Positions 1 to 64,000 of a stretch of 64,000 nucleotides of DNA are shown here, one piece after another. Position 1 is the first letter of the stretch; the number at the start of each line of letters is the position of its first letter. Position numbers and translations under genes: made by a program. The stretch lies in contig JAHLJT010008446.1 in assembly GCA_031308135.1 (NCBI GenBank), positions 167,770,264 to 167,834,263 of the forward strand, written 5' to 3'. The notes under the pieces were generated by a model that saw only the letters and a list, made by a program, of their open reading frames with translations, had not been told where the DNA came from and searched no databases. The DNA comes from Acheta domesticus (Eukaryota; Arthropoda; Insecta; Orthoptera; Gryllidae).

Positions 1-187
1 GAAAATGATCCCTACTTCGACCCCGATCCTAACGTTTGACCGACCATCCTTCCCGGAAAGGATAATCGCTGCTTTTTAGAACCTCCTTGTGCGGCAGTAC
101 GTGCCGAACACTTTGCGCTGTTTCAAGTGCCAAAGGTGGTGTCATACCCAACAGCAATGTATGTCCGTAAGCAGGGTTTGCGGGAAA

Positions 188-417
188 TGCGGATTATCAG
201 TGCACAACCCACAACCGTGCGGCAAACTACCGCACTGTGTTAATTGCTAAGGCAATCACCCAGCCAACGACAACCAGTGTCCCACCTTTCTCCGGGAAAG
301 AGAAATCCAAAAAATAAGAGTGACTGAAAAGGTTTCATTCCCTGAGGCGAAACGTAGATACCAAACCAGGAACCCAGTTAAACTGTCACGATCTTTCTCC
401 AGTGCCCTGAAATGTAA
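188..417 (+). pseudogene. LINE ORF1 (gag-like) zinc-knuckle fragment
   Basis: Reading from 188 gives a cysteine-rich stretch with an in-frame stop in the second knuckle (CVNC, stop, GNHPANDNQCP), followed by EREIQKIRVTEKVSFPEAKR. Tandem knuckles followed by a basic EA(K/R)RRY region are typical of the ORF1 nucleocapsid of I/Jockey elements, which packages the element RNA. The N-terminal half lies outside the window. The next coding piece in the same direction is the endonuclease, as expected for ORF1 then ORF2. Confidence 0.6.
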
Positions 418-782
418 GTGTCCGGGGGTAACTTCGAGTTGCCAAACTCAGTGTACCCGAGCTGTAGTAGCAAAGAAATAATTCCTTATAATGGTTCTCT
501 CATGAAATTTAAATGGTCTTCGCTCCCACTCAGAAGAATTAAGATTGATAATTCTCGCCCAGACCATCCATAGTGTGCCTTCAGGAAACTCTTCTTCTTT
601 GTCATCATTCCCTGTGTCTTCGCGGATTTAACATCTATCGGTTCGATAAAGACGACGGACTTCGTGCTCACGGCGGCGTCGCAGTACTCATCCGTGACTC
701 CTTGTACTCTGAGGAACATAACGTTTAAGCCAATCTTCAAATAGTTTGTGTTCGTGTACACATACCGTCCTTTTTTCTTACC

Positions 783-1120
783 ATGTGTAGTATATGCATT
801 CCTCCTGGACAAGTCATTTTACAAGAGGAACTCGAAGATGTGTTTTCTCAGTTGCCCGCCCCTTTTATTTTTGTGGGGGACTTAAATGCCCACAATCCCT
901 TCTGGGGTGGCACGAGGACCTGCCCGAGAGGTTCTATCCTCGAAAATATTATTGACCAGCAAAACTAATTCTTCTGTATTCCGGGAATCATACTCTATGG
1001 CTTCAAACGCTTTCTCGTCAATCGATCTGGCACGCTGCAATCCATCCCCATCTATCATCGTAGAGTGGACCTCTTCTCGATGATGTGCATGGGAGTGACC
1101 ATTTCCCTACTCTTGGTTCA
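783..1120 (+). pseudogene. LINE apurinic-type endonuclease fragment
   Basis: The frame from 783 gives PAPFIFVGDLNAHNPFWGG, the GDxNAHNxxWG catalytic block of the exonuclease/endonuclease/phosphatase fold that nicks target DNA for LINE integration. A stop follows at about 966. The sequence continues in another frame (ILYGFKRFLVNRSGTLQSIP, then VDLFSMMCMGV), so the domain is frameshifted. The upstream half (before 783) is very degraded. The piece sits between the gag-like segment and the RT, as in ORF2 of this group. Confidence 0.75.
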
Positions 1121-1540
1121 CTTTAATAACCCTAATATAGACGTCATCCGCCTACCTTGCTGGCTAATCCATCGAGCCGACTGGGGTACATTGAGCGAGA
1201 AAATGATAATGCCAGATAATTTTTCAAATAGTACCGACGCCTTCACCGACGCCCTTCTTCGCGCAGACATCATTGCAATCTCGATGTCTACGTGTCGGCC
1301 ACGACGCGTCCCTGTGCCTTGTGGAATACTGACTGTGCCACCGCGGTGCGTGACCGAAAGCGAGCACTCGCGAGGCTCAGTAGATTCCCCACCGCATCAA
1401 ACCTAATCGATTACAAAAGAAAGCGGGCGAGAGCTAGGTTAGTAATACGGGAAAGTAAGACGCATTCTGGAGAACCTATATTTCTTGTCTTTCTTGCCAT
1501 ACCCAGCCTACAGTAGTATATCGAAAGATCCGACAGATCG

Positions 1541-2660
1541 GTGGAAAATGTTCCCCACCAATTGTCCCAGGACTACTTATCAATAGAAATCCCCATTACT
1601 TCTCCTGAAGAAGTAGTTGAGGAATTAGCCTGTCACTATGAAAATACCTCCAGTTCCTTACACTACTGCCCTAGCTTCTTGAAAACGAAGAATAGAATGG
1701 AGAAATGCAGATTGGACTTCTCATCTTGCCTGGAGGAAGATTATAACGCCCCTTTCTCCATGGATGAATTTTCCTCTGCCCTTGCCCGTGGGAAAGATTC
1801 TGCTCCAGGACCAGACCGGATACACAACCAAATGTTAAAACACCTGCCGGAAGGGGCACGTACTTTTCTCTTCCGTGTTTTCAACTGTATTTGGATGGAA
1901 CATACTTTTTCCAGGACCTGGCGCGAAGCGATTATTATTACAATTCCTAAAGTAGGAAAGAACATGACAAAACCGTCAGCCTACTGCCCATTCTCGCTCA
2001 CAAGCTGTGTATGCAAACATCTAGAGCGAATGGTGAACACGTGTTTAGTCTGGCACCTGGAACAGAGAAACCTACTTACACCCATGTTTCCTGTGGTTTC
2101 AGAGCGAACAGGTCAACCATTGACCACCTTGTCACCCTTACCACACAGATCTCCACCGCTTTCGTGCTACGTCAACACCTAGTAGCAATTTCCTTCTATA
2201 TATAGAGAGAAAGCATATGATACTACCTGGAGGTACGGCATTCTTTGCGCCATACATTCTTGGGGTCTTAGGGGTGGCTCCCCCCTTTTAAGTAGCCTTT
2301 CTTTCTCCAAGATTCTTCCGCGTCGCCTTGATGACAGGGTATCCGCCAGCCACCATCTAGAAAACGGGAGCCCTGAGGGCTCAATTCTGAGTGTGACTTT
2401 GCCCTCGCTATCAATAGTGTAGCGTCGATAATCTGAAAGCAGATGAAAACATCGCTCTTCGTGGACGACTTTGCCATTTCCTGCTCCTCCAAGAGTTTTC
2501 AAGTGATAGAGAGACAGATACAACTTGTCCTCAACACATTGCAGGAATGGAGTGATGCGACAGGTTTCAAATTCTCACATCAAAACCAATTTATGCACTT
2601 CTGCAGGATTCATCATCTCTATACCACCCCGATTCTTTTCTTGGGAACCATCGTCTTCCT
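1541..2660 (+). pseudogene. LINE reverse transcriptase fragment
   Basis: The first 640 bases are open from an ATG at 1541. They contain GKDSAPGPDRIHNQMLKHLP (RT block 0), TWREAIIITIPKVGKN, then AYCPFSLTSCVCKHLERMV (RT block 1). After a frameshift comes VSCGFRANRSTIDHLVTLTT (block 2). The active-site block SLFVDDFAISCSS (an FVDD version of YxDD) is at 2446-2484, followed by a thumb-like LQEWSDATGFKFSHQN. The spacing matches an I/Jockey RT. At least three frame changes make it dead. The enzyme would have copied the element RNA at the nicked target. Confidence 0.85.
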
Positions 2661-3161
2661 TTAGTGGAGTCTGCAACATTCCTTGGGCTTACTTTCGATA
2701 AGGGCCTTACTTGGTGGAAACATCCGTGAACTGAAAAGCCCATGTGCGTCACCTGTGAACATCTTCCGCACCCTTACAGGCCCTTGCGGGTACCGTGTGT
2801 GTTACCCTTGGGGCCAGACCGTGTGTGTCTGTTGCGTTTGTGTAGAACCCTCATCCGCTCTATTTTGGATAATGGATGCATTGTATATGTGTCAGCGTGT
2901 CCATCAACCCTCCGGCCATTAAATACTACTCTCATCGCCGGTATTAGTACAGGCGCCTGCCGCACGAGTCGCACATCAAATGCCTCTTGGCCGAAGCTGG
3001 AGAACCATCTCTGAGCCGAAGGCGAGATATTTTGTTAGCCTCTTAAGTTTCAGGGACTATTATCATTCTTGTATTCGAATGATCACCCACCCAAATTATG
3101 CGTCTTCGTATATTCTTCGAACATCGTTACCCCATCCCCCAGGAATTTGATTGCGAAATCT

Positions 3162-3244
3162 AAAGAAAAATTAAGCGAGAAATAAAAAAGCACCCATTTT
3201 ACACCATTCGACCTCCTTTTTTATTTCTCGCTTAATTTTTCTTT
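3162..3244. repeat. Perfect 29-bp inverted repeat (hairpin)
   Basis: The arms at 3162-3190 and 3216-3244 are perfect reverse complements over 29 bases, with a 25-base loop. The core of the arm is TTAAGCGAGAAATAAAAAAG. It lies about 100 bp beyond the recognisable end of the LINE relic. Perfect arms in an otherwise decayed region suggest a recent origin, for example a small palindromic insertion or a foldback element end. No coding or RNA gene identity is claimed. Confidence 0.85.
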
Positions 3245-3249
3245 CTAAC

Positions 3250-4005
3250 AAATATATTCATTTTATCATAAAATAAGTTTATCATCAGTAATTAATTGAG
3301 CACATTATGGGAAGTAATCTCAGAGGCGAGGGTTGCGTTCGACCTTCTGTGATTCATTTCGGGAGCTGAGGAGGCCAAGACTGGAAGGAAAATACATGAC
3401 GTTCCGCGCGACGAGATAAATAATTTAGAAAGAGTTTAGTAGACTAGCATGTACTCGTCGTCTCATTAGCAGTTTTCTCCCTTCAAGGATTTCCTCTAGC
3501 CGTACCGTATTTGTCTCTTTCCCGCGGTTTTGATGTGATAAACCATGTGGGGCGAATACCAGAATTCTAAAAGTTGGAGTGCTTTAGATTGTAGGTATTA
3601 TTACGTCTTAAAGTGACTTCGGCCTAACCATAATGCATGATGTTGTCTAATTATGTTAATAATTACCTATTAATAATAAATATAATATTGTTGATTTTTA
3701 TTGATGATCTGTATTAATTTGTGTTTCATTAAGCATTTTATATTCATCCCGACCGTCATTACCTCATACCATCAAATGCCCCAAATTTCATGTTATTTAT
3801 AAAAATAAACATATTGGGTCAACGTTTTGAGGTAAAAACTCAAGTATGGAGAAATATGTTTTTCTTAAGTCTTGTAAAATATCTCGAGAGCTGGAATTCA
3901 ATAGTGGACATTCTACAGGCTTTACGAGTGTTTCTTACACAATTTTATAGTATTGGCTTGTAATTGCAGTATATATTATATAAATATTTAATAATGTTCA
4001 ATTTC
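3250..4005. other. AT-rich non-coding stretch
   Basis: No ORF, tRNA head or recognisable element is visible. The part at 3640-3900 is strongly AT-rich. It precedes the acceptor site of the exon at 4010 and could be intron. Confidence 0.5.
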
Positions 4006-4009
4006 TCAG

Positions 4010-4182
4010 GTAATGGAATCCTACACAATAGGAAGAGAATATTTTGGAATGGAGAAAGAATTATAGTTGAGGTAGTTCAAAACTGCCCCAACCCTGCATG
4101 CCGATACTACAAAAATCAATTGGAACTTTCACAAAAAGTCCCTGCATCTAAACGTTCCAACGTACATTCAAGAATCATGGAG
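4010..4182 (+). CDS. Putative internal exon of a host gene (unidentified)
   Basis: A pyrimidine-biased tract ends in AG at 4008-4009 and a GT donor (GAG|GTAAAA) follows at 4183. Between them 173 bases are open, starting in phase 1 and ending in phase 0. The peptide includes RKRIFWNGERIIVEVVQNCP and CPNPACRYYKNQLELSQKVP, then SKRSNVHSRIME. Its mixed, non-repetitive composition looks like a real conserved exon rather than transposon debris, and the CPNPxC motif might bind metal. I do not recognise the protein. The phase does not join directly to the next candidate exon at 31626, so at least one exon would be missing, possibly inside the N gap. The open frame alone (86 codons) is not strong evidence; the splice sites and composition are. 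Confidence 0.45.
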
Positions 4183-4189
4183 GTAAAAT

Positions 4190-5420
4190 TTAACATTATG
4201 CATGACTGGCACATTTTCTATTAATCTAAACAAAAACCAGAATTATACTATTCATTTTTAGCATTAAATATAAAGGGTTGGAAGTACATGTTAGTAAGTT
4301 TGGGGGTATTGTATGACATTGAGGAAAGTTTGTGTGAACCTTAATTCGTGTATTGGAATGATTGCGAATAACATGTTTCTGCGAGCAATAAACAAAAGAA
4401 TTTCCGTTGATGGTTTAAATGCCCATGTGCCAATGTGCATGAAACCAACTGCTCGTATCCTTGAAGGTTGCTCGAGGCCCTGGGGATAATACTCTTCCAG
4501 GCAACAGGTGTGACTCATGACTACTTAAATTTGTTAAATTCTCGTAATTTTATGTAGAAAGAAGTAGTGCCAGCTATGGCCAATGCCCCGAAGCTGGGCA
4601 TTGGAATCGTCGACAATGGTACAATTTACACATTTGAACAATTTGACATATATCTACCTTCAGGCGACACCCAAATGTATAGTTCTAATTTTGTGTAGCG
4701 TGAATCCTGATATTTTGTTAATAAAGTTGATCGTCGGGACGCGAATCTCTAGCACCTCTGTGGCAAGTTATTACTGATAACGGACGTCCTCTCTAAACAC
4801 GTAGTCGTAGTCGTATCTTGTTCAACTTTTAAATGTTTCAGTTTCAGATATTGAAATTAGATTCTCACGGGGTTCAATGAAAGCATAGAGCTAACTTAGA
4901 AAAAAAATCCAAAAATATAATTGTAACACATTTAATTGCATTTTTTAATCAAAACATGTTTTACTGGTTAATTTTTGTGTTCTAAGAGCCACAGGCGAAG
5001 AATCTTTTAAAGTTTTAATATTCATTTTTTTAACATTAAAGGGTATAGCCGAATAAGGAGGTGGAAAATGCCCCCACATCAAATCTATATTCACGATACT
5101 TCAATGAAAGAGAATACAAAATGTCGTAGATTCCCAAACTATCAGCCTCAATGGGCCAACCAATGAGTCTCGGCTAGGAGCAATCTCTGACAGATACAAT
5201 GAGAAACGTATATTTCATGTTTAATTTTTTTCTCAACTTTTATTGCATTTATCAGGCTGAAAAAAAATACAGAGACGAAGAAAAATAGGTGAATATGAAG
5301 GAATTTTTGTCAACCAATTTTGGCGCCAAATTCAAATATTTTTTAATTAATTTTCGACGTGATAGCGTTGGAGTACTGTCTGAGTTTTCCCCCACAAGAA
5401 TGTGTCTCATAACATCTTAT
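4190..5420. other. Non-coding stretch, possible intron
   Basis: Only short chance ORFs are seen. The DNA is AT-rich, with A/T runs around 4900-5040. No transposon domain, tRNA head or tandem repeat was recognised. Confidence 0.45.
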
Positions 5421-5423
5421 AAC

Positions 5424-5530
5424 GGAGGTGTCCAACTTGCAAGGCCTCAAGGGCCACAGCTAAACATGTAATAAGGTTGCGGGGCCATATTTTCAGATAC
5501 TCTGGGCGATCCACACCTGACTTCCCCTTA
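5424..5530. repeat. hAT-like non-autonomous element end (tentative)
   Basis: The stretch reads GGTGTCCAACTTGCAAGGCC, then GGGCCACA and AACATG. This resembles the characteristic GGTGTCCAACCTGCGGCC end of many hAT transposons and their short derivatives. Only one end is seen before the assembly gap at 5647, so neither the partner end nor an 8-bp duplication can be checked. Confidence 0.35.
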
Positions 5531-5646
5531 CTGTTGATTTCGGCAATAGGCCCACCTGCTAGGCATGGTACACATGCGTGATGTCAGGGTCGTAGCTACA
5601 ACACACACGGGATGATTTTTATTTATGGATCACTAAAAAATCTTAA

Positions 5647-6646
5647 NNNNNNNNNNNNNNNNNNNNNNNNNNNNNNNNNNNNNNNNNNNNNNNNNNNNNN
5701 NNNNNNNNNNNNNNNNNNNNNNNNNNNNNNNNNNNNNNNNNNNNNNNNNNNNNNNNNNNNNNNNNNNNNNNNNNNNNNNNNNNNNNNNNNNNNNNNNNNN
5801 NNNNNNNNNNNNNNNNNNNNNNNNNNNNNNNNNNNNNNNNNNNNNNNNNNNNNNNNNNNNNNNNNNNNNNNNNNNNNNNNNNNNNNNNNNNNNNNNNNNN
5901 NNNNNNNNNNNNNNNNNNNNNNNNNNNNNNNNNNNNNNNNNNNNNNNNNNNNNNNNNNNNNNNNNNNNNNNNNNNNNNNNNNNNNNNNNNNNNNNNNNNN
6001 NNNNNNNNNNNNNNNNNNNNNNNNNNNNNNNNNNNNNNNNNNNNNNNNNNNNNNNNNNNNNNNNNNNNNNNNNNNNNNNNNNNNNNNNNNNNNNNNNNNN
6101 NNNNNNNNNNNNNNNNNNNNNNNNNNNNNNNNNNNNNNNNNNNNNNNNNNNNNNNNNNNNNNNNNNNNNNNNNNNNNNNNNNNNNNNNNNNNNNNNNNNN
6201 NNNNNNNNNNNNNNNNNNNNNNNNNNNNNNNNNNNNNNNNNNNNNNNNNNNNNNNNNNNNNNNNNNNNNNNNNNNNNNNNNNNNNNNNNNNNNNNNNNNN
6301 NNNNNNNNNNNNNNNNNNNNNNNNNNNNNNNNNNNNNNNNNNNNNNNNNNNNNNNNNNNNNNNNNNNNNNNNNNNNNNNNNNNNNNNNNNNNNNNNNNNN
6401 NNNNNNNNNNNNNNNNNNNNNNNNNNNNNNNNNNNNNNNNNNNNNNNNNNNNNNNNNNNNNNNNNNNNNNNNNNNNNNNNNNNNNNNNNNNNNNNNNNNN
6501 NNNNNNNNNNNNNNNNNNNNNNNNNNNNNNNNNNNNNNNNNNNNNNNNNNNNNNNNNNNNNNNNNNNNNNNNNNNNNNNNNNNNNNNNNNNNNNNNNNNN
6601 NNNNNNNNNNNNNNNNNNNNNNNNNNNNNNNNNNNNNNNNNNNNNN
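5647..6646. other. Assembly gap (1000 N)
   Basis: Exactly 1000 N bases. The round number suggests a fixed-size scaffold gap rather than a measured distance. Open frames that run through it are artefacts. Any missing exon between 4182 and 31626 could lie here. Confidence 0.99.
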
Positions 6647-6649
6647 CAT

Positions 6650-7540
6650 GTTAAAGCTTTGGAAAATTTTTAACAAATTGGCAACATTTTGCTATAGTTT
6701 CTTCCGAGAACCTTTATACATTATTTCCAAATGTGATATCGCCTTATAATGTGTACATGTATTAAATTGTTCGCTGGAAGGATTGTTTTCGGTTTTGTAG
6801 TATGTTAAAAACTACGTAAGATCAACAATGGGCGAAACATAGATAAATTCACTTTCCATTTTAGCATAAAAACCATATTGTTACTTCAAATAGTTCGACG
6901 AAAGCAATTACAATTGAGGGTCAGCAGTCGGGGCGTGTGGTTGTTATTAGCGAACTATGAGGCAGGGGAGCCATACACAGTGCAACCTTCATCCTCAAAT
7001 GTGCTCTACACACCTGGAGGACCACTGGTGATGATTAATAATTAATGAGGCTGCCAAGTCACCAGCTTTGCGTACCTGAAAAAGATATTTCAGGGTGCTG
7101 TCGTCATGACAGAATAAATTGAAAGACATACAAAGTTAATACATATAATTGAGTCAAACAAAGGTTACATAAAAATTATGCTGAGGGAATTATGTAAAGA
7201 CATGAATGATAAAATTAAACAAGTACAGACATCATGATCAAGATAGACCATGTTATGATTGAACCACTGAATGTTACCAAGATTGATCGTCTATGCACGT
7301 AGCAGATGCAAAGAATAGAAATAAAGCATGTTATATTGAAATTAACAGTGAGGTTATAAACTGAGGCAATTGTTATTCTGGTCGTTTACAAGTGGCGATG
7401 GGTCGACGGAGATGTGCTGGCAGCTGGTTCCTGGCGGATGGCATGTCGGAGTTTACTCAGGGGAGTGGGGGAAGGCTGGGCGCCCTGCACTCGCCCGGTT
7501 GTACAGAAATGTGTGATGACGCTTAAACGTGGGCGGTGGA
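6650..7540. other. Non-coding flank
   Basis: AT-rich at 6650-7330, then GC-richer at 7390-7540. The latter may be the degraded 3' end of the mariner relic that follows on the minus strand. No other domain is recognised. Confidence 0.35.
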
Positions 7541-7589
7541 CTCGTTGCGAAGTTGAGAATACATCACGGCAATATTACACTGTTCAATT

Positions 7590-7990
7590 GCCATGCTGGA
7601 TACAATGATTGAACCTCTTCTTTCACCTCGTCGTCGGACCTGAATCGCTTTCCGGCCAAATGTTCTTTCAACTTAGGGAACAGGTGATAGTCACTGGATC
7701 CCAAGTCGGCACTATAGGGTGGGTGGGTGATGATGTTCCATGGAACTGTTGCAGGAGAGCAACTGTTTCCCGAGCGACGTGTGGGCGAGCGTTGTCATGG
7801 AGAATGTGTACGCCCTTGCTCAACATTCCTCTTCTCCGGTTCTGAATTGCCCGTTTGACGCGCAGTGCCCTTTGCCTTCAAAAACCGAATAACTGCGCGC
7901 AATTCGCACTTGGCGGTAACATCCAACGGGAGCTCCATTCTCAACGCGTGCCAAGCCAAGACGCTGCGTGCCCATGTTTACACACAGGGT
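7590..7990 (-). pseudogene. Mariner/Tc1-superfamily transposase relic, C-terminal half
   Basis: On the minus strand a conserved DDE core is readable: RGMLSKGVHILHDNARPHVA (the LHDNARPH block with the second catalytic Asp), then HHPP, then PVP(stop)VERTFGRKAIQVRRRGE, matching the usual LFPxLKxxLxGKRF block. It needs frameshifts and holds stops, and the N-terminal DNA-binding half is absent. The protein would have cut and pasted the element at TA sites. It differs in sequence from the mariner at 60785, so it is a second, older family. No inverted repeats were identified. Confidence 0.75.
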
Positions 7991-7999
7991 GGGAAGCAC

Positions 8000-8400
8000 T
8001 CTTCGTATCAGTGAGAGCAACTGCCACACAAACCGAGTTCTGTACTTATAAAAAAATAGGAGACCTTACTTTGGGATTACCCTCGTAATATATTTGTAAT
8101 TATAATTATAAATTTTCTGCCTTGCAACATTAACATCAAAATTCACTAAGTATCGTAGATTTTTTGGTGCAGATACAGGAAACAAACATTTCTTATGGCA
8201 ACATTTTTTTGGTTCATTTCCTCTTTAGATTGTGTAAATTGAATCCATTGGGACAATTTCTACAACACTGTTTCTACAAATGGTTGACATACACATTTCT
8301 ACTACACGGTTTCCATTACATTATACATGACGTGGACAACGGTTTTTGAAACAGTTGTCTCTCTGGAAAATGCTTAAATCTCTAACACCTAATTGAAAAA
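8000..8400. other. Non-coding spacer between mariner and LINE relics
   Basis: AT-rich. It may include the degraded 3' portion of the LINE that begins on the minus strand at about 8400. No motif is recognisable. Confidence 0.4.
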
Positions 8401-8479
8401 GATGTGGATCACCTATTCACAGAATGTACTTTCATTTTATATGAACACATGCCCCAATCTTATGAAATCGTACTGTTTA

Positions 8480-10470
8480 TTGCTTCTTTTTTGCAAAGAA
8501 CATCGTGTCATCGGCAAACAAAACCGTTCTTCCATTTTTAATAGACGAGGGCATATCGTTTACGTATTTTATATTAAGAGGATAGGACCTGAGATCGAAC
8601 CTTGCGGGACGCCACGATGAATTGGCAAAGAATTGGAAACATAATAATGTTCTTTCGTGCTAGTATGGTATTTCTACTCCTTGAGCCCGATGTTTAAGGT
8701 ACGAAGTTATCCAATCTAGGGCAATACCACGAATTCCATATGAAAGTAATTTTGAGAGCAAGATGTTATGGTCAACAGTGTTAAAAACTTTCGAAAGATC
8801 TAAGAATATTCCAATGGGTGCTTCGTTTTAGTCTATTGATGAAGCAACATCTTTAGAAAAGAAAAAAATGGCAGTTTTCCGTAGATTTGGTTTTCTAAAA
8901 CTGTGTTGAGGTGGAAAACGCTTCGTTTTTTCCTGAGAAAAGTTTCCACTTGTCAGTAGAAAAGCCTTTCTAATATTTTTGAGAAAACTGACAAAAGAGA
9001 AATTGTCCGTAATTTTGAATTTCATTTTTGTTTCCGTTTTTAAAAAGTGGCTTAATTAACTTAAAAGTGGCTGTTTTAAAATATCAGGAAATATTCCTGT
9101 ACGTAAAGAAGCATTGAAAATGTGAGTTAACGGATGTATAAAGTCAGGTGTACAGGGATAAGTTTTTAATAAGTAATCCGGAAATTCATCTAAACCAGAT
9201 GAATATTTTTTACTTTACTGACTATTCTGAGGATTTCGTTGGGAGAAGTTTCGAAAATAAACATCGTATCGATATATATTTGGGAAGCGTAAGATGTTGA
9301 ATTCGGTGGTTTTAGTCCCTTCGTGTAGTCAGACGCAATTCTAGAAAAGTGTTGGTTGAAGAGATTCGCAACGTTTTTCGTATTACTCGTTTCTCTTTCA
9401 TTATCCTTTAAAATAACATTCTCTAAATGGTATCGAAATGATGTGGTTGTATTTTTTACGATATCCCACATTGCTTTAGTTTTGTTACTAGCGTTCAAAT
9501 ATCCTGACTATTTTTCATTATTTTTGCCTGAATTGTTTACTTTCCTTAAATTCTTTGGTATTCTTTGGTCCGTTACGATGTTTAGAAATAAATAATGCGT
9601 ACGTTTGTTTTACACGATGTTCTAATTCCTTGCGTGATCCAAGTATTACTTTTGCTTGAATGTTTAATTTTCTCTTTTTAAGAGGAAAGCATGCGTTAGA
9701 ATGAATTGAAAGGTTTGAGAAAAATAAATTGTATTTTTCATTTGTGTCAATAGCGGTATAAACAGCGTCCCATGATTCCTTCACCAAGTAGTCCGTAAAT
9801 AATTTTATATTAACTTTAGTGAATGCTCTACACATGCGTGTATTATTTATTGTGTCTCTGTTTATGTTATTAGTAATTGTAAGAATTTGTGCTTCGTAGT
9901 TACTGCAACCTGGATTATTCGTTATTATTTCACACGTTTTGATTTTGTTTATTATAATTTAATCTAATGTTTTCAGTGATTTAAATGTATTCCGTGTAGG
10001 TACATTTACTGTAATATCTAAATGAAAAGAATGAAGAAAATTAAGAAAAATGCGTTTTTTCGTGGAATTCGCTAAGAAAATCAATATTGAAATCTCCACA
10101 TACAACAGTGGATTTAATAGAGAGATTACTGATTTTGTTCAGAATTATCTCTAAATTTTCCATAAAAAATCTTTATTTGTCATATAAATTGAATTCTGAC
10201 AAGAAGGTGGAATCAATATCATTTCTTACGTAAATACACGAAACTCCGTAAGCAGGGCCCGTATTTAATTCCCTATCTCTGCAATACGATCCTGCAAGGT
10301 AAAAATTAGGAATTTGGAATGTGTTTATATCATTAGGAGACAACCTATGTTCTGTAGAGCAAAAACATCTATTTGACTTAGATCACATTGTAATGATGCC
10401 TCTATAAATTCAATTTTATTGGAAAGAGATTGCACATTATGGTGCATTATTCGAATCTTTTGCGTGTACT
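8480..10470 (-). pseudogene. LINE ORF2 endonuclease-RT relic
   Basis: The start of the endonuclease reads IRIMHHNVQSLSNKIEFIEA, matching the usual LxxNVxSLxNK opening, and later VVCGDFNIDFLSEF carries the GDFN catalytic block. The linker has NSSNKTKAMWDIV-type sequence (ASNKTKAMWDIVKNTTTSF at 9440-9498). The RT keeps VPQGSISGPILLI, YVNDMPSSIKNGR and VLFADDTMFFAKK, which includes the FADD active site (8480-8640). Segments are in different frames with stops between them. The RT is truncated after the active site. This is ORF2 of the element whose ORF1 lies just upstream. Confidence 0.8.
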
Positions 10471-10539
10471 TACACGGATGTGTCTCTGCTACATTTGACT
10501 GTAGTTGCTATTTATTTCATTTTTACCTCGAGTGCTTGG

Positions 10540-11640
10540 TCGAAGGAAGTATCGCGTCCCAGCTGTGACAAGAGGTGTGGAAGGAGGGGTGACAGATGTA
10601 GAGGAATGAATAGTGGGAGAGGTAATACAAGGATTAGGTTCAGGGGATAAGGAAATTGGGTCCAAAGGGGTCCCGGTGGATGGAAGAGAAGTAGGAGATG
10701 TGGGTGGGGATGGGCCTTGGGCAAGACACTGCCGAGGTTGTGAAATGATGTGTTTTGCAAGCTCACTACCGAGTGAATGTTTTCCGACAAGGTTCAGGTG
10801 AAGACCGCCGGGTGAAGTGTTTTTCTGAGAGAAAGTTTAGTTCAAATAATTTAACATGTGTGTCTTCAGATGCAGTTTCAATTGGTTGTTTCCGTGACTA
10901 ATTTCTTTGCAGTGTTGGTTTGTTGTACCAGAAGGGCAGAGTCGAGAGTATAATTTCGTAATTTGGGCGGCACATTGTAATTTGTCAACATGTTGTTCAG
11001 GTGTAGAGTGATCACCAAAATTGATGTTATTTTGCCCTCGTATGATGATGACTGTATCTCGTTTGGTGAGAGTTTGTGTGCGTGTCCAACTCACTGGTCA
11101 CGTCGACAAACCTCCCGTTACGTTGAAACACACCCGTGACAGAGAAATTAGATGGGAGTTTCCCACTGAGCAGGGAGGAGATTTGTCGCCCGTGGCTATT
11201 TGCTAAAATGAGTACCTTTTTAATGGGCTCAGTGGGAATGCCCTTGTTTACTTGTGGGCCAAGTTGCGCAACTCTACATGTGTTTGTTCCATTGCGCTTG
11301 CTGTTTGCGTTGGTTTGTGGCTGAACGTGTCGATGATGGGTGGAGGTAGTGAGGATTGGGAAGTCAAGGAAACTCAATGTAATAATCTAATACAGAAAAT
11401 CTGTTTTCAGTCGTGATTGTTAGCGGTAATTGTGTTTTACTTTCGCAGATGGACGGTTGGAAGTTTTTGCGGTGTTGCCTTTTGTTGTCCAACCGTCTGT
11501 TTTGAACGACCTCTTCGGTCCTTCGGAAATATTTATCTAAATTATTGTTTATATTTGTGAAGGCTTTCAGAAGATCGGCTTTGAGAGTGTACAGAGTAGG
11601 AAGTCCCCGGAAATAACACTGAGCGATGCTTGCATCCGTT
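10540..11640 (-). pseudogene. LINE ORF1 with SGNH (GDSL-like) hydrolase domain
   Basis: The minus-strand frame gives KKVLILANSHGRQISSLLSG, where the catalytic GDSH block has become ANSH but keeps the Ser. Downstream are VIIIRGQNNINF (in place of the GxND block) and GGLHLNLVGKHSLGSELAKH, which carries the His of the last SGNH block. A Pro/Ser-rich tail follows to about 10540. The part upstream of 11380 is frameshifted and reads as helical (LYTLKADLLKAFTNINNNLD). SGNH domains occur in ORF1 of CR1/L2-type LINEs and may act on lipids or membranes. The changes at the Asp and in the GxND block indicate decay. Confidence 0.65.
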
Positions 11641-11852
11641 TGCCATTTTTATAAGTTGCGCGAAAGGACAGGTCTGACAAGACGCAGTTTAATGCGGCAT
11701 GCCCTTGCATAGTATTTTTTTCACGCGCGAGCAATCGCGTAATATTTCGAGATATCGTAGCACCTGTTCAGAACTTTCTCCGGGTATTCGGTGTAGTGTC
11801 TTTCGTTTTTAAATGATTTTTCTTATTCTAAAAACAACAAGAAATCATAAAA

Positions 11853-12260
11853 TTATAATTGTTTTTTAATAAACAGAAAATACATTGACGTGGAACATTT
11901 AACCTTCAAGTGGTTGGTAAAAAAATTGATAACCCATATTTTGTCGAAAAAAGGTTTACCTGCATTATGAACTTCCTGGCGATGATAGCTACATCTGAGT
12001 CTAAGTTTTATTGTAAGTCCATAGATGGCAGAGTTATCGCTTATGTCGATATTCCACAAGGAACTATTTTAACAGGGAAACCATTGATATTCCGCTTTTT
12101 GAAAATGGCTGCGAGGCAGTGTTTGAGCGGCTTAGATGAGAAAAATGTGATTTGCGTAGTTGTGAGACGTCTCCCTTGATGTTTGATGACTCTGTCGTTG
12201 GGTATTAAAGATCCTGATTATGAATATGAGGAAGATGAAGACTTCCAATGACGAGGTGAG
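11853..12260 (+). other. Unassigned short open stretch with acidic end
   Basis: Two short frames follow each other on the plus strand. One (11910-12179) holds YCKSIDGRVIAYVDIPQGTI. The next, from an ATG at 12180, ends in DPDYEYEEDEDFQ and a stop at about 12251, just before a GT (GAG|GTGAGT). The acidic end and the donor-like site could be remnants of a host exon or processed gene, but no family is recognised and the chance explanation is strong. Confidence 0.2.
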
Positions 12261-12689
12261 TGTTTTGTTTCACTGTCGATTAGGTTAGGATTCTGCGGAT
12301 ATCAAGTTTTTTCATTTACGTAAGATAATACTTTTCAAACGTTGTGAATTTCTGTAATGCTTGCACAATCATTTGGTGAATAATATGGGGGTTTCCAAGA
12401 ATCCCTTCTAGCGTTCAAATCTTTCGCCAAATTTGCTGTTTCATTAATGAATTATTTATTAATGTGGCATGTCAAGGTTTTCCATAATCGGTCGTAAAGA
12501 AGACACTAATATATTACTTCTGTTTAGTGACAAACCGCAGTACTAAACTATCTTAGTGCACAGTAAACAAATAAACAAATATCATACGACATAATTGTAA
12601 CATTAATGGTATCGTATTTGTTTTCAGATAATTTGTCTTTCCCCCACAAAAAGAAACAAAATTATATATTTAGAAAACGAGAAAAAATA

Positions 12690-13720
12690 ATACAGGTGGA
12701 TGTGACAAACGGCAGTGTAGCAGCATTGCAAGTAGTACGGTGACCGGGTAGCCCATGCAGTTACCTGGAAGAGAAACAAGAACAAACTAAACTGTTGAAA
12801 TGGACGAAAAGGAGTACCGTGAAACGTATAGAATCTATAGAGGTAAGAAAATATGAGAAACCTGCTGCAAGAAATTGAGCCAGATTGCAAATGTTGAAGA
12901 AATGTCATGAGGTTAAAGAAGAACGGCAGAAAAAATTGTTTTCTCAGTTTTGGGGTTAAAAAAATGAAACTCCTAACTGCTTATTTATTGGGAAATGATC
13001 CACATTAGTGGATTGAAAAGGAGATGTCACATCCAAATTTATTAGAAACCAAACAGTTAAATATCATGTGCAAGACAAGGACAATGAAGTTGAAATACGT
13101 AAAATGGTTTTTTGCAAAATACACTATCAAGAGGCCATGTCGATATTCTTATAAAAAAAGAAAACTAATATTTTTCCGGCTTATGATGAAGGGAAAAGAG
13201 TGATCGTCCCCATTCCATGACAAGACAAATGGAACAAGAAATACACAACATCTTGAAATGCATTTCAACCTATTTAAGTCATTACAGTAGGATAATGACC
13301 AATCCAATCCAAATAAATATATTTTGGCCACGAACGTGGTCCAAATTCTTTATATGATGACTACAGTGCATATCTAGAGTTAGAAATTGGAAGTAAAGGT
13401 GTTCGAGAGACAAGTTTAAAAGAGTATTTAGGGATTTTAATGTCGGTTTTAAGTTGCCTAAAACAGACACTTGTAAACCTGTGACAGCTTAAATGTGAAT
13501 ATTTGTGGCTAAACGAAAGGGAGATAATGCACAAAAGTTATGTGACGAAAAGGAACTTTTTATATGGAAGGATGAAAGAGGAAAGATGACTTTAAAAATG
13601 AGGCACATAGCAAAGACATTCCAATCTGGTCTGTGATGTATCATACATGCAGACATCGTAATATAAGAAAATTGCATTGTAATGGAAATATTGCACGCGC
13701 AGGGCCAAGAAGGGTGAAGT
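12690..13720 (+). pseudogene. Relic of an uncharacterised repetitive arthropod gene family
   Basis: Across all three plus frames a familiar series of blocks appears: VKEERQKKLFSQFWG, then NQTVKYHVQDKDNEVEIRKM followed by VFCKIHYQEA, then MEQEIHNIL, then DFNVGFKLPKTDTCKP, then a Lys/Glu-rich helical tail (about 13510-13600). This order (a YY-type helix region, then FNxxFxxPKxDxC) matches a multi-copy protein family I recall from many arthropod genomes as 'uncharacterized' and probably transposon-derived. It is heavily frameshifted, and no ends or repeats are identified. The assignment rests on memory of the pattern, so confidence is moderate. Confidence 0.4.
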
Positions 13721-15660
13721 GGAGGAAGGCGCGTGGTGGAAGCCGCGGCGAAGCAGGCGAGGGATGAGGCAGCGAGGGAGCGCGCACGTGCTCCACTCTT
13801 CGCAAAACAAGGGCTTCTGCACAAGTCGACGATGGGCGCATCGAGGCCAGCTTTCGGACAGGCTGCGCGCTCATAAACCAATACATTCGTGAGCACCAGC
13901 GGTGACTGAGTGATGGAATTGCCCCGTGGGAAAATTCGCCACGCGCGCGGATCTCTGTTCGAACGCCTGTCGCGTACAGCAGAGGACGGGATGGCTCCGT
14001 CTCACGCAGGCAATGGAGCGAACGAGTGGGTAGAGTGCAAAAGGGTCGGAGTTCTGCCGATCGAGACGGCAAGGGGAGAAGACGCTTCGTGATGAGGGAA
14101 CCGCGGGCGACAAAGGAGAAGCAAATTGACCGAGGTCGAGTAAAGACCGACACAGCGGATGGACGGAGAGTGTGGCTCACGGCATTAGGCAGTGGAGAAG
14201 GGATTCGCGAAAGTGTCGTGGCAGAGGCACCATGCGAACAAATTTTCTCCCAGCCTAGCCTAGATAGCGTACGTCGAGATTATATTCAAATACTAATGAG
14301 TAGATTGGATCCACAGTCGCAATAGTTAATGGCATCCGAATCGTAAGCCGAAAGTGGTTTACTACAAGCCTACGCGATAGCGCTGGGCTTTAACAACTCC
14401 GTGCGGCGAGCAGGGGTGTCGAGCCACGAGCGGTTGCAGTTGGGGTTCGAGCCCGACGAAGGCGCCAGGGTCGTCTATTCTCCCTCTGTGCTGATGGGAG
14501 ACATAAGCAGATACCGGCGGTAACTTGGAGGAAGTGGAACTAAATGGTATGTTCTTTCAAAGACATTTATCATTCTCAAGAAACAAGAGGGAAGCGAGAA
14601 GTGTAGTAGTGTGTAGTTGTAGTAGTAGGACCTAGTAAATGTTTCATTAACAAAGCGCGTAGCGAATTTCGGCCTAATGCTGTATCCAAATTCTTTTAAG
14701 TGTAGTAAATGACTCTTTTACCAGTTAAAACCATGTCTTCTTAATTACCACGTGAAAAATCCATTTAAAATAATATCCTGCATGTGCAAGTTAAGGATAA
14801 ATTTAACAAGTGTGATATAATCCGAGCATGCTTAACCGAGAGCGTACAGCCAGACAGCTGTTAATGCAGAAATATTAACATAAGTGTTCAAATCATGAGT
14901 ATAGAAAGGAGAAACGAAGTTGAGTGGACGAACTCGCAGACCCGATGATAATTTCACGCTACTGTCGCAGTCCGACGGGGCGATTATCATCACAGTATTC
15001 AGTCACATTTGATTTACAGCAGATTGTGTGTATACCAAAATTAACTTAGGGACCAGCATTCTTTGCCCGCAAGATATGGGGATACAATTTAGGCATACAC
15101 TAACTTAATAATGGAATGGGTCTCATCGCCTCCTGCATGTCGCGACCCCTGCGACACGCCAATGAAGAAGGCAGCGCGGAGCGCTGTTTGAAGTGTTTGC
15201 ACACGCCATTTCAAATTAGCGCGCGCAGAGCAAGAAGCGCACGGCAGTGGCAGCAGCTGGAAGCCCGGGACACGGCGCAATGGAGACGAGGCGAGGGGGG
15301 CGAGTCTCACCGCCCGCAGCATGGCCCTGTCAATGGCGCCGGCCGGCAGCTCGTCGGCGGTCAGACGCCGGAGTCAACCAGTGGAGTCTACCCGTGGAGC
15401 CTACCAGAGGTGCAGTCTGCTACGTGAGCGCTCGCGAGCGCAGTACCAGAGGAAGTCGTCGGTGAGGAGGCTGCTGGATCGCCCGCAGGGAGGCGACGCG
15501 AGCCTGCACGTGTCGTGGGTCTTGGTGATGACCACTCACCAACCGGTCCGTGGAGGGCTTGGTAACGACGACAGCATGGGAGTGGAAGTGTCACCCTCCC
15601 ACGACGGAGGACGGTTGAACGAGGGCCGCGGCCTGCAACGGCAGCCGTCGCACAGTGTTC
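13690..15660. other. GC-rich, CpG-containing segment without recognised gene
   Basis: GC content is visibly higher than in the flanks at 13690-14500 and again at 14930-15660, with many CG dinucleotides. Long open frames occur here on both strands (for example 13641-14180 minus and 15321-15824 plus), but their Arg/Pro/Ser-rich translations are what GC-rich DNA yields by chance, and no domain is recognised. Possible identities are the 5' region of a retroelement or a CpG-island-like segment. The two halves are separated by ordinary AT-rich DNA at 14530-14900. Confidence 0.4.
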
Positions 15661-15661
15661 T

Positions 15662-16080
15662 TTTTTACGCATCTAGGACGACAAAAATCAATTTCTCGAA
15701 AACTACTCGTCCAATCTCGATGAAACTTAACATACAGCATACACTAAGAACACTTATTATACTGTCAGTGTTTCATAATTATATCTTTAATATTTCAATG
15801 GGTATTATTATACATGGCTTTTAATTAATGAATATATCAATTAAATACCTCTCAATTTCTTCAGTTCTAAATAATGCAGCTAATTTACTCCTCTCTATTT
15901 GTCACGATTTGCTATCTGAACATAACAGAAGTAAAATTATAAATTCCTGTGAATTATTACGATATCGTTCCTAGTAAAATGGCAAAAATTCACTTACCTA
16001 AAATCAAAGGCAACAGACTGTTCACGAAGGGTCCTCATCCCTCGCCTCTGATACTCACTGAGTAGATTTATTTCCAGTTA
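15662..16080. other. AT-rich non-coding flank of the next relic
   Basis: It contains TTTCTCGAAAACTACTCGTC and CGATGAAACTTAACAT, phrases typical of non-coding ends of arthropod transposons. It may be the 3' end of the minus-strand relic at 16080-17120. Confidence 0.3.
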
Positions 16081-17120
16081 AAATGTTGCATATTTTTCCA
16101 TCAACCATCGTCATTTACAAACTGAAGGTTACTGAAATTTCTTTCCCTGCTACAGGGATAATTATAGGTTCCAGCTTTTTGATTTGCTTCTTCACATTAC
16201 AATACTCTTCTTTTACAACCTGTGCAGTCTCTTTCACATATCGCACTTTAAAAGAGCAACAAAACCGTGTAGATGATGTTCTGGGGTTTTGCCACAATAA
16301 TCGGCATTCACTTGTGTTGATTTCCAGTCTCAGAGGGACAACAGAAAACGATAAAATTATTTCCATCATCAGTTGCAAAATCTGAAAACTTCTGTTTTTA
16401 AGTACTGTGACCCAAACTGCCATCACAACCCCATTTGCTAAGTAGTGTATACGACTCGAATGCTCTCATATCCATCACCTGCTCGGCCACTTCCTTTTGT
16501 GCCTCTAAAAGGGGCTCAGTTGTTGTCTTTAGAAGTGCTTGTAATCGTACTTCTGCAAATGTCACCTACACGGACATGCTCACTTGCGGGATAGCAATCC
16601 TGCTTGGCTTCGAGAATTGCGGAATATGGTGGAAACATGTTAAAATGTCTCTGTTTTGATTCCTTGTATGAAAATTTGTATTGATATACCGTTGATTTGC
16701 TATCTACAAAATATGCTAGAGCTTCTTTGGTGTACGGTATACCTTCATTCTTCTCAGCAACAGCACGAGATCTTTTTGACTTAGTTGCTCATTGAGAAGA
16801 AGCCTCACTCAATTCTCTAACAATGTCCGCAGCATCTCGCTTTCCTCACTGTATAAGAGAACTTTGAGTAGCAAAAGATAATTATCTAATAAATCGTTAA
16901 CTTTCCTTCTCTTGCTTCTCTCAGTACAATCGTGGAAAAGTTTCATTGGTCGGTCTCTTTTCTTTGTTTCTTCACTTCTTGTTTTCTGTGGTGTAATAAG
17001 ACATTCAGTTAATATGCTTTCTGGAAAACAAATGCTTCCAGCGAGCCACGCCTCGTTTTGTAGCACAAATCTTTCTAGATGTCTTCCACATTTCCCCCAT
17101 TTTGTCTTCATTCTTGCTAC
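16080..17120 (-). pseudogene. Relic of a second uncharacterised TE-like gene family
   Basis: The minus-strand translation runs in order: MKTKWGKCGRHLERFVLQNE; then RDRPMKLFHDCTERSKRRKV (a basic GRPxKxFxDxSxRTKRRK-like block); then ALAYFVDSKSTVYQYKF; then NMFPPYSAILEAKQDCYP followed by SEHV; then LLWQNPRTSSTRFCCSFKVR, followed by VKETAQVVKEEY and a helical KKQIKKLEP. This series is one I recall from many arthropod genomes as uncharacterised proteins. The RFCRPxxxxFxKE region might belong to a DDE transposase core, but I cannot show catalytic residues. The C-terminal part is missing. Frameshifts and stops make it a pseudogene. Confidence 0.5.
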
Positions 17121-17124
17121 GAAT

Positions 17125-17600
17125 GTATGTAAAACATCTTAATATTACGCTCGGAACCCTTTGAACACTGTTGGATGTTCAATATCTGCACAGTGTAATT
17201 GTAAAGTTCAATACACTCGCTCTTTCTGTCGCCCCGCTGCCACTGCTCGAATAGCTCGCGCCGGCAGACAGAACGCTCAGGCACTGAAAATGATAAATAT
17301 TTCTTAAACGCGCAAGAATGCGCACAAGATAAAAACGAATACTTGTTACCAGATGTCTGCGGGTCTACACAACGAAATATCTCGGTGTCTTCACGTGCAT
17401 TCATTAACTTATCTCTCGATAAAAAGTGAATTAAGAATTTTTTTATTCCTTTTCTAGTCTCATTTTAAAGCCTTATAGACGGAAGCCTGTACAACACATC
17501 GCAAAGTCCCATATTCCATTTGAAAGTACATACAATGATCTTGAGAATCCATAGCACAATATGCATATAAGACGCTAAAGAACGCAGGAATCTAACGCAC
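17125..17600. other. Non-coding flank
   Basis: Short chance frames only. It may include the upstream end of the minus-strand relic. Nothing else is recognised. Confidence 0.35.
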
Positions 17601-17619
17601 GATCGAACTTTTAAACGCC

Positions 17620-19230
17620 ACTGCGGCCGGGCTCGGACACCGTCAGCGGAAGTCTATATTTAGCGCAGTGTCTTATCAGTACAGTCCGGTCAGAATGATA
17701 CAGCCATCGATTCCGTATGATTTGAAGCTTTTGCAATGCGGTGAGCAATGAATGGAAGCCCGTACGTGGAATTTAAAATTTGATTTTTGTCCGCCCCTAG
17801 AATGGGAAAATAGAACACAGTGCGTCGGTAACGGCTCGGGCTGGACGTCTGCAGTGGAGCACCTCCGCTCTCTGGCGGCCGGAGGCATGGGCCTGGCGTG
17901 ACGTTTGGGGAAGAAGTTATGTTAAATGAGACTTTTCAACAAATGTAACATGTTGATGGAAGAAATGAATGTAAGAGAAATGAACTTTCATTTCCCAAGA
18001 CTTAACTCTGTTCACAACCATTAACTAGGGCCACTTGCGTTGCAGCACGCGGGGACTCCCGGGCCGGTCGCCACCTTCACAAAAGTGCGTCTCTGGGGCC
18101 CACTTCGACCGGCGGCCGTCGAGGGTGGCAGAAAACCCTCCGTCCCTTGTCTTCGGGAATGTTCTGATTGACGCCGGGACAGTCACATTACGTAACGCAG
18201 TGCAGCCCACCTGCTAATCCCTAAGGCCAGGCCATAAAACCATCAGAGGCGGCGGACAGGATGCAGCTGTGCGCCTCTTCACGTAAGCATCATACGTCCA
18301 CACGAGCATAAAGAAGAACCAATTAAAGATAGGGAAATGTAGGTTCCTAAGGTGTGGGACCCAATCAAAGAGATAGGCTGATAAATATTCCGAGAAAAGC
18401 GCCGAACGTGCCAAACACAGCGACTGGTCAGCGTCAGCTACTGGACAGAAAGCATGAACTCTGCGAAAGGGGTGGGGAGTTTGAAGCGAGAGAATCATGG
18501 CATGGCGTGAAGAAAAAGGGGACTTGACAAAAATCCTCAGTGACAAGCACTTGACTAAGAATCTGGGTGAGATGCGCTTAGCGCAAAATCTCAATGACGA
18601 ACGTAATTGATGGCAGAGTGCAGTTCAAATACTGAAATGACAAGTATACGAGACTTGACAAAGCGTAGGCAACTACTGGTAGAATAATCGTTCACCAGCG
18701 TGCGACAGGCCAACACCTGCCTGCCTAGACGATTTGACCAGCCATTACTTGCCATCGGAAGTAATTCCGGGCGATGGGCTAACTGGATCGACACTCGAAA
18801 CATATCAGAGAGGGTGTGCAGTCCGATCGTTCGGCTGCGTAAACGCGGTCAAGGCGACGTTTGACGACCTGGGGCTCGCGCAACGAAATACGACCCTTCA
18901 CTTCGCGTGTGGCTGCGGACGGCTGCCGGCTTCCCTGGTGCGGACATCGGGAGCCCGAGACTTTTCCTGCCGTGTTCGGGGCGTCTTCAATGGCGTCTTA
19001 GGCCGGGACAAGCTCTAAGGTCCCGACTGGTACCCCGGCATGTGTGGTGGTGTAGTGGATGTTAGTGTGTAAGTAGTGCGGATAGGACAAGGAAGAGGAA
19101 GGAAAGATCACGTGAGGTACGTGGCCCTATTGTTTAGGGTACTGCTCCGGCATTCGCCTGGTGTTAATCGCAGTAACCACGGAAAACTCGATGAGAGCAG
19201 CCGGCCGCTTGCATTCTCCCCCAGACAGCG
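17620..19230. other. GC-rich mosaic without recognised gene
   Basis: Patches of CpG-rich DNA (17620-17900, 18030-18260, 18780-19020) alternate with ordinary sequence. Open frames exist on both strands but show no conserved motif. The patchiness resembles several old repeat fragments more than one gene. Confidence 0.3.
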
Positions 19231-19244
19231 AACCCCCGATTGCT

Positions 19245-19985
19245 CTTTTTTTAATTAAAAAATGTAATTTTCTGCTGTCTCTTGCGTCGTTAATATTTAC
19301 TCGTACATTAGCGGCGATTGGTTCATATTGCTCTATTTATGAGTACACGTGCTTTAAATAATGTCATGAAGTTTCTCGAAAAAACAACCCATTTCTGTGA
19401 AAACTATGTCAAAATTCCACATTTTCAGAGACGTTCAAACGCCATTTTCTCATAAATGGCTCCAAATTTTTTGCTCAAACTTTTCGAAGGGATGGTGCTA
19501 ATTGCACTCTTTAATATGAACGTTCATTTTGTTTTTTTTTTTCCAAAATTACACTAATGTAATTTTTTCAAGATCTCTCACGCCGTTAATATACTTATTT
19601 TCAGCAATTTGTAAACACTATTTTATTTGTGAGTTAAAGTGCTTGAAATGATTTTAAATGAAGTTTTTCGAAAATTCAAAAATTTTCCGTAAAATAAAGC
19701 TTCAAATTTTGAATTTACAGTAGAGCTTAACGCCATAATCTTGAAAAGTCTCCAATTTTTTCAAAGAAAATTGTCATTTAGGACGAGGTTTTTCTGTTCT
19801 TTAAGATACTTAAAATAATATTTCCGTTTTACTATTGGGAAACCGAAAAATCAAGAAAACGGAAAAAGAATGTACTTTGGGCAGCTGGCAAGAGTAAGTG
19901 ACGAGTCTGAACAGCTAGCCGAGATCAAGGAAATAGAAAACTAATACGGGAAAGTCAATGCCACTCTGTAGCACCACTAGTTTGC
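19245..19985 (-). repeat. R element, 3'-truncated copy
   Basis: This matches the minus orientation of the unclassified repeat seen in full at 45785-47272 and 57479-59153. It ends at the conserved outer edge (reading CGGGAAAGTCAATGCCACTC, then TGTAGCACCACTAGTTT). Inside are the diagnostic phrases AAACGCCATTTTCTCATAAA and ATGGCTCCAAATTTTTTG, repeated about every 300 bp. The opposite (hairpin) end is missing. No ORF is present. Confidence 0.8.
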
Positions 19986-20043
19986 CTTTGGACGCGTTCA
20001 TATTCCAGTGTTTTAACGTTTTACTTTGTCTTTTAAATATTTT

Positions 20044-20397
20044 GGGAGCCACGGTCGCTCAGTGGTAGGGCACTGGCCTCCTGAAGGACCCAGGTTCGAA
20101 TCCCGGCGTAGGCTGGGATTTTTATCTGGTGCTTTCCCTTTAGGACGGCTCTGGGGTCGACTCAGCCTCCTTTCCAAGCGAGTACCAGGATCTTTCCTGG
20201 GGGTAAAACACAACCTCCTCGTGTCAACGGCAACGAAAAGGTGGAGCCCTACCTTCACCTGCCCTTAGGGCCACATCGGCCTGTGTGCAATGCACAGGGA
20301 TACCTTTACCTAGTTTGCACTCTCACAGTGCATACCATTTTTAAAATAAACTGACATGGGCGCCAATGACCCTATAAGTTGTAGTGCCTTAAAACCT
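20044..20397 (+). repeat. tRNA-headed SINE, with tail
   Basis: The head has an A-box-like GGTCGCTCAGTGGTAGGGC and a perfect B box GGTTCGAATCC at 20093-20103, the internal RNA polymerase III promoter of a tRNA. It is followed by a non-tRNA body to about 20397 and an (AAT)-rich tail. No acceptor-stem fold or CCA context is seen, so this is a SINE and not a tRNA gene. It would be mobilised by a LINE. Confidence 0.75.
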
Positions 20398-20471
20398 TAA
20401 TAATAAAAATGATAATAATAAAAACAATAATCATAAATAATAATAATAATAATATAATAATAATAATAATA
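20398..20471. repeat. AAT-rich microsatellite
   Basis: Imperfect AAT/ATA repeats lie between two SINE heads. It is probably the tail of the upstream SINE. Confidence 0.85.
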
Positions 20472-20550
20472 TCCTTCCCCTTGGCGCAGACGGTTGTTGC
20501 AGCCGTCGTCTGCGCCTAGAAGGCCGCAGGTTCGATTTCCGCGTAGGCAT
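20472..20550 (+). repeat. tRNA-headed SINE (second family)
   Basis: It begins CCTTCCCCTTGGCGCAGACG and has a B box GGTTCGATTTC at 20529-20539. The head is clearly related to the one at 25347 (shared CCCCTTGGCRCAGACGGTTG and AGCCGTCGTCTGC). It is inserted directly after an AAT tract. Confidence 0.7.
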
Positions 20551-22030
20551 TAGAGATCTGCAAGTGCCATGTGCTCGCTCGTATTCTCTCGAGCATTTCG
20601 GTTTCCCCTAGCTCTCTCGCATCCTGAGCTCGATCGCGGTGGGCTGGTTCACGGTCTCACGGGGGCAGCGGCGGCGATTTCCAGGTATTGGAGCCTCGGC
20701 CTTCGCAAGGGGTTGATAGGAGGTGGTCCGGGAGCGCAACGCGATTGGTCGCGTTTTGAGTGTGCCGTGGCTTCAAAAGCTATTCAAGAGGATTATGAAA
20801 GCTTACATTCGCCTAGAGATGGCGCCCTAACGCAGGAGGACAAATCTAAAAAGGGGAAGAAATCTAAAAAGAATGATAGGAGGAAGAGGCTTCACACGTT
20901 GTTTGTGAAATCCCGAAGACTTTCTTCAGATTTGAGAAGTTTTATGAAAACGAATATCTCTTTTTTCGCAGGAAAACAAGAAAAACATTACACTTTCGGA
21001 TGATTTTGCAAACTTCTTTTATCAGCGACACATTTTTTATATTGGAAAACAAGTAACGGTAAAAAGAAAAGCGGAATTTGAAAAAAATAAAAGTAATATT
21101 ATTATTGTTATTATTATTTACCTCCGTAAATCAACTTAATAATATTTGTAATCTGCAACGTAATTTTAGGGTTCGCACTTGAAGACTATAGTTCTGCAGT
21201 TTATGAGAAAGCACTTCGGTCATAGGTGGAGAATGTGGGGGACTTGTGGGCAAATGAAGAGGTTGGACCCAGATTTACAAGAACTGTTGTACTGTGTCTT
21301 AGAACACCGGCCTAAGCATGAAAAAATCTTAAAACTTCCTTTCAGAACACTTGTGAATTTTTTCAGATTTTTTTCGATTGCTGGGCTATAGCTTAAAAAA
21401 AACTAAAGCATTTGTAGACAAGTACTTGACAATTCAGTAGACGCCGCGTCCTATGTCCTAGGCACCTACGATCTTCCTTCTGACGGACGGTCACAGAATG
21501 GCAGCTGAAATTTTGGCGCCTGTACCTAGGACGCGGCCAAGTAGTTACTGACTCCGGCAGCGGAAACCTACGCTCTCACATCTGTAGTTGTTTCAAACTA
21601 GAGAAAAAAGTTGTGTTTTGCCTTACATAAGAATTGATTCTTGTATACGTATAAATGAGTACATACAATGCGGACATGCGCGAAAACTCTGCACTTTGTA
21701 AATAACAATTGAATGAAAATTGATATAAAGTATCCCCCAACTGTAAACGCCCGTCCTCCGAAATGTGGTTTACAGCATTACAGGCAAGGTACTTTACCAG
21801 AGAAACCATTCTAATATTGCTCAACGTTGAGATTAAAATGCTCAGAAAATCAAATTGTCTCATTAATTTTATCATGAAACATAATTTTGAAATTTTCCTT
21901 CCTCTGATTTCGGATTCTGCTCTTTTCTGTCCACCCATGTAAGGTAAACAAATGTCCACCCAATATAACTAAATCTGCCAAACTGTAAAATAATACTGTA
22001 AAAACTCATCACATCGTGTATGCAACTCGA
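20551..22030. other. Non-coding and unassigned sequence
   Basis: It contains a chance 144-codon frame that starts beside the SINE and becomes Lys-rich (20569-21003). It also has a possible exon-like piece after an AG at about 21170 (LEDYSSAVYEKALRS followed by a stop). Neither is convincing. The rest is AT-rich. Confidence 0.3.
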
Positions 22031-22039
22031 TATATAGTA

Positions 22040-24500
22040 TCTCAGATAATTTTGGGTCCAGTCAATAACATCGACGGCCGACAGCAAAACAGAGTAAACA
22101 TCTCAGTACCCCCATGGACGAAGAGAATTATGAAACGGATAACCGACACGTGGCGTGAAATATCACTCTTAGCTGAGGTATCTTCTAAATCAGCGCACAC
22201 CTCTAAAGTTCAACGAAAAATATTCAATGTTGAACAAAAATACCAAATTGAAAATGACACAAGGACACAAGCAGATAATGGCAGTTGAGAAGCCAAAAGA
22301 GAAAATTCAAGCATGGGCTCAAAGAATTAGACGTTACAAACGTAGCGTAGATTTCCATGTGCAGAATCGGTTTGAAACAGACGTGAAGAGATTCTATCGC
22401 AATTTGACTCAAAAACCGAATGGCAATGCTGTCACTCCTTCAAAAGATGACGTCGAATCATTTTGGCCAGGAATCTGGGAGGAGGGCAGATCCTACAACG
22501 AAGACGCATCTTGGCTTCAATCTGAAGTTGATGCTGCCAGTGAACTTGTAGAAACAGTAGAAAATTTCACGAATTCTCGGAAGAGGACCTCTTCCAAGCA
22601 GTTACGAACATGCAAAACTGGAAATCCCCCAGGGTTGATTAGAATCATTTATTGGATTAAAAAAATAAGTCTTATCTTGCAAAGGCTGTTAATAAACTTT
22701 TAGAAAGCCCAAAGGAACTCCCGGAATGGCTCACATGCGACATCACGTGTTTGTTACCCAAATCGGGAGACAGCTCTTTGGCGAAGAACTACAGGCCAAT
22801 CACTGATCGGCCAGTACTGTACAGTTATAAAAACAGCCATAGCTGACAAAATGTACAAACACCTAGATAAGAACCATCTGTTGCCTGTCGAACAAAAAGG
22901 ATGTAAGGAAGTCTTGCTACTAAATGAAGTCATCTTGAATGATGTAAAGAAAGGAAAACATAATTTGAGCATGGCTTGGATTGACTACCAAAAGGCTTTT
23001 GACAGTGCACCACATGATTGGATTTTAAGATCATGGATATCTATCGATTCCATCCTAGACTTATTAAATTTTGCAAGGCTACTATGAAGTCGTGGAGTAC
23101 CAGGTTACCAATATACAATGAAAAGGAAGCTATAGAAACCAAAAGTATTCAGATTAATATGGGTATTTTTCAAGGAGATTCACTATCCCCTCTGCTGTTA
23201 TGGATTAGTTTGATCCCACTATCTAGACAGTTGTCGCAAGCTGACTTTGGTTACAAGCTCCATGGTGACGAAAGACCAGTATCACATTTGTTTTACATGA
23301 ATGATCTTAAGGTGTTTGCTAGGAATGAAGCGATTCTAGTTTCGGACTAGTGGACTGGATTGAGCAAGAAATTCGAATCGTGGATCGAAAAAACAAAAAA
23401 TTGCTAACAATGCATCATGTCGCCCACCTTCGAGCTGATGTACATAGACAATGTGTCACGTAAGGAAGGAGGAAGAGGCCTCAGACAAATTGAAGCCTCC
23501 TGGCACAATGCAATAGTTGGAATGTAAAAGTATGTAGTCAGTCATCAAGATGACCCTCTAATGAAGCAGGTCAGAAAATCTGACCGACGAATGGGAAACA
23601 GAGGCATTGTTAGTGTAGTTCGAGCATTGCAAAGAAAGCTATGCAAGACACGCCGACAATATCTGAAAAGAATGGACGAAGTGCAGTTCAATAAAGATCA
23701 ATCATTTATGTGGCTTAAATGGCGAAGAATGAATGATCGGAAGCACTTGTAATAGCTGTCGAAGATCAGACCTTGAGAACACGACATTGTGATCAAGTGG
23801 TTCTCAAAATTTCCCAAGATGATAAATGCCGCATTTGCCAGGAATACGTAGAAACCATTGATCATATTGTCTCAGCTTGTCCAATCCTAGAATAGTCCGA
23901 ATACTTCAAAAGACACGACGGTGTGTAGCTACCTCCACTGGCAAATCTGTACCGCCCTCGAAGTTCCAAACACATGCCCCAAGTGGTACGAGCACTCACC
24001 AAAACCGCTGACGTCTGTTGGATTGTGTACGATATTGTACGACCAACAAATTCAAACTTACCGTACGATAGCGGCAAACAAACCGGATATAGTTATCCGG
24101 GATTTGGCGAAAATATCGTGTTTACTTGTCGATGTTGCTGTACCTTGCGATCAAAACGTCGCCGTTACTAAGGAGGCAGAGAAACGTCTTAAATACAAGA
24201 GTTTGGAAATCAAGATAAGCCGAATGTGGGGCGTAAAAGGGTCGTCCCGATAGTTATCGGAGCTCTGGGATTTGTTCCTAGAAATTTGTGGAAGAACTTG
24301 TCTAAACTTCCCGGTAATTCAAAAGACTGGGAAGTTCAGGAAATTGCTTTATTTGGAAGAGCCCACATATTGCGCAAAGTGTTGTAGAGGTACCTACAGT
24401 CTCTAGATCTGCTCCTTAGGTAGCTGGTTGCAACCTGGAGTAGATTTTATATTCAGCCGACTCATAACATCTTTAGTCGTGATGTATAGGGAAAATAATA
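22040..24500 (+). mobile_element. R2-like LINE with C-terminal restriction-like endonuclease (decayed)
   Basis: One long relic on the plus strand. It has an N-terminal helical region (PPWTKRIMKRITDTWREIS); an RT start (LPEWLTCDITCLLPKSGDS, then KNYRPIT); YQKAFDSAPHDWI; IFQGDSLSPLLLWISLIPLS; and SHLFYMNDLKVFARNE, in which the YxDD site reads YMND. The C-terminal part has a CRIC(x4)VETIDHIVSAC zinc motif (23834-23880) and a nuclease block with KPDIVIRD and LLVDVAVPCDQNV, then a KYKSLEIKISRMW helix. It ends RAHILRKVL and a stop at 24385-24387, with a 3' UTR to about 24500. A single ORF with a C-terminal PD-(D/E)XK-type nuclease is the R2/NeSL-type arrangement. Frameshifts, stops and the D-to-N change in YMND show it is inactive. 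Confidence 0.8.
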
Positions 24501-24504
24501 TTAA

Positions 24505-24830
24505 AATTGTGATAACACTCAAAGTACCAAAAACTTTTCTCATTGATGTTCCAGTCCCTTCATACAGGAATACTGCAAACAGCATTCTCGAAAGAAAAAA
24601 AAAGGAAGTACAGCGATCTGGCATATGAAATCAAAGATGAATGGAAACAGGAGCCAAGAATTCATTCTCCCAATAATTATCTCCAGTAATGGCTTTATAG
24701 AAAACACCTTTAAAAAAACCTTCAAAAACTTGATATCCCTCCAAGGCTTTTAAAATTAATGCAGAAGTCTGTTATCTTTATTACTTGCCGCATTGTCTGA
24801 AACTTTCTAAATTCAGATTCTGAAATGAAT
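24505..24830 (+). pseudogene. Tail of another RLE-type LINE (endonuclease C-terminus)
   Basis: Immediately after the R2-like element, a new copy of the same domain type starts in mid-domain. It reads VPKTFLIDVPVPSYRNTANS, then a KKKYSDLAYEIKDEW-like helix in a shifted frame, then IIISSNGFIENTF, then the end of a VRKFL-like block at about 24800. The LIDVPVP and helix blocks correspond to the LLVDVAVP and KYKSLEIKI blocks of the upstream element but differ in sequence, so this is a 5'-truncated copy of a related family. Confidence 0.6.
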
Positions 24831-24839
24831 TGCAGAAGG

Positions 24840-25340
24840 CACACTTGGCAAAAAGCCCGTTGTTATTTGAGAACCAGGTCTTCCTGTGAACCAGCAATGT
24901 GTAAACATAAAAATAATAAATTGCTATCCACCATAAACATTACAATTGAAAAATCTATTTCACAATTTAAAACGTTTTCGAACGCATTATCTTGAAACTT
25001 AGAATGTGAAAATTTTAGAATTTAATTTGGAAACCGATTTACAGGACCTTTGAATCCAATTTTCTCTGTAAAAGCATTTTGTGGGTTTTCAACGGTTTCT
25101 GCCACACCCCTCATTTGTGAAAATAAATCTTGACAGACTGGTAGCACAAGGTTTTTAATCTTCATCCTTGGAGTTACGATTACTGGATAAATCACATGTA
25201 ACACATGGGTTGTATATTTTCCACACACAGTCCGGTGGCAGGTATAATAGGTAAAGCCATCAATATCTCAAGCAACGTCAGATAACATGAGAATTCTTCA
25301 GAATGCATTGAGACGTGAAATAATGCAATGCAAAGAAGAA
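24840..25340. other. Non-coding spacer
   Basis: AT-rich, with short chance frames only and no recognisable element. Confidence 0.4.
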
Positions 25341-25346
25341 GAAGAA

Positions 25347-25425
25347 TCCGGCCCCCTTGGCACAGACGGTTGCGGTAGCCGTCGTCTGCTCCGATGGGGG
25401 TGCAGGTTCGAATCCTGCGTAGGCC
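25347..25425 (+). repeat. tRNA-headed SINE
   Basis: CCCCCTTGGCACAGACGGTT, then AGCCGTCGTCTGC, then a perfect B box GGTTCGAATCC at 25405-25415. It is the same family as 20472-20550. No tRNA gene is claimed because the acceptor stem does not pair. Confidence 0.7.
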
Positions 25426-25629
25426 TGATCGTATTTGTGATTGTCCCTTCACCCCTCGTTATCATCCTATCATTTCATTATTCATTTTTAAGGCTTAACA
25501 ACATTGCCTTACCAATATCTCAAGATCAAGTATCTCTTACCAAGAGATGGAGACGAAAAAGCCGATCCACATAATGACACGTTAATTTCTTTGGGGCCTC
25601 GAAAGATTACATGTACCGTGGTCATAAAT

Positions 25630-25690
25630 TGCCGATTCGCAAATAATAATAATTAGTAATAATAATACCAATACTAATAATAATAATAAT
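25630..25690. repeat. AAT microsatellite
   Basis: Imperfect AAT/AAC repeats border the truncated LINE end that follows. Confidence 0.8.
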
Positions 25691-25694
25691 TTGT

Positions 25695-25926
25695 GTGATA
25701 ACATGTGTAAGAACTTGGCTAAACTCCCAGGTAGTTCAAAAGTCTGGGAAGTGCAAGAAATTTGGAACAGCCCACATTTTACGCAAAGTATTGTAGAGGC
25801 ACAGACAGTCCCTAGATTCGCTCCTTAGGTAGCTGGTTGAAACCTGGAGTAAATTTTATTTGAGCAGACTCTTAACATCTTTAGTCGTGATGTAGTGGAA
25901 TAATAATAATAATAATAATAATAATA
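25695..25926 (+). mobile_element. Second 3' end of the R2-like LINE, with (AAT)n tail
   Basis: It closely follows 24290-24490: AAGAACTTGGCTAAACTCCC, then CAAAGTATTGTAGAGGCAC (the same stop codon context), TCCTTAGGTAGCTGGTTG and CATCTTTAGTCGTGATGTA. It starts abruptly in the last codons and ends in (AAT)n. This is a classic 5'-truncated insertion. It also shows that the 3' UTR runs at least to GTCGTGATGT. Confidence 0.9.
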
Positions 25927-26659
25927 GCAGTTTGTTGTTATTTCTTCCTATTGTTCCTAATTTAATGATGTTGATAGGTGGTAAGTTTGATGCAGATCCG
26001 GGCCAAACAGGTTCAATTCATAAGCAGAATATCAATCAGGAAATGATTTATATCTCGACGTTTCGCAAACTTAGCGTGTGCCTTTTCGGAAGCAGTATAA
26101 ATAGTATAACTGTAATATATAACAACTGTAATAGTATAACTTATATTTTTTATAAACATTAAAATGGAATTGGAGTTTGGAACCCTACGTGTATACATTA
26201 CATGATACTAATCTTTACAACGTAGAAAGTGGAGTCAATCTGGGGGGCTAAAGTAGACAATGTGCCGGTTTTGGCAAGCAGTATATGACTGTACATGCTA
26301 AGGAATGAACATGCAGTGATTGCAAAATGTGGATATCATGGAGTCAAGATGTTATCATTAACAATGTTATTATTATTCACAATCATTAGAAAGACTGCAC
26401 AAAAGAAATTGTATGCAGTTTCTAAGTTCTCCTTGTATACAGGTATTTGGCATTTTGAGTCGATTGTCCCGAGTTTGTCGGCTAGCTAACGGTATCCCCC
26501 ATGCCTGGGCCCAGCTTATTTCCCAGACTTGGGGTATAAAAAAGTCATGTGGCGAACAAAACGTATTCCCTTCAACGTAACTAACAAACTTCGCCTACCT
26601 GAGCTTTTCTTCATCTCGCAGCTACGGAAATTGAGATTTTAAAGGGAACCTACAAATAT

Positions 26660-26736
26660 TTTTGTCCCGATCGGGAATCTAACTCGGGATCGCCTCATGG
26701 GAGGCTAGTACTCCGCCCATGAACCACCTTAGGGCT
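26660..26736 (-). repeat. tRNA-like SINE head
   Basis: The minus strand reads AAGGTGGTTCATGGGCGGAG, then CCCGAGTTAGATTCCCGATC, resembling a tRNA A box and a B box with one change (GAGTTAGATTCCC). Plus-strand coordinates of the B box are 26672-26684. Confidence 0.5.
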
Positions 26737-26755
26737 TTCAGTTGCCTTTGAAACC

Positions 26756-26830
26756 ATCAATAATCAAGGCAGATGATAACCGCCATTATGAATTGGGACG
26801 GCAAGTAACACGCATTGCTAACGAGGATTT
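26756..26830 (+). repeat. Member of an inverted repeat pair (partner 27670-27746)
   Basis: It shares GCAGATGATAACCGCCATTA and CAAGTAACACGCATTGC with the reverse complement of 27670-27746 (GCAGCTGAAAACCGTCAATA and CAAATAACACGTATTTACG). It is a diverged dispersed repeat in opposite orientations about 0.9 kb apart. The segment between holds only chance frames. Confidence 0.55.
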
Positions 26831-27669
26831 GGTCGCAAAAGAAGTATGGTACCACCTTCCCTCCCCCAAAAGTTGTACAGGCCGACAAAAAGTGATAGGG
26901 CAAAAGGATTTCGCTCAGCCGCTAATGTTGACGAGTCAGTGGAGTTCATATATTCATACCCTGAAGACAACTGATGAATGTCATTTTCTTCTTGATGATG
27001 TTGATGGCCGAATGCAGGAAGATTGCAGAACCGACAACCGAACAGTGCAGCATGCCTCTTTCAAAGTATGAAGACATTGATTACAGGCAGCAAACAGAAC
27101 ATCAGTTGCATTGTTTCGAAATGTTCATTACAAAATATTAAATAACTACTGGTATCGAAACATGAAATATAACATCGCAGATGTTCGTCTCTGAATCTTT
27201 AAAACAGCAGCTGACCCATTTATAAGTGTATCAAATAAAATAATATGTATCAGCAGACAATTTGTTAATGGTGAATCGATCATACCAGATACGTTGCTGG
27301 GGTTTTAAAACACAAGAAGGATGGAATCATGGAAGAAAAATATAATTCGTTGTTCATTGCCATCGTATCGGTATCTGGCAGTAAGTATTTTTTCTCCTCC
27401 AATTTGACAGGGGTTAGCTCATATGTATGCAAAAAGTTTGGATCAAAGCTTCTTATTGATATCCTGTCTGCTATTGAATTCGCTTCGTCGTACTTTGAAA
27501 CTTCATTACTTGAAACGTCTAACCTTCTGTTAAAAACATAACTAAAACTATATAATGAAGCATTTTGCCAATGCACGTTTGACCATAATGTGAACATATT
27601 GGATGGTTTTAATATTTTCCATGTCTTGGGAGGAATAATGGCAATAATTCTCCAATCTTCAATCAAGCT

Positions 27670-27746
27670 GCTTCTGTGCCAATGTCCTCGTCGTAAATAC
27701 GTGTTATTTGCTGACCATATGGATATTGACGGTTTTCAGCTGCATT
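27670..27746 (-). repeat. Member of an inverted repeat pair (partner 26756-26830)
   Basis: Reverse-complement match to 26756-26830 as described there. Whether the two are ends of one element or independent copies cannot be decided by eye. Confidence 0.55.
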
Positions 27747-27955
27747 CATTTCACTGGTCGACAAAAAAGAAAAAACATTTTGTCTCAGAAAGAAAAATAT
27801 GTGATTCTTGTAGCATTTTTTTCTCCTGAATATATGATATCGGTTTTTCTCCATCACACAAGGTTTCCGAGAGAGGCATTCATGATTTCAAGCATTTTAA
27901 TATTTTCTACATTCTTGAGTACACTACATTCGAACATTCGGACTCACCTAAAATG

Positions 27956-29527
27956 TCAGAAATGACGATTTTTTCTGCTGTATTTTGCTTGTGGAGCATC
28001 CCTGTTGATGGTCCAACAGTAATCGGCCAGCCTATTAGGATTCCATTTGCCTTGATATCTCTTTTCTATAGCTGAAATCTCTTGATGAAAGCATTCTCCG
28101 TGCTCATCGCTCACTGCGCCAAGATTTTCCGAGAAGAAATGTAGATGCGAGTGCAGGAAGTGTATTTTTAAGGACATATTACAGCCCAAATTTTTATAAG
28201 ATGTTATAAGATCATTGATAGTATTACGATAATTTTCTTCCCGTCGATTTCCCAAAAAACTGTGAGTTACTTTCTTGAATGCTTGCCAAGCTGCTTTCTC
28301 CAGTGGATTCAATAGTTCCTCAAACTTCTCATCATGCATTAGTGATCGTAATTGTGGACCCACAAATATCCCTTCTTTAATTTTCGCTTCACTAATTTTT
28401 GGAAACTTCTGTTTTAGGTACATGAAACCAGGAGTATTGCTCATGGCTTTCACGAAATTCTTCATTAGTCCTAGTTTGATATGTAACTGAGGTAGATACA
28501 CATTTTTAGGATTACACAATGAGTCATGTTTCACATTTTTCTGTCCAGGAATGAATGATTCGCGTTTAGGCCATTCTTTTCTGGTGTAATGGTCCCTACT
28601 GTCCCTACTGTTCTGGTCCCTACTATCCCAAAGACACAAAAAACAACAGTACGTTGTGTAACCAAGCTGCAGACCAAGAATAAGCGCAATTACCTTCAAA
28701 TCACCACAAATATTCCATTCATACACTGCATATTGAAGCTTTCTCGATATAAATTGAAAGTTTTCATATGTTTCTTTCATACTAGCAGAGTGAGCCAGAG
28801 GTATTGATGGAAATTTATTTCCATTATGCAGAAACTTGCTTTAGAGGAATCAATGAACAAGCGCCATTCTGTTGGGTTATGTTCAATGCCAAATATCTCC
28901 ATAAGAGAAGGAATGTCATTTCAAAACACTAAGCCATTTTCTCACCAACCCAACCCAAGAATTTCAGACTGGATTTTGGGTAACTTTAAGTCTCGTGTGA
29001 GGCTCACATGAAACAAATGAGGCTCACATGAACAGGTTTGTTCAAAAGTTGTATCATCAAAATCTGTTTCTTCTTCTTCTTCCTTACTTCCATGGGAATC
29101 TGAGCTCTCTTTATCTAATGGCACATGTTCTGGAGGCTTTGGTATGGACAATTCTTCGCTGTGTGGAACGGGTCTCGTTGCAGATTGCAAGTCGGGGTAC
29201 ACCACTGTATGTTTTGATTTTGACGTAATTCCTTTAATATTTGTTAAGCAGAAATAACAGTCAGAGGAGTGATCTTTAGGTTCCCTCCAAATCATAGGGA
29301 TAGCAAATGGCATGTGACGTGTGCCATTCTTCCATGCAGTTAGAAGCCTACTACATGATAAACAACAGATATGTGGGGCCCAGGTCCTTGTTTGGTCCCC
29401 CACTTTACACCCAAAATAAAATTCATAACACTCTTTTACTAATGGAGTAAGGTTTCGCCTTTGAAACTTCAGCATCACTTCACCACATATATAACAAAAG
29501 TTATGATTTAAACAAACTCTTAGGCAT
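27956..29527 (-). pseudogene. Transposase-like gene, decayed copy 2 of the 49643 family
   Basis: This is a near-complete homologue of the intact gene at 49643-51343, on the minus strand. From an ATG at 29527 it keeps FCYICGE, APHICCLSCSRLLTAW, PMIWREPKDHSSDCYFC, SKSKHTVVYPDLQSATRPVP, an acidic linker, WRLFIDSSKA (first candidate Asp), NICGDLKVIALILGLQ (second Asp), CCFLCLWDSRDQ, LPQLHIKLGLMKNFVKAM and SDEHGECFHQEI (candidate Glu). It ends at a stop at 27956. A frameshift near the start, stops around 28940 and 28880, and a small deletion after the first Asp divide it into pieces; the last 274 codons are open. The conserved positions help define which residues matter. No inverted repeats could be found around this copy. 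Confidence 0.9.
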
Positions 29528-29529
29528 TT

Positions 29530-31625
29530 CGTAACTTACAACAAAGTAAAATCCAGACACAAATCACTCACAATTAAGTGTTTACTGGTTCACTGCTATC
29601 CCACAACTGACATCGAATTAATGCGTGCTACCCTTGATCATGTTTGTGCCTGTCTGTGCAGGTTTGAACCTGCGCAACAGTAGCAATGGTACAATTTGAG
29701 TTCGCAGATTTGGTTCCATCACATTTACAATGCTTGAAGAGTTTTTATTTTACAATGGAAAAATGATTGTTTATTAAAAAAATGTAAAACCATTAATTGA
29801 AATGAGAAAATTGAAATTAAAAAAAACTGTGGGTGATGGATAAATTCCGAATACATATTTGTAAACACAATAAAAAACTGCATTAAGTACAACTATTGGT
29901 ACTCATGAGACAAAAATCATGCTTACCAATGTTATTGACGGTTTCAAGGAAATCTTCATAACCTTGTGCACGAAATTTCATTGTGTTTAGGGCTGTCTTT
30001 TTTGTGATTCAAGAAATTCAGTTGTATTCTTCTTCCAACACAGGAAGCAATAGGTTTTGAAATTGAAGTATCTATTATATGATATAAAAGCTATATGATA
30101 TATCTGGTTGAGCTAGTTGATATATCTGGCTGAGATCGCTTACTTTCCGTTCGAATTATTGCAGAAATCAATTCTGGATTAATGAACTTCCCATGGCAAT
30201 GTACAGCCATACCACAAGAACATTTTTTTAATGGACTTTACTCTTTTCTTTTTCACCACAATCACTGCACCATCGCCGAAACTCCTCCCACACATAAAAC
30301 ACACACCCGGTATACACACCTAAACGTTATTTTTTGGTAACGTTATTGCGAACCTCGTGTTCAAAATGGATCGAGAGGGAAACGAGCGTTATAGCAGCGA
30401 TTTAGATGCTCTGGCATGGCCGAGATTTAAGGTTTTCAAAATCTAAATACAGTTTTTCGTTCTTGGGACCGCGAAAACCCTGTTGCACGTGAACATTACT
30501 GAAGTAATAAAAATAACAAGAAGAAGGAAACGAATGTCATTTTATTTTATTGAAATGGTTTTGATGTAAGTGCATCGTGATAGTTGGCAGAACATGTTGG
30601 CCTACTGTCAGTATTTCCAGAATTCTCAACTGTGAGTTTAACCTCAGTAAGGATTATAAATAGGAGTATTTAATCGCATGTATTTATAATGATCTTAGGG
30701 AGCAATTCGAGGAAACTTCAGAATAAAGAAGAAAATTTAGTAAAATTTTAAAACCTTGTAGTTCTCTCATTATTTGCTTGAGAAAATTAATTTATAAAGA
30801 GAATTCGTAAAGATTTTTATGTGCTTTAAAATTATAGATAATAATTTCTGCACTAAGAACATTAAACATTAAAATGTGCAGTAGAAGCATTAAAAAGTTA
30901 CTACTCAAAATCAAAAAAATGCCCGTAAATTTAATGTTTTTTGGTTATCAAAACTTTTTCCTGAAGTATTTCCAGGTCGAAATTAAGGGATTTTTACGGA
31001 TAACAATACAAACAATATAAAAAATAAAATCTACTTTACCTTTTGCAAGGTAAAATGACTTATCGACTGCACTAGTTTATTGTGTATGTTACTAATTGCT
31101 TCAGTCACATGTTGACTCTAGAGAAATATATGGTTCATAAACAGAAATTCTTTCGTTTCTCTATCATATTTTCAATTCTCAATCAGGATATAATCAGGTA
31201 TATTGTTTTACGGAAACATTAATGAAAAAATGATCACAGACTTATCATAAAATGAAACAGAATTTGTTTGTTTATATTTTATGTCTGTATATTTTATCTG
31301 TAACGTCGAAAAAATTTTTAAGACCAAAATGTCCTATTTTCTGACTGAAAATACAATGAATGTTTTCATTTAAAATTTCAATGTTTATCACTGTTCAGAA
31401 GTCTAGTAAGCGGAGACAGACTGCGTAGGTGCATTTCATTCTCCAAAATATTGACAATTTATTTCAGATATTTTTCATAGAATGCATATTTTTCGAGATG
31501 TTGTAATCTGCGAATTTAAATGGTCTACCTGGTAGATTGCATTACCTATCAAGAAAATTGGAATGGCAGGAAAACTTTAACAACTTCACAAAACCATGTC
31601 ATTCTTATAAATATATGTTTTTCAG
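29530..31625. other. Long AT-rich non-coding stretch
   Basis: About 2 kb with no ORF of note, no tRNA head and no recognised repeat. The part at 29530-29840 is probably upstream sequence of the decayed transposon. The rest is consistent with intron DNA before the exon at 31626. Confidence 0.45.
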
Positions 31626-31861
31626 GTGGAAATCAAGTCCCGTCGGCAGCGCAAGAAGCTGCGGCTAATCTGTTACGAGGTGCGGCTTTCACTCCTGGGA
31701 CTTCTGGAGATTTCGGAATGAATCTGACTCACGCTCAGCAGTCTGTGAACATACATAATCCTGTGGACTTAACAGGATTGTCCACTGAAAAGTCTCCTTC
31801 AGTGGAAGGACGTTCTTTGCCAATTGGATCTGGATTAGTTCTGCGCACCCAGCAAATCAAC
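31626..31861 (+). CDS. Putative internal exon of a host gene (unidentified)
   Basis: An acceptor (TGTTTTTCAG, AG at 31624-31625) and a donor (AAC|GTATGT at 31862) enclose 236 open bases, starting in phase 1 and ending in phase 0. The peptide includes NQVPSAAQEAAANLLRGAAF, TPGTSGDFGMNLTHAQQSVN and EGRSLPIGSGLVLRTQQIN. The low-charge Ala/Ser/Thr composition suggests a linker or transactivation-like region, not transposon protein. The frame remains open on both sides for a short distance, so the boundaries depend on the splice signals. No family is recognised. It could be upstream of the exon at 52416, because phase 0 joins phase 0. Confidence 0.55.
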
Positions 31862-31869
31862 GTATGTGA

Positions 31870-32565
31870 TAAATCGAACAGGTATAAAATTAGATTTTTC
31901 TCTTAATTGCATTTGTTTAAAATGAGATTCTACGCGACAAAAAAAATCCAACTTCATCCTTAAATGATGTATTTACATCATTCCTGTTTTCTCTTCAACA
32001 CTGTCCAAGCGCTTTCTCTATACTCTTTTCAAGGTATTGAGATGGAGTTTTCACGTAACGATTCAGAACAGGGTAATCAGTTGTACTATTGGCGTTTTGA
32101 TAGCATTCTTTATTTTAAAGATATGGCACTAACTTCGTTTTTAAAGAACACTATTTTTTTACCCCAATAGTTCTTGAGAAGACAAATTCACCAATGCCAC
32201 ATATGTCAATATTCGATCAATAATTAACAGACGGAATAATAAAAAAAATCCGTTGTCATACGAAAAGCGAGTTCTGCGTGGCGCCGGGCAGGCATCTCAG
32301 CTGCCTCCTATCCGCAAGGCGCTAGTGGAACGGCCTAGACCACATCGATGAATTTCTCTTTCAAGAAACGTTCCGGGGAAACCTTGGCGTATTACATTTA
32401 CACAGGTCTACGAAATGAAACTTGTTATCAGAAATAGATGCATGTTTTCCTAAACCAGTTTTTAAGATTACGGTTTTGAATTCAGATTTCCACCATCACC
32501 TATTTTTCTACAATGGCGAATCCAGTTATTAGACAAAATTGACCATATTCCATTTCCTTAAAAAT
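31870..32565. other. Non-coding stretch
   Basis: Likely intron after the exon. A small GC-rich patch at 32270-32345 (GTGGCGCCGGGCAGG) is unassigned. Nothing else is recognised. Confidence 0.4.
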
Positions 32566-32569
32566 TGTG

Positions 32570-33255
32570 TTAGTAAACCTTACCCAGAAAATTCTCACGT
32601 CTCTTGAGATCTCCTTCTGGACCTTCTGTGTATATTATCCAGTGATAATTGGCCATCACGGAGTCATTCGACACCTTGGTAGCGCTGCTCCATTGTTCTA
32701 GTGTCTTAGTGGAATCGCTCACCTTATTCATCACGTCACCGAGATAATCGGGGAAGAAATCTAATGGAAATGTAGAAAGTATAACTTAAGTGACATTCTA
32801 CAGCCCAGTTTTTAAAATTACAAAAGTCTTTTGATTCCATTAACAAAATCTGAAGATTGTTTTTTCACTAGGAATTTTCACAAATCTACCTAAAACTTGT
32901 CCAGGTATCTTGTTTTTCTGAAGTCATCATTTGCGTTATCGCATCTTTAAATATCTCGGATTTGTGGCCCTGCGATGTTTCCTTCCTTAATTTTTGCTAC
33001 ACTGATTATTGGATTTTTTTCTAGGAGTTACTGGAGTGGTCCAGAGTTTGACTTACCCATCGTCTTTAACAAACCAATTAATCTATGCATTATATGAAGA
33101 GGAGGGAAAAAAATGTTGGGATCAACGAGAGGGCCGTTGAGTACACTGTGTTTCCCACGTTTATACGAAACTCACTAATTCCCGTTCGAACTTCTATGCT
33201 GTAATGTTCTGATGCATATTGACTGTCCCACAAACATAACTAGAGGTCCTACCAA
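32570..33255 (-). pseudogene. Transposase-like gene copy 3, C-terminal part
   Basis: On the minus strand: LCLWDSQYASEHY, then FFPPLHIMHRLIGLLKTMGK, then VAKIKEGNIAGPQIRDI, then KLGCRMSLKLYFLHFHLDFF followed by PDYLGDVMNK, then VMANYHWII. These align in order with residues 338 to about 545 of the intact protein at 49643. The candidate Glu region is eroded (MNKVSDS). Frameshifts are frequent. The N-terminal part of the same reading order is at 35555-36510, so one old copy has been split by later insertions. Confidence 0.8.
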
Positions 33256-33745
33256 AGCACATACTTTCTCGCATTGTTCCTAAATGCTCCGCAATATTAT
33301 ACTATTACATAAACCAGCAAAAGTGTTTTCAACTGGATAATTGTTTTCCGCTCCGAGACGCGATCTCAAAAACTCAGAGTTAACTTGCTAGTATTCATAC
33401 AACTACGCCACATAAGCACGCATATATTGAACTCGAGCTGAGGCATAAAAACGTAAATGCCCGATTCATGTTAAAAAAAACAATAAATAATTCGCGACAA
33501 GGCATAAAAAATTCCACCATAGATATATTTTTCCCTTTCTCATTCAAATTCAAAATGCAAATTCAACTCATATTGCAACCAAAGTACATAACTTTTTTCC
33601 ATTGTTTCTAAATGCTCCACAATAACATACATCTACATAAACCAATAAAAGTTTTTTTTCCATTCCGACACTCGTCCCTATTTCCTCAGAGATAACGTGC
33701 TGGCGCTGATACCATTACGCCACCCAGCGAAGTGCGCTGGAAAAT
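33255..33745 (-). repeat. Diverged direct duplication with tRNA-like head
   Basis: 33252-33420 and 33588-33740 resemble each other (ACCAAAGYACATA, then ATTGTTYCTAAATGCTCC, CATAAACCARYAAAAG and ACTACGCCACATAAGC or ATTACGCCACCCAGCG), so a unit of about 336 bp is repeated. On the minus strand the second unit reads TGGCGTAATGGTATCAGCGC and GGGACGAGTGTC, like tRNA A and B boxes. It lies within the insertion that splits transposase copy 3. Confidence 0.5.
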
Positions 33746-33774
33746 TCGGTCGTTTTCTGGCGCACGATTACATA

Positions 33775-33813
33775 ACTTTCTCTTCTTACGAAGTATTCGT
33801 AAGGCGAGAAAGT
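33775..33813. repeat. R-element terminal hairpin
   Basis: ACTTTCTCTTCTTACGAAGT continues into ATTCGTAAGGCGAGAAAGT, an imperfect palindrome preceded by GATTACATA. It matches in position and outer stem the hairpin at 47237-47270, with a different inner sequence. Confidence 0.7.
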
Positions 33814-33814
33814 A

Positions 33815-34112
33815 ATAATAATTTGGGAATCGTTAGGGATATGTAAGTTGATCGCATGGGTTCTGGTTAAATTGTATTTCAATTTAATGTTGAAATATTC
33901 ATAATTTTACTTAAACTGGTTCATACAGATGCACACAAGACAACGATTGATTTGATGTGATATACGTTTCAGAAATCGATTAACAGAGTTGAAAAAATGT
34001 TTGAAAGTTGCAATTTGTATTGATTCTATTTGTAAGTAGAAGTACTTTAAATGATTGTCAATAAGGTTTCTACAATCTTCAATGTTTTTTCTGCAACACA
34101 TTCATCAAATAA
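33815..34112. other. AT-rich spacer
   Basis: No recognised element. It separates two R-element fragments. Confidence 0.4.
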
Positions 34113-34196
34113 AAATCCCCGTCTGGGATTCGAACCCGTTTTTTTCGATCTGCAGCGCTCTGAACTCGCTTTAACCAACTCGGCCATTCGGGTTAG
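34113..34196 (-). repeat. tRNA-like SINE head
   Basis: On the plus strand GGGATTCGAACCC (34125-34137) is the reverse complement of a tRNA B box, and AACTCGGCCATTCGGGTTAG is a reversed A-box region. The spacing between them is tRNA-like. The middle (TTTTTTTCGATCTGCAGCGC) does not form a clear anticodon arm, so a SINE or tRNA relic is more likely than a working tRNA gene. Confidence 0.5.
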
Positions 34197-34284
34197 TTAC
34201 GAACTGGCCACTTATATATTTGTCAAGACGATTATATCACTGTGGAATTAGGAAGCCGGTAAGAGAACTAACAACTGCGAGAAA

Positions 34285-35545
34285 GTCTGAGCCATTCTAT
34301 AGCACCACTAGTTCACCGTCCCTTATGACATGTGGAGAAAATTTAAAGAAAAAAATTGGAGCGGTTTTTGAGAACAAAATTTTGGTGAATTTCAAGCGCA
34401 AATCACGCAAAAACTACTGTTTTTTCTCAAATATATTGTACATGACGTTATTTAAAGACCTAATTTTGTACAACCGACTGAAGCAAAAATCTCTATCTTC
34501 AATTTTGCAATTTTGACTTTTTTTGCAATTTTCGAAAAATCGGGGATATCAACGAAGATGATACCTGCATCATTCTCTTAAACGTCCTTCTCACTCTTCA
34601 ACTGCCACAAGTCTGGCGGACAAGTCATAGGATTAGAGGGAGCAAAACTTGCTAATGAGAGGGGGGATCACTACAACCAAGAGGAAGGAGCCTTGGTCTC
34701 AGTATTAATTGAGGAAGCAAAAATTTAAAAAAAAGCACTTATTTAAACGTATTTATTGCTATGAATTTAGCTATGATAATTTGTCCATCTCAGAGAGGCT
34801 GAAGGCCCTAGAAAATGTAATACGTTCTCACGTGGCACACGTTCTCCACCCAGCTCCCGGTCTCGCAGCACCCATCTGTCATGGCGCCAGTCCCCAGTCT
34901 CGCCCACAAGCAGTCCGAAGCTCAAAGGAAGCCGGTTTTTAGGGGCGCATGGAATTATGTGAGCACGGGTCACGTGACACTGATGTTGAAGTGCGAGTCG
35001 TTCCTGTAGCCAGATCTTTTGCAAAACTACTGCGTCCCAGGGAGCGCCCAAGCCTGTTTCTGCTGACTGCAGTCCATTCTTTGGCTGCTCAGTCGTCAGC
35101 AGGTCGCGCCACACCCGTCTGCACTTGGCCACCGTGACCCGAATACCCATGGCGTTTGCTATATACACTTTTACTAAATACAATTTCTTTATGTGACACA
35201 ACAAAAAAATTTATTCAAAAAAATTAGAGCCTTGTTTGAAAACTTTGAAAATGTCCGAGGGTTAAAATATCGGAGCCTCGACATCAGCCAAAACGGTTTA
35301 GGCGCTTGCATTGACCACAGACAGAGGAACGTTTTACCGTCACTCGATTTTTCGGTATCAAGAGACATCAAAACGTGGATTTTGGCTACACCACGAGGAG
35401 GATTTTTTCTAAAGTTAGCAACAGGATTTATCTACTTTTTCGTTATCAGAGCCCGACAATGAGAGTGTTTCAGACGAAAATTCGCCGTTTTCTGGTGCAC
35501 GAATTTTCTCTTCTTACGATGTGTTCGTAAAGTGAGAAAGTAAAA
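34285..35545 (+). repeat. R-element fragments, interrupted
   Basis: 34285-34318 is a reversed outer end (GCCATTCTATAGCACCACTA, then GTTC). From 34320 to about 34560 a forward internal piece follows (TTTAAAGAAAAAAATTGGAG, then CGGTTTTTGAGAACAAAATT). From about 35195 a forward 3' part resumes (TTGAAAATGTCCGAGGG, then TTTTTCGGTATCAAGAGACA) and ends in the hairpin at 35504-35541. A GC-rich insertion separates the pieces. Orientation and order show at least two copies broken and joined. Confidence 0.7.
34780..35150. other. GC-rich insertion inside an R element
   Basis: An island of GC-rich DNA interrupts the AT-rich R element. The minus-strand frame (34767-35204) reads NRLPLSFGLLVGETGDWRHD but has no family I recognise. 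Probably an inserted repeat of unknown type. Confidence 0.35.
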
Positions 35546-35554
35546 AGCAGCAAC

Positions 35555-36510
35555 AGTTTGAAAATCCTCCTCACCAACGAGTTTAAGTTCTTCACAAATG
35601 TTTCATTGTTGATCACTGTAATTAATAGCTTCCAGTGGCATCTTCATGTTTTCGTAGTTTTCCTTTAAGTGAACTGATTGTGCAATGGGAATAGAAGGTT
35701 TTATATTCCCATTGTGTAGGAGAACTGCTTTCAAACTTCGCCAGGAAGAGTGAAAAAAGTGTGGCCATTCTGTGTTATATTCTTGTTGCAGTTCACCGAA
35801 GAGACTGCGAATGTCGTTGCAGAAAACCGTCGATCTTTTCACTGTGAAATAGTTTTTCAATTCATAGTTCCCTCAACGATAGTAGCAGATTTGGGAATCT
35901 TCCGTTAAAAGGGTTTTTCTTTTAATCTTGAAGCAAGAATTTCCGCTTGACGGTGACTTTGACGGTGAAAGGTCTCTTACGAGATCATTTACTTCCCGCT
36001 TATTAAAAGTTTTGTTTTGGAATTTTGTTTTCTCAAGGGCGAACTCCTCGTGGGTGAAATCGTCACTTCACAAATCCTCCCACTGCATATTTCGTAACCG
36101 TGCGTGTCGTTTCTCTTGGGGTTTGGGAACCGGCAAAAACTCGTCGTGTGGAATTCGTCTCCTTGCTGATGGCATATCCCACTACACGATCTTTTTGCTT
36201 GTTTTTGACGAAAAACCATCATTAGTATTTCAACACAAATAGCAGTCATCATCATGGTTATTTGGCTCGCGCTATACCCTCAGTATTGCAAATGGCATTG
36301 AAAGTTTTCGTTTATTTATCCAGTCTCGTAAACCTTTCAAGGCGCTGAACATATAACATGGGGAGCACAGTATTTGTCTTGATCTCCTAGTGCACAACCG
36401 AAGTATATATACATATTTTCTGTATTTGAGGCAATCCCACGCCGCTGGCGTTTTGTTGTGAGGGAACCACACATGCAGCAAAATGTGTTTGGGATATTTT
36501 TGTACTTTCA
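35555..36510 (-). pseudogene. Transposase-like gene copy 3, N-terminal part
   Basis: Minus-strand blocks in order: CCMCGSLTTKRQRR; YFGCALGDQDKYCAPHVICS; ALKGLRDWINKRKLSMPFAI; REPNNHDDDCYLC; PSARRRIPHDEFLPVPKPQE; NKREVNDLVRDLSPSKS; WRSLKAVLLHNGNIKPSIPI; KENYENMKMPLEAINYS; and ICEELKLV at about 35570. These match residues 16 to about 321 of the intact protein, with the second candidate Asp changed to Glu. Several frameshifts break the frame. The gene resumes at 33255, so the intervening 2.3 kb is inserted DNA with R-element and SINE-like pieces. Confidence 0.8.
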
Positions 36511-36514
36511 AGGC

Positions 36515-36915
36515 ATATTGATGACACATTTAATAACACATTGATATAGAGCAAATAGACCCCAGCTCTTCCGCACCCACGTCATATACAGTTTTTTCTG
36601 TTTTTTGACAAATAAATAAATAAATAAAGAACAACAGTGGTCTATATTAATATCCTAGATTTGAGAAAGCTCTATTAACACGTGACTCTCCAACGAATAT
36701 AGACATCTATATATGCTATCTTAGCTGTTTTGAGATATGCTACACAAAACAAAAGCTCATTTTATCCCCAGCAACAGCAGATCCTGAAGAAACGGCATTG
36801 TCATTGTGGATTCGCACAGTCACCAATATGAAAACTGTCTCACAGAAACCATTCATGTTAGAAAAAACCTAAGCGCCGATTTCAAATCAGAGCGTGACAT
36901 TTCAAGAGAGGCTCA
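36515..36915. other. Non-coding spacer
   Basis: It includes a short (AAAT)n run at 36610-36628. Possibly upstream sequence of transposase copy 3. Nothing else is recognised. Confidence 0.4.
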
Positions 36916-36919
36916 TGAA

Positions 36920-37540
36920 CAGTATGTTCTAATAAAAGGGGAATAATCCTGCTGAATTCTTCTTACAAGATATACGCAACTTCTTACAAGATAATTGCAA
37001 AACGATTAATTAGCATAATAGATTGCATACTCCATGAAGAGCAAACAAATTTTTGCAAAGGAAGATCATGTACAGATAATCTCTTTTCTCTAAAGCAAAT
37101 AATAGAAAAAGAGGGAAGAATACAGTCTTCCAACATATTTAATGTTTATAGATTACAGCAAGGTATTCCATAATGTTTTAAGGAACAAGCTGTGGAACAT
37201 ATTGGACAGGAGAGGAATTTACCGACACATTATTGAAGTTATTAAGAACGTATATAAAGGCACACATATTAACAGAAAGATAACGGAGATATCCTGCAAG
37301 ACAAGGGTGTAGTTTGTCACCTATCTTATTTACTGTCTTTAGACAACGGCGTTAGGGAATGGAAACAGCGGCTTACGTTTTTAGATATTACAGACGTCTT
37401 TAAAGGATGCAATTTTGCTAAAACTTTCATATTTGCTGAAGATCAGTTACTTATTGCAGACAATGGGAACACAGTACAGACAGCTCTGTATTACAACGGA
37501 TAACAGTAGAGTATAACTTAAAATGTCACTGATTATACAC
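36920..37540 (+). pseudogene. LINE RT fragment, 5' part (interrupted element A)
   Basis: Readable RT blocks: SYKIIAKRLISIIDCILHEE, QTNFCKGRSCTDNLFSLKQI, FIDYSKAFHNVLRNKLWNIL in two frames, GIYRHIIEVIKNVYKGTHI, then QGCSLSPILFTVF and FIFAEDQLLIADNGNTVQTA (a degraded FADDQLL active site). The pattern RLxxIIDxxLxEEQxxFxKGRSCxDN is typical of a LINE RT. It stops at about 37540 in YNLKMS, and the same protein resumes at 39215 with SVETNKSMA, so another element has been inserted between. Confidence 0.75.
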
Positions 37541-37544
37541 ACGC

Positions 37545-39190
37545 ACATCCTTCAGCAAGCGGCGGCAGAGCGCGGCGTAGACACAAGTCCATGAGCGTTT
37601 GCTCCAACCTGTGTGCCTACGTCGTCACTTACAAAACGCTTTTGATCTTTCAATACCAATAAGTTAAAAGGGCCACTCTTTCCACTTGATCCAATTCTCT
37701 TTTAATTAGTACTTTATGAGTTTCATTGATCCAGGTTGAAGCACAATATGTTATCATAGGAAGAAAAGCACCCTTATAAATCACATGCACAAATCCTATT
37801 AATGAGTCCTTTCGCACCAGCAATACGCCTTAGTTTCATGAAAAGAGATTTTGCTTTCTGGCACACTCGTGATACATGTTGGTTAAACTTCAACTGGGGA
37901 TTAATATGTACTTCCAAAAGTGTGTGGATTTGTGTCGATTTTATCTTTTGATCTCTATATTAGATAATAGGTTGATCTTTCGATGGTTGCCTTCTTCCAG
38001 GGGCTGTCTTGAAAAAGTTCATTATTGTCATAAACTTAGTCTTGTCCACCGATATCTCGAGCTTCGATGTATCACACCACTTAGCTAACTCTTCCAAGGC
38101 CATCTTCGCTTGCTGCTCGGCATCTGTTCGCGATGTGCCCCGAATCACCAGCGCAAGATCGTCTGCATAAGCCACTATTTCTTTTTCAGCCAAAGTTCGT
38201 AACAAATTCTCTATAATAATATTCCAAAATATTGGTCCACAGTTAGACCTTTGCGGACAAACTTTGGTCATTTTGTGTAACTCGAAACCCAGCTTCAGAG
38301 ACAACAGCTTTCCTATCAACGAAGAAACTTTGATAGAGTCTACATAGGTCTCTTGGAATCTGCCAATAGTTCATGCCATAGGAATTGCCACCAGGCGTTT
38401 TCAAACGCCCCTTTAATATCTACAAATATAGTTAAAGTGTACTTGAACTCTGTCTCTGTTCTCAGAATGTGGAGTAATGCATTAACTGCATCTTCAGTTG
38501 ACAGTTTGGCTCTAAACCAAAACTGCATGGAAGAAAAATCATCTTTTGATTCGTTGTGGGACTGTTTTCTGGTTATCGCTAGCTTGTCAAGAACTTTTCC
38601 CAGAACCGGTAACAAGCATATAGGTCTGTATGCCTTTGGATCAGTCAGATCTTTATCTCCTTTTTTCTTAGTAGAATGAGTTTTGCTACTTTCCATTGCT
38701 CCGAAAAGTACCCAGTTCTCAAACACTCATTGTACAGATGTAACAACCATTTTCTTAAAAGCCATGTAGCAGATCGTACCATTTCCGAGTGTATTCCATC
38801 CATGCCTGGTGCCTTCCTCATTCGGAAGCCGGCAATCGTTTCTTCAAGTTCTCTCATTGTGAAGCATCCTGAATCCTTTTCCTTATAATTTTCCGCCATC
38901 TTCATTCTCAACCGTCGTTGCTCCATACTTTCCTCCAAAAGATCATTTTGTGGTAGCAGTGTTTTCAATAAAACTTCAGCAGTCTCCTGCCAGGTGGAGG
39001 TGCAGGCCGCCCCTTCCGACACAGACGTCAGCACATCAGATATTTTGTTTTTTCTTGGCCGCTATCTTGTAGAGAATATCCCAAGGATCCCTTTCAGTAG
39101 TCTGGATCACATAGTTTTCATACGATTTTCTTTTTGTATCCCTTATTTTCTTAGTTTATTCTCGTATATTGTTGCCTCTACAAGATAAAA
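37545..39190 (-). mobile_element. R1-like LINE RT relic inserted into another LINE
   Basis: Minus-strand blocks: CFTMRELEETIAGFRMRKAP followed by GMDGIHSEM (RT block 0); GYFSEQWKVAKLILLRKK; DPKAYRPICLLPVLGKVLDK; LSTEDAVNALLHILRTETEF; KYTLTIFVDIKGAFENAWW; CGPIFWNIIIENLL; and IVAYADDLALVIRGTSRTDA (the YADD active site at about 38140-38200). A C-terminal region with HVSRVCQKAKSLFMKLRRIA follows. The VDIKGAFDNxWW and YADDLALVI phrases are typical of R1-group LINEs. Frameshifts and stops make it dead, and the 5' ORF and endonuclease are missing. Confidence 0.85.
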
Positions 39191-39650
39191 ATCTCAGTAA
39201 CTCTACTGAGATTTATATCTCAGTAGAAACAAACAAGTCCATGGCATCTCAAAGTAGTTTTCCTGGATTGGTAGTAAATGATAAAATCATTGAACAAGTC
39301 CGCATTTTTAAGTTTCTAGGCTGCGACATTTTCTACACATTGTATGTTGATGTAGAAAGGAAAAGAAGCGTTTGAATCATATATTCGTTACGATTAAAAC
39401 AAACCTAAGAAACAAGGCAAGGAAAGACACTTTCCTAAAGTTTTATAAACCATTAGTTGTGCCAACTGGTTTCTATGGACGTTGAACGTGGGTACTGAAT
39501 AATAAATCACCGCAGTAGAATGTATGCTTCTGAAATGAGATTTTTGCCATCAATAGTGGGCTTTACGAAACTAAACTTAGTGAAAACAAGATGGAAGGGA
39601 CAACGAATGCGCAACGGATCTACGGTCTAATGCTTGAAGAAGCACAAGAA
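39190..39650 (+). pseudogene. LINE RT fragment, 3' part (element A resumes)
   Basis: It reads SVETNKSMASQSSFPGLVVN, DKIIEQVRIFKFLGCDI, VERKLKRFNHIFVTIKTNLR and KFYKPLVVPTGFYGR in shifting frames. These are the thumb and C-terminal blocks (EKTKxMAF, IEQVxxFxYLGCxI, LxRPVLxYGxE) that should follow the RT fragment at 36920-37540. It confirms that one LINE was split by the minus-strand R1-like element. Confidence 0.75.
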
Positions 39651-39659
39651 GTAGCGTGA

Positions 39660-41190
39660 CATTTAGTAAAACTCATATTTTGTTTTCTAATTATTTTTCT
39701 AATGATAGAATAGGTAAGTCATTTTGAGGGTAGTTCGCAATTTCGCTACATCAAAACCATCGTACCACAAAAATTATATATGCTAGAGAAATTGTAAGTA
39801 CATATTTGGAACCAGGACATGCTAATAGTAAATCACACATAACTTTATTTTTGATGATTTTTCATTGTTGACCTGTGTTTTTCAATGTAATGAGATTTCA
39901 TTTCGTCAAAAAGTATCAATGGAAGTGACAAGAAAATCACCAGTGTGTTCTGTATAGCAGTATCGTTCATCAGGTAGATTAAAACACATTCAATTTTCAA
40001 AAGGGGTATGCTTGTAGCATGCGTGCTAGCATTAAGCCTTGCGAAATATACTCTTCAGTAAACATTATGTCGCTAATATTTTTGAAATTATTGGGCGCCA
40101 ATTCCCTCTGCGTGCCCGTTGTCTTTACTTTGAACGGCTTGCATAGATTTTTTAGATACTTTTCTCTAATTAACTGTGAAAATCACGCCATTCTCTGGTC
40201 AGAGCGCATTCAAGTGAGTTGCAACTTCCGTAATAGAGAAATTGACACTAATTTCGTGCGACTTTGCAAGACATCTCTTAACCATTGTTGGAGTTTATTG
40301 GAGTAAATTTTCGTTAACTTTTTGTCTTTTCCTCTCGTCACGCCGCTGTCACTCGTCGAGGCGGATCGGTCCACGTTCAGACGTCCAGATACAGAGGTTT
40401 CGTTTTTTCCCTCCATCTTTCATCCTCTTACTTTTCATCTCATATGTCACCTACATTCTTGTATCAGCCTCTTTCTCTTCCTCACTGGCCTTCTCTGTAT
40501 GCTGAACACCCACCCATGTGTTTGCCGTGCATCGCGGCCCGCGTCGAAGGGAATTGAGGAGACTGTGCATACTTTCTCGACTGCCGCCTTGAGGTAGACC
40601 TGATCTAGACACGTTCACTACGAACACTGATGAGCCCTGGTGACTGAGGGCAGGTTTCTGCTCCGTATAGGTCCCAATACACTTTTTTAGCTTCGGGTCT
40701 CTTCTAGACGGGCGGTCGGGAGCTAACCCATTCCCTATCAATCGGCTCGGACTAGGTCCTGTACCGAACTCCAGGGCGAGGCTGAGATCCACGGCTGGGC
40801 AGCGCTGTGACATCCCCCCTCTATGTCTTCGTGGAAACCGTGGCACCCCAGTGGGGTGTCCCCTTGTTGGACACTATGGGAAGCACGGAGACGAAACCGC
40901 TTCCATCCAATGGAGCAAAAAATCATCCTCTTGCCCTCTTCCGGAAGGTAGAGGCGATGGTGTGAGACGTGATTTAAATATTTTTCTCGGAAAAGAGGAG
41001 AAACCGAAGAAACCACGTTTTGTCTAAAGGAGTGCGCCGAAAAAGGAAAGACTTCCAAGAGTGTGAGCGCGGTCCGTCTTGCGCGTGCAATCGAGGATTC
41101 TTTCGGAAAACTCCAAGCGAAAAAGGAATGGTACCATTCTCTGTGAAGTGCGCATCGATGATCAGATATAATGGATTCTACTGAAAACTA
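39660..41190. other. Unassigned stretch with a GC-rich middle
   Basis: 39660-40330 is AT-rich with no motif. 40340-41100 is GC-richer, with phrases such as TCGTGGAAACCGTGGCACCC. It has overlapping frames on both strands but no recognised domain. It may be the 5' part of an unidentified retroelement. Confidence 0.3.
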
Positions 41191-41194
41191 TTAT

Positions 41195-41440
41195 ATGAAA
41201 GCCTACCCAAAATTAAAGGCTAATTTTAGGCTCGAGGAAAAAATCAGGGCTATACAAAGAGAAACAGTTAACGTAGTTTCTTTTAAGCTAATAAACACGA
41301 AAACTTAAAAACCTCAGAAAAATGTAAACCCTATCCTACATTAAAGAATAATTTTTTCCTGTAAGAAAAAAATTGTTTCACCCCAAATTTTCCAAAATTT
41401 AGGGTTGTACAAAGAGAAACTGCTAACATATGGAGGCATT
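41195..41440 (+). repeat. Short-unit dispersed repeat (relative at 44360-44745)
   Basis: Contains CAAAGAGAAACAGTTAACGT at 41257 and CAAAGAGAAACTGCTAACAT at 41411, about 150 bp apart. Between them is TTAAAGAATAATTTTTTCC, also found at 44456 as TTAAAGAATAATTTTAGGC. It is an internally repeated AT-rich family. Confidence 0.55.
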
Positions 41441-41444
41441 ATTT

Positions 41445-42235
41445 TAATAGTGGCAAAACTCCATTTTATTGAGAAATTGAGTTAACTCCATTTTCAGGTC
41501 CGCACAAGTGTTATACATTTATTCTGGAAGTGATAGATCTCCAAGTTCCTTCTGTGGACGACATAGCTCATCACAATAAAAGTGAATCACAAGTGAGATT
41601 GCAATCTATTTTGATAGTGGTACAACTCCAGTGGTACGGCTACCTGGTTTTCTACAAGACTCGTGGTGAGTGATTTTCGAGATATTTATAGTGTCTGCAG
41701 CGATATAATGATAAAGAGCTTGATTCATATTTGGTAATAGGAAAAAAATAATATAATAATAACGCACATTTTTATTAACATAGAGATTAAACTTAATGGT
41801 CTATGTGTTAAAATACCTTTAAAAGTCTGTAACAAGAAGGAACAAAAATGAAGAAAAATGGTGTCTGTAACTGGCTAAAAGTTAGATGGATTAAATTTTT
41901 CAAACAGAAGTCTTTTATAATTATGTACAAGTAAACCTTAAATCAAGTCATTGGTTTCTACATGGTAAACTTTCAAACCACCAGTGGATGAGGAGAAACT
42001 AAGGTTTTCAAAAACTTAAATATCCCGCTTCTACAACCACATCAAAGGAAGGTTAATGAGAAGAAATAGGATATGCTTGATTTGTTTCCATTTATTTCAA
42101 GCATTATTTCACTGATCTGCAGCTAGGAACCTGACGATTTCAAGAAGATGAAGGAAAACTGAATATGCCTCAACGGTTACATTAAATTAATATTTAATCT
42201 ATTTTGAATAAATCGATGTCTGCATATCCAACATT
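41445..42235. other. Non-coding stretch
   Basis: AT-rich with no ORF, tRNA head or recognised repeat. Confidence 0.4.
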
Positions 42236-42237
42236 TC

Positions 42238-43755
42238 TTACAAGGGAATGGCGCGATTTGACATGTCGAAACATGCCTTCATATTTTTTTCATTGAATGT
42301 ACATGCCATTTTCATCTCATGATGAAAATTTTGGCTGCCGATACATACTGCCAATTACTTTAAAAATTTCCAAACTTTCCAACATTTTGGATCTATTTTT
42401 CGTTTCTGCAGAGACCTTGAATAGCCCTTGCAAGCCGAGCAACGAGCGCGCGACCGCCGAGGCTGGCGTTGCAGAGGGTTGTTTCCTCAATGTAAAACGG
42501 CATTCGGTGGGAGCAGGCCATTGCCAGGACACTCATTGTTTTTCTTATTGTATAAGTCCATTTTATTTGAGATATTTTATTTCCTTAACCACTTCTTAAA
42601 GAAAGTTTGTTACTTTTTTCATTTCCATGAATATCGTCAACATGCATAATTATTAAATATTGAAAAGGTATAACATATAACTACTACATCACTTCATATT
42701 TAATTGTAATTATGTAAAGAAGATAGAGTTGTTTTGTGAATCAAATTCACATCTCATGACCTCGTTTTGGTTTTTTGTTCGCGATAATTACTGTTCTTTA
42801 ATACCCTTACAATGTTTTTAAGGAGTATATCCCCTGACGGGAATATTGTTCACGAGTATTGTTGTACGTAAATCATAATTATTCGCATTCTTTAAGTTAT
42901 CAGTGACTGTAGATATCTAAAGCTCTAGAAATAATCACAACTGGTTATAATTTTAAATTATATCACGAAAATTGGACATTCATAATTGAATTGCTGATTG
43001 GCATCAATAAATATTATATCCTATCTTCGAGAAAAATTCAAAATGTAACAAGCTATTTTGCATGTACTACAAATAATGAATTGTTTCTAATAAAATAAGT
43101 TATACAAGAAACTACAATTTATTTACTGTTTACATAAGAATTATTTAAATTCCTATTTCAATTTTATATAGATTAAATTAATTCATATTTTGAAATGAAA
43201 AACATTCAATTTTCTGCTTCAAAATATTCTTCGTCTGTAAATACTGCGAACTAAATGGACCAATACTTCTCGCTGAAATGAACATTCAATTGCCACTGAC
43301 ATTCCAACGGATACCGATAAGTTTCAGCAAACGTTAGATAAAGGTCGGATAGGCCATCAATCATCCAGAAGCAAAATATTATAGAAAGAGCATTCGATTA
43401 CAGTCTGTGCCCATTGGGAACACCGAAAAAAGACGGGTTAAAAATCTTTTCTCATGTCTACTAACAATGTTTATATCAACATACCTGTATGTGTCGATTA
43501 ATCAGTTATCTCTTTCGGAAATTCAGAAACAACTTACACCTTACAACTTTTCCGTACTTTGCCCATTTGCACTGACATTTTGCTTGTGATTTCACAACTG
43601 AACTGTTTCGCAGCAGACGCGGACAAGAGCTCTCAAATTCGTGGTGGAGGAGCTCTAGGGGAGGTAGCTAATGCAAGTTTTATCACGACGTTTTTCTTAC
43701 AAAATTAATAACAGATAAAACTAAATTTCGGAAAAAACTTTCACTTAATAGTTTA

Positions 43756-43799
<44 letters not shown>

Positions 43800-44157
43800 C
43801 TATATATATATAGTTATTTATTAATGTTATTAGTATTATTTTAGCTGCTAGGAGGGCAGCTGCCTCCCCGCTTGCCCCCTTGCTAGAAACTACCCTGGAA
43901 GCTGAGTCCGCCGCTTGCAGCGAAGCGGTGGTGTTGAGTCACAAGCGAGCGCGCTGGGTAACGCCTGCTTTGCAGGGTTGGCCATTTTCACACCGGCGAA
44001 AGCAAAGGGCCAATTCGCAAATTCAGGATATTTTGTAATTGTCTTGCAAAGTGTATCGGCACCCAAAATTTACACCGTGAGATCAAAAGGGCATATACAT
44101 TCAATGAAAAAATATGAGGGCATGTTTCGATGTGTCACATCGCGGAATTCCCGTGTT
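42238..44157. mobile_element. Inverted-repeat-bounded element (unclassified, non-coding)
   Basis: 42241-42350 is repeated in reverse at 44045-44155: GAAACATGCCTTCATATTTT, CATTGAATGTACATGCC and TGCCGATACA on the left match GAAACATGCCCTCATATTTT, CATTGAATGTATATGCC and TGCCGATACA in the reverse complement of the right. Weaker similarity continues inward to about 42455 and 43940. CAACATTT (42229-42236) and CAACATCT (44158-44165) flank the two sides and could be a diverged 8-bp target duplication. The interior has no significant ORF and includes a CT/TA microsatellite. It could be one non-autonomous TIR element or two copies in opposite orientation. Confidence 0.6.
43757..43813. repeat. (CT)n(TA)n microsatellite
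   Basis: A pure CT run followed by a TA run with one interruption. Confidence 0.95.
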
Positions 44158-44359
44158 CAACATCTACCGATTTGACTCATCAACCTCATTTTTACGGTGG
44201 TTCATATCATCTTCAGACGAACAAGTAAAATAAATAATATTATAAAATATATTATAAGAAAAAATTATAAAAGAAAAACACAGTTTTTTGTCTAACTCCA
44301 TCCCCGATTTTTTATAATAATTTACCTTTCGAACTCAATATCTCCAAAAGTGTCAATGG

Positions 44360-44745
44360 ATTTGTACCACTATTAAAATAACTCATCCATATGTTCTTAT
44401 GAGTTACTAAACACAAAATCACAAAAACATCAGAAAATATGACACTACCCAATATTAAAGAATAATTTTAGGCACTGAAAAAATGGTTTCTGCCCATATT
44501 TCCCAAAAAATCGGCGCTGTTCATAAAGAAACAGTTAACATAGGTTCTTATGAAATTTTAGGCTCTAGGAAAAAAATGTTCCAGCTCATATGAAACAAAT
44601 CAGGGTTGTTCAAAGAGATACTGTCAACATACTTACGTTCTTAAGGGCTAATAAAAACGAAATCTCAAAAAACTAAAAAATTGTATCCTACCAACAGTAC
44701 AATTCTACTTAGAGGCTATCGGAAATATGTTCCCCTCCGTATTTT
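44360..44745 (+). repeat. Short-unit dispersed repeat (relative at 41195-41440)
   Basis: Three partial units: TTAAAGAATAATTTTAGGC at 44456, ATAAAGAAACAGTTAACATA at about 44523 and CAAAGAGATACTGTCAACAT at about 44608, with ATTTTAGGCTCTAGGAAAAA between them. It immediately precedes an R element and may be the 5' part of a longer composite. Confidence 0.55.
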
Positions 44746-45735
44746 TATCGAAAATTAGTGCAAGTTGCTGGTAATATACATATTAAAGATGTGAGAGATG
44801 CTTTAAAAAATTACCTTTGTGTAATTTTTGAAAAAAAAATACCTCCAAATAAACTTTTCGTCAATTTAAAGAGTGTAATTAGTACTATCTGTTCGAAAAG
44901 TTTGAAGAAAAAATTTGTAGCTATTTATGAGGAAATGGCGTTTAAGCGTTTCTGAAAATGCGGAATTTTTAGCTAATTTCACAGAAAACAGCTGAGTTTT
45001 CGAGAAACTTTACTTGACATTATTTAAAGTACATGTATTCATTAATATAAAAATGTAAACAAATCAACACTAATGTAAATAATAACGACGTGAGAGATTA
45101 GTCAAAAAATTAAATTTTTGCAATTTTTGAAATTACATATTTGTATTTTTTGAAAAAACAAAAGAATAGAGCAACATGGCTTTTATGTCATCTAATAGAG
45201 TACATTTAGCACTATCCCTACCAAAAGTATAAAGAAAAAAATTGGGACCGTTTTTGAGAAAATCTTGTTTTTGGATTTTTTAAAATTGCACATATTGCAC
45301 GCAGTATTTCGCGAAAACTATTAAAATTTTCAAAAAATGTACAGGACATTAAAGAAAGAACTTACTATGAAGAACAAATTTTAGTTGAAGGAAAAATCTA
45401 TATCTGCAGTTTTGTAGTTGGAGGACGTCGAATAAAATTCAAACTTTCGCAATTTTCTAAAATTCAGAGTTAGCTGTGAAAATCGGACCTATGCCACTAT
45501 AATAAGTGTTTTTTACTCTATACTTATAAGAATATTTTTAATTTGGGGCCGTTTTAAAAATTTAGAAAATGTCCGGGGCCTTCATGTAAAGTACCCCCCA
45601 AAATTAAAATATCGGTTTCAAATTCAAGGGGCCACGAGATCAGCCATGATCGATCGGGGAGAATCAGTTTTGGAGAAAATCGGCTGAACTGTTTGGTCGC
45701 TAGCGTTGTTCACAGACAGATGAACGGAGAGACGT
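44745..45735 (+). repeat. R element, truncated forward copy (tandem first unit)
   Basis: It starts inside the element (CTGGTAATATACATATTAAA) and runs through the phrases AAGTTTGAAGAAAAAATTTG and GAGGAAATGGCGTTTAAGCG to the CGGACCTATGCC and GTTCACAGACAGATGAACGG region. It breaks off before the hairpin, 50 bp before the start of the next copy at 45785. Non-coding. Confidence 0.8.
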
Positions 45736-45784
45736 TTTGTTTCTATCTGTATGCTATACGTTTTGTTTCGATAAAATACAACAA

Positions 45785-47272
45785 GAACTAGTGGTCCTAC
45801 AGAATGGCACAGACTTTCCCGTATTAATTTTCTATTTCCTTGGGTCTGGGCTAGCTATTCGGGATTGCATGTGGCAATATGTGACTCGTGCCAGCTGCTA
45901 TATATGGCCGCCCAAACTACATTTTTTTGACATTTTCTTAATTTTTCTGTTTCCTAATGGTAGAACGGAAATATTAATTTTAGAATATTAAAGAACAGTA
46001 AAACCTTGTCCTAAATGACAATTTTCTTCGAAAAATATGGAGCCGTTTTTAAGAAATGGGGTTTAAGCGCTACTAAAATGGCGAAATTTGAAGCTCTTTC
46101 ACAGAATTTATTTGAGTTTTCGAAACACTTCATTGGACGTCATTTGAAGCACTTTAACTTACAAATACAAAAGTGTTTACGATTTGCTGATAATGTGCAT
46201 AATAAAGGTGAGAGAGATCTTCCAAAAATTACATTTGTAATTTTTTTTTGGGGGGGGGGAAACGCCAAATTGAACTTTACGTTATATTAAAGAGTGCAAT
46301 GAGCACTATGTGCTCGAAAAGTTCGATGAAAAAGTTTGGAGCCATTTATGAGAGAATGGCGTTTGAGCATTTCTGAAAATGCTGTTTTTTGAGCTAGTTT
46401 TTGCAGAAAACGTTTGAGTTTTCGAGAAACTATATGACTATATGACATTATTCAAAGAATGTACTCATAAACATAATGTAAAAAAATTGCCGCTGATGTA
46501 AATAGTAACGACGTGACAGGCATGTCAAAAATTACATTTATTACATTACATTTATAGTTTATATTTTTGCAAAAAACATAAGAATAGGGCAATATTTCGT
46601 AGATGTCATCTCATAGAGTACATTAGGCACTATCCTTACCAAAAGTTTAAGAAAACAATTTGGAGCTGGTTTTGAGAAAATCTTGTTTTTGTAATTTTTT
46701 TAAAATTGCACCTATTGCGCGGAAACTACTAATTTTGTTAATGTCCATGACCTGAATGAAAGAACTCACTTTGGAGTACAAATTTAAAGAAAGTCTTGAT
46801 CTTCGATTTTGCAGTTGGAGGAAATGGCCGAACAAAATTCAAAACTTCTGTAATTTTCTGTTAACTGTGAAAATCAGTCGTATGCCACCCTTAAGTGAAT
46901 TCTACTCTATTCTTACAAGAAATTTAAAGAAAAAAATTGGAACCCTTCTTGAGAAAATTTTGGAAATGTCTGGGGTGCTTCATGTAAAGTACACCCAAAT
47001 TTTGAAGACTATTTTTCAAAAATCGCGGCGCCCCCGAGTGGAAGCAGGTCGACCGGGGATTATCCATTTTGGAAGAAATCGTACGTATGGTTTAGGCGCT
47101 AATGTTGTTCTCAGATACCGGAAGGACAGACGGACGGACGAAACGTTTTGAAAAGAACCACTTTTTCGGTATCAGGGGACCCCAAAACGTGTATTTCCGT
47201 TGAAATCTCGAAATCGTTTTTCCGCAGCATTACATAACTTTCCCTATACTATGTATAGTATAGGGAAAGTAA
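45785..47272 (+). repeat. R element, full-length forward copy
   Basis: This is the reference copy. It starts AACTAGTGGTCCTACAGAAT, then GGCACAGACTTTCCCGTATT, and ends with TTTTTCGGTATCAGGGGACC, CCGTTGAAATCTCGAAATCG and a perfect palindrome at 47237-47270. Inside, four diverged subunits share a GG(A)GCC-TTT-TGAG-AAA block at 46039, 46338, 46662 and 46939, giving a period of about 280-320 bp. The longest frames are only 90-130 codons with low-complexity translations, so it is read as non-coding and non-autonomous. It shows neither LINE nor SINE features nor long TIRs. Superfamily unknown. Confidence 0.8.
47237..47270. repeat. R-element terminal palindrome (34 bp, perfect)
   Basis: The arm ACTTTCCCTATACTAT is followed by a GT centre and its exact reverse complement. 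It closes the R element at 45785-47272 and is preceded by the conserved GCAGCATTACATA. Confidence 0.9.
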
Positions 47273-47274
47273 AA

Positions 47275-47850
47275 AGGGGATGCCACAAACGTATACGTTT
47301 ACGGGAAAGTAGAAAGTGGGTATCAAAACACGTAGAATTGTAAAAAAAAAATTATGAGATTGAAGGCGTGCTCTCCCTGACAATTCACTAACGAAGTGTG
47401 TTTGGTCAGTCTTTGATCCAAGTGCCGAAGAACAATACAAAGAATGACCGTCTGCTTGATTAGGGTTTCAGTAAATATTAGTAACTCATACGTTCTCTCT
47501 GCCCCCAGACGGGATGGGTGACGGCGAAAAGAATTCATCTACTGCTTTTCTTCGTGTCAGTGCAACGAATTTTCCTGCTGGGTCCCTTTACATCCTGGGG
47601 ATAGGGCTTCCTCCTGCTTGTAAACTGACTTGTTCAGAAATTTTTACTCATCTTCCTTGACAACAGTCGCAATACGCATCTTGTAAAGTGAAAAGTGATA
47701 AAAATTTGTACTGTGAATCGTATGTATACTGCCCAAGACGAGTGGCGATCACAGTGGGAGATACGATAGATGTTTCAATCCATTTAATCTTTCTGATCAC
47801 TATTTTAAGAAGAAAAAAACTTTAATACGCGTATACAGCACTAGTGAAAC
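47275..47850. other. Non-coding spacer
   Basis: Short chance frames only; no recognised repeat. Confidence 0.4.
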
Positions 47851-47854
47851 CTAA

Positions 47855-48170
47855 ATTAAAATAGTCATTAGATGTGGAAATTTGTGATTCGTGTCGGAAG
47901 ATTTTTGACTTCACCCATGGTTCAAGTGCGCAATACAAAAATTTAAAAAAATTAAAAATATTTGCCTCCATGAAGAAGATTTTGGAGTCTGTGCAGAGTG
48001 GCATATTTTGCGACATCACGTGGTAAAATACTATGGCAATGCCATTAGAGGAACTGTTAAGAGACTTGTCACTCGAGCCAGTCTACAAGCAGGTCCTAGA
48101 TCCAATTACAGCGCCGAAGAAACTGTTTGATTGAGCAGAAAGAAGTATTTCTAATATTTTCTTTATTTTG
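47855..48170 (+). pseudogene. Relic of a third uncharacterised TE-like gene family
   Basis: In shifting plus frames: SSAQYKNFKN, KIFASMKKILESVQSG, then NAIRGTVKRLVTRASLQAG, then DPITAPKKLFD, a stop, and AERSISNIFF. This follows a pattern I recall from many arthropod 'uncharacterized' proteins (SDGxxSQYKNxxNFxNL, then AEWHFFATSHGK, then DGxGGTVKRLxxRASLQ), whose leading Asp suggests an RNase H-like core. The first part is degraded, the GGTVKR block is the best preserved, and the rest of the gene is absent. Confidence 0.5.
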
Positions 48171-48179
48171 TGTTCTTTA

Positions 48180-49338
48180 GATACACACAGTCATCACAGT
48201 GAACATTTATAGTCTAGATATCAAAATTTAAAGCCCATAACTGGAACTTTAAAAATACATTCTTCCATTCCTTTGTCACTGAAGCTACAGTGAAACTACT
48301 TTCTTCCGCTACAGATGGTAAGTGAGTATATTTGAAATGAGTTTTGAGGGACAAAATAATTTCAAACTGTGAGTCAAGAATCCGTCATTAAATAACCAAA
48401 AATAATCCTGAAGGTGCGCCACCTCAAGAATTACTGAAATTACTGCATCATCCCAAAGAACTGCCGGCCAATAACGCAAGAAACGATTCTGTTGCAGCAA
48501 TCTACTACACATTGGTTCGTAAAAAATCCACATTTTTTAAAGTTACCTAGATCTCTCTTTGATTTTTTCTAGAATTCTTAACCAGACTCTAATGAATTTA
48601 TAAATATTTTTTAAACAATTTTTTAGCTCATCGACTTTACAAAAATGTTCAATTTCAAAATTAAAATTAAAGTTTAGGAAAATAAATACTTTGCAAAATC
48701 TAAAAACATTAACATGTTTTTAAGTTTCGAATGGAATTTGAACGGAGCTTTTATAATTAGTGTATTCAAGTATATGATACTTTAAAGTTAGTGATGCGCG
48801 TCATTTTTAGCAAATTTCAATGTGCAATATTTCCAAAAATAATAAAGTTGGAAAAATTTAAAAATACGCATGTTGACATATTGAATCCATATAATAGAGA
48901 AAAAAAATATAAAATAATTAAAAATATGAAGGGCAAATTTTGGTATTTTTGTGCGATTTGACGTGGAATGGCTGTGCTGTGCTTATACGCTGCTTTACGG
49001 TGAAGGGCCGACCACGACTAAGTTCACGCAGGATTCGTTGTCGTGGAAAGGGTTGTGAATGGTTTTCTGCAAAAGAAAGTTCATTACGCTCAACAAAATA
49101 CTGAGCAGATGCGAAATCTGAATATTGTCATATAACTCTGAAAATAATTCAGTGGGCCATTGAGAACTAAGTGCATGGGATGCTTTGTGCAGATGTTGTT
49201 TTTTCTGAGCAATAACTCACTCTCACAATCGCTCTTGTGCTCTGTTACGTGGATTTGTTTACCCCATCTCCCGAGCTCCCCTCCCCGCTCCTGCATTTTG
49301 CATCTTTTCTTACACAGCGAAAAGTTTCTGACCTGCAT
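48180..49338. other. AT-rich non-coding stretch
   Basis: No recognisable element. It ends directly before the TAA duplication of the transposon at 49342. Confidence 0.4.
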
Positions 49339-49341
49339 AAC

Positions 49342-49480
49342 ACAGGCCTACAAAAAAAATTTTTTGTTTGGTGCCTCAAATGTTAGAGCTGATTCTTATA
49401 GTATTTTTTGCGCTGATTTCAAATCTGCAAACCATTTTTTTGTATCAGCTCTAGTTTTTGAGATACATCATGTATCATTT
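49342..49480 (+). repeat. Left terminal inverted repeat
   Basis: It pairs with 51447-51583. Outer 8 bases are identical, the exact 14-base block is at 49410-49423, and AGCTCTAGTTTT is at 49447-49458. Overall similarity is moderate, with small indels (the 14-mer is 68 bases from the outer edge here and 60 on the right). Confidence 0.75.
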
Positions 49481-49642
49481 TCAGTTATTTAGGCCTATAC
49501 AGTATAATGTAGCAGATATGCATGTTATACCACTCAATGTTAGGTAAATATTTTAATTTTTTACAGTTGGCAGTACCAGCTGAGTTTGTTTTGTTTAATG
49601 ATGCTCGCAATATAAACAAACCAGTGAACCTAAAATAGTGCA

Positions 49643-51343
49643 ATGGCTTCACACCGAAGAAGTTGTGTAAATCATCCTGAGATATTTTGCTATGTTTGTG
49701 GTGAATATACATTCGTGGAAAACCGAAAACCTATCTCCGATTTCTTGAAAAGAGCGTACTTGGCTTATTTTGGTGTTAAGTTAGGCGACCAAGATAAAAC
49801 ATGGGCTCCACATTCAGTGTGCAAAACCTGTAATGAACATTTAAGGCAGTGGACTAATGGCAAGAGAAGGAATCTTAAGTTTGGTGTGCCCATGGTTTGG
49901 AGGGAACCAAAGAATCATGTTGATGATTGTTACTTTTGTTTGGTGAGAATCACAGGAATAAACAAGAAAAATCATAGCAAGTGGACCTATCCTGATCTTC
50001 CTTCTGCAAGACGTCCTATTTCTCATTCAGATGAAGTGCCCATTCCTACTTTTCATCTACTTCCCATTGTCAGTGATGATGAAGAACATTATTCTGATGC
50101 CCTAGGCCTACATGATGTAGGTGATACTAGTGATTGTGACTATGAAGGGACAAGCTCAAGTCCCCAGCGTTTCAACCAAAATGAGTTAAGTGATCTAGTA
50201 AGAGACCTACGCCTTTCAAAAGAAGCTGCAGAACTTTTAGCATCTAGACTTAATGAGAAGAACTTACTTGACCCGGGAACTACAATAACTTTTTACCGTA
50301 AGAGAGAACAATCTTTGCTGCCATTCTTCAACAATGAAGACAATTTAGTATTTTGTCACGATGTCCAAGGTTTATTACTAGCAATGGGTCTATCTCAGTA
50401 CTTGTCCGAAGATTGGCGTTTGTTCATTGACAGTTCTAAACGAAGTTTGAAATGTGTTCTTTTGCACAATGGGAACAAATATGGTTCCATACCAATTGCC
50501 CATTCAACGAAAATGAAAGAAGAGTATGACAACGTAGCTGTGGTCTTGGACAAAATTAAGTACAATGAGCATCAGTGGGTAATTTGTGTTGACCTAAAAA
50601 TGGTAAATTTCTTGCTAGGACAGCAAGGGGGCTACACAAAGTTTCCTTGCTTCTTGTGTTTGTGGGATAGCAGAGCTAAACAAGCCCATTGGGTTAGAAG
50701 AGATTGGCCTGAACGAGAAGAAATGGTTGTAGGGCAAAGAAATGTGATTAACGAAGCCTTAGTTTCTAGGGATAAAATCATTTTGCCTCCACTACATATA
50801 AAGCTAGGTTTGATGAAGCAGTTTGTGAAAGCTCTCGACAAGGACGGTCCATGCTTTGTTTATATAGGTCGTAAGATGCCTGGAATAAGCGCAGAAAAAC
50901 TTAAAGCTGGCATTTTTGATGGTCCACAAATCAGACAGCTTGTGAAAGATCCAGAGTTTGTGAACTCTATGAGTCCCGTGGAAAGCAGAGCGTGGAAATC
51001 GTTTGTACAAGTTATTACAAAGTTTTTGGGAAACATTAAAGCTGACAATTATGTTGAGCTTGTCAACAACATGCTCGATAACTTCGAAAGGCTGGGATGC
51101 AACATGAGCATAAAAGTGCATTACCTACACAGCCACCTGGACCATTTCCCTCACAACCTTGGCGATTTTATTGAGGAACAAGGAGAACGGTTTCACCAAG
51201 ACATGAAGACCATGGAGGATCGTTTTCAAGGAAGATGGGATACCCACATGATGGCGGACTACTGCTGGAACTTGGAAAGAAGTTGCCGAAACCAGATCCA
51301 TTCTAGGTCGTCACGGAAAAGAACTTTTCACAGTGTCAACTAA
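49643..51343 (+). CDS. Putative DDE-type transposase, 566 aa, intact
   Basis: The ORF is unbroken and intronless from ATG 49643 to TAA 51343. The N-terminus has C16xxC19, 40 residues, then C60xxC63, the Cys4 spacing of ZAD-type DNA-binding domains, and a third CxxC at 96-99 inside WREPKNHVDDCYFC. An acidic linker (144-170) follows. The core shows WRLFIDSSKRS (D263), a beta-rich stretch to WVICVDLKMVNF (D317), then CFLC (336-339) and LPPLHIKLGLMKQF (H385), and later HYLHSHLDHF and IEEQGERFHQD (E512/E515). D, D, CxxC/H insertion and E in this order resemble RNase H-like transposases of the CACTA/RAG/hAT type. These residues are kept in the decayed copy at 27956. The family is one I recall only as 'uncharacterized' in arthropods; activity is not shown. 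Confidence 0.85.
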   Translation: MASHRRSCVNHPEIFCYVCGEYTFVENRKPISDFLKRAYLAYFGVKLGDQDKTWAPHSVCKTCNEHLRQWTNGKRRNLKFGVPMVWREPKNHVDDCYFCLVRITGINKKNHSKWTYPDLPSARRPISHSDEVPIPTFHLLPIVSDDEEHYSDALGLHDVGDTSDCDYEGTSSSPQRFNQNELSDLVRDLRLSKEAAELLASRLNEKNLLDPGTTITFYRKREQSLLPFFNNEDNLVFCHDVQGLLLAMGLSQYLSEDWRLFIDSSKRSLKCVLLHNGNKYGSIPIAHSTKMKEEYDNVAVVLDKIKYNEHQWVICVDLKMVNFLLGQQGGYTKFPCFLCLWDSRAKQAHWVRRDWPEREEMVVGQRNVINEALVSRDKIILPPLHIKLGLMKQFVKALDKDGPCFVYIGRKMPGISAEKLKAGIFDGPQIRQLVKDPEFVNSMSPVESRAWKSFVQVITKFLGNIKADNYVELVNNMLDNFERLGCNMSIKVHYLHSHLDHFPHNLGDFIEEQGERFHQDMKTMEDRFQGRWDTHMMADYCWNLERSCRNQIHSRSSRKRTFHSVN

Positions 51344-51446
51344 TGTCCCAACTAAGGCCGAATGGGTCTTGTAAGTTTGTATGTACGAGTAGGCATATCT
51401 CATTAAAATAACATTCTGAATTGAATTACTATTTTGTACTTTCATT

Positions 51447-51583
51447 CCTTATATATCATATATATCATAACTTGAAAACTAAAGCTCATAGAAAAAAACC
51501 AATGTCATTTTTGAAATCAGCGCCCCAAATATACTTAAAAACAGCATTAAAATCGTTTGCACCATTTTCTGTGTTGGCCTGTG
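51447..51583 (-). repeat. Right terminal inverted repeat
   Basis: Reverse-complement partner of 49342-49480. It contains TTTGAAATCAGCGC at 51510-51523, AAAACTAAAGCT at 51475-51486 and an outer GGCCTGTG at 51576-51583. Confidence 0.75.
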
Positions 51584-51589
51584 TAATTG

Positions 51590-52410
51590 GTACTCGCGTG
51601 ACGTAGGGTTGGAGAATGATGTCACACACTGATTCCTATTAGTCGCTGTGGAAATTCGCCATTCTTGAGATACGAACGTACGGCTAACCGGTTAATTCAA
51701 CATTAGTTGCATACTCGTAACTACATGCGCTGTTGCACCTAGTAGAAACTTTGTCGAAGGATATTTTATTGAAATTGGTTGACACTGACTTTAAGTTAAT
51801 GATTTACACATTCCAGCAAATATTTTTTTTCATCTACTTAGTTTACTTCGTTAATTTTACTGTGCATAGTGATCTCTGCAAAGTACGCAAGGACTGCCAT
51901 TTTGATAATGATCGTCAACTTTGGATCCACTTAATATTTAATTTAGAAAAGTATGTACTTCTAAATGTTCGTTTAATTTTTGTGGTGTAAACTGAGAAAA
52001 AATGTTTTGCACATGTTAGGACAAGTGTTGTTTTTCTCTTTTGACTCGCATGAGTGGCCGAGGTGGGCCCTTCCGCCTGGAGCGCGCCAAAATCCAAATC
52101 CAGATCAAAGGGTCGGGCTCGCAATTGGGATGCTACTTAGTGTATGGTTCGAAATTCATCGCATTGCGGTTTATTCAGTTTCGGCTAGAAAATATTCCCC
52201 GAAAACATATTTTAAAATTAAAATTATTATTATTTTCATTATTATTATTAAATTATATATTCTTCATTTAAAATAAGGCCATATATTTTTTGCTCGGTTA
52301 CATTATTACAGTTTTACCGTATACTGATCTGGAAGATACAATACATTCCACTCTTGCAAGTCTACATATTTTCATGTATAAAATTCGTTATCTTTTACAT
52401 TGTAGGATTT
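51590..52410. other. Non-coding stretch before exon
   Basis: AT-rich apart from a small GC-rich patch at 52045-52120. No element is recognised. Likely intron. Confidence 0.4.
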
Positions 52411-52415
52411 TACAG

Positions 52416-52559
52416 CAGCAGCAACACCATAATGAGATCACTCACAAACAAAACAAGCAGCAACAGTATTTTGAAACGTCCTCTCCTGGAGACCACAGAC
52501 TTGCAGATTTCTTAAGAACGAATTTAGAAAATCTTGATGGATTATCAAGCGCAAATAAG
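52416..52559 (+). CDS. Putative internal exon of a host gene (Gln-rich)
   Basis: A pyrimidine-containing tract ends in ACAG at 52412-52415 and a perfect donor AAG|GTAAGT follows at 52560. The 144 bases are open in phase 0 at both ends and encode 48 residues: a polyglutamine-like start (QQQQHHNEITHKQNKQQQ), then RLADFLRTNLENLDGLSSAN and K. An alternative acceptor AG at 52404-52405 would add 10 bases and change the phase. The second half looks like an amphipathic helix of a real protein. Phase 0 is compatible with the exon at 31626-31861 being upstream in the same gene; the link is inferred. Not identified. Confidence 0.55.
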
Positions 52560-52564
52560 GTAAG

Positions 52565-53415
52565 TTAAGACGGATCCTTGTGGTTACAGTACCAACATCA
52601 CATGATTATCTCTTCTTCAAATGTTTATCTCTACACAGTTTAATTGCTCAAAGGAATGCTTACACGTCTCAACTTTTTAATGAATCCCTTCTGTAAGAAG
52701 GGATAGCATATTTTATCTTTTTAGAGATTATAATTTTTGGATGGGAATATTAAAAAGCATTTGGGAGGTTCATACCCAAAATCTGACATCTGGAATAAAG
52801 AGAAATGACCAATATCCATCTGTGAATATTTTTTATTCTAGTTGAGTATTGTTCTCGAATGTATTATTTGTGTTCAGAAGATTCGCAAATCAAGTGCTTC
52901 TGAAGAAACGCCAAAGACATGAAAGTGTATTTTAGCAATGATTTTCATATTGTTTTTTTCTTCTAATTAATCGCCTGTAAGAATTTTAGAAATGAAACGA
53001 AGTTACACATGGTCAAAATAATTCGTTTAATACATTGAAGGTTTTATTTTCTTTAGGCGCGCCTTGTTGTCTGTTGACTGACCACGCGTTTTTCCTACGT
53101 CAATTGCTATTGCGCCTGGATTCCCTGTCAATTGCCACGCCGCTCTCCTAGGCTTGTTGAGATATTTTCAGACCCTAAATATTTAGCATTCAAAATTGAA
53201 CATATTTGCGATGTAGCAGTATTTGGAAATTTCGTAAGTATAAAGGTAGATTATTTTTATATTTTTTATCCTAGAACAAAACGATATATAATTGTCAATA
53301 AACAACATAACAAACAGAAATCGGCACCTAAGGTTAGCTCGGAAACAGTGCCGGCTCCTTAATCAGATTGGACGTTTACGCCGACAACCGAAAGGTTTAA
53401 ACTGTCGTATTGAAA
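52565..53415. other. Non-coding stretch
   Basis: Likely intron after the exon. Short frames at 53132-53362 have no recognised motif. Confidence 0.4.
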
Positions 53416-53416
53416 A

Positions 53417-53461
<45 letters not shown>
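53416..53461. repeat. (ATT)n microsatellite
   Basis: About 15 uninterrupted ATT units. Confidence 0.95.
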
Positions 53462-53463
<2 letters not shown>

Positions 53464-53469
53464 TGTTAT

Positions 53470-54875
53470 CGTTTCAAATTTAATTTACTTCAATATACAG
53501 ATTATCCAGACCCAGGTAGGCCGTTCCTCGTCCTGACAGGGGATGAAGGGAGCGCTCCAATGTATTCCTTTTCTTCATCGATCCTTCCTTATACCCTCTC
53601 AACACATTCACATCTTCGTTCTCTTTCTCTTATTTCACTGTTCTTTGACAGTAGGAAGTTAACACGCTTCTGACCATATCATAATCCCTCAGGCTTACAC
53701 TTTGTTTATCCACCATGGTGAGGGAGTGACATTTGTCCCCATACGAAGAACAGTGGGGAAGATTCTTTGCCACTCCCTGCTATATTCCAATGGCTACTCT
53801 GGCACTCCACTGGAATGTCCGCGCTTGGCTCCTTTGTGGAAGGTGACAACACAGATCACATTTCCAGTTTTTGGAATTTAAAGTCACTCCCTGCCATCTT
53901 CCCCAAGGGAGAAGAAAATTGGTGAAAATGTCATATCTTAACAGATTGTCGTTGATAGTGGACAGTTTCCTATGTGATGGAATTGTCCATTTTTAAATTT
54001 GGTATCAGTGATTCAGAATTTGCTTGTTCTTTAGTTCGATAAGAACATTTCCAAAGAAAACTAGAATCTGTGGTCTGAAAATAGAAAATAAAACACCTAT
54101 GTGACCTTTACCGATAGAAAATCTTAAATGTTGTAAGAGCCGCAAACAATTTTCACGTAAAAATGTTGCGTGAAAATACGGGGGAGAAAATACAAGGGTG
54201 CTGGTTTAGCACCAGTACCCTTAACTTCTGTGCGTATTGTAAATTAGTTCTATGCTAGTGTCCTGCAGAAGAAAAGAAGGTTCCTCATCAAATCAATCTG
54301 GTTGTCCAAAAGGTAGCATGCACACTGATCAAGAACAGGAAATAAAATTCTCTCGAATTAGAGCAATAAATTAAATGTTTTTAACAGAAAGTCTGCACAA
54401 ATACTACAATAACATGGTATAGCATACACGGGTACGCAGTACAACAGTTCTTTACAAACCAGTCAATACACGCAATATACGTTGAGTAACGCTATCTAAT
54501 ATTCGTATTTTTCCGTGTTCTTGGGTACCTAATAAAACTACAGACACCACTCGTATGGCGCGAGGCTGCAGTTTTCTTACAATTTCTGTGCGCGTTCGAA
54601 ATTAGTTAGGACTAAAGTCTAAGGACTAAGGACCCGAGTGATGGTGTCGTCAAAGTGTATTGGATGTTTACGGAACAATGTGAAACCGTCGACATGCAAA
54701 ATCGTTTCCCGGAAACTCGAGTGTTCTCTTACAACCTAGCCACTCGAAACACACGTTAACATTAAACAATTAAATTCGATTCAAAAGTTTAAGTCCCAAG
54801 TAAAATCTTTTCTGCTGCATAACTGTTTCTCTACAGTTATCTTTATATATAAAAGTGGATGTTGGTATGTGTGTA
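53470..54875. other. Unassigned stretch
   Basis: 53500-53920 has normal GC and several short frames without a recognised domain. The rest is AT-rich. No repeats were identified. Confidence 0.35.

Positions 54876-54880
<5 letters not shown>

Positions 54881-54918
<38 letters not shown>
54881..54918. repeat. (TA)n microsatellite
   Basis: A pure TA run just after ATATATAAAAGTGGATGTTG and before ACCAATCTCCACGAAAGTTG. These flanks look like a dispersed element of unknown type. Confidence 0.9.
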
Positions 54919-54919
<1 letters not shown>

Positions 54920-54920
<1 letters not shown>

Positions 54921-55955
54921 AGCCAAACTTAGACACCGTGAGACCAATCTCCACGAAAGTTGGCACTTCTACATGTTTTTTCACCGAGAAGGTTTATGTA
55001 CTGTTAAATCTATTGTAAGTCCACTATGGCGCTGTTAAACAAAACTAAATATTTACGTCAAATGCAACCCACAACACATTCGGTAGGATTTTGAATCTAT
55101 ATTGTTAAATAACTCCCAAACGATGAGTTCTATGGCTTTAAAAACTAAAGTCATACCGTAATCTACAGGATGAAACCTTGAACATTCTATTACATTTTTG
55201 CTAGTCCGGCGCTTCCTGATACTACCTCACCTGTTTAGAGATGTGCAGAATCTGCAATTAAATGTGAATGAGAATGACAGAGAGTGGCAGAGACAGACAG
55301 ACAGGGCCAGGGTGAGGGAGGGACAGTGAGAGGGTGATGGAAGGGGAATGAGGGAGATGAAGGGCAGAACAACGTCTGCCGTGTTTCCCTAGTAAATTAT
55401 ACCGAGCATCAAAAAGGATAGTAATATTAATTTTAACAATGGTATTTGATGTATTATTTATCATTTGGACTTTATAATTATAAACAACGTGTAACAAGTA
55501 TTGTACCTCAGCTTCTGGATCAATGAGCCCCATCTCGATCAGGTTTTTCGTCGAGTTTTCCTGATCCATTGAGCAAATACTGAGATGGCCCCTTGTTTTG
55601 CTCCTGGACATAAATGTAACTTCATTATCTGTGCACGTCTTCTAGAGTTCAGAGGGAAGTACAATTATTCAAATGATCGTTCTCCATGTTGCCGCGCAGG
55701 AAGTATTATTTCTTTACAAAGTACATGATGAGGGATAAGAGCCCAAATCTATATCTGATTTACCCTTCCCAATAGATTTTATTATATCGGAGCGAATATT
55801 TTGTAAACAAGTCTTTCCACAAACGCTCATTTCTTTCTGTATTCAGAATTCAACTAGTGTATTGCTTAGGGTAGGAATCCCAGAATTATGAAAACTTGCA
55901 CAGAATTCACTTCTCTCCTTCTCTCTTCACTTTTTCACTGATTTTGACGTAAAAT
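54920..55955. other. Unassigned stretch
   Basis: It holds a purine-rich low-complexity tract at 55260-55370 and otherwise AT-rich DNA. A minus-strand frame at 55258-55611 depends on the low-complexity tract and is not credible. Confidence 0.35.
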
Positions 55956-55961
55956 AAAACT

Positions 55962-57352
55962 AGTGGCGCTACAGAATGCCACAGACTTTCCCGTATTAGT
56001 TTCCTATTTCTTTGGGTCTGAGCTAGCTATTTGGATTTGCTACACGACATACTCGTGCAAGCTGCCATCTGTCGCCGCCCCAAACTACATTTTTGACATT
56101 TTCTTAATTTTTCTGTTTCCTAATGGTAGAACGGAAATATTAATTTTAGAATATTAAAGAACAGTAAAACCGGGTCCTAAATGGGAATGTTCTTTGAAAA
56201 ATATGGAGCTATTTTTAAGAAAATGGCATTTAAGCGCTACTAGTAATGCGAAATTAGAAGCTCTTTTTCACAGAACATTTTTGGGTTTTCGAAACACTTC
56301 ATTTGAAGTCATTTGAAGCACATTAACCTTCAAATACGATATTGTTGGTAATCTGCATATTAAAGATTTGAGAGACCTTTAAAATAAAATTACATTTGTG
56401 TGATTTTTGACAAAACAAAAAAATACCCCAAATTGAACTTTACGTGATATTAAAGAGTAATTAGCACTTTCCGTTCGAAAAGTTTGAAGAACAAATTTGG
56501 AGCCATTTATGAGAAAATGGCGTTTGAGCGTTGATGAAAATTCGGTATTTTGAGCTAGTTTTCACAGAAAAAGGTTTAGTTCTCGAGAAACTTTACTTGA
56601 CATTATTTAAAGTACATGTACGTATAAATATAATAATGTGAACAAATCGCCTCTAATGTAAATATTACTGACGTGAGAGATGAGTAAAAAAAATACATAT
56701 TTGTATTTTTTGAAAAAACAAAAGTATAGAGCAATATGGCGTTTATATCATCTCATAGAGTACATTAGGCACTATCCGTACCAAACGTTTAAAGAAAGAA
56801 CTTGGAGTCGTTTTTGAGAAAATCTTGTTTTTGTAATGTTTTAAAACTGCAAATATTTCGCGTAATATTGGCAGAAAACTACTAAAATTTTCAAGAAAAT
56901 TGACATGACCTTAATGATAGAACTCACTTTGGAGAAAAAATTTTATTTGGACGAAAAATCATTATCTTCAAATTTGTAGTTGTAGGAAGACGCCGAAAAA
57001 ATTCCAACTTTTGAAATTTACGAAAATTTAGTTTACCCTGAAACTGGTATTTGTTGTGGAACTTCTTTAAAAGTGTATTTTATTCTATTCTTTACAAGAA
57101 ATTTAAAGAACAACAAGAATTTGGAGTCGTTTTTGAGAAAATTTTGAAAATTTCCGGGGGGGGCTTGATGTAAAGTACCCCCAAATTTTGAGGAATGTTT
57201 TTCAAAATATCGGCGCCTCGAGTGGAACAAGATCGACAAGGGGATATTCGTTTTGGAAGAAATCGTACTTATGGTTTAGGAGCTAATGTTGTTCACAGAC
57301 GGACAGACGGATGTTTTGAAAAGAACCACTTTTTCGGTATCAGGGAAAGTAA
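55962..57352 (+). repeat. R element, forward copy lacking the hairpin
   Basis: It starts CTAGTGGCGCTACAGAATGC and follows the reference copy throughout, with GGAG blocks at 56205, 56500, 56804 and 57123. After TTTTTCGGTATCAGG it jumps to GGAAAGTAAAA, so the segment from GTATCAGGGG to the last GGGAAAGT of the palindrome is deleted. Non-coding. Confidence 0.85.
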
Positions 57353-57478
57353 AAATAAATAAAAATATTAAGGTGGTGGACTCCTTGATCCTTCCTTTCG
57401 TATTTCTAGGGTGTAGGTCAAATTGTGTTCACAAGTTTTGCTAGCACAAACTTCGTGTTTTGCGCGATAATCATTATT
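57353..57478. other. Spacer between two opposed R elements
   Basis: About 125 bp of unrelated sequence between the forward copy and the reverse copy. Confidence 0.7.
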
Positions 57479-59153
57479 ACTTTCCCGTATACGTACGTAT
57501 ATACGGAGTATGTACGTAGTATGGGGAAAGTTATGTAATGCTGCGGAAAATCGGTTTCGAGATTTCAACGGAAAGACATGTTTTGGGGTCCCCTGGTAAC
57601 GAAAAAGTGGTTCTCTTCAAAACGTCCTCCGTCCGTCTGTGAGTCCGTGAACAACCGTAGCACCGAAACCATACGTACGATTTCTTCCAAAATGAATATT
57701 CCGCAGCCGATCTGGTTCCACTGCAGACGCCGCGATTTTGAAAACCATTCTTCAAAATTTGAGGGTACTTTACATGAAGCCCCCCGGACATTTTCATAAT
57801 TTTCTCAAAAACAGCTTCAATTTTTTCTTTAAATTTCGTGTAGGGATAGAGTAAAATACTCTTATGAAGGTGGCTTACGAGTAGGTTTCATGGTTAACTC
57901 TTAATTTTCGAAAATTGCAAATGTTTGCATTTTTTTGGCATCTTCCTCCAACTACAAAATTGAAGATAGAGATATTTCCATCAAATACAATTTGTTCTAC
58001 AAAGTCAGTTCTTTCTTTAAGGTCATGTATATTTTTTAAACTTTTATTCGTTTTCGCGCAATATGTGCAATTTACAAAAATACAAAAACAAAATTTTCTT
58101 CAAAACGGCTTCAAATTTTTTCTCTAAACTTTTGGTGGGGATAGTGTATAATGTACTCTATGAAATGACATAAAGGTCATGTTGCTCTATTCTTTTGTTT
58201 TTCTAAAAATTACAAAAATATAATTTTTTTACTTGCCTCTCACCTCGTTATATTTGCATTAGCGGCGATTTATTCACATTATTATATTTACATGTACATG
58301 TGCTTTAAACAATATCAGAAAAAATTCCCAAGGACTCTACCGTTTTCTGTGAAAACTAGATCAAATTTCCGCATTTTTAGAAACGCTCAAACGCTATTTT
58401 CTCATAAATGGCTCCAAATTTTTTCTTCAAAATTTTCGAACGGATAGTGTTCATTGCATTCTTTAATATGACGTAAAGTTCAATTTGGGATATTTTTGTT
58501 TTTTCAAAAATTACAAAAATGTAATTTTTTGAAATATTTCTCAAACCTTTAATGTGCACATTACCAGCAATTTGTAAACACTGTTGTATTTGCGAGTTTA
58601 CGTCCTTCAAACTGCTTCAAATTAAGTGTTTCGAAAACACAAAAATCTTCCCTGAAAAAAAGCTTCAGAGTTTTGCATTTTCAGTTGTGCTAAAACGCCA
58701 TTTTCTTAAAAATGGCTCTAAATTTTTCAAACAAAATTGCTATTTAGTACACGGTGTTAGTGTCCTTTAATATTCTAAAATTATTATTTCCGATCTACAA
58801 TTAGGAAACAGAAAAATTAAGAAAATGTCAAAAAACTGTACTTTGAGTGACGAAGAGCTTTAAATTTCGGATTTACAGTAGCGCTTAAACGCCATTTTCT
58901 TAAAAATGGCTCAGAATTTTCCGCGAAAATTACCATTTAGGACAAAGTTTTACGGTTTTTTAATATTCTTAAAATAATTTTTCTGTTATACTATTAGGAA
59001 TCCCAAAAATTAAGAAAATATCAAAAAATGTACTTTGGGCGGCGATAGATGACAGCTTTCAAGTGTTGTGGCAAGTCCGAATAGCTAGTCGAGACCAAAC
59101 GATAAAGAAAAGTAATACGGGAAAGTCTGTGCCATTCTGTAGCACCACTAGTT
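57479..59153 (-). repeat. R element, full-length reverse copy
   Basis: It begins with the hairpin end (TACTTTCCCGTATACGTACG continuing to GTACGTAGTATGGGGAAAGT, 57479-57535). It continues through TTGAAAACCATTCTTCAAAA and the repeated GGCTCCAAATTTTTT blocks (58102, 58406, 58711, 58897) to the outer edge GCCATTCTGTAGCACCACTA and GTTC at 59153. With the preceding forward copy it makes an inverted repeat of about 1.4 kb arms. Confidence 0.85.
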
Positions 59154-59159
59154 CTTTTC

Positions 59160-60780
59160 TGTAATTTTTTGATGGAACTTAACTGCGATTCATTGAAAAA
59201 TTCATATTTCACTTCTCACACAGCTCATGCAACACTAGTGAACTCGACCAGACATCCGGGATATCTTTCTTTGATACTATCAGCTAGCCAGCACATGATT
59301 TTGTGCGGTCAAGTGCACAAGCAATCGGGTAGATGAAAGAGGGCCTTGTTCGACAAGCTACTTTCACTGGACATCTTGTTCATCTTTGTCGATCCATCGA
59401 GTGCTTATTTCAGTCGAGCCCGAAAAGGCGGCGACCTACTCTCATGCCCACGACAGAAACCCAATCGCCAGATAATTCGAGCCCATGCTGATGTTTAGAT
59501 TGTAACATTACATTATATTCACTGCAAGAGACCCCTGAATCTCTAATATTCGAGTGTGGTATAGGTCATAAGCGTGTCAAATTAGCCGTATTAGCTGAAG
59601 ATTAACCGAATGATTTACTTAAAAACATAAACAAACATGGGACTAAAGGAAGAACGTAATCTTTAATTTTATGCAATCATTTTAATGTCACAAATCGACA
59701 ATTTGTCATTGTTCACGATCATTATCAGTGTTCGCGAAAATTGTCAATTTTCTAGAGAGTTTATGAGCACTGCTTTGGTAAGTGATGAAATGTGAAGCAT
59801 GTTACAGTCATTCGATATTTCCCGTTAGGTCTGTCGTCACTTTAATCATTTGTCCCAATTCGATTGTTATTTTCGACAATTCTGAATTGTCCAAACAATT
59901 TTAATAAACGACGCGACTTTGTCAGCTGATCAAACCTTGCGGTGCCGCGTGAGCTAACGGAACACAATAGGCTTGTGCGGAGGAAACACTTGATGCTCTG
60001 TTGCATGCAAGGCGTCCACACTTCCCCGCATGAAATTAAAATCATGAGTTATGATCGCCACAAACGTTTCAAAATATTGTCAAATTCGATATGCTGGATT
60101 AGGAGTTACGTAATTAATTAGAAAGCCGTCGGCGTGTTGGGACATGTAAGAAAGACCTTTGCCGCCCGTGCCGTCGCTGGTTGCGATAAGCGTGGGTGCA
60201 TACATTTTCAACAATATTACTATTTTTCTGTATACTATTTATGTGTAAGATATATGAATGCCACATGCTAAACGTATTCGCATTCCTTTTGGTGATCCGC
60301 CGGCCAGGTGCGGTCGCTCCGGCCGGGAGAAGGGTGAGACTTATCGCTATAGCGATGAATATTATATAATACATCTGCCTAAGAAACCGTTCAAAGGATT
60401 GGTCGTCTCAGTAGCCTAGAGTTTAGAGCTACTGGGCGTAAATAAAGGAAACAGAGTTTGATTCCCGCCCGGAATGGCATTTCTTTGAACAATTAGAGTT
60501 TAAATATTCTTCTTCGTTATCAATGTTGCACATTGCTTTTTTTAAAAAAAAAACTGGGCATTCGTCCAATCACATTACTTTTTTGTACCAATTAGTAAAA
60601 TGTGAAAAATAATCATAATTATGTGTATGCTTAAATCTTTTCCGGTTTCACTCAGAAATGGCTCCAGCGAACAATACCAAACGTATTAATTTGACACTAT
60701 GTCAGTTTGTTCGTTTGACATTAACCTACTTACACAAGTTGAGTCCGCCAAACACTAGCGTCTGTGTTGTATCGTTTAGC
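59160..60780. other. Unassigned stretch
   Basis: Mostly AT-rich with short chance frames. A possible tRNA-like head at about 60400-60475 (AGTAGCCTAGAGTTTAGAGC, then GAGTTTGATTCCCG) has an unusual A-box/B-box distance and is weak. Confidence 0.3.
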
Positions 60781-60784
60781 GATC

Positions 60785-61476
60785 ATGCCGGTGTTTGTCC
60801 CTGAAAAAGAACATTTGCGGCACGCATTGATTTTCTTATTTAATCAAAAGAAAAAGGCTGTGGAAAGTCATCGTTTGCTGGTAGAAACATATGGTGAACA
60901 CGCTCCAGCGATTAGAACTTGTGAGACATGGTTTCGACAATTTAAACGTGGAGATTTCGATGTGAAAGACTATGCGCGCTCTGGTAGACCACAAAAGTGA
61001 GAAGACGAGCAATTGCTACAGGCGTTATTGGATGATGACCCAACTCAAACTCAACAGCAATTGGGAAAGTATTAAATGTGTCACAAGAAACAATCAGCAG
61101 ACGTTTACGAGCAATGGAGAGATAAATAAACTTGGTAAATGGGTCCTACACGATTTGAATGAACGGCTAATGTACGACAACCGAAAATGTCGTCTCACAC
61201 AGCAAAACCAGTGAAAGACCTCTAAATCGTTTGGACGGGACATCCTGCCGCTCCCGCAGTACTGCCCCGACCTGGCGTATTATGACTATCACCTCTTCGC
61301 ATCAATGAGGCACGCGCCTGCAGAGAAGCACTCCTGTAATTTTGAGGAAGTTGGAAAATGGGTCGACGAATGGTTTGCCGCAAAAAAACGAGCAGTTTTT
61401 TTTCTGTCATGGTATTCATATCGTACCTGAAAGATGGGCGAAGTGTGTACTAGCCGATGGCCAATATTTTGAATAA
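60785..61476 (+). pseudogene. Mariner transposase with internal deletion
   Basis: It starts MPVFVPEKEHLRHALIFLFN and keeps the paired helix-turn-helix DNA-binding half (HRLLVETYGEHAPAIRTCET, WFRQFKRGDFDVKDYARSGR). A stop at 61000 and frameshifts follow, then LNVSQETISRRLRAMER and NKLGKWVLHDLNERL. At about 61190 it jumps to SHTAKPVKD, removing the catalytic centre with the first two Asp residues. It resumes with YHLFASMRHAPAEKHSCNFE, EVGKWVDEWFAAKK and ends ADGQYFE, stop 61474-61476. Intact relatives of this mariner type have about 340-350 residues. It is a relic that could only be moved in trans, and inverted repeats were not identified. Confidence 0.9.
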
Positions 61477-61499
61477 ACAAAAAAATGAATTGGTACCTG

Positions 61500-61790
61500 G
61501 TATTCCCCACATACACTGAATAATAAAATATTAATTATTATCTAAATTCCCGACTAAAAATGTAAGTTGTTGGTTAAATATGTAATCTGCTCCAGGTTGA
61601 TCCAGCTTTCTAACGAGCAGATCTAGTTACTGTATTGCGCCTCTAGAATGCTGCAAAATATGGGCTATTACCAAAAACTCAGTGGTTTTCAACCTTTGAA
61701 TGACTTGGGAATTCAGAGAAGTTATATAGATTTCGCGAAACGGAACCCAGAGTTCCGACAACTATTCGTACGACATGTATGTTTACGCCT
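61500..61790 (-). mobile_element. Third 3' end of the R2-like LINE
   Basis: The reverse complement reads GTTGTCGGAACTCTGGGTTC (matching VIGALGFVPRN of the 22040 element), then TTTGCAGCATTCTAGAGG, CTAGATCTGCTCGTTAGAAA, TGGATCAACCTGGAGCAGAT and TTTTTAGTCGGGAATTTA. Order and spacing equal 24250-24490 and 25695-25890. It is 5'-truncated, more diverged and in the opposite orientation. Confidence 0.8.
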
Positions 61791-62149
61791 TACTTAAGGT
61801 TGATTGACTTTTTCTTGATATAATCTTATGAATTGGCATTGCTTGAAGATACGCCTTTCGTAATATATGTCCTGTTTATTCTTTTTTGAAAGTTGTTCAT
61901 GGAATGATTTATCTCGCGATGATTTCGTTAACATTTTTTATGTCTTATTCCATAAAAAATAGCATCAGCAGTTCAATGATATTCAACGTATCTTGCGTAA
62001 TCGTCTCCCTCCTTCTTTGCGTGATATCTATACAGAAAAGCTCGCGGATCAGTGACAAAATCCATTGTAACACCTTTGTGCTCTTTCCGTCTATAGTTCC
62101 CATATCTTCGTCAGTCCAGTCCAAAGTTCTACTCGCTACAGGCGCCTCT

Positions 62150-62262
62150 GAGCTATCCCCTACGGGACCGCCAGATGTGGCTCGGAGACAACGGTTATTG
62201 CCGCTGCAGCGTCTCCTGCCTGGAGGTCCTAGGGTTCGAGCCCCAACGGAAGCGGATTTTCG
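62150..62262 (+). repeat. tRNA-headed SINE
   Basis: TGTGGCTCGGAGACAACGG resembles an A-box region and GGTTCGAGCCC at 62233-62243 is a B box. CCGCTGCAGCG lies between. The same layout occurs on the minus strand at 63745-63845. Confidence 0.55.
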
Positions 62263-62339
62263 ACACGCGCTGAACCTTTCGATCGAATTCACATACAGCC
62301 TGGAGGAGAATTCTGGTGGCCGCCTCATCTGATTGGTAG

Positions 62340-62755
62340 TTTTTCAATACTCGAGTTTGTATTTTTACCACTTATACACTTCACACACACACTGACTGTT
62401 TATTGGTTTGTGAATAACTCCCACCAAAATTTCCGTTTGGTCCAATCTTTTGCCACTCTCGTCCGTCATTATTTCTTTGAGATCGACTACCCATCTTCTT
62501 CCCTGTCTTAGTACATTCCTGCTACCTTCCCGCGGGTCCCACGTGAAGGAATGTTATTATTAATCTGATATAGAGCTTGGGGTTACACATTTACATATTC
62601 ACCTAACAATGTGAACGGAAAATGAAAAACGTAAGTATCTTCTTGAGAATTATAAGTAGAGAATATACTTTGATGTTATGTAGTGATTCCAGGTGAGCTT
62701 TAATTTCTCTAGCAATTGTAAAAGTATAACAATTTGCTGACAGCGTAGTTTCGGC
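62340..62755. other. Non-coding spacer
   Basis: No recognised feature. Confidence 0.4.
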
Positions 62756-62759
62756 GATT

Positions 62760-63530
62760 AATTAAGGATGTTATGGCGGAAGGACTAAAACTTCATTTGG
62801 AAAAATCGACGCTCTAACAAACAATAATTATCAATTGTGAAGCATGTAGGTAAGAGCCTTACTAAAAGCGAAGCACTTGTATTATCAAGGGAGAATCTTA
62901 ATTTATAGAAAATGAAAGCGAACGTGCAAGAAAATGGCGATATTCAAATGATGTGATGGGAATTATCTTTTTGATTATGAGCAACTTCTGGCTGGGAAAT
63001 ATCAAGTGTGAAACTACTGTGGGGTACTCTGAAGAGGCAACACGAAGGGCTTCAGACGAATAAACTTGTAAATTTGAAAATTAAATTAGGGAGGATAGAA
63101 AAACAAGCAAAAGAAAAAGTTGGTTTCTTTTAACGAGGACTAGAGGCCTATCGTGTGAAATTGCGGAATTAGGAATATGAATGAAGAACAGGAGTTGATC
63201 CAATACATAATCGACGGATAACGTAAAAGCTACGAGGTGACTACTGCATTGTGTGCGATTCTAGAAGCTGATTTCGAAACTGTATACGACACTTGATTGA
63301 CATTCGAAAAGAATTGTGTTAATTCACATGTCGAAAGTGATATGCTAGCATATAAAGCAAGGGTAAACAAAAATATAAATTATGTTTATGGAACATGAGG
63401 TCAAATGGCGAAGAACTGTTGGCACAGGAAAAACAAGTACGATGTCCCTACAAGAGAGAGAACAACAAATGTCAATGCACGCAGAGGAATGAACATGACA
63501 AAAGCCACATGCTACAGTGATCGAGAAAGT
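62760..63530 (+). pseudogene. Copia-like gag relic
   Basis: Plus-strand pieces resemble a Ty1/copia capsid protein: WRYSNDVMGIIFLIMSNFW, later ELIQYIIDG (stop) RKSYEVTTAL and EADFETVYDTLLTFEKN-like sequence, then YVYGT(stop)GQMAKNCWHRKN, which matches a degraded CxxCGKxGHxxxxC zinc knuckle with the first Cys residues lost. Frames shift and stops occur. No LTR or pol region was found; the window ends 470 bp later. The call rests mainly on the knuckle-like motif. Confidence 0.35.
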
Positions 63531-63744
63531 TGAGTGATTAGTGATTCCGAGTGCGTCAACTCCTAAGGTCATTAGTCATTGGCGTAGCGCATGTTTTTAT
63601 CACGGAAGGTGGCGGTTATCTTCCCCCGCTGGCTGGCGAGTTCCGGCGACAACATACACGACGACATCACGGCTTGCGGGGATTTTCTCCAACCAGGTAT
63701 ATTCCACCAGCGTGGTAGCGGGGCACTAGCAGTGTAGCTAGTGT

Positions 63745-63845
63745 CAAAAATCCTGCCACCGACGGGAGCCGAACCCTAGAACCACCCGGTTAAAGGCACT
63801 GCAGCGACATCAGTTGATGCTCTGAGCCACCTTTGCCGGTGCACG
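63745..63845 (-). repeat. tRNA-headed SINE
   Basis: The reverse complement reads AAAGGTGGCTCAGAGCATCA, GTCGCTGCAGTGCC, then a B-box-like GGTTCGGCTCC (plus 63764-63774). It is the same family as 62150-62262, in opposite orientation. The upstream 63590-63740 may be its body. Confidence 0.6.
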
Positions 63846-64000
63846 AGAAATGAAGAAACCAGAACTCAGATCCCCACAGTGAAAGCAACTCTACTAGAAT
63901 TTGTAAGAAAGAACATGCTATGATGGCGAAGGAAACGTGCTCGACATATTCAAGTGAAAGTGTGGTTTGGTTGTTAGGCTCTGGCTTTTCATCTCATATG

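Follow-up and report, generated by a model that had tools for sequence, protein, structure and literature searches.

Evidence for a recently spread, autonomous-type Chapaev3 DNA transposon family in the genome of Acheta domesticus

Here, we describe a 2243-bp element at positions 49341-51583 of a 64,000-nucleotide stretch of the Acheta domesticus genome (the whole stretch is referred to as the window), which is very probably an autonomous-type Chapaev3 DNA transposon that has recently spread in the host genome. A previous sequence-only reading of the window had suggested a DNA transposon built around an uncharacterised 566-aa protein, and this suggestion is borne out by ends shared between copies, target-site duplications, empty sites and a conserved transposase. 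Chapaev3 is an already described group that goes unnamed in the protein databases consulted, and the element is a new family within it. Chapaev3 transposons reportedly go back to Kapitonov and Jurka in 2008. The assignment provides a name and a putative mechanism for a family of at least 1961 proteins related to the 566-aa protein (E ≤ 0.001).

Ends, target sites and genomic copies

The ends of the element are CACAGGCC...GGCCTGTG: the left end begins at 49341 and its complement stops at 51583. The right end had been placed correctly by the sequence-only reading, whereas the left end had been placed one base too far inside, at 49342. According to the window sequence and the comparison of copies, the element is flanked on both sides by the TAA noted earlier, which represents the left (49338-49340) and right (51584-51586) target-site duplications, with an A at 49337 before the former and a T at 51587 after the latter. 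Alignment of the two ends defined a left terminal inverted repeat of 118 bp (49341-49458, + strand) and a right one of 109 bp (51475-51583, - strand), and the last 24 bases of the latter also recur in the genome. The two repeats share 84 identities, with 21 mismatches and 17 gap columns, and are indeed diverged inverted repeats: the alignment score of 53 was reached in none of 2000 dinucleotide shuffles (at most 32), and another scoring scheme gave 93, compared with no more than 59 for 1980 randomly paired segments of the window. Two further details of the earlier description were recovered, namely the exact subterminal 14-mer GCGCTGATTTCAAA at 49410, 69 bases from the left end, with its inverted counterpart at 51510, 60 bases from the right end, and a AGCTnTAGTTTT block that, as seen in the alignment, follows the 14-mer at an identical 37-base offset in both repeats. 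Since the window contains 94 exact inverted 14-mer matches at spacings of 1.5-4 kb, with much overlap among them, the 14-mer alone is unconvincing. Elsewhere in the window, long inverted-repeat arms approximately 3.2 kb apart (TAGTGGnGCTACAGAATG...; 55961-59150) enclose a 193-bp tandem repeat at 58677-59037 and are perhaps another mobile element.

The host assembly (2.33 Gb in 6511 contigs, window included) was searched at the DNA level, and the best 40 of 426 first candidates were scored. This yielded 40 near-full-length copies with 98-100% identity, including the window copy, plus three short matches to the end repeats. Homology continuing past the ends, or the lack of a second copy, would have spoken against a transposon; in the 39 other copies, matches started at query positions 26-42 and stopped at 2284-2293, close to both ends of the element itself (42-2284). 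These 39 copies were taken with 300-bp flanks for comparison. Among all 40 copies, common flanks were detected in only one pair of loci, L009 and L033, located on the same contig, which evidently represent one insertion duplicated along with its surroundings and, since both flanks are shared, were counted as the same insertion.

A perfect 3-bp duplication accompanies the shared ends in 38 of the 40 best copies (TAA in 19, TTA in 16, and ATA, TCA and TTT in one each), the exceptions being L041 and L009, as expected from the earlier proposal that copies should end alike and carry such a duplication. When only the 39 independent insertions are considered, the duplication is perfect in 38, is TAA or TTA in 35, and is preceded by A and followed by T in 36. 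All 40 copies have CACAGGCCTA at the left end and GTG at the right end.

Patterns made from the ends were also searched in the genome. The left-end pattern had 52 matches and the right-end pattern (last 24 bases, at most one mismatch) had 61, while neither reversed control had any. Of the left-end matches, 33 belong to copies already scored among the 40, and the remaining 19 comprise 16 two-ended copies (one internally deleted), one match running off a contig edge, one truncated copy and one other element. Counting row by row, 13 of these 16 copies have a perfect duplication (all except L060, L065 and L068), which leaves five of 56 two-ended copies without one (two of the best 40 and three of the further 16). 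Adding the two sets, the assembly therefore contains no fewer than 56 two-ended copies, although some of them may be a single insertion counted twice; the bases beside the ends are alike in L061 and L064. A burst of non-autonomous (MITE) copies was sought with the same left-end pattern and rejected; of the 16 two-ended copies among the 19 additional matches, one is internally deleted. Another locus, L076 (host contig C5655:75438964-75441964), is similar to the left end over approximately its first 23 bases only, with one mismatch, and has TAA before it; it is probably the end of another, related family.

The sequence-only reading had also called for empty sites, and these are visible at L020, where the element lies inside an array of a 29-bp tandem repeat. 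After removal of the element and one TTA, the joined flank of 549 bp corresponds to 18.9 repeat units with a 98% match and no indels, so that the neighbouring units can be regarded as empty sites. Two other copies, L019 and L044, are likewise embedded in repeats, 274 and 211 bp long, but the fit is less exact than for L020, and no tandem array was found around the insertion at L023.

The transposase and its relation to Chapaev3

The 566-aa protein is encoded by a single ORF at 49643-51343 (+ strand), whose 566 codons are uninterrupted as originally reported. Where names could be read among the 120 relatives listed, they were hypothetical, unnamed or uncharacterized protein. In all 45 aligned proteins, D263, D317, C336, C339, L384, H385, H493, H498 and E512 are present. 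The first and second catalytic Asp are predicted to be D263 (50429-50431) and D317 (50591-50593), and the catalytic Glu to be E512 (51176-51178); a C336-x2-C339 motif (50648-50659) follows D317 by 19 residues, and its cysteines are predicted to bind zinc together with H493-x4-H498 (51119-51136). All of these codons are on the + strand, and that of D263 was checked. The predicted fold is of the RNase H type, for which a check had been advised, and it matches best HzTransib and RAG1, the recombinase that assembles antibody genes, with a structural-alignment identity of 10-15%. The putative DDE residues and this predicted fold agree with the idea that a family of hypothetical proteins is in fact a transposase family. 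A sequence search of PDB chains with the 566-aa protein gave no relevant relative and no match to Transib or RAG1, no match to the predicted fold was found in a viral fold library at E ≤ 0.001, and scans of viral and prokaryote contigs for relatives gave 15 and 50 stretches that fit the pattern, none of which was confirmed.

Within the CACTA/Mirage/Chapaev assemblage that had been put forward, the ends, duplication and motifs narrow the assignment to Chapaev3. Ends of CACTA/EnSpm proper are CACTA or CACTG, whereas those of this element are CACAG. Mirage transposons have a 2-bp target duplication, compared with 3 bp in 38 of 40 copies here. The duplication of Transib is 5 bp and GC-rich, in contrast to the 3-bp AT-rich one of this element, although its predicted fold is nearest to HzTransib.

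According to one study, Chapaev elements are characterized by CAC/GTG ends and 3- to 4-bp duplications (PMC4079192). For Chapaev3, to which Garfield, Merrow and Conan belong, it gives a duplicated TWA flanked by A and T, as verified from empty sites, and the transposase motifs C(2)C, LH and H(4)H (PMC4079192). The same study describes Garfield_BM as 2,289 bp long with a 556-aa transposase encoded by two exons, whereas most other Chapaev3 transposases appear to be single-exon (PMC4079192). The element studied here has the same ends, TWA between A and T, size (approximately 2.2 kb and 560 aa) and C(2)C/LH/H(4)H motifs, and the TWA target, ends and motifs assign it to Chapaev3. It differs from Garfield and Merrow, compared by their published description only, in having one exon instead of two. 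Another report groups Chapaev3 with RAG1 and Transib and describes a zinc domain, termed 'Chapa', at the N-terminus (PMC4411706). A third treats Chapaev3 as a sublineage of Chapaev and lists C(2)C and H(3-4)H as motifs in common (PMC12730594).

Two decayed relatives of the transposase were observed in the window, both on the - strand. The relative at 27965-29520 is 35-46% identical and lies in two frames, which suggests that an older Chapaev3-like family also lived in the host genome. The second (32673-36498) is more decayed, with many stops, and is apparently split by other DNA into parts at 36498-35576 and 33156-32673.

Age and coding state of the copies

Mean divergence is 0.507% between any two of the 40 copies and 0.258% between a copy and the majority, and the variants are overwhelmingly private to one copy (197, versus 12 shared). 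The low divergence and the scarcity of shared variants point to a recent burst, which at an insect-like substitution rate of approximately 3e-9 per site per year would date the spread to the order of a million years. The full 566-aa frame is kept in 16 of the 40 best copies (16 of 56 two-ended copies), and homopolymer errors in the assembly may account for some of the frame breaks. In all 16 proteins, D263, D317 and E512 are unchanged. Compared with the other 15 intact copies, the window copy alone has a private change at residue 510 (codon 51170-51172), two positions before E512; since this residue is nearly invariant across the family, the window copy may be impaired. Copies without this change exist, including 15 others that keep the frame.

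This coding state bears on the possibility that the Chapaev3 family is already extinct here, in which case all copies, including that in the window, would be dead and their near identity would be the trace of a past burst. We regard this as somewhat doubtful, yet a serious prospect: the full frame is absent from 24 of the 40 best copies and from every one of the 16 additional copies with both ends, and the 16 full proteins all differ from one another, some of them at conserved residues, such as C63 in one copy. On the other hand, 16 copies do keep the frame, with an unchanged predicted catalytic triad, and L009 has no substitution relative to the copy majority. Two other explanations concern the nature of the element rather than its present activity. 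It is very unlikely that it represents a separate superfamily of the wider CACTA/Mirage/Chapaev/Transib clade that merely resembles Chapaev3. Chapaev3 is known here by description, and CA..TG ends are widespread in this clade, as are the motifs C(2)C and H(3-4)H (PMC12730594); TWA between A and T, LH plus H(4)H, the size and the single exon nevertheless fit the published description of Chapaev3. A host gene between chance inverted repeats could be imagined from the hypothetical or uncharacterized relatives and from the fact that exact 14-mers are not rare in the window, but this idea is refuted by an empty site and by approximately 60 copies that agree in their ends and in having target duplications, which leave it a negligible chance.

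As a Chapaev3 family that is young and multi-copy and includes copies with an intact ORF, the element would suit an activity test in the RAG1-related branch, and it would be a candidate active Chapaev3 transposon for studying how this branch cuts DNA. No title on a Chapaev activity assay was present among the literature matches listed.

The N-terminal zinc domain and a proposed mechanism

The first 140 residues of the transposase (49643-50062, + strand) form a Cys-rich domain conserved in the aligned family proteins, with C16-x2-C19, C60-x2-C63, H92 and C96-x2-C99. This putative zinc domain appears to resemble the insect ZAD (zf-AD) in its predicted fold and, weakly, in sequence. With Pfam PF07776 (zf-AD), the window copy scored 17.2 bits, below the cut-off of 28, and 15 of 23 N-terminal domains matched at E ≤ 1 (best 7e-05, under the Pfam cut-off). 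FYVE was a competing weak match in 10 of 23 (best E 0.0092), and RAG1_imp_bd weakly touched two of the 45 proteins (best E 0.011). Because a search for further solved ZAD domains gave one, the host genome served as the source of ZAD sequences, and eight of its 12 zf-AD loci were used (L050, L053, L054 and L055 lacked a clean first part). For this domain only, both groups have two C-x2-C pairs, an apparently similar predicted fold and weak profile similarity, whereas the transposase domain has the additional C96-x2-C99 pair and H92, and its profile scores are under the Pfam cut-off. In insect zinc-finger proteins ZAD heads C2H2 fingers, while here the ZAD-like domain heads a transposase.

The chance that the zinc domain at the N-terminus of Chapaev3 transposases has a common ancestor with the ZAD of the large insect ZAD-zinc-finger family seems to us a little short of even. 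If true, this would tie a transcription-factor domain that ranks among the most abundant in insects to a RAG1-clade transposase, and confirmation of the ZAD-like domain would connect the evolution of transposases with that of transcription factors. The likeness is possibly a new observation; in the ZAD literature found, including passages of PMC9810180, there was nothing on Chapaev.

The end points, target and duplication are established by the genome copies, and the transposase is predicted to have a RAG1/Transib-type fold. By analogy with RAG1 and Transib, a transposase dimer may pair the two ends, binding both with the participation of the N-terminal zinc domain and the subterminal repeats. 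Excision at CAC/GTG might likewise proceed through a nick and then a hairpin on the flanking DNA. Integration would take place at an ATWAT target through cuts staggered by 3 bases, repair of which would yield the TWA duplication.

Several other features were observed in the window. Positions 5647-6646 are exactly 1000 N, an assembly gap or a withheld stretch. A tRNA-Ala (TGC) was predicted by ARAGORN at 25350-25426 (+ strand), and it may be a gene in its own right or belong to a SINE. An ORF of 213 aa at 1541-2182 (+ strand) is presumably, judging from its motif, a fragmentary reverse transcriptase from a non-LTR retrotransposon.
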